Assembly (NCBI GenBank): GCA_029567375.1
Contig: JAKQLB010000337.1
Location: 1 to 39,561 of the forward strand
DNA: 39,561 nt
Reading direction: 5' to 3'
Source of the DNA: Bacteroidota bacterium
GTDB lineage: Bacteria > Bacteroidota > Bacteroidia > Bacteroidales > UBA932
The translations under genes were made by a program, and so were the position numbers. Within the stretch, counting starts at the first letter, position 1. Every line of letters starts with the position of its first letter. Under the pieces are notes generated by a model. It made no database searches and had not been told where the DNA came from. It saw only the letters and a list, made by a program, of their open reading frames with translations. Below are positions 1 to 39,561 of this stretch, one piece after another.

Positions 1-220
1 AAACGGATATATTTCCGTCCCTGACGGATTTCTCGACAGCAAATACCTGACCCTTGACGGCAAACTTACATACGAGTTCAAATATGGCAGGGATGTGGAT
101 TCCAAAGAGATAACAACCAGACAGGTACCCTTCTCCAAGAGCAATATAGACAGCAACAACCTCCTGAGAATCAAATCACTGCTGCCCTATTCCTACGAAC
201 TTATATATCCTACACTCTAA
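1..220 (+). CDS. 3' end of an unknown protein gene (truncated by window edge)
   Basis: The frame beginning at base 2 is open up to a TAA at 218-220 and encodes about 72 residues ending in SYELIYPTL. The start lies outside the window. The TAA overlaps the ATG of the next gene by one base, so the two are almost certainly co-transcribed and translationally coupled. I recognise no domain in this fragment. It is rich in charged and aromatic residues without a membrane segment. No function is proposed. Confidence 0.6.
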   Translation, partial: NGYISVPDGFLDSKYLTLDGKLTYEFKYGRDVDSKEITTRQVPFSKSNIDSNNLLRIKSLLPYSYELIYPTL

Positions 221-831
221 TGATGCTTAGCGAGTTCATTACACCCGAGGAGATAGAGTGCCTGGAAATCATTTCATTTCCCGGGGAAATAAGTGTGATA
301 TCAACTACCGGAAAGAAGTATAAAGAGGCCATTAAGCACCTTAGGGAACAAATCTTCATCGGCTTTGACACCGAAACCAAACCTAATTTCCACGCTAATA
401 CGCCACGCAATACCACAGCATTGCTGCAACTCTCCAGCGAAACGAACGCATATTTGTTCAGAGTGCAGAAGATAGGCCTCCCACAGGAGCTGGCAGATAT
501 TTTGTCAGACCCGGAGATCACTAAAGTAGGAGCAGCCACCACGGATGATATCAGAGGGCTACAGCATTACAGAGAATTTAAGCCGCAAAGATTTTTAGAT
601 CTGCAGGACTTCGTCGAGCAATACGGAATACTCGAGAAAAGCGTACGTAAATTGGCAGCCATTATTCTAGGCAAAAGGGTATCCAAGTCACAGCAACTTT
701 CAAACTGGGAGGCGGCCAAACTAACCCCCGCTCAGCAACTCTACGCAGCTACTGATGCCTGGATCTGTGTCAAAATGTACAAAAAGCTCCTCGCCTGTCC
801 CAAAACTTCACCCCAAGAGAACGAAATATGA
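220..831 (+). CDS. 3'-5' exonuclease of the DEDDy (RNase D-like) superfamily
   Basis: A 203-residue protein made of a single exonuclease domain. Motif I is the DTE at residues 50-52 (GFDTETKP). A motif II-like stretch is AATTDDIRGL. Motif III of the DEDDy type is YAATDAW near the C-terminus, preceded by SKSQQLSNWE, which resembles the RNase D substrate/helix region. These acidic residues bind the two catalytic metal ions in the family. There is no HRDC domain, so this is the short stand-alone form common in Bacteroidota and not full RNase D. Two ATGs (220 and 223) are possible starts; the first overlaps the upstream stop. The next gene starts inside its last codon. Whether the substrate is RNA or DNA cannot be told from sequence. 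Confidence 0.9.
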   Translation: MMLSEFITPEEIECLEIISFPGEISVISTTGKKYKEAIKHLREQIFIGFDTETKPNFHANTPRNTTALLQLSSETNAYLFRVQKIGLPQELADILSDPEITKVGAATTDDIRGLQHYREFKPQRFLDLQDFVEQYGILEKSVRKLAAIILGKRVSKSQQLSNWEAAKLTPAQQLYAATDAWICVKMYKKLLACPKTSPQENEI

Positions 832-2009
832 CACGCATCCACCTCAAAAAAGGGCGGGAGGAGTCCCTCCTGCGACGCCACCCCTGGCTCTTTTCCGGCG
901 CCATATCACGCATCGAAGGTGAACCTTATGAAGGGGATATCGTATCCATCATCAGCCAAAGCGGCGAATGTCTCGGATACGGACATTTCCAGATAGGCTC
1001 GATAGCGGTGCGGGTGCTGAGTTTTGACGATGCTGCACTCTCCCCCAATTTTTGGAAGGAGAGAATCGGCGCTGCATACAGGCATAGACTCTCCCTGTCG
1101 CTGAAAAACACCAACTGCTATCGTCTGATACACGGAGAGGGAGATATGCTCCCGGGTCTGATAGTGGATTGGTACAACGGAGTAGCAGTGGTTCAGGCAC
1201 ATTCGGTCGGAATGTTTCTCTCATTAGACAAAATTTCCAATGCTCTAAAAGAGGTGTATGGAGAAGAGCTCAAGGCAATTTATGACAAAAGTTCGGGGAC
1301 AGCGCCATTCAATGCGGGACTCGACTTGAACGATGGTTTTCTGTATCGTAATGAGGACTTTGCCGATGAACGCGAAGGGATTGTAACGGAAAATGGGCAC
1401 AAATTCATAGTCAACTGGGAGGAGGGGCAGAAGACCGGTTTCTTCCTCGACCAGAGGGAGAACAGGTCACTTGTGGAGAGGTATGCTGCCGGACGCAATG
1501 TGCTCAATCTCTTTTCTTATACGGGAGGTTTTTCCATATATGCGCTTGCGGGCGGAGCCATAAGTGTGGATTCGGTGGATAGTTCGGCCAAAGCAGTTGC
1601 GATGATGGAGAGGAATGTGGCCCTCAACGCTTTCCCCAACCATCATTCTTTCTGTGAGGATGCCATTGACTTCGTCAAAAATTCCCCATTTGGAAAATAT
1701 GATATGATGATTGTGGACCCTCCCGCATTCGCAAAACACCGTGGCGCAATCAGAAATGCACTCAGAGGCTATCAGAGACTCAATGCCGCAGCCATTTCCA
1801 AAATAGCATCGGGAGGTATTATCTTTACTTTCAGCTGTTCACAGGTAATTGACAGCACCTCTTTCGCTCTTACCATATTTTCCGCTGCGGCGGAAGCAGG
1901 GCGGAATGTAAAGATCCTCGATCGCCTCAACCAGCCGGCCGATCACCCTGTCAATATTTTCCATCCGGAAGGAGAGTATCTTAAGGGACTGATACTCTAT
2001 GTTGAATAA
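828..2009 (+). CDS. Class I SAM-dependent rRNA methyltransferase, RlmI/RlmK-like
   Basis: 393 residues. The N-terminal PUA-like RNA-binding domain begins at once (KKGREESLLRRHPWLFSGAI), followed by the EEHD-like region and a C-terminal Rossmann methyltransferase. Visible motifs are the SAM-binding NLFSYTGGFSIYA, the DPPAFAKH motif IV, and FTFSCSQ, which contains the cysteine that acts in 5-methylcytosine formation in this family. E. coli RlmI methylates a cytosine of 23S rRNA; the same target is likely but not proven here. The ATG overlaps the stop of the exonuclease gene by four bases (ATGA), so the genes are coupled. Length is normal for the family. Confidence 0.92.
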   Translation: MTRIHLKKGREESLLRRHPWLFSGAISRIEGEPYEGDIVSIISQSGECLGYGHFQIGSIAVRVLSFDDAALSPNFWKERIGAAYRHRLSLSLKNTNCYRLIHGEGDMLPGLIVDWYNGVAVVQAHSVGMFLSLDKISNALKEVYGEELKAIYDKSSGTAPFNAGLDLNDGFLYRNEDFADEREGIVTENGHKFIVNWEEGQKTGFFLDQRENRSLVERYAAGRNVLNLFSYTGGFSIYALAGGAISVDSVDSSAKAVAMMERNVALNAFPNHHSFCEDAIDFVKNSPFGKYDMMIVDPPAFAKHRGAIRNALRGYQRLNAAAISKIASGGIIFTFSCSQVIDSTSFALTIFSAAAEAGRNVKILDRLNQPADHPVNIFHPEGEYLKGLILYVE

Positions 2010-2040
2010 TACTTTCTGATACACCCTCAGACCCTAGCTT

Positions 2041-3219
2041 TTACAACAATGCATCGGCAAGCTGCTCGAGGGCAGGATAATCCGTACTCTTCATCCGGCT
2101 TCGGATCGTAACGACGGGCTCTACTATCGTCAGATTTGACATCTGACAGAGAATTTCATTCATAACTCTTGCCGCTGAAGGAGCCCATGAGCCATTTTCT
2201 ATAATTCCTACAGTACGTCCGGTATAACATTTAATCTGAAGCAGATGCAGGAAATTGTGCATAGGGGTAAACACGCCGTTGTCGTAAGAAGAGGCTGCAA
2301 GAACAAGTTTTTCATAGCGGAAAGCATCGGAAACATTGCGGGAAATCTCGGTACGACATAGGTCTCTGATAAATACATTCTCCGCCCCTTTGGACTCAAG
2401 TATCTCTTTCAGCTTTTCCGCTGCCCGCATCGTACCGCCGTAGATGGAGGCAACAGCTATCATAATACCCTTAGACTCGGGAACATAACTACTCCAGATA
2501 TCATATAGTTTGATATATTTTCCCAGATCCTCATTTATAATCGGACCATGCAAGGGACGTATAGACTTAATGGGAAGAGTAGTGGCTTTTTTAAGGAGAT
2601 TCTGTACCGGACCCCCATATTTTCCCACGATATTGATATAATAGCGCCGTGCCTCCTCAGACCAATCGGGGTCCTCACTACTATAGAACCCACATTCAGA
2701 AAGGGCACCGAATTTACCAAAACCATCGGCACTGTAAAGAGCACCCTCGTACTCATCAAATGAGACCATTACTTCCGGCCAATGCACCATAGGGGCCGCA
2801 TAAAAATGGAGCTTGTGTTTTCCCAAATCCAGAACATCCCCTTCTTTCATCGTAATACAGCGACCGGCAATATCGGGAGTGTCGAAAAACTGCTGAAGCA
2901 TCTTGACAGACCTTACTCCTGTAACAACCTGAATATCAGGATATGTTTCCAGCACCTCGGCAATCATTGAAGAGTGATCCGGCTCAAGGTGATGAACGAC
3001 CAGATAGTCAGGTTTCCTTTCTCCGAGAGCCTTTTTCAGATTTGCCTCCCACTCCTCCCCTTTTCTGGCATCAGCCGTATCCATTATGGCTATTTTCTCA
3101 TCCAGAATAAGGTAAGAGTTATAGGAAACGCCTTGCGGCACTTTGTACTGGCTTTCAAAAAGGTCTATATCAAAGTCATCAAGACCTATGTAGATAACGT
3201 CGTCAGTAATTTTCCTCAT
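2041..3219 (-). CDS. Flavodiiron protein (FprA-type A flavoprotein; O2/NO reductase)
   Basis: 392 residues: an N-terminal metallo-beta-lactamase-like domain (about 1-250) and a C-terminal flavodoxin domain (about 255-392). The diiron site is visible as H77-x-E79-x-D81-H82 in HHLEPDHSS, with further ligands in MVHWPEVM, YSADGFG and RPLHGP. The flavodoxin domain starts with the FMN-binding SIYGGTMRAAEKL and contains SSYDNGVFTPM and ENGSWAPSA. Members reduce oxygen to water or nitric oxide to N2O using electrons from rubredoxin or similar donors in the cytoplasm, which protects anaerobes. No rubredoxin domain is fused and no partner gene is adjacent. Choice between O2 and NO as substrate cannot be made from sequence. 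It appears to be a single-gene transcript. Confidence 0.95.
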   Translation of the reverse strand: MRKITDDVIYIGLDDFDIDLFESQYKVPQGVSYNSYLILDEKIAIMDTADARKGEEWEANLKKALGERKPDYLVVHHLEPDHSSMIAEVLETYPDIQVVTGVRSVKMLQQFFDTPDIAGRCITMKEGDVLDLGKHKLHFYAAPMVHWPEVMVSFDEYEGALYSADGFGKFGALSECGFYSSEDPDWSEEARRYYINIVGKYGGPVQNLLKKATTLPIKSIRPLHGPIINEDLGKYIKLYDIWSSYVPESKGIMIAVASIYGGTMRAAEKLKEILESKGAENVFIRDLCRTEISRNVSDAFRYEKLVLAASSYDNGVFTPMHNFLHLLQIKCYTGRTVGIIENGSWAPSAARVMNEILCQMSNLTIVEPVVTIRSRMKSTDYPALEQLADALL

Positions 3220-3262
3220 AATTGCATTCCTAATTAAACTGAATATTTACTCATTTGAGCTG

Positions 3263-3270
3263 CAAATATA
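3263..3270 (-). promoter_or_regulatory. Predicted -7 box for the flavodiiron gene
   Basis: Minus strand reads TATATTTG, a perfect match to the Bacteroidota TAnnTTTG -7 element. It would give a transcript start near 3259 and a leader of about 40 nt before the ATG at 3219. No clear -33 TTTG is seen. Confidence 0.55.
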
Positions 3271-3421
3271 ATAAATCCCACTGATTTAAAGGAAATACCC
3301 GGTATTGCGCAGAGTAAAAATATGGTCACGCTCTCGGAATGAAAACATTTGACGGCTATTGTAAAAAATCAGAGCAACAAAATTTAACCAACTTTTTAGT
3401 CGTTATTCTACCATATTTATA

Positions 3422-3429
3422 TAAATTTG
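3422..3429 (+). promoter_or_regulatory. Predicted -7 box for the 3558 gene, in the 318-bp gap 3240-3557
   Basis: TAAATTTG fits TAnnTTTG. Transcription from about 3433 would leave a leader of roughly 125 nt before the ATG at 3558. Apart from this box and the oppositely directed box at 3263-3270, the gap 3240-3557 is AT-rich and shows no gene, tRNA or convincing hairpin that I can support. A -33 element is not obvious, so confidence is moderate. Confidence 0.4.
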
Positions 3430-3557
3430 CCGGAAGTTTTGTAGTGGAAGCCTCTCGACGGCAGGCGAATTAGTCAACGCTGAGTGTAATATAAATTTAC
3501 TTACTTATTAACCTAGAGTCAGTTTTTTAAGAATTCTGCAACATTTTTATTCAAATC

Positions 3558-4304
3558 ATGAAAAAAATAATTTACTCTATCATTGCCATAGTCGTATCTA
3601 TGAGTATGGCAAACGCTCAGGATCTCGTAACAAAGACAAATGGCGAAGACATTAAGGCTAAAGTACTTGAAATCACCACTGATGAGGTTAAGTACAGGCT
3701 GTATGATGAGCCCGACGGTGTTGTTTATACCGTAAAAAAGAGCGATATTGTTATGATTCGCTATGAATCGGGTAGAAATGAAATATTCAACCAGGAATCA
3801 ATGTCTGATACTTTTTCAGACAGAGAGTCACTTGCTGATATTAAACCGGATATGAAATACAGGGAACTTAAAAAATTGTATAACCATAAAGACTACACTC
3901 CATCATCACGTGACCGATATAAGCCGGGTTGGACGGGAATAGCATCATTTCTCATTCCCGGTCTTGGAGAGAGCATCAATGGAGAATGGAAACGTGGCGT
4001 AGGCAAATTCTGCGGTAGCGTTGTTCTTATAACTGCCGGCAGCATATGTGAAAGGGCAAGTCATGGTGAGAATGCTAAAGGATGGCATCTTGCAGTTGCA
4101 GCAGTTAGCTATGTGGGTGCGATAGGACTGGATATTTGGAGTATTGTCGATGCCGTTAGGATAGCCAAGGTAAAGAATATGTACGAGCAGGATTTGAGGC
4201 GAACTTACTCATTTGACCTCGACCTGCATCCTTCAGTAAACTACATACAAATGGGCAACACGATTCAGCCCACAGTAGGATTTACACTTGCGTTACAGTT
4301 TTAA
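3558..4304 (+). CDS. Exported/membrane protein of unknown function, first of a tandem pair
   Basis: 248 residues. Residues 1-21 form a signal peptide (MKKIIYSIIAIVVSMSMANAQ). Residues 22-80 form a small domain of the kind KTNGEDIKAKVLEI...YRLYDEPDGVVYTVKKSDIVMIRYESGRNEIF, which is common at the N-terminus of Bacteroidota envelope proteins. A linker follows, then a hydrophobic region GIASFLIPGLGESINGEWKRG that resembles the PGLG-x-G-x-W motif of TM2/DUF5683-like membrane proteins, and further predicted membrane segments. The next gene (4358) is a clear paralogue with the same layout and an almost identical end, so this is a tandem duplication. Function is unknown; location is probably the cell envelope. 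Confidence 0.82.
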   Translation: MKKIIYSIIAIVVSMSMANAQDLVTKTNGEDIKAKVLEITTDEVKYRLYDEPDGVVYTVKKSDIVMIRYESGRNEIFNQESMSDTFSDRESLADIKPDMKYRELKKLYNHKDYTPSSRDRYKPGWTGIASFLIPGLGESINGEWKRGVGKFCGSVVLITAGSICERASHGENAKGWHLAVAAVSYVGAIGLDIWSIVDAVRIAKVKNMYEQDLRRTYSFDLDLHPSVNYIQMGNTIQPTVGFTLALQF

Positions 4305-4357
4305 AAAGGGCTACTGATTAGTGGTGTAATAATTGATTGAAAATTAAGATTTTTATT

Positions 4358-5116
4358 ATGAAAAAAATATTTTTATCCCTCATTGCCATAATTGCATCTA
4401 TGATTTTAGCAAACGCTCAGGACTTTGTAATCATGAAAAACGGAGATGAGATTAAGGCAAAAGTGCTTGAAATCACCATGGATGAAGTCAAGTACAGGTT
4501 GTACGATGAACCCGATGGTGTTATATATACCGTATGGAAATCCGACATTATTATGATTCATTATGAATCAGGCAGAAGTGAGGTGTTCTCTCAAAAGGTG
4601 ATGCCAAGTCCCTATTATTCAGGTAGAGAGCCTCTTTATAATATTAGACCGGGTATGAAGTATAATGAGCTTAAACACTTATATAACCATAAAGACTACA
4701 CTCCATCATCGAGTGATTTTAATCCCGGCTGGTGTGGTGTGGCATCATTTTTCATCCCCGGACTAGGAGAATGTATCCTTGGAGAGTGGGAAAGAGGTCT
4801 GGGCAAATTCTTTGGCAATATGGCACTAATGAGTGCTGCTGCCATTTCTTTTCATGCCGGTGTTTATGCAGGTTATTATTATGAAGAGGAAGCATGGCCG
4901 CTGGGGATTGCCGCGATTTGTTCTGCAGCTGCTGTAGGACTGAATATTTGGAGCATTGTCGATGCCGTAAGGATAGCCAAGGTAAAGAATATGTACGAAC
5001 AGGATTTGAAACAAGTTTACTCATTTAACCTCGACCTATATCCATCAGTAAACTGCATACAAATGGGCAACACAATGCAACCTACAGTTGGATTCACGCT
5101 TGCATTAAGGTTCTAA
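4358..5116 (+). CDS. Exported/membrane protein of unknown function, second of a tandem pair
   Basis: 252 residues from the ATG at 4358 (MKKIFLSLIAIIASMILANAQ). A longer frame from 4337 would put seven extra residues before the signal peptide and is less likely, because the paralogue starts at the equivalent MKK. The domain order matches the 3558 gene: signal peptide, MKNGDEIKAKVLEITMDEVKYRLYD domain, linker containing YNHKDYTPSS, then GVASFFIPGLGECILGEWERG and membrane segments. The C-terminal third (NIWSIVDAVRIAKVKNMYEQDL) is nearly identical to the first copy. The spacer from the first gene is 53 bp with no terminator, so the two are probably one transcript. Function is not known. Confidence 0.82.
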   Translation: MKKIFLSLIAIIASMILANAQDFVIMKNGDEIKAKVLEITMDEVKYRLYDEPDGVIYTVWKSDIIMIHYESGRSEVFSQKVMPSPYYSGREPLYNIRPGMKYNELKHLYNHKDYTPSSSDFNPGWCGVASFFIPGLGECILGEWERGLGKFFGNMALMSAAAISFHAGVYAGYYYEEEAWPLGIAAICSAAAVGLNIWSIVDAVRIAKVKNMYEQDLKQVYSFNLDLYPSVNCIQMGNTMQPTVGFTLALRF

Positions 5117-5210
5117 TACAAGTCATCTATTTAGTAGTCTGACAATCCGATACATTATTATCAGGTAAAATTGAAAGCGTCAAGTACAAGAATTAAATCA
5201 AAACCAAGCT

Positions 5211-5708
5211 ATGAAAGAGATATTGATATATAAATGCAAAAATGGAATTGTCGTAAACAGAATAGTCAATGTACTTGATGCTAATAGTATTGCATATCGT
5301 CAGCATGATGAAACTGTAGATAAACAGCCGGGAGCTTATGGCCCCACCCCCGGTATCGCCATATATGTATTTGAAAAGGATTATGACAAGGCACTGGAGT
5401 TAATTGATCCCATTATCAAAGATAATATCGAAGGTCCGAAACCCTTGTGTCCAAAATGCGGCAGTGAAGAGGTCGAAGCCATTCCCCGACACAAGTCCAC
5501 TAAACTTGTCATACTGCTTTCCATCCTTTTATTCCTGATTCCCGGACTCTATTTTGTCTATTCCAGAAATTTAAACATTCGTTCTCAGTCCCTCGATATC
5601 ATTGCAATAGTGATGATCCTCTCCAGCATCGCCTTGATGATCCTAAGCAAACACCAAAACGTCAATCACCAATGCACTAAGTGCGGCAGGAAGTTTAATC
5701 ATATATAG
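5211..5708 (+). CDS. DUF2007-type putative signalling protein with zinc ribbon and two membrane segments
   Basis: 165 residues. Residues 1-70 resemble the DUF2007 domain (MKEILIYKCKNGIVVNRIVNVLDANSIAYRQ is shown here only in part as ILIYKCKNG and VLDANSIAYRQ), a PII-like ferredoxin-fold domain. Then come CPKCG at about residue 82, two hydrophobic segments (LVILLSILLFLIPGLYFVY and IIAIVMILSSIALMIL), and a second CTKCG near the C-terminus. The two CxxC pairs probably form one zinc ribbon bridging the membrane hairpin. The family has no established biochemical role. It lies 94 bp behind the tandem pair and may or may not share their transcript. Confidence 0.8.
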   Translation: MKEILIYKCKNGIVVNRIVNVLDANSIAYRQHDETVDKQPGAYGPTPGIAIYVFEKDYDKALELIDPIIKDNIEGPKPLCPKCGSEEVEAIPRHKSTKLVILLSILLFLIPGLYFVYSRNLNIRSQSLDIIAIVMILSSIALMILSKHQNVNHQCTKCGRKFNHI

Positions 5709-5734
5709 CGAAGCGACTGCATCTTACAAAGAAC

Positions 5735-5756
5735 AATTATAATTATAATTATAATT
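5735..5756 (+). repeat. (AATTAT)n short tandem repeat
   Basis: About three and a half copies of the 6-mer AATTAT in the 243-bp gap 5709-5951. The repeat is self-complementary and could form a weak AT hairpin. Nothing else convincing is seen in this gap apart from a poor -7-like CATATTTG at 5934-5941 just before the 5952 gene. Confidence 0.7.
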
Positions 5757-5951
5757 AAACCTCTCTTAGCATCGCCAAGTCTAATACTAGTGCAATCCTG
5801 CAGAGAGATAATAACACTTTACCGATGTGTAGGCTCTTTTATCTCTAAAGAAGCATTTCGAAATTGCGACAACTTCGAAAAAAAAAGCATATTGCCTAAT
5901 AGAAGATCTTGTGATAATTAGTAAAAACATCCCATATTTGTCTCATCTAAA

Positions 5952-8300
5952 ATGACAAACAAGCTCAAATTCATAGTAATTTTAACTTTTCTGGTTTTCA
6001 CCCATCTTGTGAGCCACGGTCAAACTTCGTGTACGGTAAGTGGAAAGGTGGTTGACACCAATAATTTACCTGTACAATATGCTTCAGTCGTGGTATATAA
6101 ATCGGACAAACTGCTGACAGGCACTTTGACGGATGAAAATGGGGATTTTTCATTCAAAATAAACCGCAGTGCTGACGAACATCTACTTGTAATAGAATTT
6201 ATCGGATACGCTAAGAGAGAAGTTAGTTTTAAGCCGGAGCGTTCATCAATAATCCTGGACAAGATAATTATAAAAGAAGATGCAGTTCTTCTTGGCGAAG
6301 CTGTTGTGACCGCTAAGATGGATGCAGCCAAGTCCTCGGTGGAGCATACGGTAATCCATGCTTCTGCAAATATGAGTTTCGAAACAGGAACTGCTCTCGA
6401 CATACTCCGTACATCTTCATCTGTGACGCTGGTCAATGATGCCATTTCAATCAGAGGTAATAGAAATATTCTCGTACTTCTGGATGGAGTTCCCACAACA
6501 GTCGGTGATCTTGCAGTAATTCCGGCAGCTAATATCAAAAACATTGAAATAATTACCAGCCCCGATGCTTCATACGACTCCGAAGGTACCGGTGGTATCA
6601 TAAACATAGTCTCCAAAAGGAATGTTGTAAAAGGATTTAGCGGGGTAATTTCAGCAAACTACGGCTTCAACCACTTTGTAACAGGCAATTTGGCACTGTC
6701 ATACAGCAAGCCCAAGACTTCCTGGAGGTTTAATTACAACACGAAATATGAAGACGATATCGTCAATACGACCTTAAATCGCCTGATACACGAAAATGGC
6801 AATCAGACCTACCAGCAGATGAGAGCCACCAGATATGTGTACAACAATAACATTGGAGTCGGTACTGACTTAAGAATTAACGAAAAGAACATCCTTAGCA
6901 TTGACCTAAAATCCATGCTGCCAAGACATAATATAAAGCAAGACTTGGATAATCAATACATTAAGGCGGGAATGGAGAGTAAGGAGAAGAGGCGCAAAGA
7001 TGTTGCATGGAACAGGGAAAACATAGAAGGAAAGATATCATACCGACATATCATAAAGCCGGACACCTCTGATCTGACAATTAACGGTTCCATATCCAGA
7101 ACATGGGGACACAGACCCTCCTACTATTTCCTGGAAGGAGCTGAGATAAGTCGTTCCGATTCAGGAGGAAGCCCCTTCATAACCTCATTACAAGCAGACT
7201 TTAAACAAAAGATCAGTTCCGGCACACTATCAGCCGGAGCAAAATTGACATATAGGGACAATCACATCTATCACCGATTCTATTCAAATGAGAATGGGGA
7301 ATGGAATTATTCGGAGACATTCAGCAATGACTTACATCATACGGAGCTTGTAAATGCAGCTTACCTTTTGCTATCATCAAGAAAAGGGAAATTTACTTAT
7401 AAGGCGGGATTAAGAGGAGAATTCAGTACTGTTACATTGGAAAGTAATCGGGAAAAACTCAAAGAGAGAAATAACGATTTATTTATTGCCCCGAGTTTAT
7501 CCGGAACATATAATCTGACCAAGAATCAAGAGATTGCCTTTGCTTTTACACGCAGAATCGGAAGGCCTATCTACCCTCAGCTAAATCCCTATATGAGCAT
7601 GGTGGATGCCTCGACTTTTGAGCAGGGCAACATGAATCTAAGACCGGAGAAGTCTTCAAAGCTGGACCTTAGCTACACTCTTAAAAGCAGATTTGTGCAA
7701 TTATTTACGGATGCCTATTTAAACTATACTACGGGCTACATTTCACAGATAACGAAAATATCGGATGGTCTTCTTATCACGACATACATAAACGGTACTT
7801 CGGACTTAAAGAGCGGGGCGGAGATTACACTTAAGCTACTTCCTTCAACATGGATGACCGCTACACTGAGTGCAAACACCTTCTACGTTGACACCAGAGG
7901 CAACTTTGCAGGAGCTGAAATCAATAACAAAGGTTGGTCAAACAACAGTAATTTGCTCCTTGACTTCATGATTGGAAAATCTACTGACCTCCAGATACAA
8001 TATTTTCTCACAACACCGCAATATTTTCCTCAACTAACGACATCACTCACACATCATATGAATGTCGGATTTAAGCACACATTCCTGAAGGGAGCGATGA
8101 GTGTGTCCTTGCTCCTTACTGACGCATTCAATACATATAAATGGCAGGTACAGTCAAGCAACAACATTTTTGACCTTACAAACATAAGTACCATGAAGAG
8201 CAGGATGTTGTGGGTAGGGATTTCATACAACTTCAATTCCTTCAAACAGAAGAGTGGAGAGACGAAATCAGAGGGAGACAGAACTCTAATCAAATTATGA
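5952..8300 (+). CDS. Outer-membrane beta-barrel protein, TonB-receptor-like, with CarboxypepD_reg-like domain
   Basis: 782 residues. A signal peptide ends near HGQ (residue 24). Residues about 26-110 form a carboxypeptidase-regulatory-like Ig domain (SGKVVDTNNLPVQYASVVVY, then TGTLTDENGDFSFKI). Residues about 120-215 form a plug-like domain (SIRGNRNILVLLDGVPT, then DASYDSEGTGGIINIVSKRN). The rest is an outer-membrane beta-barrel of the family often called outer membrane beta-barrel protein (OMP_b-brl_3 type). The last strand WVGISYNFNSF is followed by a charged tail of about 20 residues. There is no SusD partner, so this is not a Sus-type glycan importer. The ligand is unknown. The first ATG is chosen because it gives a proper signal peptide. 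Confidence 0.88.
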   Translation: MTNKLKFIVILTFLVFTHLVSHGQTSCTVSGKVVDTNNLPVQYASVVVYKSDKLLTGTLTDENGDFSFKINRSADEHLLVIEFIGYAKREVSFKPERSSIILDKIIIKEDAVLLGEAVVTAKMDAAKSSVEHTVIHASANMSFETGTALDILRTSSSVTLVNDAISIRGNRNILVLLDGVPTTVGDLAVIPAANIKNIEIITSPDASYDSEGTGGIINIVSKRNVVKGFSGVISANYGFNHFVTGNLALSYSKPKTSWRFNYNTKYEDDIVNTTLNRLIHENGNQTYQQMRATRYVYNNNIGVGTDLRINEKNILSIDLKSMLPRHNIKQDLDNQYIKAGMESKEKRRKDVAWNRENIEGKISYRHIIKPDTSDLTINGSISRTWGHRPSYYFLEGAEISRSDSGGSPFITSLQADFKQKISSGTLSAGAKLTYRDNHIYHRFYSNENGEWNYSETFSNDLHHTELVNAAYLLLSSRKGKFTYKAGLRGEFSTVTLESNREKLKERNNDLFIAPSLSGTYNLTKNQEIAFAFTRRIGRPIYPQLNPYMSMVDASTFEQGNMNLRPEKSSKLDLSYTLKSRFVQLFTDAYLNYTTGYISQITKISDGLLITTYINGTSDLKSGAEITLKLLPSTWMTATLSANTFYVDTRGNFAGAEINNKGWSNNSNLLLDFMIGKSTDLQIQYFLTTPQYFPQLTTSLTHHMNVGFKHTFLKGAMSVSLLLTDAFNTYKWQVQSSNNIFDLTNISTMKSRMLWVGISYNFNSFKQKSGETKSEGDRTLIKL

Positions 8301-8380
8301 TTATAATGCCTCTCAGCTCTTTGGGAGGGGTAGATAAGGAGCGAAACGAAGTGGAGCGACTGCACCTCACCAAAATAAAG

Positions 8381-8412
8381 ACAAGAGCGACCATTGGCCG
8401 CTCTTGTTTTTG
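8381..8412. terminator. Two-way intrinsic terminator between the barrel gene and tRNA-Cys
   Basis: ACAAGAGCG (8381-8389) and CGCTCTTGT (8399-8407) form a perfect 9-bp stem with a 9-nt loop. On the plus strand it is followed by TTTTG; on the minus strand by CTTTATTTTGG. It can end the barrel-protein transcript on the plus strand and the tRNA-Cys transcript on the minus strand. Confidence 0.8.
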
Positions 8413-8414
8413 TG

Positions 8415-8486
8415 AGGTGCCTGGCGGATTCGAACCGCCGTAAACGGTTTTGCAGACCGCTGACTAAGCCACTCATCCAAGGCACC
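8415..8486 (-). tRNA. tRNA-Cys (anticodon GCA)
   Basis: On the minus strand the acceptor arm GGTGCCT pairs with AGGCACC. The anticodon loop reads CTGCAAA (anticodon GCA), and the T-loop is GGTTCGAATCC. The discriminator base is U, as expected for cysteine tRNA. CCA is not encoded, so it must be added after processing. A well-formed promoter lies directly upstream (8500-8529) and a terminator follows the 3' end. Confidence 0.95.
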
Positions 8487-8499
8487 GGATTTGGGGATA

Positions 8500-8529
8500 C
8501 AAATATAGCCATTATTTTGAAGAATCCAA
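8500..8529 (-). promoter_or_regulatory. Promoter of tRNA-Cys
   Basis: Minus strand: TTG (8527-8529), 19-bp spacer, then TATATTTG (8500-8507). Both spacing and the -7 box match the Bacteroidota housekeeping promoter consensus. Transcription would start about 10 nt before the mature tRNA. Confidence 0.75.
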
Positions 8530-8601
8530 CAAAACTGCCCCACTTGCGGCCATTTGCACTACCACCCTCCCCATTCAAAGCCACAGAGGTCCATCATTCC
8601 C

Positions 8602-10830
8602 TCAAAACTTAAATTCAAGTTTGACCATAAAATTGAATCCAGCCTGAGGAAAGAATCCCGCCTCTATATAGTCTGCGCTACCGTCAGCAAAAGTAGCTCT
8701 GTAAACCCAGGCATCGGCCACATATTTGCGGTTGAACAGATTGTCGGCATAAAGCGAGATACCGATATTTTTCCATGTATAATGCGCATCTGCCGAAAAA
8801 ACAGTATATGCCGGCAGGGAACGCTCATCACAAGAGGTGTTGTCATAATACTGTTTGCCAACATATTTACCACGCAAAGAAAAAGAAAGTTTGTTCAGAG
8901 GGGTCCAGGTGACCATAGCCATTCCTACGATAGGCGGGGACATCAATATCTCTCCATTTTCGATGTGTTGTACTACCTGTGGGAGGGGATTCCATTCGTC
9001 AGGGTTGTCATATTTATCCACCCACAGGTTGCACTCCGTGATGCGGTTGCGACTCAATGCCAGATTGGCGTCAAACCTAAGTCTTCGCAGTGCCTGCCAG
9101 CCGGCAGAGAGTTCGATGCCCCGCCTGTAACTGCGCTCCACATTCTCCTTGACTCTGTATCCTATTTCTGTAATTTTACCGGTCTCAAGGAGCTGGTTAT
9201 GATATTCCATAAGGTAGATATTTGCCGAAAAGGCAAAAACAGGCGAAGTATAATTGTATCCGAACTCCCAGTCCAACATCCGCTCGGGAAGAATCCTTTC
9301 CCCCTCTCCTGCCTTGATAGCCTCCTTGATATCACTGCGCGAAGGTTCCTTGTGAGCCACTGACAGCGATGCATAAGCAGCTGACCGACTATCGAAACTC
9401 CAGGAGAATCCCCCTTTGGGGTTGAAGAAATTATAGACGAAATCTTTATCCAACGCGACGAAATCCTTGTCAATACCGGATAGCTTGTAATCAACATTGC
9501 GATACTGGAGATCGCCGTAGAGATGCAACCTGCCGTCGATAATAGTGCCTTCACCTCGCAAGAAGCCGGAAATATCCCTTTTTAGGCCCCGATTGAGATA
9601 CCAGCTCCAATCATCCGGAATATTCTCATTGTATTTCGCCCAAATCAAATTTCCGTAGTGGTCACCGTCATAGAGCGACCAGGAGAGATTGCCCAACAGA
9701 AAAAATCCCTCTCCGGAGTACTTTAGATTGGTAGTAGCAGTAAAACTGTTGTTCTCCATCTGCTGGCGAACAATAACATCGCTTCGCTTATAAAGCACCC
9801 CACCTACTCTCTGCTCCTGCAATCCGTAATCGGAAAATTTCTTCCCTGCCTTGTAATTCTCATAATAACCTGCTCCACGGGTATAATTGAGAGTGGCACT
9901 CATAGAGAGGTGCGGAGAAAATTGATGCACCCAAATACCTTGCAAATGGTTCTGTAAATAGTTGTCGGTTTCGTTGTCGTAATAGCACAAATGCCCCGAA
10001 TCATCAGTGTATTCTCCTGCCGGATTATACCTGCGGTCGCTCTCCAGCATATCAGCCGGAATACCCTCCCAGGTTATACCGCTGCGCTGTTTGCCGAGAA
10101 TCCAGTTGAGCCGTAGGGAGTTGGAACCACGTAGCCACCCCAAAGTCGCATAAGCGGAGTGAACTCGCGCAAAGGCATTTCGTATATAGCCCTCAGTAGT
10201 ATTGTATGAGTAGTACATATCGAACGAGAGACCGCTCTTACCACGTCCCGTACCGGCGCCGACAGTGGCACTGCCGGTGAGCCACGAGCCTCCGGAGAGT
10301 GCAATTGTGGCATAGGGTTTCTCCGTGCCCCCAAGAGTGCTCATATTGAGAGTTGCACCGAAGGCACCCGCTCCGTTGACCGAAGTACCTGCGCCCCTCT
10401 GCAGTTGCACCAATTCGAGAAATCCCGTAATAGCGGGAATGTTGACCCAGAAGACCTTCTGCGACTCTGCATCATTGAGTGTGATGCCGTTGATGTTGAC
10501 ATTGATGCGGGTGGCATCGCTGCCCCTGACCCTCATCTTTGAGTAGCCCAGGCCGGTGCCCCCTTCATTAGTGGCCACAACGGAGGGCTGCAGCGAGAGC
10601 AGCATCGGCAGTGAGGTCATGGTGCCTGCTTTCGAGAGTTGCTCCCTCTTAATCTCGGTGGAAGTGACAGGTGTTCCGGATTGCGCCCTTGAGGCGGTCA
10701 CGATGGTACTGTCGATGGTGTAATGCTTGTGTGATTCGTCTGAATCCGGCACGACGTTCTGTGCCAATGGTTGTGCGTAAGAGAGCGCACAAAGCAGCAG
10801 AAATGCTGCTGAAATCAATGTTTTTTTCAT
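8602..10830 (-). CDS. TonB-dependent outer-membrane receptor, probably for thiamin (OMthi/OMR1-type)
   Basis: 742 residues. Signal peptide MKKTLISAAFLLLCALSYAQ. The plug domain runs from about residue 55 to 165 (MRVRGSDATRINVNINGITLNDAESQ, shown here in part as RVRGSDATRINVNING, then LELVQLQRGAGTSVNGAGAFG). A 22-strand-type barrel follows and ends with the terminal phenylalanine (FMVKLEFKF) recognised by the Bam complex. The function assignment rests on the TPP riboswitch placed directly before its start codon. Thiamin-regulated TonB receptors of this kind are established in Bacteroidota, where they work with the inner-membrane transporter PnuT. No pnuT or thiamin kinase gene is adjacent here, so inner-membrane uptake must be encoded elsewhere. 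Substrate could be thiamin or a precursor or phosphate ester. Confidence 0.92.
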   Translation of the reverse strand: MKKTLISAAFLLLCALSYAQPLAQNVVPDSDESHKHYTIDSTIVTASRAQSGTPVTSTEIKREQLSKAGTMTSLPMLLSLQPSVVATNEGGTGLGYSKMRVRGSDATRINVNINGITLNDAESQKVFWVNIPAITGFLELVQLQRGAGTSVNGAGAFGATLNMSTLGGTEKPYATIALSGGSWLTGSATVGAGTGRGKSGLSFDMYYSYNTTEGYIRNAFARVHSAYATLGWLRGSNSLRLNWILGKQRSGITWEGIPADMLESDRRYNPAGEYTDDSGHLCYYDNETDNYLQNHLQGIWVHQFSPHLSMSATLNYTRGAGYYENYKAGKKFSDYGLQEQRVGGVLYKRSDVIVRQQMENNSFTATTNLKYSGEGFFLLGNLSWSLYDGDHYGNLIWAKYNENIPDDWSWYLNRGLKRDISGFLRGEGTIIDGRLHLYGDLQYRNVDYKLSGIDKDFVALDKDFVYNFFNPKGGFSWSFDSRSAAYASLSVAHKEPSRSDIKEAIKAGEGERILPERMLDWEFGYNYTSPVFAFSANIYLMEYHNQLLETGKITEIGYRVKENVERSYRRGIELSAGWQALRRLRFDANLALSRNRITECNLWVDKYDNPDEWNPLPQVVQHIENGEILMSPPIVGMAMVTWTPLNKLSFSLRGKYVGKQYYDNTSCDERSLPAYTVFSADAHYTWKNIGISLYADNLFNRKYVADAWVYRATFADGSADYIEAGFFPQAGFNFMVKLEFKF

Positions 10831-10833
10831 AAA

Positions 10834-10912
10834 AATCCTCCCTACGCCGGTATTATCCGGATCAGGTTTAGTGGGTGTGTTCTCAGCCCCCGCAAGGGGA
10901 GCACCCCCGATT
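10834..10912 (-). promoter_or_regulatory. TPP riboswitch (THI element)
   Basis: Minus strand shows the conserved THI-box blocks in order: CGGGGGTGC, a hairpin arm CTCCCCTTGCGGGGG, GCTGAGA, then ACCTGATCCGGATAATACC and GGCGTAGGGA. A closing P1 stem can form between AATC (complement of 10909-10912) and GATT (complement of 10834-10837). The aptamer ends only three nt before the ATG at 10830, and its 3' edge carries GGGAGGA, which could act as a ribosome site. There is no room for a separate terminator, so control is most likely of translation start: TPP binding closes P1 next to the start codon and shuts off the receptor gene. Confidence 0.94.
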
Positions 10913-10934
10913 GTTAATAAATCTATGTCAAAGA

Positions 10935-10946
10935 CCCCAAGAGGGG
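10935..10946 (-). terminator. Possible weak terminator of the glutaminyl cyclase gene
   Basis: CCCC-AAGA-GGGG hairpin just 7 bp after the stop codon of the 10954 gene; on the minus strand it is followed by TCTTTG. The stem has only four pairs and a poor U-tract. It may separate the cyclase transcript from the riboswitch, or reduce read-through. Confidence 0.35.
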
Positions 10947-10953
10947 AAACTTT

Positions 10954-11733
10954 CTATTTTTTGCCCTCCACGAGCGTTACGCGGAAGATTTTCGGCCAAT
11001 ATTTTCCCGTTAACCAAATAGTGCCATTTTCATCATTATACGCAATACCGTTGAGCACATCTGTTGACGGCTTGCGCAAAGTGCGATGCAGGAGATTGCG
11101 GCAGTCTATCATGCCCGTTACTACCCCACTGGAAGGATTGATGGTAACTATTGCATCGCTGCCATAAACATTGGCCCAAATCTCTCCGGTGATGTATTCC
11201 AGTTCGTTTATGAAGCGCAAAGGCTTTCCGTCAAGTGTAACTGTAAGCTGTTTCTCAACCTTGAAATTATCGGGGTTGCGAAAAGTCAGCGAGGAAGTGC
11301 CATCACTCATTATCAAGTATTTACCGTCAGTGGTCAGACCCCAGCCCTCACCCATATAACGTACCGATCCGATAAGTTCCATCGTTTTTACATCGTACAC
11401 AAAGCAGATATTCTCCTGCCAGGTGAGAATATAAATACGACCTTTGAGCGCACAGGCACCCTCAATGAAATATTTCCTGTCGAAATTGATCCTTTTGAGC
11501 ACTTTTCCGGTGGCAAGTTCCACTTTACGGAATGAGGATTCACCATACTGCCCGCAAGACTCATAAAGCTCTCCTTCGTAAAAAAAGAGCCCCTGTGTAT
11601 ATGCACCGACATCGTGAGGCAGACTCTCCTCAACTTTCAAAGTGTAATGATTAGCATTCTGAGCACTACCTTCACAGGCGGTGAGCAATGCACAGAGAAG
11701 AAAAAGTACGATATGCAACAGAGGTTTTTTCAT
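10954..11733 (-). CDS. Glutaminyl-peptide cyclotransferase (glutamine cyclotransferase family), lipoprotein
   Basis: 259 residues from the ATG at 11733. The lipoprotein signal MKKPLLHIVLFLLCALLTAC places the lipidated cysteine at residue 20. The frame is open further upstream, but that would bury the signal peptide, and a -7 box lies at 11742-11749. The mature part is a five-bladed beta-propeller of the plant/bacterial glutamine cyclotransferase type: YTQGLFFYEGELYESCGQYG at the first blade, then LTWQENICFVYD, MGEGWGLTTDGKYLIMSDGT, INELEYITGEIWANVYGSD and LNGIAYND. Members turn N-terminal glutamine of exported peptides into pyroglutamate, in the periplasm or on the outer membrane. It is monocistronic or followed weakly by the thiamin receptor. 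Confidence 0.92.
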   Translation of the reverse strand: MKKPLLHIVLFLLCALLTACEGSAQNANHYTLKVEESLPHDVGAYTQGLFFYEGELYESCGQYGESSFRKVELATGKVLKRINFDRKYFIEGACALKGRIYILTWQENICFVYDVKTMELIGSVRYMGEGWGLTTDGKYLIMSDGTSSLTFRNPDNFKVEKQLTVTLDGKPLRFINELEYITGEIWANVYGSDAIVTINPSSGVVTGMIDCRNLLHRTLRKPSTDVLNGIAYNDENGTIWLTGKYWPKIFRVTLVEGKK

Positions 11734-11741
11734 TACGCAGG

Positions 11742-11749
11742 CAAAAGTA
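11742..11749 (-). promoter_or_regulatory. Predicted -7 box of the glutaminyl cyclase gene
   Basis: Minus strand TACTTTTG matches TAnnTTTG. The predicted transcript start (near 11738) is only about 5 nt before the ATG, so the mRNA would have almost no leader. This also supports the ATG at 11733 as the real start. Confidence 0.55.
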
Positions 11750-11802
11750 GATATTTTTTTGTACATTAGCAGTCTAATTAGCAAATAAAGTACCGGTAAG
11801 AT

Positions 11803-12549
11803 ATGGACATAGAAAGTCGTAAGAACCTCTACACCGAACATTTTTATATCAAGAGTTTCGAGACGGACCCATTCAAGATCTTCAAACTCTCTTCATTTCT
11901 GAGTGTAGCCCAGGAAATTGCAGGCGTGAGTGCCACCAGAATGGGATTCGGCTATGACGACCTGATAAAGGAGAACAATGTCTGGGTTCTCTCAAGGGTG
12001 AAAGTAAAATACCTGCGCCCGCCGCGTTGGAGGGAATTTGTTAAAATGGAGACCTGGCATAAGCGCGAAGAGGGGCTTATGGCCCTGCGTGACTATGAAC
12101 TGCTGACCGAGGAGGGCGAAAGCATAGCTGTTTCCACCAGTTCCTGGCTCATAATGAATATGGAGAGCCGCCGCCTCAAAAGGACTTCGGAGATTCTCGG
12201 AGAGAAGGGAATGCACTACATGGATAGAGATGCGATTGCTAAAAGTTGCGGTAAACTCATTGCACCTGATAACCTGCAGCTTGTTTATACCAAGCGCGTT
12301 CGTATCTCCGATATCGATTACAACCACCACGCAAACAATGCCAGATATGCCGATTGGATTATAGATGCTTTCGGGATGGACTTTCTCAAAGAACATCCTC
12401 TGGATGAGATTCAGATAAACTACAACAGCGAATGTACTTTTGACAATCTCGTGGAGATTTATAAGGTACCCGTGGCAGAAAATTCGTTTTATGTTGAAGG
12501 GCGCAGCGATGGGCACAATATTTTCCAATCTCTGATTTCATTCAAGTAA
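11803..12549 (+). CDS. Acyl-ACP thioesterase (FatA/FatB-like double hotdog)
   Basis: 248 residues. Two hotdog repeats: the first from YTEHFYIKSFETDP to about residue 125, the second from about 155 with VRISDIDYNHHANNARYADW. The N-x-H-x-N-type active-site stretch (N174, H175/H176, N178-N179) matches acyl-ACP thioesterases. The enzyme releases free fatty acids from acyl carrier protein in the cytoplasm and so ends fatty-acid elongation. It is the first gene of a tightly packed five-gene run; the next gene begins 3 bp after its stop. In this setting it could supply free fatty acids, but a link to the following reductases is only inferred from position. Confidence 0.9.
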   Translation: MDIESRKNLYTEHFYIKSFETDPFKIFKLSSFLSVAQEIAGVSATRMGFGYDDLIKENNVWVLSRVKVKYLRPPRWREFVKMETWHKREEGLMALRDYELLTEEGESIAVSTSSWLIMNMESRRLKRTSEILGEKGMHYMDRDAIAKSCGKLIAPDNLQLVYTKRVRISDIDYNHHANNARYADWIIDAFGMDFLKEHPLDEIQINYNSECTFDNLVEIYKVPVAENSFYVEGRSDGHNIFQSLISFK

Positions 12550-12552
12550 TAT

Positions 12553-13314
12553 ATGAGTATCTACAACATAACCTTGATTACGATGACTGCACTGGCCGTT
12601 GTAGTTTTCGTTGCACTCTTTTTCTTTGGAGCCGGATACGGCTTTCTGAGAACTCCTAAATGGGGACCTTCCATTCCTAACAAGATCGGATGGATATTGA
12701 TGGAGGCACCCATTTTTGTCACTATGTTGGCTCTCTATCTCGACAGCGACCGAATCGGTGAACCCGCCATAATTATCATTACGCTGCTCTTTCTGACACA
12801 CTACCTTCAACGTACCTTCATATTCCCTCTACTGATAAGGGGCAAGAATAAGATGCCTCTCTCTATCATCGCCCTGGGTATGACTTTTAATTTCACTAAC
12901 GCCTATATGCAGGGCTATTGGCTCTACTACCTCTCACCGAAGGAAATGTATACGGTGGAATGGCTCACGACCCCCCAATTCATTATCGGTACGATAATTT
13001 TCATCGTCGGAATGGTAATTAATCTCCACTCCGACTACATAATACGACATTTGCGCAAGCCCGGCGACAATGCCCACTATATCCCTATGGGAGGCATGTT
13101 CAAATATGTATCATCTGCCAACTATTATGGTGAGATACTGGAATGGACGGGATTTGCAATCCTTACCTGGTCGCTCCCCGGAGTTGTATTCCTACTCTGG
13201 ACCTGCGCCAACCTGATACCGAGGGCCAATTCCCTCTATCACAAATATGCGGAAGAGTTTGGAGAAGAATTTACCAAACTTAAGCGCAAACGCATATTTC
13301 CCTTTATCTATTAA
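12553..13314 (+). CDS. Steroid 5-alpha-reductase family membrane enzyme (3-oxo-5-alpha-steroid 4-dehydrogenase homologue)
   Basis: 253 residues with six to seven hydrophobic segments, the usual length of the SRD5A family. The C-terminal NADPH-binding signature YVSSANYYGEILEWTGFA closely resembles the human enzymes, as does HYLQRTFIFPLLIRG followed by NAYMQG. The two residues known to hold the 3-oxo group in SRD5A2 (Glu57 and Tyr91) have counterparts in E51 (ILMEAP) and Y84 (THYLQRT). The enzyme is therefore probably active in reducing a delta-4 double bond of a 3-ketosteroid or a similar enone in the inner membrane, using NADPH. The natural substrate is unknown: bile-acid intermediates or host/plant steroids are plausible for a gut organism. 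It sits between a thioesterase and a lipoprotein in an operon that also holds an Old-Yellow-Enzyme-type reductase. Confidence 0.92.
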   Translation: MSIYNITLITMTALAVVVFVALFFFGAGYGFLRTPKWGPSIPNKIGWILMEAPIFVTMLALYLDSDRIGEPAIIIITLLFLTHYLQRTFIFPLLIRGKNKMPLSIIALGMTFNFTNAYMQGYWLYYLSPKEMYTVEWLTTPQFIIGTIIFIVGMVINLHSDYIIRHLRKPGDNAHYIPMGGMFKYVSSANYYGEILEWTGFAILTWSLPGVVFLLWTCANLIPRANSLYHKYAEEFGEEFTKLKRKRIFPFIY

Positions 13315-13340
13315 ATTAATTAATATAAAATGACACTAAC

Positions 13341-13964
13341 ATGAAACGAATCGGCATTATCATTTTAGCGACATCTGTTATTATCTGTTCATGTAGCAGG
13401 CAGGAGAAACCACAAACCTCACTCGAAAAAGCAATCGAAAAGGGACTCGTCGAATCACTCTCCAGACCCGCCAAATGTTCCATAATTGAAATTGAAAAGC
13501 TGGACTCCACCATTTTCCTAACGGAATTTAATCGCAGAACCAGTGTGTTTGAAATGCGAATTGAACAGAATAAAAAATTTCACGACGATTACTACCGCAG
13601 AGGACTTAAGAAGAATGCTGCCATTAAGTACGACGAGATACATAGGGACTATGAAATCCTCGACACGCTCCAGATAGTGAAGCAGAGGATGGGCGACTCC
13701 CTATATATGATAGCATACTACGATTACCGCGTCAAAGCTGAGGTTTTAGCGGGTAGAAAATTGGGAAGAATAGTGAGGAAAATAATTAGGAGAAAAGCAC
13801 AGATATTGGATGATGTATATTTTGCCATCACCCCTGACAACAAAGTTATCTCGGTGAACACCGATTACAACAAACTCCATCAGGCCACGGGACTCGTCAT
13901 CCCCGGCTACAGTGAAATCATCAAAGCAAAAGAAATCTCAACGGAATTACCTGAAGATGAGTGA
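13341..13964 (+). CDS. Lipoprotein of unknown function
   Basis: 207 residues. The signal peptide MKRIGIIILATSVIICSC has a lipobox with cysteine 16 or 18, followed by SRQEKP. The mature protein is charged, helical in appearance (QNKKFHDDYYRRGLKKN) and has the basic stretch GRKLGRIVRKIIRRKAQ. I recognise no domain. It follows the 5-alpha-reductase homologue by 26 bp, and its last eight bases overlap the start of the flavin reductase gene, so it is part of the same operon. Confidence 0.8.
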   Translation: MKRIGIIILATSVIICSCSRQEKPQTSLEKAIEKGLVESLSRPAKCSIIEIEKLDSTIFLTEFNRRTSVFEMRIEQNKKFHDDYYRRGLKKNAAIKYDEIHRDYEILDTLQIVKQRMGDSLYMIAYYDYRVKAEVLAGRKLGRIVRKIIRRKAQILDDVYFAITPDNKVISVNTDYNKLHQATGLVIPGYSEIIKAKEISTELPEDE

Positions 13965-15180
13965 TACACTCTTTACGCCCTACAAAATCGGCCCGATAGA
14001 ACTTCGCAACCGTACCATTCGTTCGGCCGCATTTGAAGGAATGTGTCCCAGCCATCGGCCTTCACAGGAACTATTTGACTACCACACCGCAGTGGCACGC
14101 GGAGGCGTAGGTATGACCACGATAGCCTACGCTTCGGTATCACAAAGCGGACTCTCTTTCGAACGACAACTCTGGATGAGAGAAGAGGTGGTCCCGGAAC
14201 TCAAAGCCCTTACAGATGCAATCCACAAGGAGGGCGCACTGGCTTCAATTCAACTCGGTCACTGTGGCAATATGTCGCACAGAGCTCTCTGCAAATGTCG
14301 TCCCAAGGGTGCCAGCAGTGGGTTCAACCTCTACTCTCCCACCTTTGTTCATGGAATGAAGGTAGATGAAATTGATGAGATAGTGGCAGACTTCGGCAAA
14401 GCAGTGCATCTGGCCATTAAAGCGGGATTTGACGCTGTAGAGATACATGCGGGACATGGCTATCTGATATCCCAGTTTCTCTCGCCTTATACTAATCGTC
14501 GCAAAGATGAATATGGAGGCTCACTGGAGAACAGGATGCGCTTTATGGAGCGGGTTATGAGGGAGGTAATGGCAGCTGCAGCCGATAAAGTAGCGGTATT
14601 TGTCAAGATCAATACTCGCGATGGTTTTAAGGGAGGAATGGAGATTGATGAATGCATCAGTGTTGCACGCAGGCTTCAAGAGCTCGGTGCGCACGCTCTG
14701 GTACTCAGCGGCGGATTTGTGAGCAGAATGCCGATGTATGTGATGGGCGGTCCATTTCCCGTCAAGGCTATCGCCCACTATATGCCCCTCCGACATTGGT
14801 GGCTCAAGCTCGGAGTACGCATGGTCGGTCGTTTTATAGCTCCCACAGTTCCATTTAAAGAGAATTATTTTCTGGAGGATTCCAAAAAATTCCGCGAAGT
14901 ACTTGACCTCCCGCTAGTCTATGTCGGAGGTGCAATTTCCAGACGCGGCATTGATGAGATTATGGATGCCGGATTTGAGATGGTTCAGATAGCACGTGCT
15001 CTTATCAGGGATACCGACTTCGTAAAAAAGCTTCGTGAAGAGGAGAACCATTGCAGTACCTGCAAACAAGTCAATTTCTGTGTAGGAAGAATGTATACCC
15101 TCTCCATGCAGTGCCACGCCCTTTGCAAAGATATCACACCTGCACTCAAACGCGATTGCGAAAAGAGATATTCAAAATAA
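13957..15180 (+). CDS. NADH:flavin oxidoreductase / Old Yellow Enzyme family (single TIM-barrel form with C-terminal Cys cluster)
   Basis: 407 residues from the ATG at 13957 (MSDTLFTPYKIGPIELRNR). This start is preferred over an in-frame one at 13912 because OYE barrels begin at LFTP. FMN-barrel motifs: QLGHCGNMSHR, the substrate-binding HAGHGYLISQFLSPYTNRR with the His-x-x-His pair, DEYGGSLENRMRF, VKINTRDGF, VYVGGAISRRG and VQIARALIRD. Near the end a cysteine cluster (CSTC, then C after five residues, then C-x3-C later) resembles the 4Fe-4S site of 2,4-dienoyl-CoA reductase/BaiCD-type enzymes. However, the large FAD/NAD(P)H domain of those about 640-residue enzymes is absent, and the second cysteine spacing is longer than the usual. 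The enzyme probably reduces an activated C=C bond; an external electron donor may be needed. It overlaps the preceding lipoprotein gene by 8 bp. Confidence 0.9.
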   Translation: MSDTLFTPYKIGPIELRNRTIRSAAFEGMCPSHRPSQELFDYHTAVARGGVGMTTIAYASVSQSGLSFERQLWMREEVVPELKALTDAIHKEGALASIQLGHCGNMSHRALCKCRPKGASSGFNLYSPTFVHGMKVDEIDEIVADFGKAVHLAIKAGFDAVEIHAGHGYLISQFLSPYTNRRKDEYGGSLENRMRFMERVMREVMAAAADKVAVFVKINTRDGFKGGMEIDECISVARRLQELGAHALVLSGGFVSRMPMYVMGGPFPVKAIAHYMPLRHWWLKLGVRMVGRFIAPTVPFKENYFLEDSKKFREVLDLPLVYVGGAISRRGIDEIMDAGFEMVQIARALIRDTDFVKKLREEENHCSTCKQVNFCVGRMYTLSMQCHALCKDITPALKRDCEKRYSK

Positions 15181-15191
15181 TACTATTGAAG

Positions 15192-16346
15192 ATGAAACTT
15201 AAGAAATTACTGACATTCGTCATAGCCGTGGCTTGTACTTTGGCAATAGCATCCTGTCACAAAGACCCTATCGATCCTGACGAACCTAACAACCCTAATA
15301 ATGGTGAGCCTGAGACTCCATTTGTCCCATATGCCAAAATTGAGGGTCGCAATGTCTGCGCTTATGTCACATATTGGGGACTGAAAATACCCGAGCCCAA
15401 CATTATGACACACCTAAACTACGCTTTCGCGGAACTTTATGTCGTGGATGGTGTTTACAACGGATTTAAACTCCAGGGGAGCCAGTCTCGTTTCGAAACG
15501 ATAGTAGAACTCAAAAAGGTCAATCCCGACCTAAAAATCTCTCTCTCTTTTTCCCATACGGTTTCCAACTCCGACAATAAACAGGGCGGCGGTTTTTCTG
15601 CAATGGCAAGTACTGAAGCGGGAAGAAAGAAGTTCGCAGAAGATTGCAAGGCTTTTCTGGAAAAATGGGGCATCGACGGTATTGATATCGACTGGGAATT
15701 TCCGGGCCTTTCCTGGAGCGGACACGCCTGCGACCCTAGCATTGATACTGAAAACCACGTTTTGCTGATGAAACAGCTTCGTGAGACTCTGGGTGACAAA
15801 TATATCCTTTCATATGCCGGATATGTTAAAGACAAGGTTGCCATAAGCACAGGCTGGCGATATATCGACATCGCCGCCGTAGACCCCTACGTGGACTTTG
15901 TAAATGTCATGACCTATGATATGGATGCCGCACCCAACCATCACTCTGCAATCAGCTCCCCAAGAGCCTATGTTGATTGCGAAAGAGCTCTCAAGGCATA
16001 TCTTGATGCAGGTGTCAAGCCATCCAAACTGGTACTTGGCATACCATTCTATGGCCGCCGTTCATTCAGCACCGCACCTACCGCTATCAATTACGACAGA
16101 ATCCTGAGTCTGGATCCCAATGTTTACAAGATTGATAATTTTGATGCTGCTGCCGGCGTCCCCTATGTAACACTCACATCCAACAACAGTTTCTATTGCG
16201 GTTACGACAATGCGAAAAGCATTGCTCTCAAAGGAGAATGGCTCCATAGAAATGGAATGAAAGGCATAATGTATTGGCAGTATGATGGAGACGATGCAAA
16301 AGGCACTCTCCGTAAAGCATGCTGGCAGGCGGTAATGAAACCTTAA
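15192..16346 (+). CDS. GH18 family glycoside hydrolase lipoprotein (chitinase-like)
   Basis: 384 residues from the ATG at 15192. The lipoprotein signal has its cysteine at residue 22 (AIASC), followed by a Pro/Asn/Glu-rich tether. The catalytic domain has the GH18 signature DGIDIDWE (D162, D165, D167, E169), so the catalytic acid is present. Other family features are LNYAFAELY, VNVMTYDMD, GIPFYGR and the final YWQYDGD. The enzyme should cleave beta-1,4-linked N-acetylglucosamine: either chitin fragments or, like the endo-beta-N-acetylglucosaminidases in this family, N-glycans. Location is probably the outer membrane, facing out. It starts 11 bp after the flavin reductase gene and is the last gene of the run; the next gene is convergent. 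Confidence 0.92.
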   Translation: MKLKKLLTFVIAVACTLAIASCHKDPIDPDEPNNPNNGEPETPFVPYAKIEGRNVCAYVTYWGLKIPEPNIMTHLNYAFAELYVVDGVYNGFKLQGSQSRFETIVELKKVNPDLKISLSFSHTVSNSDNKQGGGFSAMASTEAGRKKFAEDCKAFLEKWGIDGIDIDWEFPGLSWSGHACDPSIDTENHVLLMKQLRETLGDKYILSYAGYVKDKVAISTGWRYIDIAAVDPYVDFVNVMTYDMDAAPNHHSAISSPRAYVDCERALKAYLDAGVKPSKLVLGIPFYGRRSFSTAPTAINYDRILSLDPNVYKIDNFDAAAGVPYVTLTSNNSFYCGYDNAKSIALKGEWLHRNGMKGIMYWQYDGDDAKGTLRKACWQAVMKP

Positions 16347-16358
16347 GAAAAGCAAAGG

Positions 16359-17309
16359 TCAACCCTGCATACTTATAAGCCAGATATTGTAGGCCACAAA
16401 AGCTAGAACCATCAGCAACCCTTCAAAACGTGAAATCCGCACTTTTGTGGTGGCGAAAATCATCAACAGGAGTGCCGCGCCTGTCATCACAAGATAATCC
16501 GTAAGCACTATATCCGGGCTGCGGAGCGGTCTGATCAGAGAACTGGTTCCCAGAATAAGGGTGATATTGAAAATATTGGAGCCTATAACATTACCAAGAG
16601 CCATCTGAGTATTCTTTTTCAAGGCTGCAGCGACAGACGCCGCCAGTTCAGGAAGAGAAGTGCCACAGGCTATGAGCGTGATCGAAATGTATGCATCACT
16701 AACTCCAAGATTACGTGCTATAACCACAGCCTTTTCCACAAAGAAATGACATCCCAATATCAGTACGCTTAGTCCCATAATGGCGACTGTAACACTATAC
16801 CATAGAGGTTTGCCATTAGAAGGTTGCACCTGCGTATCAACTGGCAAATCCTGACTCTCTTTTCTGAGCGTTATCCAGAGGAAAAAGGCAAAAATTGCAA
16901 GAAGTACTACGCCATCTATTCCGGAAATTAGAGTTTCACCTTTTGTAAAAAAATCAAAGGCCAGAAGGACAAGCAAGACACTGACACCAAAACAAAAAGG
17001 AGCATCTCTTCGAATATTTTCCCTGCTTGTCGCTATAGGAAACAGCATTGCAGTCACTCCGAGAATACCTAGCACATTGAAAATATTGGAGCCAACCACA
17101 TTACCAATGGCCACATCAGCATTACCGGAAATGGCTCCCTTGAGACTTACAAGCAGTTCGGGAAATGAAGTGCCGAATCCCACTACAACCGCTCCGATTA
17201 CGAAGTCAGAGATTTTGAGACGGCGTGCAATAGCAACGGAGCCATCCACAAAACGGTCGGCCCCGAAGGCTATTGCAAGAAGCGATATTATGAGAATTAA
17301 ATATTCCAT
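16359..17309 (-). CDS. Calcium/sodium antiporter (CaCA superfamily, YrbG-like)
   Basis: 316 residues, about ten hydrophobic segments. The two inverted alpha-repeats that line the ion path are clear: GFGTSFPELLVSLKGAISGN followed by GNVVGSNIFNVLGILG, and ACGTSLPELAASVAAALKKN followed by GNVIGSNIFNITLILG. The acidic residue in each GTS-PE motif binds the cation. Family members exchange Na+ or H+ for Ca2+ across the inner membrane; exact ion preference is not readable. It follows the 17321 gene by 11 bp and is probably co-transcribed with it. Confidence 0.93.
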   Translation of the reverse strand: MEYLILIISLLAIAFGADRFVDGSVAIARRLKISDFVIGAVVVGFGTSFPELLVSLKGAISGNADVAIGNVVGSNIFNVLGILGVTAMLFPIATSRENIRRDAPFCFGVSVLLVLLAFDFFTKGETLISGIDGVVLLAIFAFFLWITLRKESQDLPVDTQVQPSNGKPLWYSVTVAIMGLSVLILGCHFFVEKAVVIARNLGVSDAYISITLIACGTSLPELAASVAAALKKNTQMALGNVIGSNIFNITLILGTSSLIRPLRSPDIVLTDYLVMTGAALLLMIFATTKVRISRFEGLLMVLAFVAYNIWLISMQG

Positions 17310-17320
17310 TAAAATGTCAT

Positions 17321-17764
17321 TCAGACAAGATGCAGCACTTCATCCACCGGCTTGGAAACCATTCCGGTGAAAGGGTGATACTGGTAAGGGATATATTCCG
17401 AAAGCTGGCAAAATGCTTGGCCTGTCCTTTTATTATAAAGAATGTCCAGTTTTAGTGCTGAAGACTGACTTGTGGTATCAGCGGATATATTTTTGAGAGA
17501 GCCACTCATGGCTTCTTTTAACTTGACCTCCATCTCTCTTGGGAAATAAAGGGTTTTTGAATGGAATTTTTCACGAGTTTCGGTGTTTTTCCAGGCGGTT
17601 TTCAGTACCGCAAACAGCACAATACCCGTGCAAGCCAGAAAGAGGCCTGCTATATTTACCGATGCCGGTGTAGGGAGCGCCACCATTGTGACTCCTCCTA
17701 CAATGAGAACTGCAGATATGATTATGTCTCTTGTAGATCTGGTTTTGACAAAATTATTGTCCAT
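17321..17764 (-). CDS. Small membrane protein of unknown function
   Basis: 147 residues. Two hydrophobic segments near the N-terminus (IIISAVLIVGGVTMVAL and IAGLFLACTGIVLFAVL) are followed by a soluble C-terminal half, KTLYFPREMEVKLKEAM and then KLDILYNKRTGQAFCQLSEYIPYQYHPF. The pattern of a two-helix anchor plus a cytoplasmic domain is common in Bacteroidota hypothetical proteins. I recognise no family. It lies just upstream of the antiporter gene on the same strand. Confidence 0.72.
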   Translation of the reverse strand: MDNNFVKTRSTRDIIISAVLIVGGVTMVALPTPASVNIAGLFLACTGIVLFAVLKTAWKNTETREKFHSKTLYFPREMEVKLKEAMSGSLKNISADTTSQSSALKLDILYNKRTGQAFCQLSEYIPYQYHPFTGMVSKPVDEVLHLV

Positions 17765-17865
17765 TTTCGTATTCTTTTTTTTTGGTTAGATAAATATGAT
17801 AAAGGGGGAAGACTGCAAATGAGGTCATTCCCTGAATTACCTTGTAGGCAATGACTCAGCTACCA

Positions 17866-18279
17866 CTAAATAATCAGAATACGAATTGAAATGCGCCGTG
17901 CGACCGAATCCATAAGTGATGACTCGGCGAGAAATGAGATGTTGTTCTCCCTGATAAAACCGCAGGGACAGACTCTGCCGTAAAGAAGTGTCGTATAGCG
18001 CTTAAATGAATCCATCTGTCTCTTATGACCGGGGGAGTTGTTGGCTGAGCCGGCTACCTGCTGGAAATGTATTCCGGGAACACCGACAGCACTTACCGGC
18101 AACATCAAATCACATCTGCTATCCACCTCGGGCAGAGGTAATTTGCCGGTATTCTCGGCAAATATTGAGATATCATCAGGTAGAACGAGTTGTCCGACAA
18201 CGGCATACCCACTCTGCGTAGCAACACAAAGCGACAAAGAGGCAACCGACGCCAGCAATATTCTTACTATCCATTTCAT
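17866..18279 (-). CDS. Putative small exported protein, unknown function
   Basis: 137 residues, beginning with a plausible signal peptide (MKWIVRILLASVASLSLC, cleavage perhaps after SGYA). The mature part holds a segment MDSFKRYTTLLYGRVCPCG and no known domain. Support for a real gene comes from the signal peptide and from one of the best promoters in the window placed directly upstream (18285-18314), with the predicted transcript start about 2 nt before the ATG. There is no recognisable homologue that I can name, so this stays a moderate call. Confidence 0.55.
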   Translation of the reverse strand: MKWIVRILLASVASLSLCVATQSGYAVVGQLVLPDDISIFAENTGKLPLPEVDSRCDLMLPVSAVGVPGIHFQQVAGSANNSPGHKRQMDSFKRYTTLLYGRVCPCGFIRENNISFLAESSLMDSVARRISIRILII

Positions 18280-18284
18280 CTATG

Positions 18285-18314
18285 CAAATATAGAAATAAA
18301 GATTTACTTACAAT
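18285..18314 (-). promoter_or_regulatory. Promoter for the 17866-18279 gene
   Basis: Minus strand: ATTG (18311-18314), 18-bp spacer, TATATTTG (18285-18292). This fits the Bacteroidota consensus. The predicted transcription start lies about 2 nt before the ATG, implying a nearly leaderless message. Confidence 0.65.
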
Positions 18315-18379
18315 ATAATAAGAGTAAATCAATTGACTCACGATTCAATTCCTTAAAGAGCATTTCCAAAATATATTCC

Positions 18380-18387
18380 TATCTTTG
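18380..18387 (+). promoter_or_regulatory. -7 box for RNase P RNA
   Basis: TATCTTTG matches TAnnTTTG and would start transcription near 18391, a few bases before the first paired base of RNase P RNA (18395). A clear -33 TTTG is not seen. Confidence 0.65.
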
Positions 18388-18393
18388 CACAGC

Positions 18394-18716
18394 AGGTGAG
18401 ACTTCCTATCGCTCTTTCGGGAGAGGAAAGTCCGGACAGCACAGAGCACTTCCCTGTGGAAAGCACAGACAGATGAAAGTTTGTGGAGCGCGTAACAGAA
18501 AACAACCGCCCGCATGGGTAAGGGTGAAAATGTGAGGTAAGAGCTCACAACCGTTAATGGCGACACTAACGGGGTACGCACCGGAAGGCTGCAAGACCAA
18601 ATATACCGGCAATTAAGGGTTGCTCGCCCGCTGCCGGGGGGTAGGTCGCGTTAGATAAATGATAGGAGCCTTTTACGATAATAGGGCACAGAATCCGGCT
18701 TATGTCTCACCTTTTT
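18394..18716 (+). ncRNA. rnpB: RNase P RNA (catalytic RNA for tRNA 5' maturation)
   Basis: The ends pair as GGTGAGAC (18395-18402) with GTCTCACC (18704-18711), forming P1. Conserved P4/J regions are present: GAGGAAAGTCCGGACA, followed by GCACAGAG near the 5' end, and GGGCACAGAATCCGGCTTAT near the 3' end. Other conserved blocks are ACGGGGTACGCACCGGAAGG and GGTAGGTCGCG. Length of about 320 nt fits bacterial type A. The 3' end runs into TTTTTT, so P1 plus the U-run forms the intrinsic terminator. The next gene starts only 21 bp downstream on the same strand. Confidence 0.96.
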
Positions 18717-18732
18717 TGACAATTCAACCATT

Positions 18733-19575
18733 ATGAGATACATACTTTCACTTCTGGTGCTTCTTTGCACCCTTACAACATCTTGCAGTCAACCGCAAGT
18801 ACGATACACTCCCGAAGACAAAGCCTCCTACGAGAGACTGCTGGAGCGGATGTTGCCTCACAGGGCGCAACCATTGGATCAGTTGGTAATAATGACTGCA
18901 CTTCATAAACTCGGCACCCCCTATGTTGCAGGAACTCTTGAACAGGACCCAGAGATGCTCACTGTCTGTATGAACAAGACCGACTGCATCCTTTTTGTTG
19001 AGATGTGCCTGGCATTTTCACTCACCCTAAAGGAGGAAAATCCCGACTTCGACTCCTATTGCGACAATCTATTGAAACTCCGTTACCGCAACGGTATCGT
19101 GGAAGACTACTCTTCGCGCATCCACTACACCTCGGAATGGATCAGGCAAGCTACCGAGAGAGGTATTATGGAAGAGATTACCGCGGAGATAGGAGGTATT
19201 ATCTGGCCTCAAGAATTCTCCTTTATGAGCACCCATACCGATTCATACCGCCAACTCAGGGAAAATCCCTCTCTTGTGGAAAAGATCCGCACTGCAGAGG
19301 AATACCTCAACGCTTTCGAATATTACTATATCCCTAAAAATGAAATTGCCGCCTGTGAGCATCTGATCTATGACGGCGATATTATCTGCTTCAATAGCAC
19401 AGCCAAGGGACTCGATATAGCCCATGTAGGCTACGCATATTGGCAGGGAGATCAATTGACCTTTATCCACGCCTCTTCGGTTGAAATGGAGGTGGTAATC
19501 AATAAAAAGCCGCTGACAGAGTATATCAGCGGCATTAAAACCAACAACGGCATCAGGGTAGTACGGCTCAAATAA
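18733..19575 (+). CDS. DUF1460 lipoprotein, N-acetylmuramoyl-L-alanine amidase-like (NlpC/P60-fold)
   Basis: 280 residues. Lipoprotein signal MRYILSLLVLLCTLTTSC with cysteine 18. The rest matches the DUF1460 family: LGTPYVAGTLEQ, the nucleophile cysteine C85 in NKTDCILFVEM, and the histidine in LDIAHVGYAY. These correspond to the Cys-His site of a papain-like/NlpC fold. Family members cleave amide bonds in peptidoglycan fragments in the periplasm, so a role in wall recycling is likely. The ATG lies 21 bp past the end of RNase P RNA, so expression may depend on read-through from the rnpB promoter. The last codons contain the intrinsic terminator of the convergent lyase gene. Confidence 0.88.
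   Translation: MRYILSLLVLLCTLTTSCSQPQVRYTPEDKASYERLLERMLPHRAQPLDQLVIMTALHKLGTPYVAGTLEQDPEMLTVCMNKTDCILFVEMCLAFSLTLKEENPDFDSYCDNLLKLRYRNGIVEDYSSRIHYTSEWIRQATERGIMEEITAEIGGIIWPQEFSFMSTHTDSYRQLRENPSLVEKIRTAEEYLNAFEYYYIPKNEIAACEHLIYDGDIICFNSTAKGLDIAHVGYAYWQGDQLTFIHASSVEMEVVINKKPLTEYISGIKTNNGIRVVRLK
19501..19533 (-). terminator. Intrinsic terminator of the lyase gene, inside the convergent DUF1460 coding sequence
   Basis: Perfect 8-bp stem GCCGCTGA (19509-19516) / TCAGCGGC (19526-19533) with a 9-nt loop. On the minus strand the stem is followed by TTTTTATT, making a good terminator 66 nt after the lyase stop codon. On the plus strand no U-run follows, so it is one-way. Confidence 0.78.
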
Positions 19576-19598
19576 GCCGCACAATAGCAACAACTACA

Positions 19599-21047
19599 TT
19601 ACAAACTATCACCGAAATCCTTCCTGAACTTCTCCACGAGTCTTGAAGGCCAGTCGGTAAGAGGTTCCAATTCTCCCATAAAGAATCTCAGCACAGGGGG
19701 CTCGTAGGTAAATCTCAAGCCACCGATAAGGTGCCTGTTCTCATAGAGCCAGGTGAGACGATCGAGCGCATACATTGTCTGTGAAAGGGTAAATACCCTT
19801 CGGGGGAATGCGAGGCGCAGCAACTCTACATCCGCAGGAATATCGTTGCCCTTTTCATCCCTTACGCTAGAAGCCGTACCCCGCTCCATGCCCCTGACTC
19901 CGGAGACTATATAGAATGCAGCTGCAAGTGCTCCTGCGGGATATTCATGTTGGGGGATGTGTTCACAGAATTTACCTGCATTGACGTGAGCTCCAAGCAC
20001 ACCTGCAGGAGTCACCATAGGAATTCCTGCCTTCACGGCATTGTCCACGAAGTACTTGATGAAACTGACACTTTGTTTGATCATCGTCTCATCAATGGTC
20101 TCATAGATTCCCACTGCCATCGCCTCAATCTCTCTGATGGACATTCCACCATAGGTGAGAAATCCCTCGAAGAGGGGAATAAGCGGTTCCATCGTCATAT
20201 AAAGTTCCCTTACATTGGTGCAGATACCACCTCCTCGCGATGAGGTAAGTTTTCTTGCAGAGAAATATACGAGGTCGGCAAGTCCCGTCATCATCTTTAC
20301 GATGTCAGCCATCGTATTCTCTTTCCATTTCTCTTCGCGTTGCTTTACCAGATATGCGTTTTCGCCCAGTAGACTGGCGTCAAGAACGAGCATTATGTTG
20401 TATTGATCTGCCACCTTGCGCACATCCATCATATTTCTGATGGAGAAGGGTTGTCCTCCGATTAAATTTGTAGAGGCCTCCATACGGATGAATGCGATGT
20501 TCTGAGCTCCGTTCTCCTCAATGGCGGCCACAAGTTTATCGATGTCGATATTACCTTTGAAGGGGTTGGAGGATTCAAGTTCAAGTGCCTCATCGTGCAG
20601 GAGCTCGATTACTTTGCCACCCATTTCCGTGATATGTGCCAGTGTGGTGGTGAAATGGTAGTTGGTAAGTACTATCTGACCGGGTTTGATGAAGGCCTTG
20701 GCAATGATGTTCTCGCAGGCACGTCCCTGGTGAGCCGGAAGGAGGTATTTCTTGCCAAGAACTTCCTTTACACCCCTGTGCAGGCGCTCAAAGGACTCCG
20801 AGCCTGCATAAGCGTCATCCGCCCTCATCATCGCTGCCAGCTGGTTATCACTCATGGCATTGGTGCCGCTGTCGGTAAGCATATCCAGGAAGACATCCTT
20901 TGTAGTAAGTTTAAAGGTGTTGTAACCCGCCTCCTTAATGGCGTCGCGACGGCGCTCTATCGGCACCAGATGAAGTTTTTGTACAATTCTTACTTTGTGG
21001 AGTTCCAGAGGAATCTCCTCGCCTGAGAAAAATTTAATGTTTGCCAT
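19599..21047 (-). CDS. PLP-dependent beta-eliminating lyase (tryptophanase / tyrosine phenol-lyase family)
   Basis: 482 residues. Family landmarks: DMLTDSGTNAMS, DDAYAGSESF (Y80, equal to the catalytic Tyr71 of tyrosine phenol-lyase), LPAHQGRACENI, FTTTLAHI, NLIGGQPFS, D223 that holds the PLP ring nitrogen, PLP lysine K266 in FSARKLTSSRGGG, GVRGMERG, and RLAFPRRVFT near the end. The cytoplasmic enzyme should split an aromatic amino acid into pyruvate, ammonia and indole or phenol. The arginine that follows D-A/S in the classical enzymes (DATR or DSAR) is leucine here (DASL), and the region after the lysine differs, so this is a divergent subfamily and substrate cannot be read from the enzyme alone. 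The upstream leader with six Tyr codons points to tyrosine and not tryptophan. It is a single-gene transcript with a terminator at 19501-19533. Confidence 0.9.
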   Translation of the reverse strand: MANIKFFSGEEIPLELHKVRIVQKLHLVPIERRRDAIKEAGYNTFKLTTKDVFLDMLTDSGTNAMSDNQLAAMMRADDAYAGSESFERLHRGVKEVLGKKYLLPAHQGRACENIIAKAFIKPGQIVLTNYHFTTTLAHITEMGGKVIELLHDEALELESSNPFKGNIDIDKLVAAIEENGAQNIAFIRMEASTNLIGGQPFSIRNMMDVRKVADQYNIMLVLDASLLGENAYLVKQREEKWKENTMADIVKMMTGLADLVYFSARKLTSSRGGGICTNVRELYMTMEPLIPLFEGFLTYGGMSIREIEAMAVGIYETIDETMIKQSVSFIKYFVDNAVKAGIPMVTPAGVLGAHVNAGKFCEHIPQHEYPAGALAAAFYIVSGVRGMERGTASSVRDEKGNDIPADVELLRLAFPRRVFTLSQTMYALDRLTWLYENRHLIGGLRFTYEPPVLRFFMGELEPLTDWPSRLVEKFRKDFGDSL

Positions 21048-21092
21048 AATTGTGTGTTTTTTTGTGTTTATTTATTGTTGTTTGATTTTTCC

Positions 21093-21121
21093 AAAAAAAA
21101 ACCCGCTCCAAAAGGACCGGG
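21093..21121 (-). terminator. Attenuator terminator (strands 3:4) before the lyase gene
   Basis: Minus strand CCCGGTCC-TTTT-GGAGCGGG followed by TTTTTTTTT (complement of 21093-21101). One G-G mismatch in an 8-position GC-rich stem. It lies 45 nt before the lyase ATG (21047) and after the leader stop codon, so it acts as a premature terminator and not as the end of a gene. Confidence 0.85.
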
Positions 21122-21152
21122 ACATGAAACAGACATTGAATACAAAAGGGTA

Positions 21153-21218
21153 CTATCCCCGGTCGGTGGAACGGCGGTAATAGTAGTAGTAATAGTTGTT
21201 AGTCAAAAGTCTGTTCAT
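21153..21218 (-). CDS. Tyr-rich leader peptide (21 residues, six consecutive tyrosines)
   Basis: ATG at 21218, TAG at 21155-21153. The peptide begins MNRLLTNN, continues with six Tyr (codons TAT TAC TAC TAC TAT TAC, positions 21194-21177) and ends RRSTDRG. It contains no tryptophan or phenylalanine. A -7 box lies at 21251-21258, giving a 5' leader of about 29 nt. The stop codon falls inside strand 2 of the attenuator, and the Tyr codons form strand 1, so the coding and folding signals are interlocked as in trp, his and phe leaders. The chance of six Tyr codons in a row at this exact place is very low. It is presumably not a functional protein but a sensor of tRNA-Tyr charging or of tyrosine. 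Confidence 0.88.
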   Translation of the reverse strand: MNRLLTNNYYYYYYRRSTDRG

Positions 21219-21250
21219 CTCAAACGTGCACTCTTATGCAGTGCTGTAGG

Positions 21251-21258
21251 CAAAGGTA
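21251..21258 (-). promoter_or_regulatory. -7 box of the lyase leader transcript
   Basis: Minus strand TACCTTTG matches TAnnTTTG; transcription would start near 21247, about 29 nt before the leader-peptide ATG. A -33 TTTG is not evident. It is divergent from the tRNA-Thr promoter at 21312-21319. Confidence 0.6.
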
Positions 21259-21311
21259 AGTAAAATAACGTGAAGTTGTTCACCTAAAACTCTTTTTCTT
21301 TAAAAAATTTG

Positions 21312-21319
21312 TATTTTTG
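21312..21319 (+). promoter_or_regulatory. -7 box of tRNA-Thr
   Basis: TATTTTTG matches TAnnTTTG and would start transcription near 21323, about 10 nt before the mature tRNA 5' end. Confidence 0.55.
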
Positions 21320-21332
21320 CAGCCACAATAAG

Positions 21333-21406
21333 GCCTTTTTAGCTCAGTTGGTTAGAGCGGCTCATTCGTAATGAGCAGGTCGCGGGTTCGAGTCCCGTGA
21401 AAGGCT
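21333..21406 (+). tRNA. tRNA-Thr (anticodon CGT)
   Basis: Acceptor GCCTTTT pairs with GAAAGGC (one T-G). The D-arm is GCTC/GAGC, the anticodon stem GCTCA/TGAGC has loop TTCGTAA (anticodon CGT), and the T-arm is GCGGG/CCCGT with TTCGAGT. 74 nt without an encoded CCA. The transporter gene starts 27 bp downstream with no terminator between, so the tRNA and the mRNA probably share one transcript that is cut by tRNA processing enzymes. Confidence 0.95.
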
Positions 21407-21432
21407 CAAAAAATTCATCTCTAAGATTCATT

Positions 21433-22719
21433 ATGAGAAGCAAATTTCAAAGAAACTTTTGGGTAGTTATTGTGATGGAGTTCTTCGAAAGAGGGGCCTA
21501 TTATGGTGTATTGTCGGTTTTATCGGTCTATCTGGTAGCAGGTGCTATGGATGGCGGCCTCGGTTTTTCGAGAATGCAGGCAGGTACTATTTTAGGTACT
21601 ATCCAGCCTCTTCTCTACTTTCTTCCGATTGTTGCCGGTGGCATTGCTGACCGATACGGCTACCGAAAAACCCTATTTTTCGCCTTTGCGTGTATGATCG
21701 TTGGTTATGCGCTTACAGGTGTATTTACTAATTATGCTCTTGTATTTGCCTCGCTTATAATTATGGCGATAGGTGCGGGCTTTTTCAAGCCGGTTATCAG
21801 CGGCACAATAGCCAGATCCACGGATGAGACCAATTCCACCCTCGGATTCGGAATATTCTACTGGTCTATCAATCTGGGTGCATTCCTCTTCCCATTGTTT
21901 CTGATTCCCAACCTCAAAGCTTTAGGATACGAATATATTTTCTATATGGCTGCAGTTGTGGGATTGATACTTCTGCTTATCAATACCTTTTTCTATAAAG
22001 AGCCCATCTCTCTTAATGATCCGGAGACTCCGCAAAAGAGCGTTGGAGAGACGCTTCTTGGCATCCTTACAGTACTCAAAGACTTTAAGTTCATTATCTT
22101 TATCCTGCTCTATTCTGGTTTTTGGATCCTCTATTTCCAGATGTATGGTACGGTGTTGTGGTATCTAAGGGACCATATGGATATGACCCCGGTCAATAAT
22201 GCGGTCAATTCATTCCTCAGACTTTTCGTTGACAATCCATCGTGGGTATTCGATACGGAACATGTGACTGTAGTCAATGCAGGTGTCATCATATGTCTTC
22301 AGCTCTTCGTGTCTAAGATTTTAGCCAAAACCCGTCCCCTTCCTACCATGATTACCGGTCTCTCACTTGGCACTCTGGGTATGCTTATTTTGAGTATCTC
22401 TTCAAAGCCTTGGGTATTCATTATCGGAATTATGGTCTTCACTATCGGTGAAATGACCACCCACCCCAAGTTCCTCTCCTACATAGGAATGATATCCCCT
22501 CCAGATAAGAAAGCTCTCTACATGGGTTATTCCTTCCTCTACGGAGTAATAGGCAGTTCCATAGGTTCTTTCCTCGGTTCAGCACTCTATGTAAAGTTTG
22601 TGGATGAAATGGGCCGTCCCGGCCAGTTATGGGCACTACTATCCATTATCGGAATTATCAGCATCATAGGCCTGTTGATTTACAACCGAGTTGTGGTCAA
22701 ACCCAAAGCAACGGCATAA
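21433..22719 (+). CDS. POT/MFS-type transporter (proton-dependent oligopeptide transporter-like)
   Basis: 428 residues from the ATG at 21433; an in-frame ATG at 21397 lies inside tRNA-Thr and is rejected. About twelve membrane segments. The N-terminal EFFERGAYYGVLSVLSVYL is the E-x-x-E-R-F/G-x-Y-Y-G proton-coupling motif of the POT/PTR family, and GGIADRYGYRKTLF is the MFS loop 2-3 signature. A second-half motif GEMTTHPKFLSYIG follows, and a POT-like large loop with LRDHMDMTPVNNAVNSF. Members import di- and tripeptides or related compounds with protons through the inner membrane. The E-x-x-E-R motif is only partly kept (F-E-R), so substrate is open. The gene ends at a clear terminator (22730-22763). 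Confidence 0.85.
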   Translation: MRSKFQRNFWVVIVMEFFERGAYYGVLSVLSVYLVAGAMDGGLGFSRMQAGTILGTIQPLLYFLPIVAGGIADRYGYRKTLFFAFACMIVGYALTGVFTNYALVFASLIIMAIGAGFFKPVISGTIARSTDETNSTLGFGIFYWSINLGAFLFPLFLIPNLKALGYEYIFYMAAVVGLILLLINTFFYKEPISLNDPETPQKSVGETLLGILTVLKDFKFIIFILLYSGFWILYFQMYGTVLWYLRDHMDMTPVNNAVNSFLRLFVDNPSWVFDTEHVTVVNAGVIICLQLFVSKILAKTRPLPTMITGLSLGTLGMLILSISSKPWVFIIGIMVFTIGEMTTHPKFLSYIGMISPPDKKALYMGYSFLYGVIGSSIGSFLGSALYVKFVDEMGRPGQLWALLSIIGIISIIGLLIYNRVVVKPKATA

Positions 22720-22729
22720 GTCAAAAAAC

Positions 22730-22763
22730 AATCCCCTCAAAATCAGACGATTAAGAGGGGATT
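22730..22763. terminator. Two-way intrinsic terminator between the transporter gene and tRNA-Leu
   Basis: AATCCCCTC (22730-22738) pairs with GAGGGGATT (22755-22763). TTT follows on the plus strand and, on the minus strand, the stem is followed by GTTTTTTGA. It can end both the transporter transcript and the tRNA-Leu transcript. Confidence 0.85.
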
Positions 22764-22767
22764 TTTG

Positions 22768-22849
22768 TGCGGGCGAAGGGACTCGAACCCCCACGCCTTT
22801 CGGCACTAGATCCTAAGTCTAGCTTGGCTACCAGTTACAACACGCCCGC
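22768..22849 (-). tRNA. tRNA-Leu (anticodon TAG)
   Basis: Minus strand: acceptor GCGGGCG with CGCCCGC, anticodon loop CTTAGGA (anticodon TAG) on stem CTAGA/TCTAG, and a long variable arm (TGCCGAAAGGCGT) as expected for leucine. The T-arm GGGGGTTCGAGTCCC follows, and the discriminator is A. 82 nt, CCA not encoded. It has its own promoter at 22875-22906. Confidence 0.95.
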
Positions 22850-22874
22850 AAATAAGAGTATTGTGTAAGGCCTG

Positions 22875-22906
22875 CAAAAGTAGTCAACTTTTTATATTTC
22901 GGCAAA
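22875..22906 (-). promoter_or_regulatory. Promoter of tRNA-Leu
   Basis: Minus strand: TTTG (22903-22906), 20-bp spacer, TACTTTTG (22875-22882). This is the best full match to the Bacteroidota promoter consensus in the window. Confidence 0.82.
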
Positions 22907-22944
22907 AAAAGGTTACGTTTGTATTCATATTCTAGAGAAAATAT

Positions 22945-22952
22945 TAGGTTTG
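22945..22952 (+). promoter_or_regulatory. -7 box for the 22962 gene
   Basis: TAGGTTTG matches TAnnTTTG, with TTTG at 22918-22921 (23-bp spacing) as a possible -33 element. Predicted start near 22956, about 6 nt before the ATG at 22962. A second -7-like box TACGTTTG lies at 22914-22921. Confidence 0.55.
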
Positions 22953-22961
22953 CACTTAAAT

Positions 22962-24821
22962 ATGAAGGTTATGATTATAAAGAAATTAAAAACTATAATA
23001 ACGGCTATTTTAGCGGTTACCCTCTATCTGACTCTTACTGCAGTTTCCTGCGATATTACGCCTGACATGGAAGACAATGGGGAAGTAGTGGACCTTGAGC
23101 CCGAACCTGACGAAGGAGAAAAGGAAAAACTCACCATTAGCATCACTCCTCCGACAGTGGATTCCACAGATCCCACTCTTGTACCTAACAGTCAGACAAC
23201 CATACCCTCAGATGCTATTGTCATCACATTCAAGGATGGAAATGCTGAGATACATGATCCTGTGAAATGCCTTGACATCACCAACAATAAGGGGCACATC
23301 GTCATCAAACCCCGAAGCGAAGGCAGTTATTCCTACTACCTGCAGGGAATAACAGATAACGGTTCCGTGGAAATCCATGGTAAAAATCGCATCAAACTTA
23401 ACCTCAACGGCATCGGCATAACAAATCCAAATGGGCCGGCTCTTTCCATTCTCACCGAAGAGGGTTGCTATATGAAAATTGAGGACAACACCTCCAATCG
23501 TCTGGTTGACGGCAATGCCGCCACAAACACAGCAAAAGCAACTCTCCTCTGTGAAGGTCCCCTCGATATCATAGGTAAAGGTGCCTTGCAACTCAGAGGC
23601 AAAAAAGCAGATGCCATCCGTTGCGGTGGCTCCATCACAATCGACCAAGCATACATCCTTATAAAAGAGGCAGCCGGACACTCCATAAATTGCACTTCGG
23701 GAGATATAAAGATTGCCGGGGGACGTATTAAATCACTTTCAACACGAAGCGGACTCACCGCAACAGATGACGATAAAGGATCCATAACCATTACAGGCGG
23801 CATTCACAGATTCTCTACACTCGCAGAGCAATCTCCTGCCATCCAAGCAGCCGGAAACCTTGCCATATCTAATAGGGACACCATCATCACTGACACCTAC
23901 GGCGATGCATCACATAGCATATACGCTTCAGGTAAAGCCCTAATCAACAATACCATCCTCTGTACCTACACCCTAGGCTCTCAAATACCGGCCTGTATAT
24001 ATGGCGAAGACGATATTGACATTACCGGAGGTAGTATCTCACATATAACCGCCAAAGGTTCCGGGATATTCAGCAAAGGCGACATTACCATCACTGGCGG
24101 CTCAATCAGCGCCATCAGTACTGAAGCAGGAGCAGCAATACTGAGAAGTGATGGCAGATTTAGTATCAGCAACGCATCTATAGCCATACATACCGAATCC
24201 TCCTATAACATGGCCATCTACTCCAAAGGCCCTCTCTCTATCAGCAGTGGCAAAGTAGATTTGACCTCATTCAATACATCCATGGGCACCGCCTCCACAA
24301 TGGATATCAGCGGCGGCTTTGTCTACTGTTACAGTCTGGCCGGTTATGCAATGCACAGCGACGACGATATGACCTTCTCCGGAGGATTAATACTTGCACT
24401 GGGCTCTGACGGAGCAGGCAAGGCCCTGAATACCAATTCTTCAATACTTATGAAAGGGGGACGTTTGGTAGCAATGGGGGGAAAAAGCAGTATACCTGAT
24501 GAATCAGGATCCACTCAACAATCTGTGATTTACAACACTACGCTCTACGAACCTTCAGTGGTAGCGGTTAAGCAACTCTCGGGCAATTTCATAGCAGTAT
24601 ACAAGGCCACCAGAAAATTCCAGCCAACCATCAGTTGTCTAATATCCGCTCCTGAAATCCTTCCAAATACGACTTACGAACTCTATCTCAAAGGGTCAGT
24701 CACAGGCTCCGACCATTTCCATAACATCTACTACAACAATTTCAATTACACCATAGGATTTCTGGCAAAAACAGTAACAACCAATGGAGTGTCCGGCGGG
24801 GTTAATTATTTCTACGAATAA
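22962..24821 (+). CDS. Lipoprotein with Cthe_2159-like carbohydrate-binding beta-helix domain
   Basis: 619 residues from the ATG at 22962 (a second ATG at 22971 would also keep the signal). Lipobox LTAVSC places the lipidated cysteine near residue 30, followed by an acidic Glu/Pro/Asp linker. From about residue 85 the protein is a long run of short repeats such as GSITIDQAYILIK, GDIKIAGGRI, GSITITGG, DIDITGGSI and GDITITGGSI, which form the coils of a right-handed beta-helix. This matches the family of the clostridial Cthe_2159 protein, which binds cellulose and acidic sugars. It probably sits on the cell surface and binds a polysaccharide; an enzymatic role is unproven. It ends 10 bp inside the convergent prmA gene. 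Confidence 0.85.
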   Translation: MKVMIIKKLKTIITAILAVTLYLTLTAVSCDITPDMEDNGEVVDLEPEPDEGEKEKLTISITPPTVDSTDPTLVPNSQTTIPSDAIVITFKDGNAEIHDPVKCLDITNNKGHIVIKPRSEGSYSYYLQGITDNGSVEIHGKNRIKLNLNGIGITNPNGPALSILTEEGCYMKIEDNTSNRLVDGNAATNTAKATLLCEGPLDIIGKGALQLRGKKADAIRCGGSITIDQAYILIKEAAGHSINCTSGDIKIAGGRIKSLSTRSGLTATDDDKGSITITGGIHRFSTLAEQSPAIQAAGNLAISNRDTIITDTYGDASHSIYASGKALINNTILCTYTLGSQIPACIYGEDDIDITGGSISHITAKGSGIFSKGDITITGGSISAISTEAGAAILRSDGRFSISNASIAIHTESSYNMAIYSKGPLSISSGKVDLTSFNTSMGTASTMDISGGFVYCYSLAGYAMHSDDDMTFSGGLILALGSDGAGKALNTNSSILMKGGRLVAMGGKSSIPDESGSTQQSVIYNTTLYEPSVVAVKQLSGNFIAVYKATRKFQPTISCLISAPEILPNTTYELYLKGSVTGSDHFHNIYYNNFNYTIGFLAKTVTTNGVSGGVNYFYE

Positions 24822-25666
24822 GAGCGTAACGTTACCATACTCCATCGGTCACGTTCTCTGCTCGAAACCATTTCGAGAGAATATTTTGATGCCTCTTCCA
24901 AGAGCATCGGCACATCTTCAGTATAAAACCCGCTGATAAATAGTTCTCCTCCGGGACGCAGAGATCTGGCGTAAGTCCTCATATCCTCAATAAGTATATT
25001 GCGGTTGATGTTGGCTAAAATCAGATCGTATTTCGAAGCCTGGAGCAATGATGCATCCCCGCAAAGTACATGTATCATCTCCCCTACTCCATTTGCGTGG
25101 GCATTTTCTTTTGCAGCATAGAAACATATATGGTCGACATCTATTGCATGAACAGGGGCTTTTGCCCCCATTTTTGCAGCCAGAATGGCTAAAATACCGG
25201 TACCGCACCCCATATCCAGCACCTGAAGACCCTTTATGGCATCACCTAACTCCAGTAGCCCTTCTATCATAAGGTGAGTGGTCTGATGGTGACCTGTGCC
25301 GAATGACATCTTAGGATCAATTGTGATGCTATATTTAGTAGGAGGCAGGTTTTTGTGGTGCGAAGCTTTGACCGTGCAAAGTCCATCAATTACAATGGGT
25401 TCAAAATTGGATTCCCAGAGTGCGTTCCAATTTTGTTCCATAATGAGTTCCGTGGTGTAGGAAACCATGAACTCACCGGTGGCATAGGCACTGAGAAGAG
25501 CTTTCAGAGCGCTCTCTGAAAACCTCTCTTTAGGTATGTAGGCATTTAGATGGGGTTCCTCGATTGAAAAACTCTCAAATCCAAGTTCTTCAATCTCCGC
25601 CAGCACTATCTCAGCCCTCTCTTCGGTGAAGGGTCTCACCTCAATATGGACTACAATATAGTCCAT
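24812..25666 (-). CDS. prmA: Ribosomal protein L11 methyltransferase
   Basis: 284 residues from the ATG at 25666 (MDYIVVHIEV); a longer frame would run into tpiA. An N-terminal substrate-recognition domain precedes a SAM-binding fold with SFGTGHHQTTHLMIEGL, the glycine motif DMGCGTGILAILAAKMGA, and the catalytic NINRNIL. PrmA puts methyl groups on lysines and the N-terminus of ribosomal protein L11; loss usually gives little phenotype. The start is 2 bp from the stop of tpiA, so it is the last gene of the operon rlmN-patatin-recX-prfB-tpiA-prmA. Its last 10 bp overlap the convergent lipoprotein gene. Confidence 0.93.
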   Translation of the reverse strand: MDYIVVHIEVRPFTEERAEIVLAEIEELGFESFSIEEPHLNAYIPKERFSESALKALLSAYATGEFMVSYTTELIMEQNWNALWESNFEPIVIDGLCTVKASHHKNLPPTKYSITIDPKMSFGTGHHQTTHLMIEGLLELGDAIKGLQVLDMGCGTGILAILAAKMGAKAPVHAIDVDHICFYAAKENAHANGVGEMIHVLCGDASLLQASKYDLILANINRNILIEDMRTYARSLRPGGELFISGFYTEDVPMLLEEASKYSLEMVSSRERDRWSMVTLRSYS

Positions 25667-25668
25667 AA

Positions 25669-26424
25669 TCAATAGCTGGTGGCTATACCTATAAAGTCCT
25701 CTGCCTTGAGTGCAGCCCCTCCGATGAGTCCGCCGTCTATATCCTTGCAAGCAAAAAGCTCACGGGCATTTGAGGGTTTGCAACTGCCCCCGTATAGAAT
25801 GGATGTCCCCTCCGCAACCTCGTTTCCGAAGCGATTTGCAAGGAATTTGCGTATAAAGGAGTGGATCTCTTGAGCCTGCTCGGAAGTGGCGGTTACACCT
25901 GTACCGATGGCCCATACGGGTTCATAGGCAATTACGATATTTTTCATTGCCTCAGCGTTAAATTGAAACAGCACCTCTTCAATTTGCGCTCCCACAACCT
26001 CGAAATGTTTACCGGCATTTCGCTCCTCAAGTTTCTCCCCTACGCAAAAAATAGGTTTTATACCGGCATCAAGTACGAGCCGGATCTTTTTTACCAGTTT
26101 TTCCGAGGTTTCACCATAATATTCCCTTCTCTCAGAGTGTCCGAGGATGATATAGGTGCAACCTGCATCTTTGAGCATCGAGACTGACACTTCACCCGTA
26201 AATGCTCCTTTTGGCTGGTCTGCGCAGTTTTGTGCCGCGAGTGCTATGGGAGTTCCTTTAATAACTTTTGCGACTGTCACCAGATGGGTAAAAGGGGGTG
26301 CGAGTACAAGCTGCACATCTGAGGGAACGCTCCCGAGAGCGGCAACAATCTCCTGTGCAAGAGATTTTCCTTCTGCAACTGTGGTATTCATCTTCCAGTT
26401 GCCTGCTACAATTTTCTTTCTCAT
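25669..26424 (-). CDS. tpiA: Triosephosphate isomerase
   Basis: 251 residues, normal length. All active-site parts are present: AGNWKMN (Asn and Lys near residues 8-12), GHSERREY (catalytic His), AYEPVWAIGTG (catalytic Glu), YGGSCKPSN and GGLIGGAALKAEDF (phosphate grip). It interconverts dihydroxyacetone phosphate and glyceraldehyde 3-phosphate in glycolysis. The gene begins 2 bp after the prfB stop and is 2 bp from prmA, so it is read as part of a translation-related operon. Confidence 0.98.
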   Translation of the reverse strand: MRKKIVAGNWKMNTTVAEGKSLAQEIVAALGSVPSDVQLVLAPPFTHLVTVAKVIKGTPIALAAQNCADQPKGAFTGEVSVSMLKDAGCTYIILGHSERREYYGETSEKLVKKIRLVLDAGIKPIFCVGEKLEERNAGKHFEVVGAQIEEVLFQFNAEAMKNIVIAYEPVWAIGTGVTATSEQAQEIHSFIRKFLANRFGNEVAEGTSILYGGSCKPSNARELFACKDIDGGLIGGAALKAEDFIGIATSY

Positions 26425-26426
26425 AG

Positions 26427-27498
26427 TTAGTAGTTCATTAAAAATTCTTTCATAAATGCATTAAGATCACCATCCAGGACTCCTTGGATATCGGATGTCT
26501 CGTAATTGGTACGAAGATCCTTGACCATCCTGTAAGGATGGAGGACATAACTGCGAATTTGCGATCCCCATTCGATTTTCTTTTTCTGTCCTTCAAGTTC
26601 GGTCTGCTTTTCCTGACGTTTCTTGAGTTCCAGGTCGTAGAGATGGGATTTTAGGATACGAAGAGCGTTCTGACGATTGTCAATCTGGGAACGTGTTTCG
26701 GTATTTTCCACAACAATACCTGTGGGAATATGTTTTACCCTGACTCCGGTCTCGACTTTATTGACATTCTGCCCACCGGCTCCAGAGGAGCGATAAGTAT
26801 CCCACTCCAGGTCAGATGGACTTATCTCAATCTCTATGGTTTCATCGACCAATGGGTAGACAAATACGGAGGAGAATGTAGTCTGACGTTTGCCTTGAGC
26901 ATTGAAAGGAGATATCCTAACGAGACGATGAACTCCTATCTCGCTCTTGAGATAACCGAATGCATAGTCACCTTCAAACTCAATGGTTACAGACTTAATG
27001 CCCGCCTCATCACCTTCCAGAAGCTCTGAAACATGGACTTTGTAGCCGTTGCGCTCACCCCAGCGGATATACATACGCATCAGCATTGACGACCAGTCAT
27101 TGCTTTCAGTGCCACCGGCGCCTGAATTAATTTTTAAGAGTGCTCCCAGGTTGTCGCCCTCTTCGCTGAGCATATTGCGCAGTTCAAGCGCTTCAATTGC
27201 ACTCTGCAACGAATTTGCCGCTGCTTCAATATCATCTGAGGCATCCTCTCCAAATTCGAGGAGTATCTCAAGATCGTCCACCTGTGATTCTATTCTATTA
27301 AAATTATCCACCCAAAAACGGAGATCGGAAACCTCCTTCAGAAACAGTTCCGCTGCTTTTGGATCATCCCAAAAATCGGGAGCAGTGGTTTTCAATTGGT
27401 TTGTCGAGAGCTCTTCACGCTTTGCAGCGATGTCAAAGAGACCTCCCCAACGCCATTACACGCTGTTTATATTCTTTAATCTGTTCTGTTGTTATCAT
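26427..27498 (-). CDS. prfB: Peptide chain release factor 2, expressed by +1 programmed frameshift
   Basis: The product is about 356 residues. Frame 0 starts at the ATG at 27498 (MITTEQIKEYKQRVMALGRSL) and meets TGA at 27435-27433. Reading then continues in the +1 frame from GAC (27434) to 26427. The joined sequence ...GRSL-DIAAKREELS... matches RF2. Key RF2 parts are the stop-codon recognition tripeptide SPF (RISPFNAQGKRQ) and the catalytic GGQ (SSGAGGQNVNKVETGV). RF2 ends translation at UAA and UGA in the ribosome. The first 23 bp overlap the end of recX. This is not a pseudogene: the in-frame TGA is the autoregulatory stop. The last stretch DIQGVLDGDL is typical for the family. Confidence 0.95.
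27432..27447 (-). promoter_or_regulatory. prfB +1 frameshift site
   Basis: Minus strand GGGAGG-TCT-CTT-TGA-C. The slippery CTT followed by TGA C is identical to the classical prfB site, and a Shine-Dalgarno-like GGGAGG sits 3 nt before the CTT as in E. coli. When RF2 is scarce the ribosome pauses at TGA and slips forward by one base, so the protein regulates its own synthesis. Confidence 0.93.
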
Positions 27499-27931
27499 AT
27501 ATCTTCACTATTTCATCATAAGTGTAGCCACGGCCCATAAGATAACGCATGAATTTGGCTTTACGTACATGGGGATCGTTTTCATTCTGCAGTTGTCTGA
27601 GTTTTGCCAGGGCAAGCTTTTGGAGTTTTTTTTCCGCTGCCACGGAATCAATCTCAGAAAGCGCAGCCGTAATGGCCAACTCATCAATACTTTTACGTTG
27701 CAAATCTACTCTTATTTTTACTTTTCCCCAACCCTGAAGAGAACTTTTATCTCTTGCAAAGGCCCTTGCATATCTTACGTCATCGATATAACCTTCTTTG
27801 ACAAGCTGCTCCACCACCGATTCCGGCTCGGGTATTCCACAGGCGATCACTTTGCGGAGTATATCACTACTGCAACGCTCTCCACGGCTACAGAGGCGCC
27901 TCATCCTATCCAAAACAGCATCTCTCTCCAT
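27476..27931 (-). CDS. recX: Regulatory protein RecX
   Basis: 151 residues made of three-helix RecX repeats: RRLCSRGERCSSDILRKVIACG, shown here in part as RRLCSRGERCSS, then VVEQLVKEGYIDDVRYARAFARD, KVKIRVDLQRKSI, and RYLMGRGYTYDEIVKIYD. RecX binds RecA filaments and limits their activity in recombination and the SOS response. Unlike in many bacteria it is not next to recA, which lies about 3.5 kb away on the other strand. It lies 6 bp after the patatin gene and overlaps the start of prfB by 23 bp. Confidence 0.9.
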   Translation of the reverse strand: MERDAVLDRMRRLCSRGERCSSDILRKVIACGIPEPESVVEQLVKEGYIDDVRYARAFARDKSSLQGWGKVKIRVDLQRKSIDELAITAALSEIDSVAAEKKLQKLALAKLRQLQNENDPHVRKAKFMRYLMGRGYTYDEIVKIYDNNRTD

Positions 27932-27937
27932 AATAGA

Positions 27938-30268
27938 TCAAAATGAATAACCCAGGCTCAGATAGGCTCCTACCCTGGCGGTGAAGTTGGACCAGTGTAA
28001 ATTAAACGAAATCGGACCAATCGGTGAGTCGTGAGAATATCCCAAACGTACACCTATAATCCCCGGCCCTGCAAAAAGGTCCGTAATGCCTTCACTGTCC
28101 AATGCATAACTACCGGAGGCAAATATGTAGTGCGTTCGGCCGAGACGTAATCGTGCATCCAGAGAGGCTACGGTAAGGATATTTTTAAAGGCATAAGTAT
28201 AGTTGAACCCCATAAATGGAATCTGCTGTTCCATATATCTGCCTTCTTCATATCCTCCCATCAAATTCATAAACGCCACCGGAATATTGCCACCGATAAG
28301 CGTCCGATTGTAAATCGTTGGAATAAGTGCCAATTCGCTAAAAAGGGGAACTACCATAGAGAAATGCAGATTGGCTACGGAGAAGGGATATTCATCCGGT
28401 TTAAGCCAGTTGAAATGGTATGAAAACCCCGAATTCAAAACAAACCCACTGGTTGGGAAATGCTCCCGGTCCATCCTGTCAAGTTTAAATTTGGCATAAG
28501 CACTTATAAAATTGGAACGACCTATGTCGGGGTCATAAATTGACGGCACGTCCGAAGAGGAGAGTACTGATCTGAAATTGAAGGACTGGAACTTCATTCC
28601 AAGTGAAGTCTGACCACTGACAAACCTCCTGGTTGAAAAATTGAGGTCAGCAATATGACTGAAGAATGAGATATTGTCAGCCCTCAATCCTTTGTTAAAT
28701 ATATTTAGGTCTGATGACCTGAAAGTGTAGGAGGTGTTGAACTGCAAATTGGCCCGGAATGCATAGGAGTAGTCCGCCACAAACATTGCATTGTAAGCCA
28801 ATTTTGCCGTGATAGAGGCCTTGGAACCATACAGAGCCAGATTATTTGCGCTTACGTTGAGCATCACGGTAGCCACTTCCTCTGAGTCAAACCTAAATCC
28901 TACGCCGAGCTGGGAGGCGAGTCCCTTGACAAAATTGATCTCCAGATGATAGGGACTCTCAGTGCCTTTCAGCAGGTAAGTTACCGACGAAAATGATCCC
29001 GTGTTATAGTACTTGGAGATCTCTTCATCAATATCACGACCGGTAACTATCGCTCCAGGCTGAAATTTGCTTTTTTTCAAAAGCCACTCGGCATCCCTTT
29101 GAGAGAGTCCTGTGAAAGATACCTTGCCGATGACTATCGAATCCTGGTCAATATGGACCGCCTTGGGGTAAGTTTTCCTAAGCACGGAAGGGCCTATGAG
29201 CGTTTTCTGTTCCTTCCGTTCCATCTCATCAAGATGTGCCTTGAGGCGTACCAGTTCACGACTTTTCTCCCTGGCGGCCGCTTCACCATTATCGATCAAT
29301 CTGCGGAGACTCGGTATGTCGAAACTCATAGTGGAGAAGTCTTTCACACTGGGAGCTATTACAATATCCGTCATATCTATTGCCTTCTCCGTATTCTCCT
29401 CCATGTAGAGAGCAAGGAGTTCGCCCAGCATATCACCGATATTATCTATATCAGTACTATGGCTCTCACCAAAGCCAAGCTTGACACCTATTATGATATC
29501 CGCCCCCATCTCTTTGGCCACATCAACAGGATAATTATTGAGTATGCCACCATCTACCAGCACCATATCATTCATTCTCACCGGTGCAAAGTATCCGGGA
29601 ATAGCCATTGATGACCTTATCGCATCTACAAAATAGCCACTGCGAAACACAACCTCCTTTTTGCTGACCAAATCTACTGCCACACAAGCAAAAGGGATCG
29701 GCATATTGTCAAAATCAATGGAATCCTGATAACCTACCGAATATTTGGTGAAGAGATTGTAAACATTATGACCGCTGGTGAGATACATCGGGATATTAGA
29801 GAGTAGCGATGTCTCCTGCTGCCCACGGAGTGGCGGTGGTGGTCCGACCATATTGCGATCCCGCAACGACTGCCTTTTGTCGGCCTGGTTGCCCCTATCT
29901 CTTCTGAAAGAAAAGGGAATCTTGAGCAAAAAACGGTCGTCATATTTTTTGGCCTCGAAGGAAACCTGCTTGCGAGGAACCTTGTCACTCATCACAAAAT
30001 CCCAATCCTGCACCATCACGAGCGAATCCAATTCGTCGGCAGAATACCCTATGGCATAGAGACCTCCCACAATGGCACCCATACTGGTACCTGCAATATA
30101 ATCGATAGGTATACCGTACTCTTCCAGCACCTTGAGAACTCCCACATGAGCCGCTCCCTTTGCCCCGCCTCCACACAGCACTACCCCTACCTTTGGTCTT
30201 TGACCAAAAGCGCTAATGCTGAGCATAAGCAGAAATATGGATATTGCAATAAAGCGTTGCATACACAT
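27938..30268 (-). CDS. Patatin-like phospholipase with C-terminal outer-membrane barrel (type Vd autotransporter-like)
   Basis: 776 residues from the first ATG (30268); a second ATG at 30262 gives the cleaner signal peptide MQRFIAISIFLLMLSISAFG. The patatin domain (about 25-300) has the oxyanion loop CGGGAKGAAHVG, the nucleophile S62 in GTSMG, and D239 in VDGG, so the Ser-Asp dyad is complete. A basic insertion rich in Arg and Pro (about 120-150) follows. About residues 370-445 form a single POTRA-like domain (KVSFTGLSQRDAEWLLKKS), and the rest is a BamA/TpsB-type barrel ending GAYLSLGYSF. This domain order is that of PlpD-like type V secretion proteins. It may act as an outer-membrane phospholipase; secretion to the surface is inferred. 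The gene is 1 bp from rlmN. Confidence 0.9.
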   Translation of the reverse strand: MCMQRFIAISIFLLMLSISAFGQRPKVGVVLCGGGAKGAAHVGVLKVLEEYGIPIDYIAGTSMGAIVGGLYAIGYSADELDSLVMVQDWDFVMSDKVPRKQVSFEAKKYDDRFLLKIPFSFRRDRGNQADKRQSLRDRNMVGPPPPLRGQQETSLLSNIPMYLTSGHNVYNLFTKYSVGYQDSIDFDNMPIPFACVAVDLVSKKEVVFRSGYFVDAIRSSMAIPGYFAPVRMNDMVLVDGGILNNYPVDVAKEMGADIIIGVKLGFGESHSTDIDNIGDMLGELLALYMEENTEKAIDMTDIVIAPSVKDFSTMSFDIPSLRRLIDNGEAAAREKSRELVRLKAHLDEMERKEQKTLIGPSVLRKTYPKAVHIDQDSIVIGKVSFTGLSQRDAEWLLKKSKFQPGAIVTGRDIDEEISKYYNTGSFSSVTYLLKGTESPYHLEINFVKGLASQLGVGFRFDSEEVATVMLNVSANNLALYGSKASITAKLAYNAMFVADYSYAFRANLQFNTSYTFRSSDLNIFNKGLRADNISFFSHIADLNFSTRRFVSGQTSLGMKFQSFNFRSVLSSSDVPSIYDPDIGRSNFISAYAKFKLDRMDREHFPTSGFVLNSGFSYHFNWLKPDEYPFSVANLHFSMVVPLFSELALIPTIYNRTLIGGNIPVAFMNLMGGYEEGRYMEQQIPFMGFNYTYAFKNILTVASLDARLRLGRTHYIFASGSYALDSEGITDLFAGPGIIGVRLGYSHDSPIGPISFNLHWSNFTARVGAYLSLGYSF

Positions 30269-30269
30269 T

Positions 30270-31310
30270 CTATCTTTCTTGTCCTGCCAGAAGTCCGCAG
30301 GCTGCCATTATATCCTCACCGCGTGAAGTGCGCAAAGTAGTTATAATGCCGGCGTTGTTGAGACGCGCCTTAAAATCATCTATTCTCGAGCGTGGAGAGG
30401 TTTGCAATGCTAAACCGGGGATGGAGTGGAATCTGATGAGATTGATGCGGCACTCAAGCCCCGAAAGCATTCTTATCAGAGCATCTGCATGACGTTTACT
30501 ATCGTTGACTCCGGAAAACATTATATACTCAAAACTCACCCTGCGTTGGCCGGTAAAATCATAACGACGAATAAGCGAAAGTATATCCTCCAGTTTAAAG
30601 GCCTTTTGTACCGGCATCAGTGCAGCACGCTCTTCGTCAAAAGGAGTATGCAAACTCAACGCCAGATGGCACTTGAAGTTATCCAAAAAGTTCTTAAGAT
30701 TTGGCAAAACTCCTACCGTAGAAAGGGTAATACGCTTTGGACTCCAGCCGAAACCCCAATCGGAGGTGAGTATCTGAAGAGCTTTCGATACCTCATCCCA
30801 GTTGTCCAAAGGCTCGCCCATCCCCATAAAGACCGCATTGGTGAGCTCCTGCGCCTCATCTATATTCATAAACTGGGAAATGATCTCGGCCGCAGAAAGC
30901 TGGCCATGATAGCCTGCACGACCTGTCATACAGAAAGAGCAATTCATTTTGCAACCCACCTGCGAAGAAACGCAAATTGTAGCTCTGCCCATTTCCATGA
31001 CTTGATCATCCTCATATTCAGGGATCATCACAGTCTCGATATATTTTCCGGGAATTGAGGTGGGAAAAATATATTTTTTGGTACCGTCAGAAGAAATGAA
31101 CTTTTCTATGTAAGGCGTGTGACCTATCTGATAGCGCTCTTCGAGAGCCGTACGGGCCGCAGTGGAAAGATTTGTCATGCCGGATATTTCTCTGGTGCCT
31201 TTGGCGTAGAGCCAGTCAGCTATCTGTCTGGCCGCAAATTTAGGCAACGAGAGGTCTGCGGCGACCTCTTGAAACTGTAATAACGACATTCCCAGCAACT
31301 TAGGTTTCAT
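30270..31310 (-). CDS. rlmN: Radical SAM adenine-C2 methyltransferase RlmN
   Basis: 346 residues from the ATG at 31310 (MKPKLLGMSL); an upstream in-frame TTG is less likely. The radical SAM cysteines are in CKMNCSFC (CxxxCxxC). The GMGEPLDNWDEV and LSLHTPFDEERAALMP motifs bind SAM, and the C-terminal cysteine of MAACGLLAGQ is the one that forms the methyl-transfer link. The enzyme methylates A2503 of 23S rRNA and A37 of some tRNAs, which affects accuracy of translation. It is the first gene of the long minus-strand operon down to prmA and has a -7 box at 31337-31344, divergent from recA. Confidence 0.96.
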   Translation of the reverse strand: MKPKLLGMSLLQFQEVAADLSLPKFAARQIADWLYAKGTREISGMTNLSTAARTALEERYQIGHTPYIEKFISSDGTKKYIFPTSIPGKYIETVMIPEYEDDQVMEMGRATICVSSQVGCKMNCSFCMTGRAGYHGQLSAAEIISQFMNIDEAQELTNAVFMGMGEPLDNWDEVSKALQILTSDWGFGWSPKRITLSTVGVLPNLKNFLDNFKCHLALSLHTPFDEERAALMPVQKAFKLEDILSLIRRYDFTGQRRVSFEYIMFSGVNDSKRHADALIRMLSGLECRINLIRFHSIPGLALQTSPRSRIDDFKARLNNAGIITTLRTSRGEDIMAACGLLAGQER

Positions 31311-31336
31311 CTTTCGCAAATTTCGTTTTCACCTTG

Positions 31337-31344
31337 CAAATTTA
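31337..31344 (-). promoter_or_regulatory. -7 box for the rlmN operon
   Basis: Minus strand TAAATTTG (TAnnTTTG). Start near 31333 gives a leader of about 23 nt. It is back to back with the recA promoter. Confidence 0.5.
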
Positions 31345-31377
31345 ATACAAAATGAGTGTTTTCACATAAAAATGGAG

Positions 31378-31385
31378 TATATTTG
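31378..31385 (+). promoter_or_regulatory. -7 box for recA-trpS
   Basis: TATATTTG, perfect TAnnTTTG, with predicted start near 31389 and a leader of about 54 nt before the recA ATG. I see no convincing LexA-type palindrome in the 31320-31442 gap. Confidence 0.6.
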
Positions 31386-31442
31386 TGGCAGGAATAAGCA
31401 GATTTATTGCAGCTATTTACTAACATTCAAAAAAATCAGATT

Positions 31443-32480
31443 ATGGCAAAAGGAAAAGAAGAACCCGGACAGACAACTGCAGGGAAGAATCTGGAGAAGC
31501 TAAAAGCCCTCCAGGCGACTATTGACAAGATTGAGAAGGATTTCGGAAAGGGGACGATCATGAAGATGGGAGATCAGCCGAGTTTCGAAGTTTCTATTAT
31601 TCCTACCGGCTCCATTGCTCTGGACAACGCCCTCGGCATCGGGGGATACCCTCGTGGAAGGGTTATCGAGATTTATGGTCCTGAGGCCAGTGGAAAGACC
31701 ACTCTGGCTATCCACGCGATTGCAGAAGCCCAGAAAGCCGGCGGAATAGCAGCCATCATTGATGCCGAGCATGCATTCGACCGCACCTATGCTATAAACC
31801 TCGGTGTCGATATCGACACGCTTTTGATATCACAGCCCGACAACGGAGAGCAGGCACTCGAAATCGCCGACAACCTCATCCGTTCCGGTGCCATTGACAT
31901 CGTGGTCATAGACTCAGTCGCCGCTCTCACCCCCAAGGCTGAGATCGAAGGCGATATGGGCGACAATAAGGTAGGCCTCCAGGCCCGCTTAATGAGTCAG
32001 GCACTCCGCAAACTCACAGCCAACATTGCAAAGACCAACACCTGCTGTATTTTCATCAATCAGCTTCGCGAAAAGATCGGCATTATGTTCGGTAATCCGG
32101 AGACTACCACAGGTGGAAACGCACTCAAATTCTACGCTTCAGTACGTGTTGATGTCCGCAAAATCACACAGATCAAAGATGGCGAAGAGGCCACCGGTAA
32201 CCGCACACGAGCAAGGATCGTTAAAAATAAATTAGCTCCCCCTTTCCGTAAGGCAGAGTTTGACATCGTATTCGGAGAGGGCATTTCCCGTGTAGGTGAG
32301 ATAGTTGACCTCGGAGTTGAATTCGATATAATCAAAAAGAGCGGATCTTGGTTCAGTTATGGTGACCAACGTCTGGCACAGGGACGTGATGCGGTAAAAC
32401 GCCTCCTCCAGGATAACCCTGAACTCTGTGAAGAGATCGAAGTAAAGATCAGGGAAAAGCTCAAAGAAGTAAAAGATTAA
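31443..32480 (+). CDS. recA: Recombinase RecA
   Basis: 345 residues from the ATG at 31443. Walker [10 protein letters not shown], the DAEHAFD segment, Walker [10 protein letters not shown], loop 1 ([22 protein letters not shown]), loop 2 region ([29 protein letters not shown], shown here in part) and the C-terminal acidic-helix region are all present. It coats single-stranded DNA, drives strand exchange and triggers the SOS response. trpS starts 11 bp downstream and is probably in the same transcript. Confidence 0.98.
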
Positions 32481-32491
32481 TTGACCAATTG

Positions 32492-33631
32492 ATGGGAAAG
32501 ATTATTTTGACAGGAGACCGTCCTACCGGCCGTCTCCATATAGGACACTATGTGGGTTCGCTCCGCCGTAGGGTAGAGCTTCAGAACTCCGGTAAATATG
32601 AGAAAATATTCATTATGATAGCGGATGCGCAGGCCCTGACGGACAATGCGGACAATCCAGACAAAATACGCGACAACATCATAGAAGTAGCCCTTGACTA
32701 TATGTCAGCGGGACTTGACCCCGAGAAGTCAGTCCTCTTTATACAGTCACAGATAAGTGAGCTCACCGAGCTGACATTCTATTATATGAATCTGGTGACT
32801 GTGCAGCGTCTCCAGCGCAACCCTACCGTCAAGCAGGAAATACAGTTCCGTGGCTATAGCGATCATGCCGAAGAGGCCGACAATAAAGCGGGGATTCCGG
32901 TTGGTTTTTTCTGCTATCCCATAAGTCAGGCTTCGGATATCACAGCGTTCAAGGCCGACATTGTTCCCGTAGGTGAAGACCAGATACCGATGATCGAGCA
33001 GGCACGCGAGATTGTACGCAAATTCAACTCAACTTATGGAGAGACCCTTGTGGAGCCCCAGGCACTTCTACCCGATAATTCCGCCTGTATGCGTCTCCCG
33101 GGCACCGATGGAAAGTCCAAAATGAGCAAGTCGCTTGGCAACTGTATCTATCTTGCGGACTCCGCAGAAGAGGTATGGCAAAAGGTAAGGGGAATGTACA
33201 CGGATCCTCTGCATATTCAGGTGTCGGATCCCGGCCATGTAGAGGGCAACACCGTATTTACCTATCTGGATGCATTCTGCAAGGATGAACATTTCGAGAA
33301 GTATGGTGACTGTTTCCATGGGCGCAAGGTGAGTTTTGATTTCCACAATCTGGAGGAGGTCAAGGAACAATACCGCAAAGGAGGGCTCGGTGATATGATG
33401 ATCAAGACATTCCTCAACGCGGTGCTCAATGATGTTCTGGAGCCGATAAGACAGCGCCGTAAAGAGCTGGAGCAGAATATTCCCTATGTTTATGATGTTC
33501 TAAAAAAGGGCTCCGAGATAGCTCGAGCCGCAGCCGCAGAGACTCTTGCGGATGTCAAACGTGCCATGCGCATCAATTATTTTGAAGACAAAGAGTTGAT
33601 AGCAGCTCAGGCTGAGAAATATAGTCTCTAG
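32492..33631 (+). CDS. trpS: Tryptophanyl-tRNA synthetase
   Basis: 379 residues from the ATG at 32492. The class I signatures are GRLHIGHYVGSL (HIGH) and KSKMSKSLGN (KMSKS). TrpRS-specific parts include YPISQASDITAFKADIVPVG and VGEDQIPMIEQAREIVRKFN. It charges tRNA-Trp with tryptophan in the cytoplasm. At 379 residues it is somewhat longer than the E. coli enzyme (334), with extra sequence around the helix after KMSKS. Its transcript ends at the two-way terminator 33653-33684. Confidence 0.96.
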   Translation: MGKIILTGDRPTGRLHIGHYVGSLRRRVELQNSGKYEKIFIMIADAQALTDNADNPDKIRDNIIEVALDYMSAGLDPEKSVLFIQSQISELTELTFYYMNLVTVQRLQRNPTVKQEIQFRGYSDHAEEADNKAGIPVGFFCYPISQASDITAFKADIVPVGEDQIPMIEQAREIVRKFNSTYGETLVEPQALLPDNSACMRLPGTDGKSKMSKSLGNCIYLADSAEEVWQKVRGMYTDPLHIQVSDPGHVEGNTVFTYLDAFCKDEHFEKYGDCFHGRKVSFDFHNLEEVKEQYRKGGLGDMMIKTFLNAVLNDVLEPIRQRRKELEQNIPYVYDVLKKGSEIARAAAAETLADVKRAMRINYFEDKELIAAQAEKYSL

Positions 33632-33652
33632 GTACTGTTTATAGCAAAATAG

Positions 33653-33684
33653 AAAAGGAGAAACTTATGTAGGTTTCTCCTTTT
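33653..33684. terminator. Two-way terminator between trpS and metG
   Basis: AAAAGGAGAAAC (33653-33664) pairs perfectly with GTTTCTCCTTTT (33673-33684), loop of 8 nt, followed by TTCTTT on the plus strand and by TATTTTGC on the minus strand. It serves both convergent genes. Confidence 0.88.
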
Positions 33685-33693
33685 TTCTTTGGA

Positions 33694-35772
33694 TTAGCCT
33701 ATGCAAGCTCCGTTTATAAGTTTTTCTTCCGGAGAGACGATGCGCATTTTGCCATCTTCCTGCTGAGCCATCAGGATCATGCCCTTGGATTCGATACCGC
33801 GGATTTTGCGTGGCTGCAGGTTGGCCAGAATGCATATCTGCTTGCCGACCATCTCTTCGGGAGTGTAGTATTCCGCGATACCTGATACAATAGTGCGGGT
33901 GTCAAGACCGGTGTCGATGGTTAGTTTGAGAAGTTTATCGGTTTTGGGCACTCTTTCAGCCTCAAGAACAGTGGCAGTGCGGATATCCATTGCCTGGAAC
34001 TCATCAAAAGTGCATTCTGCCTTAGCCGGAGCAATCACGGGCTCTTCCTGAGCAGCTTTTTCTGCGGCAGCTGCTTCATTTGCAACCTTGGTTGCATTTA
34101 ATTTTGCTATCTGAGCCTCAACCTGAGCATCCTCTATCTTGGCGAATAGCAACTCGGCCTTATTGAGTTTATGACCTACGGGGAGAATTCCATCCTTTCC
34201 GAGCTCATCCCACGCCAATGCGGAATCAAGAACTGCCACATTAAGAATATGATTGAGCTTTTCAACCGAAAAAGGGAGGAAAGGTGCGAAGGCAATCGTC
34301 AGATTGGCACAGATCTGGAGCGACACATTGAGAATGGAGGCTGTACGCTCAAGATCACTCTGACCCACCTTCCAGGGCTCAGTGTCTGCAAGATATTTGT
34401 TTCCCAAACGGGCAAGATTCATAGCTTCCTTAAGCGCTTCGCGGAATTTGTAATTCTCGAGGTTATCCTCGATTGCTTTACGTATATCCGGAATCTGGGA
34501 GAGTGTTTCCGTATCTATTTGCTCAGGTTTTGCATTTGCCGGCACCTCACCGTTAAAATATTTGTGTGTCAGCACGACGGCACGGTTGACGAAATTGCCG
34601 AAAATGGCCACCAATTCGCTATTATTGCGTGTCTGAAATTCTTTCCAGGTAAAATCATTGTCCTTGGTCTCAGGAGCATTTGCACAAAGTGCATAACGCA
34701 GCACATCCTGCTGTCCGGGGAAATCCTCAAGATATTCGTGGAGCCACACAGCCCAGTTTTGAGAGGTGGATATCTTTTCACCTTCAAGATTGAGGAACTC
34801 ATTGGCGGGGACATTATCCGGAAGGATATAGCCATCACCGTATGCCTTAAGCATGGAGGGGAAGACAATGCAATGAAATACTATGTTGTCTTTACCAATA
34901 AAATGCACAAGTTTGGTTTCCTTACTTTTCCACCATTTCTCCCATTCATCGGGAAGAAGTTCTATGGTGTTGGAAATGTATCCGATAGGGGCATCAAACC
35001 AAACATAGAGCACCTTACCTTCGGCTCCTTCCACAGGGACGGGCACACCCCAGTCGAGGTCACGGCTCACGGCACGCGGCTGAAGACCGCCATCCAACCA
35101 GGATTTGCATTGTCCGTAAACGTTGCTCTTCCACTCTTTATGACCTTCCAGGATCCACTCCTTGAGCCAGGGCTCATATTCGTCCAGCGGAAGATACCAG
35201 TGCTTTGTCATCTTCTTAACCGGTTTGGCACCGCTGATGGCCGAATGAGGATCGATCAATTCATCCGGACTCAGAGTGCTTCCGCACTTCTCGCACTGAT
35301 CACCGTAGGCTCCCTCTGCACCGCATTTTGAGCAGGTACCCACTATATATCTGTCCGCAAGGAAACACTTGGCCTCCTCATCATAATACTGCTCGCTCTC
35401 CCTCTCCACAAACTTGCCCTCATCATAGAGTTTCTTAAAAAATTCAGATGCAGTTTTGTAGTGAATCTTGGAGCTGGTACGGGAATAGATGTCAAACTTT
35501 ATACCGAAATCGGCAAAAGAGTTTTTGATGATGCCGTGATATTTGTCCACAATATCCTGAGGGGTACAACCCTCCTTTCGCGCCTTAATGGTAATGGGAA
35601 CACCATGCTCATCGGAACCGCATACAAAGAGAGTCTCCCTGCCGCGCATACGAAGGTACCGCACATATATGTCTGCAGGAACATAAACACCTGCAAGATG
35701 ACCGATATGAATGGGCCCGTTGGCATAAGGTAAAGCACAGGTTACGAGATTTCTTTTGTAATTGGTATTCAT
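33694..35772 (-). CDS. metG: Methionyl-tRNA synthetase, long form with C-terminal tRNA-binding domain
   Basis: 692 residues from the ATG at 35772 ([19 protein letters not shown]). HIGH motif in [15 protein letters not shown]-type motif as KISTS ([11 protein letters not shown]), and a zinc knuckle CSKCG...CEKCG, as in the E. coli type. The anticodon-binding helical domain is followed by an Ala/Glu-rich linker (about 560-585) and a C-terminal EMAP/OB-fold tRNA-binding domain ([20 protein letters not shown]...). It charges both initiator and elongator tRNA-Met. A -7 box is at 35800-35807. Confidence 0.97.
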
Positions 35773-35799
35773 CGTATTGAAATTTTTAAAATTGACCCG

Positions 35800-35807
35800 C
35801 AAAGGTA
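35800..35807 (-). promoter_or_regulatory. -7 box of metG
   Basis: Minus strand TACCTTTG matches TAnnTTTG; start near 35796 gives a leader of about 24 nt. It lies in the 50-bp gap after dnaG, so metG need not depend on dnaG transcription. Confidence 0.55.
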
Positions 35808-35822
35808 GTGAATTATTTGCAA

Positions 35823-37856
35823 TCAGAGGCGGTTGAGTTCTCTTGCAAAGCGATTTTTCACCTGATTGAACATCTGAAGCTGCATCATCAGAGCTTTCTG
35901 GCGCTCTATGTCCCCACTTGCCTCAGCGGCAGCTATTTCCTTAGTGAGGTCTAAACAAGCCTGTTCGGTAATACGCAATTTGTAGAGAATCATAGATTTA
36001 GGCACGGTAAAGCCAAGTATCGTCTCTTCAGGAGCTATAGACTTGCGATACTCTTTAACAGTCAGAGGATGAGTCTCCAGGAGCAATCCCAGGACTGTTT
36101 CGCGGAGCGCATCATTCTTGTGAACCGATAAAAAGCGTACAACTTGCTTCTGCTGCTCCTCGTGATCCCCACTGCCGGCAAGCGTACCATAGAGAGAGTA
36201 AAATTCCTCATAAATCGAACGATACAGAGGATTTTCAAACTCAAGTTCATCCTCACTGAGCGCAGAACGGATGTAGTCTGCAACCGTCACCCCTTCCCTC
36301 TTCCGGACTCCATAAAACATATCCTCCACAAAATGGATCGGATAGCAGCCAAACTTGACCAGATAATATACGAGCTCCCTCTCGGAAACATCCATAGGAG
36401 TATTACTACTGTAAACATCCCCAATCAAAAGTTCGCCGGCCGGCTCATAATACTCTTCGGAGGGAGGCGGTGGCTGCTGTTCATAAACCGGTCTAAGGTG
36501 CTCAGAAGAGGTCTCAGCTGCCTTACGCTGCTCCATACGCTGTTTCTCTTCACGCCGCTTCCGACGCAGGGAAGAAATCTCCTTGAAGAGCATCTCCGGT
36601 TTTTGATCATATTTTTTTGAGAGATTATCCACATAGAGATTTCTGAGGACCGGGTCCGAAACATAAGCAATTGTCTCTATCACATCCCTTATTGCCCTTG
36701 ACTTACGAACCGGATCGAGTTCACTATCCACCAGAAGTCTGCATTTATAGAAAATACAATCCTCCTCATTATTTGTGATGAAATCCCGTATCTCATCTCC
36801 CGTATGGGCCATTGCAAAGCTGTCGGGATCTTCGCCTTCGGGCAATAGCAGCACCCGAACATTCATGCCCTCTTCCAGAAGGAGATTGATATTCTTGAGA
36901 GAAGCATTGATTCCTGCCTCGTCATTGTCATAAATAATCGTTATATCGGGTGAAAAGCGCTTCATCAGGCGAATCTGGCCGGCCGTCAGTGCAGTACCAC
37001 AAGGTGCCACCACATTTGTGATTCCCGCCTGATGCATGGAAATAACATCGGTATATCCCTCCACCAAATAACACTTTTTCTCTTTTGCAATAGCGGATTT
37101 GGCGAAGAAAATACCATATACAGCATCACTCTTTTTGTATATTTCGCTGTTTTCGCTATTAACATATTTGGGGACATTCTTATCCTTTTTCAGGGTACGG
37201 CCGCCGAAAGCTATCACCCTTCCGCTGATGGAATGGATGGGAAACATCACCCTGTCATAAAATCTGTCGCTCACCTGACCGTTTTCACGGATAACGCAAA
37301 GGGTGGCTCCAACAAGGTAATCCTCCTTATACCCCTCTTTGCGAGCAGCGTCGATAAGGGTGTCAGGATGGTGCGAAGCAAAACCAAGGCCGAATTTCCG
37401 GATGGTATCATCATTATATCCCCTCTGTCTGAAGTAAGAGAGCCCTACAGTCCTTCCAAAATCGTTGTCCCAAAGCAGATTCTGATAGAATTTCTGTGCA
37501 AAGTCACTTACCACAAGAAGATTGTCATAGCGCTGGTTACGAGCTACCTCTTCCGGAGTAAGTTCTTTTTCCACCACCTCGATATTGTACTTTGCAGCCA
37601 GATAGCGCAATGCTTCCGGATAACTCATGTGCTCATGCTCCATTACGAATGAGAGAGCATTGCCTCCCTTGCCGCAGGAGAAGCATTTAAAAAGGTTTTT
37701 GGCAGAAGATACCGCCATTGAGGGATTCCTGTCAGGATGAAATGGACAGAGACCCCACCAGTTGGAACCTTTCCGCCTCAGGGAGACGAAATCGCCTATT
37801 ACCTCCTCGATCTTTATTGCGTCGAAGATTCTGTTTATGGTATCTCTGTCAATCAT
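35823..37856 (-). CDS. dnaG: DNA primase
   Basis: 677 residues. N-terminal CHC2 zinc finger: [10 protein letters not shown] and [10 protein letters not shown]. The RNA polymerase core has FGGRTL, and the Toprim part has [21 protein letters not shown] and the acidic YDNDEAG. A proline/glutamate-rich linker ([13 protein letters not shown]) leads to the C-terminal helicase-binding domain. It makes RNA primers for replication and works with DnaB. It begins 6 bp after the HU-CCDC81-like gene stop, and the two are probably co-transcribed. The Zn ligands Cys-His-Cys-Cys are intact. Confidence 0.97.
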
Positions 37857-37862
37857 AATAGG

Positions 37863-38822
37863 TTATCTACCGAGTATTCTGAGTTCCTCTTTGGTATAAA
37901 GCAGCTTGTCGAGTAGAGGTGAGAGCCACTCCGAGTCTCTGAAGAAATAGAGCAGCAGAGCCACAACTATCACCAGAGCAATAATTGTCACAATCACCCA
38001 TAGTCCCACACGCTTTTTGGAGGGTGCTAATACAAGATCAGGTTCATTTTCTGCCTCAGGCTCCTCGACAAACTCGTTGTCTTCAATAGTTTCAGGGTCA
38101 ATTACGGCAACCTCAACGGGCTCTGACTCTGTTTGAGGCTCTGATTCGGGTTTTTGTTCGGCTTGAGTTTCAGTATCATATTCCTGTTTAGTTTCCGTAT
38201 CAAATTCTGCTGCGGGCTCCTCTGCAAGTGTCGGCTCTGATTCGGGATCCTGTTCAGATATGGACTCAGATTCGGGTTCTTGTTCAGAGATAGACTCGGG
38301 TTCAGGTTCGGATGTAATTTCGAGCGCAGGTTCTGACTCAGACTCCGGTGTAGATTCCGACTCGGGTGGAGCTACCGGCACAAAGTCCGGATCCGGGGCT
38401 TTGACGGAGACAGGCTCGAAACCGATGCCGTCGGGATAGATGTCCAGATCTTCGTCTGCGACGAAAAAATATTCATTACAGGAAGTGGCATGCATACGAC
38501 CGAGCGAAGGCAAATCAACTGACTTTTCATTTTCCAGGTCAGAGATGAAGACTCTTATAAACATATCATACTCTTCGGCTACCTGTGCAGATGGCAAGCC
38601 GGAAACCTCCTCCAACTTATTGAGAAAAATATCCCTTTCTGCAACGGTAACTCCGTCCTTACAAAAAGACATTCTCCTATAAGGAGGATTGATCATAGTC
38701 CTGCAAGCGGAGAAAGTCGCAGGCATCAACTCGGCCAGGAAATGGCCTACTCTGGGCACGCCTACCCTGTCATTCTCAAGGATAAGCTCTTTAATTGTGC
38801 GTGAAAAAAGTGATATGTCCAT
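37863..38822 (-). CDS. HU-CCDC81-like protein with acidic repeat linker and C-terminal membrane segment
   Basis: 319 residues from the ATG at 38822. Residues 1-60 and 61-140 look like the two HU-CCDC81-type domains seen in Bacteroidota proteins (SRTIKELILENDRVGVPRVG and RDIFLNKLEEVSGLPSAQVAEEYDMF, shown in part). Residues 150-262 are a low-complexity acidic linker with repeats such as PESESEP, SISEQEPESES and DTETQAEQ. Residues 272-293 form one membrane helix, followed by a short tail. Many family members carry a C-terminal SPOR domain for peptidoglycan; none is seen here. The start region is duplicated (23-bp repeat 38800-38845), which puts an out-of-frame ATG upstream. The longer in-frame reading to 38939 passes the promoter and is rejected. 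dnaG follows by 6 bp. Confidence 0.8.
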   Translation of the reverse strand: MDISLFSRTIKELILENDRVGVPRVGHFLAELMPATFSACRTMINPPYRRMSFCKDGVTVAERDIFLNKLEEVSGLPSAQVAEEYDMFIRVFISDLENEKSVDLPSLGRMHATSCNEYFFVADEDLDIYPDGIGFEPVSVKAPDPDFVPVAPPESESTPESESEPALEITSEPEPESISEQEPESESISEQDPESEPTLAEEPAAEFDTETKQEYDTETQAEQKPESEPQTESEPVEVAVIDPETIEDNEFVEEPEAENEPDLVLAPSKKRVGLWVIVTIIALVIVVALLLYFFRDSEWLSPLLDKLLYTKEELRILGR

Positions 38823-38845
38823 CGTGAAAAAAGTGATATGTCCAT
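38762..38845 (-). other. Out-of-frame decoy ORF overlapping the HU-CCDC81-like start
   Basis: From the upstream ATG (38845) a 27-codon frame runs MDISLFSRWTYHFF... and stops at TAG (38764-38762). It overlaps the real start (38822). Since the -7 box at 38852-38859 lies 7 nt before this ATG, it would be at the very 5' end of the message and could reduce translation of the main gene or act as a translational control. It is probably a by-product of the duplication. Confidence 0.55.
38800..38845 (-). repeat. Perfect 23-bp tandem duplication covering the start codon
   Basis: Bases 38800-38822 and 38823-38845 are identical. On the minus strand each copy begins with ATGGACATATCAC. The copy next to the coding sequence gives the true start (MDISLFSR); the upstream copy gives a second ATG that, because 23 is not a multiple of three, reads in another frame. 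Confidence 0.97.
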
Positions 38846-38851
38846 ATCTTG

Positions 38852-38859
38852 CAAAGTTA
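38852..38859 (-). promoter_or_regulatory. -7 box of the HU-CCDC81-like gene (and dnaG)
   Basis: Minus strand TAACTTTG matches TAnnTTTG. The predicted start (near 38848) falls about 3 nt before the decoy ATG and 26 nt before the true one. No clear -33 TTTG. Confidence 0.55.
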
Positions 38860-38880
38860 GTAACAATCAGCAATAAAAAA

Positions 38881-38903
38881 AAACCGACTTTGAGAGTCGG
38901 TTT
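38881..38903 (-). terminator. Intrinsic terminator of the 38926 gene
   Basis: AAACCGACT (38881-38889) and AGTCGGTTT (38895-38903) form a perfect 9-bp stem with a 5-nt loop; on the minus strand the stem runs into a long U-tract (complement of the A-run ending at 38883). It lies 23 nt after the stop codon of the 38926 gene. Confidence 0.88.
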
Positions 38904-38925
38904 TAAAAAAATATCATTTTTCACT

Positions 38926-39561
38926 TCATTTATTTGCAATTCTGCTTAAACTTCTATAAATCAAGTCGATAGTTGATCTTTCCACCGGGCTGCGATCGCA
39001 GTCGTAAATAAAGGTCTTAAGGATGGAAGACTGGCTTTCAGAGAGTTCGCTATCATAATGAAATGATATGACGGCACCCAGCAGATATGGATAGAAAGCA
39101 GTGTGGAAACTGTATGTCCCTGTCTGGTCAAGAGTAATTTCATCGATTTTATCTAGGACTGATTTGCTAAGTTCAACGATCTGCGCAGAGGTAAAGCATT
39201 CGTTGTCAACAGCCGATGCCATAACAAGCGAAAAAGAAGAAATTCCTCCTACGATACTTCCCTGTTTTCTATACTCTTTACTCTCCAATACAACGACAAA
39301 AGTGTCGCCACGGTCACTATATTTCACCTCTTTGTAGAGACGCAACATTTCTCTTGGGGCATCTTTGCGATTATGGAGTTCACGATATCCGTTGAAGATG
39401 TTCATAACATAATGAATTCCATCCAGAAAAGAAAGGGATAGACTGCAATATGCCATTACATTTCCGTTATATGGGTAAATATAACAGCTTCTTACAAGGT
39501 TTTGGGTTGACATTGCAGAGAGCAAATGATTATCGATCTCGCACATTGCGTATAACTCAAT
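38926..39561 (-). CDS. Protein of unknown function (5' end probably outside the window)
   Basis: At least 206 residues. An ATG exists at 39546, but the frame stays open to the window edge (five more codons), so the true start may be outside. The protein is soluble-looking with mixed alpha/beta composition: MAYCSLSLSFLDGIHYVMNIF, VVVLESKEYRKQGSIVGGISSF, ITLDQTGTYSFHTAFYPYL, and a C-terminal helix DLIYRSLSRIANK, each shown in part. No signal peptide, membrane segment or known motif is seen. It ends in a strong terminator and does not share a transcript with the next gene. Confidence 0.65.
   Translation of the reverse strand: MELYAMCEIDNHLLSAMSTQNLVRSCYIYPYNGNVMAYCSLSLSFLDGIHYVMNIFNGYRELHNRKDAPREMLRLYKEVKYSDRGDTFVVVLESKEYRKQGSIVGGISSFSLVMASAVDNECFTSAQIVELSKSVLDKIDEITLDQTGTYSFHTAFYPYLLGAVISFHYDSELSESQSSILKTFIYDCDRSPVERSTIDLIYRSLSRIANK

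Follow-up and report, generated by a model that had tools for sequence, protein, structure and literature searches.

Organization of the locus

The window, i.e. the whole stretch of DNA that was analysed (39,561 nt; contig JAKQLB010000337.1 of the Bacteroidota assembly GCA_029567375.1), carries on its minus strand a gene for a 482-aa PLP-dependent beta-eliminating lyase of the tyrosine phenol-lyase (TPL)-like branch (19599–21047; assigned by profile, PDB comparison, residues and structure) and, upstream of it, a short leader region (21258–21093, minus strand). On the strand opposite the lyase, about 0.9 kb beyond its 3' end, lies an RNase P RNA gene (RF00010, 18393–18717, plus strand), and a 280-aa frame (18733–19575, plus strand) is situated between this gene and the lyase. 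A TPP riboswitch (RF00059, 70.6 bits) was found at 10821–10918 on the minus strand, at the 5' end of a 742-aa frame (8602–10830, minus strand). An inverted repeat, GTGAA-CAAC-TTCAC (21270–21283, minus strand), is located just upstream of the leader promoter, between the promoter and a divergent tRNA-Thr(CGT) gene (21333–21407, plus strand); it is also present in locus L004 and is a possible regulator site.

All leader elements are on the minus strand. The predicted promoter has a Bacteroidota-type −7 box, TACCTTTG (21251–21258), recognized by its sequence; the consensus TAnnTTTG is the one named for Bacteroidota-type promoters in the consulted part of PMC9723704. A TAnnTTTG box was also found upstream of the leader in 11 aligned loci of the related lyase genes described below as group A. 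The box is followed by an ORF of 21 codons plus a TAG stop (21153–21218), MNRLLTNNYYYYYYRRSTDRG, which was recognized by ORF reading and from orthologous leaders, is predicted to be translated, and contains six Tyr codons in a row as control codons 9–14 (21177–21194) and neither Trp nor Pro. An earlier sequence-only reading of the locus had reported the box, the ORF and the Tyr run, and all three were confirmed on the sequence.

The three exclusive pairings described in the same reading also exist, apart from one mismatch each in 1:2 and 3:4. Strand 1, TACTATTACC (21176–21185), is able to pair with its partner GGGGATAGTA (21151–21160) if it is free of the ribosome, and 9/10 positions of this 1:2 pairing are paired, with one A-G mismatch. 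The 2:3 pairing joins strand 2, GACCGGGG (21164–21157), the 5' arm of the antiterminator, to TCCCGGTC (21122–21115) by 8 pairs, the last of which is G-U. The 3:4 terminator is formed by CCCGGTCC (21121–21114) and strand 4, GGAGCGGG (21109–21102), the terminator 3' arm, with 7 pairs rather than 8, a central G-G mismatch and −12.6 kcal/mol, and is followed by a T9 tract (21093–21101); strand 3 as a whole, TCCCGGTCC (21114–21122), is common to antiterminator and terminator. The leader stop codon (21155–21153, within the partner of strand 1) had been placed in strand 2, which holds for the 1:2 partner, but it lies just beyond the end of the strand used in 2:3. One pairing had been overlooked: CCGTTCC (strand 1', 21168–21174) can pair with the GGAGCGG in strand 4 and thereby supplies the outer half of the antiterminator, which becomes an extended hairpin holding both terminator arms. 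The lyase gene starts 45 nt beyond the T9 tract. The terminator hairpin (21121–21102) was absent from the output of a generic terminator scan, and a T-box or other Rfam cis-element was rejected because an Rfam scan at the gathering score gave no match in 21093–21258.

Folding of the leader at each ribosome position

The ribosome was placed on each codon in turn, its 3' edge being assumed to reach 12 nt beyond where the A site starts, and the RNA downstream of it was folded. A ribosome holding the first Tyr codon in its A site left the terminator a probability of 0.00–0.01 in 11 of 12 group A leaders and of 0.38 in the remaining one (L028), and a ribosome holding the stop codon there left it 0.74–1.00 in 12/12. 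For the window leader, the equilibrium value was 0.00 at Tyr codons 9–12, 0.85 at codon 13 and 0.96 at codon 14, and at codons 13 and 14 strand 3 was still predicted to be paired upstream (0.86) before strand 4 is made. When the free segment was shuffled and the terminator kept (six of the twelve leaders), the mean terminator probability was 0.59–0.94; the observed terminator loss was reached in 0, 0, 0, 0, 1 and 3 of 300 shuffles for L001 (the window), L007, L008, L029, L028 and L066, respectively, and values below 0.1 in 9, 32 and 23 of 300 shuffles for L001, L007 and L008. The unconstrained fold of the whole leader, which the sequence-only reading had put forward as a check, gave a z of −2.6 but is insufficient by itself to show a switch.

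Since the terminator is disfavoured with the ribosome on the first Tyr codon and allowed with the ribosome at the stop, tyrosine scarcity should give read-through. With plentiful tyrosine, the ribosome would reach the stop codon and cover strand 2, the 3:4 terminator would form, and transcription would end about 150 nt in. With charged tRNA-Tyr scarce, the ribosome would be held up at the Tyr codons, leaving strands 1' and 2 to pair with strands 4 and 3 in the extended antiterminator, and the lyase gene would be transcribed.

In the trp, his and phe leaders, a ribosome stalled by starvation on the control codons lets transcription continue. The window leader is like these attenuators in its run of control codons, the position of its stop at the competing strand, the mutually exclusive antiterminator and terminator and the predicted read-through upon starvation, and is unlike them in its target, which is a beta-eliminating lyase and not one of the classical enzymes of biosynthesis. 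A further difference is that these bacteria are stated to lack Shine-Dalgarno sequences (PMC9723704, for Flavobacterium).

Conservation of the leader

The stretch upstream of the lyase was scanned in the best 80 of 204 loci and in 61 genomes, 21 of which had a match, over 320–450 nt for frames with an ATG start and at least two Tyr codons; the upstream stretches of L159, L076, L020 and L069 were short. The same arrangement was found in 12 genomes that fall into three subclades with diverged peptides (21, 20 and 14 aa), with Tyr codons from position 9 on: subclade 1, the window type, with the leader M.R..TN.YYYYYYRRS.DRG (7 genomes); subclade 2 with the leader MRTILSNRYSYCYSRSFDRV (2 genomes, L007/L030, which are the same contig, and L008); and subclade 3 (A3) with the leader MK.I.NIRYYYRQS (3 genomes, L028, L029 and L066). 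The lyases of this group A, which are represented by 13 tree rows for 12 genomes, are on one side of a branch with a support of 97 (quick-method tree, SH-aLRT). In genome G025 (L008), the terminator and the lyase start are some 190 nt apart, and the intervening stretch carries a repeated CTGACCCCATCAGCCTACGGCAG segment (L120:557–765).

A covariance model, R1, was built from nine group A leaders. Of the 299 genomes searched from the window's family, 11 were matched by R1, at nine lyase leaders and at two new places, and the model also matched the third subclade, which had been left out of its building (E-values of 3e-5 for L066, 0.013 for L028 and 0.032 for L029). Across nine sequences, 129/129 scored cells of the antiterminator pair (reached by 6/500 shuffles). 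The close similarity of the sequences leaves little covariation: one pair was changed on both sides, from G-U to U-A, a count reached by 188/500 shuffles. The alignment of upstream regions from relatives that had been suggested in the sequence-only reading bears out the conservation of Tyr runs and stems and adds little in the way of covariation. A lack of conservation of the Tyr run or of the three stems in close relatives had been named there as an outcome that would speak against the attenuator; 12 genomes in three subclades conserve the arrangement instead.

The 3.38 Mb genome has five consecutive TAY triplets at two separate positions and the reversed-pattern control also gave 2, so that the run alone is weak evidence, and a short Tyr-rich frame might by chance have come to lie next to an ordinary terminator. 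This explanation was rejected on the basis of the conservation in relatives and the shuffle controls; with the arrangement recurring in diverged relatives, its probability is negligible. The leader combines a Tyr-codon ORF, an intrinsic terminator, an exclusive antiterminator, a release of strand 2 that depends on the codon in the folding model, and conservation. The earlier proposal of a ribosome-mediated Tyr-codon attenuator is thereby borne out in silico, and a classical attenuator of this kind is supported by conservation, ribosome-position folding and shuffled controls, all of them computational. The leader very probably responds to the charging of tRNA-Tyr in vivo.

Identity of the lyase

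NCBIfam assigned the lyase to the subfamily 'tryptophanase' (PRK13238, 573.9 bits), with scores under both equivalog cut-offs (442.5 vs 720.7 bits for TPL, TIGR02618, and 355.3 vs 825.8 bits for tryptophanase). The best PDB sequence matches were tyrosine phenol-lyases, as were the top structural hits obtained by Foldseek with an AlphaFold model (20 sequences, mean pLDDT 81.9) as query (TM 0.88 at about 40 % identity; tryptophanases 0.86). The TPL residues T124, R381 and F448 and the PLP lysine K257 (numbering from the alignment to 2ez1) are kept in 93/93 rows of the family; this residue count and the tree were made without L002 and L022, which belong to other superfamily branches, and without the incomplete L069. 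T124, R381 and F448 presumably read the phenol ring and mark the tyrosine side of the distinction between TPL and tryptophanase. Tryptophanase was rejected for the window lyase, in which Asp, Ile and His do not occupy the positions of T124, R381 and F448. In comparison with TPL (TIGR02618), the window lyase is alike in fold, PLP lysine and the three ring residues, and unlike in its identity of about 40 %, its score below the equivalog cut-off and the replacements R217L, K256R and H343L; TPL elsewhere is catabolic and TyrR-activated. Judged by its residues, the lyase is a divergent branch that keeps the putative substrate residues of TPL.

The replacements R217L, K256R and H343L relative to solved TPLs occur in 93/93 rows, and the substrate is therefore uncertain. 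They would suit, together with the failure to reach either equivalog cut-off, a working attenuator in front of a lyase that uses another substrate, such as a tyrosine analogue or another aromatic amino acid, or that has another role useful at tyrosine shortage, so that no tyrosine is made; leaderless relatives, which mostly carry TyrA (48/53), fit this as well. The phenol-ring residues, if their presumed role is right, are invariant and the leader is specific for Tyr, both of which argue against it, and we consider a lyase of this kind unlikely.

A second homologue in the window's genome (L002) has D, I and H as in tryptophanases, and its match was reported with one internal TAG. In the A3 loci (L028, L029 and L066), a second lyase frame was seen directly downstream of the lyase with the Tyr leader; in L028 it is a canonical tryptophanase by NCBIfam (L028:4149–5522, plus strand, 893.3 bits), and the beginnings of the corresponding frames in L029 and L066 are nearly the same as its own.

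Related leaders in other Bacteroidales

At the two new R1 places, a Tyr leader, MKQMINNSYYYYYYHTFMRGR up to its stop codon, precedes an SSF sodium:solute symporter (G009), and another, MYNLNNSYYYYYYRTPNGVS up to its stop codon, precedes a phenylacetate-CoA-ligase-like (PaaK-like) gene, an ACT-domain protein and a symporter (G619). The PaaK-like protein of G619 scored 459.7 bits (cut-off 646.3), and the G619 symporter is 63 % identical to that of G009; in G009 (65 % complete), no lyase match at E≤1e-100 and no match for prephenate dehydrogenase (PDH_N) were found. Tyr leaders thus occur on related SSF symporters in two genera (L179 and L180), once after PaaK-like and ACT-domain genes, and these symporters are candidates for an arylacetate or tyrosine uptake system. 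Phenylacetate-CoA ligase is an entry to aromatic amino-acid synthesis from arylacetates in anaerobes. A search of open PMC literature, as far as its texts could be consulted, gave nothing direct on this entry.

A second covariance model, R2, was built from 14 leaders (lyase, symporter and PaaK-like) and searched against 393 Bacteroidales genomes, where 35 places distributed over 30 genomes matched at E≤0.05. At E<0.001 and with the window excluded, 6/6 places were Tyr/Phe-rich leaders ahead of genes of aromatic-pathway type, and in 5/6 TyrA or PheA was the next gene or lay 1.3–2.5 kb on: the leaders precede TyrA and DAHP synthase in G280, PheA and then a DAHP-synthase-like frame in G732, an aminotransferase and TyrA in G215, an aminotransferase with TyrA 1.3 kb on in G048, an aminotransferase-like frame with TyrA 2.5 kb on in G197, and a class I/II aminotransferase with nothing more in view in G102. 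Leaders of the same aromatic-pathway kind were found in G049 and G205 at an E-value of about 0.01. Among the loci retrieved for places with E >0.006, two were further aromatic-operon leaders (L191 and L195), and visual inspection put the rest down as coding sequence, plain terminators or unclear cases. When eight aromatic-operon leaders were folded, the terminators mostly stayed formed at every codon at equilibrium and the switch appeared in a co-transcriptional measure; L183 switched at equilibrium too and L184 slightly. The PaaK-like leader L178 switched in the co-transcriptional measure and not at equilibrium, and L177 in both.

Leaders of this type normally serve tyrosine and phenylalanine synthesis in Bacteroidales; with Tyr/Phe leaders ahead of aromatic-pathway genes elsewhere, the device is ordinary and the lyase is the unusual part. 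The window leader is like these aromatic leaders in its Tyr-rich peptide, G/C terminator and long T tract, and is unlike them in that they precede aminotransferase, TyrA or PheA genes, whereas here a lyase follows and PDH_N is mostly undetected. In the consulted parts of the literature, a database-predicted attenuator is given for the pheA...tyrA operon of Bacteroides thetaiotaomicron (PMC1173090, Table 7), strong clues for leader-peptide attenuation at amino-acid operons are described for Flavobacterium (PMC9723704), and leader-like small frames are mentioned for B. thetaiotaomicron (PMC7366714); a section of a paper from 2010 states that, before its own Firmicutes case, no leader-peptide system was known outside Proteobacteria and Actinobacteria (PMC2965389). 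The sequence-only reading had known of no Tyr-codon attenuator on a TPL or tryptophanase homologue in Bacteroidota. For TPL, none was found in the open literature either; Tyr/Phe leaders as such are known in the order.

The tyrA-operon leaders resemble the lyase leader and TyrA is mostly undetected in lyase-leader genomes, as would be expected if the leader were a relic of a lost phe/tyr operon with little effect now on the lyase; the repeat-bearing sequence of about 190 nt between terminator and lyase in G025 could be read in the same way. Such a relic is very improbable given that three subclades retain the Tyr run, the terminator and the antiterminator geometry despite different sequences.

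A second clade of lyases with Tyr leaders

Tyr leaders were also found upstream of the lyase in a separate clade of the same lyase family, group B (9 loci, 7 distinct proteins; branch support 99, SH-aLRT), at L037, L039, L040, L043, L044, L046, L050, L052 and L061. The leader is of the type MHSxLSYxxxYLxYAxCYYYSYCRS (25 aa, 4 to 7 Tyr codons), with one strong hairpin spanning its stop codon, another hairpin that is A/T-rich and terminator-like, and complementary AGGTGCT and AGCAC segments in the loops. R1 gave no match on four group B loci, and folding of 7 leaders showed no consistent direction, with a probability of the terminator-like hairpin of 0.13–0.92 with the ribosome at the stop. The group B layout suggests that Tyr control of the lyase may have arisen or been rebuilt more than once. 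The MAG ADurb.Bin139 has two lyase copies, both with a group B leader (L040 and L052). Downstream of the L037 lyase are genes for a DUF819 membrane protein and an Omp85-superfamily protein, and similar-looking frames were seen in L043, L044 and L061.

The tryptophanase operon is preceded by tnaC, a short leader that arrests in response to the free amino acid. The window leader is like tnaC in being a short leader ahead of a related lyase, and unlike it in its six Tyr codons, the absence of Trp, the presence of an intrinsic terminator and a predicted control by starvation rather than arrest. The tnaC precedent raises the possibility that the lyase is a catabolic TPL which is induced by tyrosine in vivo, e.g. 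through a TnaC-like arrest peptide or through switching opposite to that modelled here, and the second lyase frame in the three A3 loci (canonical tryptophanase in L028), the undirected folding of group B and the DUF819 and Omp85-superfamily genes behind the L037 lyase could be taken in its favour. The ribosome at the stop codon favours the terminator in all twelve group A leaders, the window peptide lacks Trp and Pro, and related leaders are on biosynthesis genes; induction by tyrosine is quite improbable on these grounds, even with the TyrR activation of TPL in Erwinia and Citrobacter that is described in the part of PMC1173090 consulted.

Tyrosine pathway in leader-bearing genomes

The leader-bearing Bacteroidales group is known from metagenomes, and completeness was 51–92 % for the seven genomes with a known value. 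PDH_N was undetected in 18/19 leader-bearing genomes, the exception being G062 (group A, 11/12 undetected; group B, 7/7 tested). A TyrA of the other Bacteroidales type, searched with a query from G062 that misses some PDH_N-type genomes, was found in 0/18 of the PDH_N-negative leader genomes. Among lyase genomes in which no leader was detected, PDH_N was found in 48/53 (13/13 plus 35/40 of an order-wide sample); one of the 53, G181 (L144), has only about 110 nt upstream on its contig, the overlap between the two sets was checked by eye, and in the order-wide 40 genomes 37/38 upstream stretches were assessable, the other two being L009 and L010. The comparison of TyrA with the leader (1/19 vs 48/53) gave a Fisher p of 1.4e-11 with kinship ignored and with many of the genomes incomplete. 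Inside the window's genus, PDH_N was found in 0/9 leader and 2/11 leaderless lyase genomes (p 0.48); with PDH_N missing in 9/11 of the latter, its loss characterizes the lineage, and the association depends on kinship and may be explained by it. Chorismate synthase was found in 6/7 leader-bearing genomes tested and was missing in G012, which is 51 % complete; prephenate dehydratase was detected in all three A3 genomes and in none of the other 16 leader genomes.

Interpretation

The main reading, to which we give a probability of roughly 0.6, is that the leader senses charged tRNA-Tyr as a ribosome-mediated transcription attenuator, with the lyase most likely serving tyrosine supply. The second part follows from the occurrence of leaders of this kind on tyrosine biosynthesis genes in the order. 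Taken separately, a role of the lyase in tyrosine supply in lineages without detected prephenate dehydrogenase stands at about an even chance, and would plausibly be exerted through the TPL reaction in its synthetic direction. More tentatively, and with the odds leaning somewhat against it, Bacteroidales without prephenate dehydrogenase may make tyrosine from environmental phenol, pyruvate and ammonia by a divergent TPL under a tyr-type starvation attenuator.

The finding is most informative in the sign of the control, which is of the starvation type on an enzyme of degradative type. The sequence-only reading had been silent on this sign, and control induced by starvation is the wrong way round for an enzyme that degrades tyrosine. 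In the portions of the sources consulted, TPL is catabolic and activated through TyrR in Erwinia and Citrobacter (PMC1173090), phenol is formed from tyrosine in the gut via TPL, again in catabolism (PMC6478834), and the synthetic direction is used in biocatalysis for tyrosine derivatives with pyruvate and ammonia (PMC7431475). Neither a tyrosine-codon attenuator on TPL nor a natural tyrosine-synthetic role of TPL was found in the open PMC literature, in so far as its texts were accessible, subscription journals and preprints being outside the scope of the search. Attenuators of this kind are familiar as such; what is new is that one precedes a TPL-like lyase in Bacteroidales in which TyrA was not detected.

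The predicted control points to tyrosine supply and the best family label reads 'tryptophanase', so that annotation would miss the prediction. If the lyase synthesizes tyrosine, anaerobic communities would have a natural route from phenol to tyrosine, and an enzyme known from catabolism would serve an anabolic purpose in nature; apparent tyrosine auxotrophs would then be partly self-sufficient, and phenol from other microbes would be a cross-fed nutrient.
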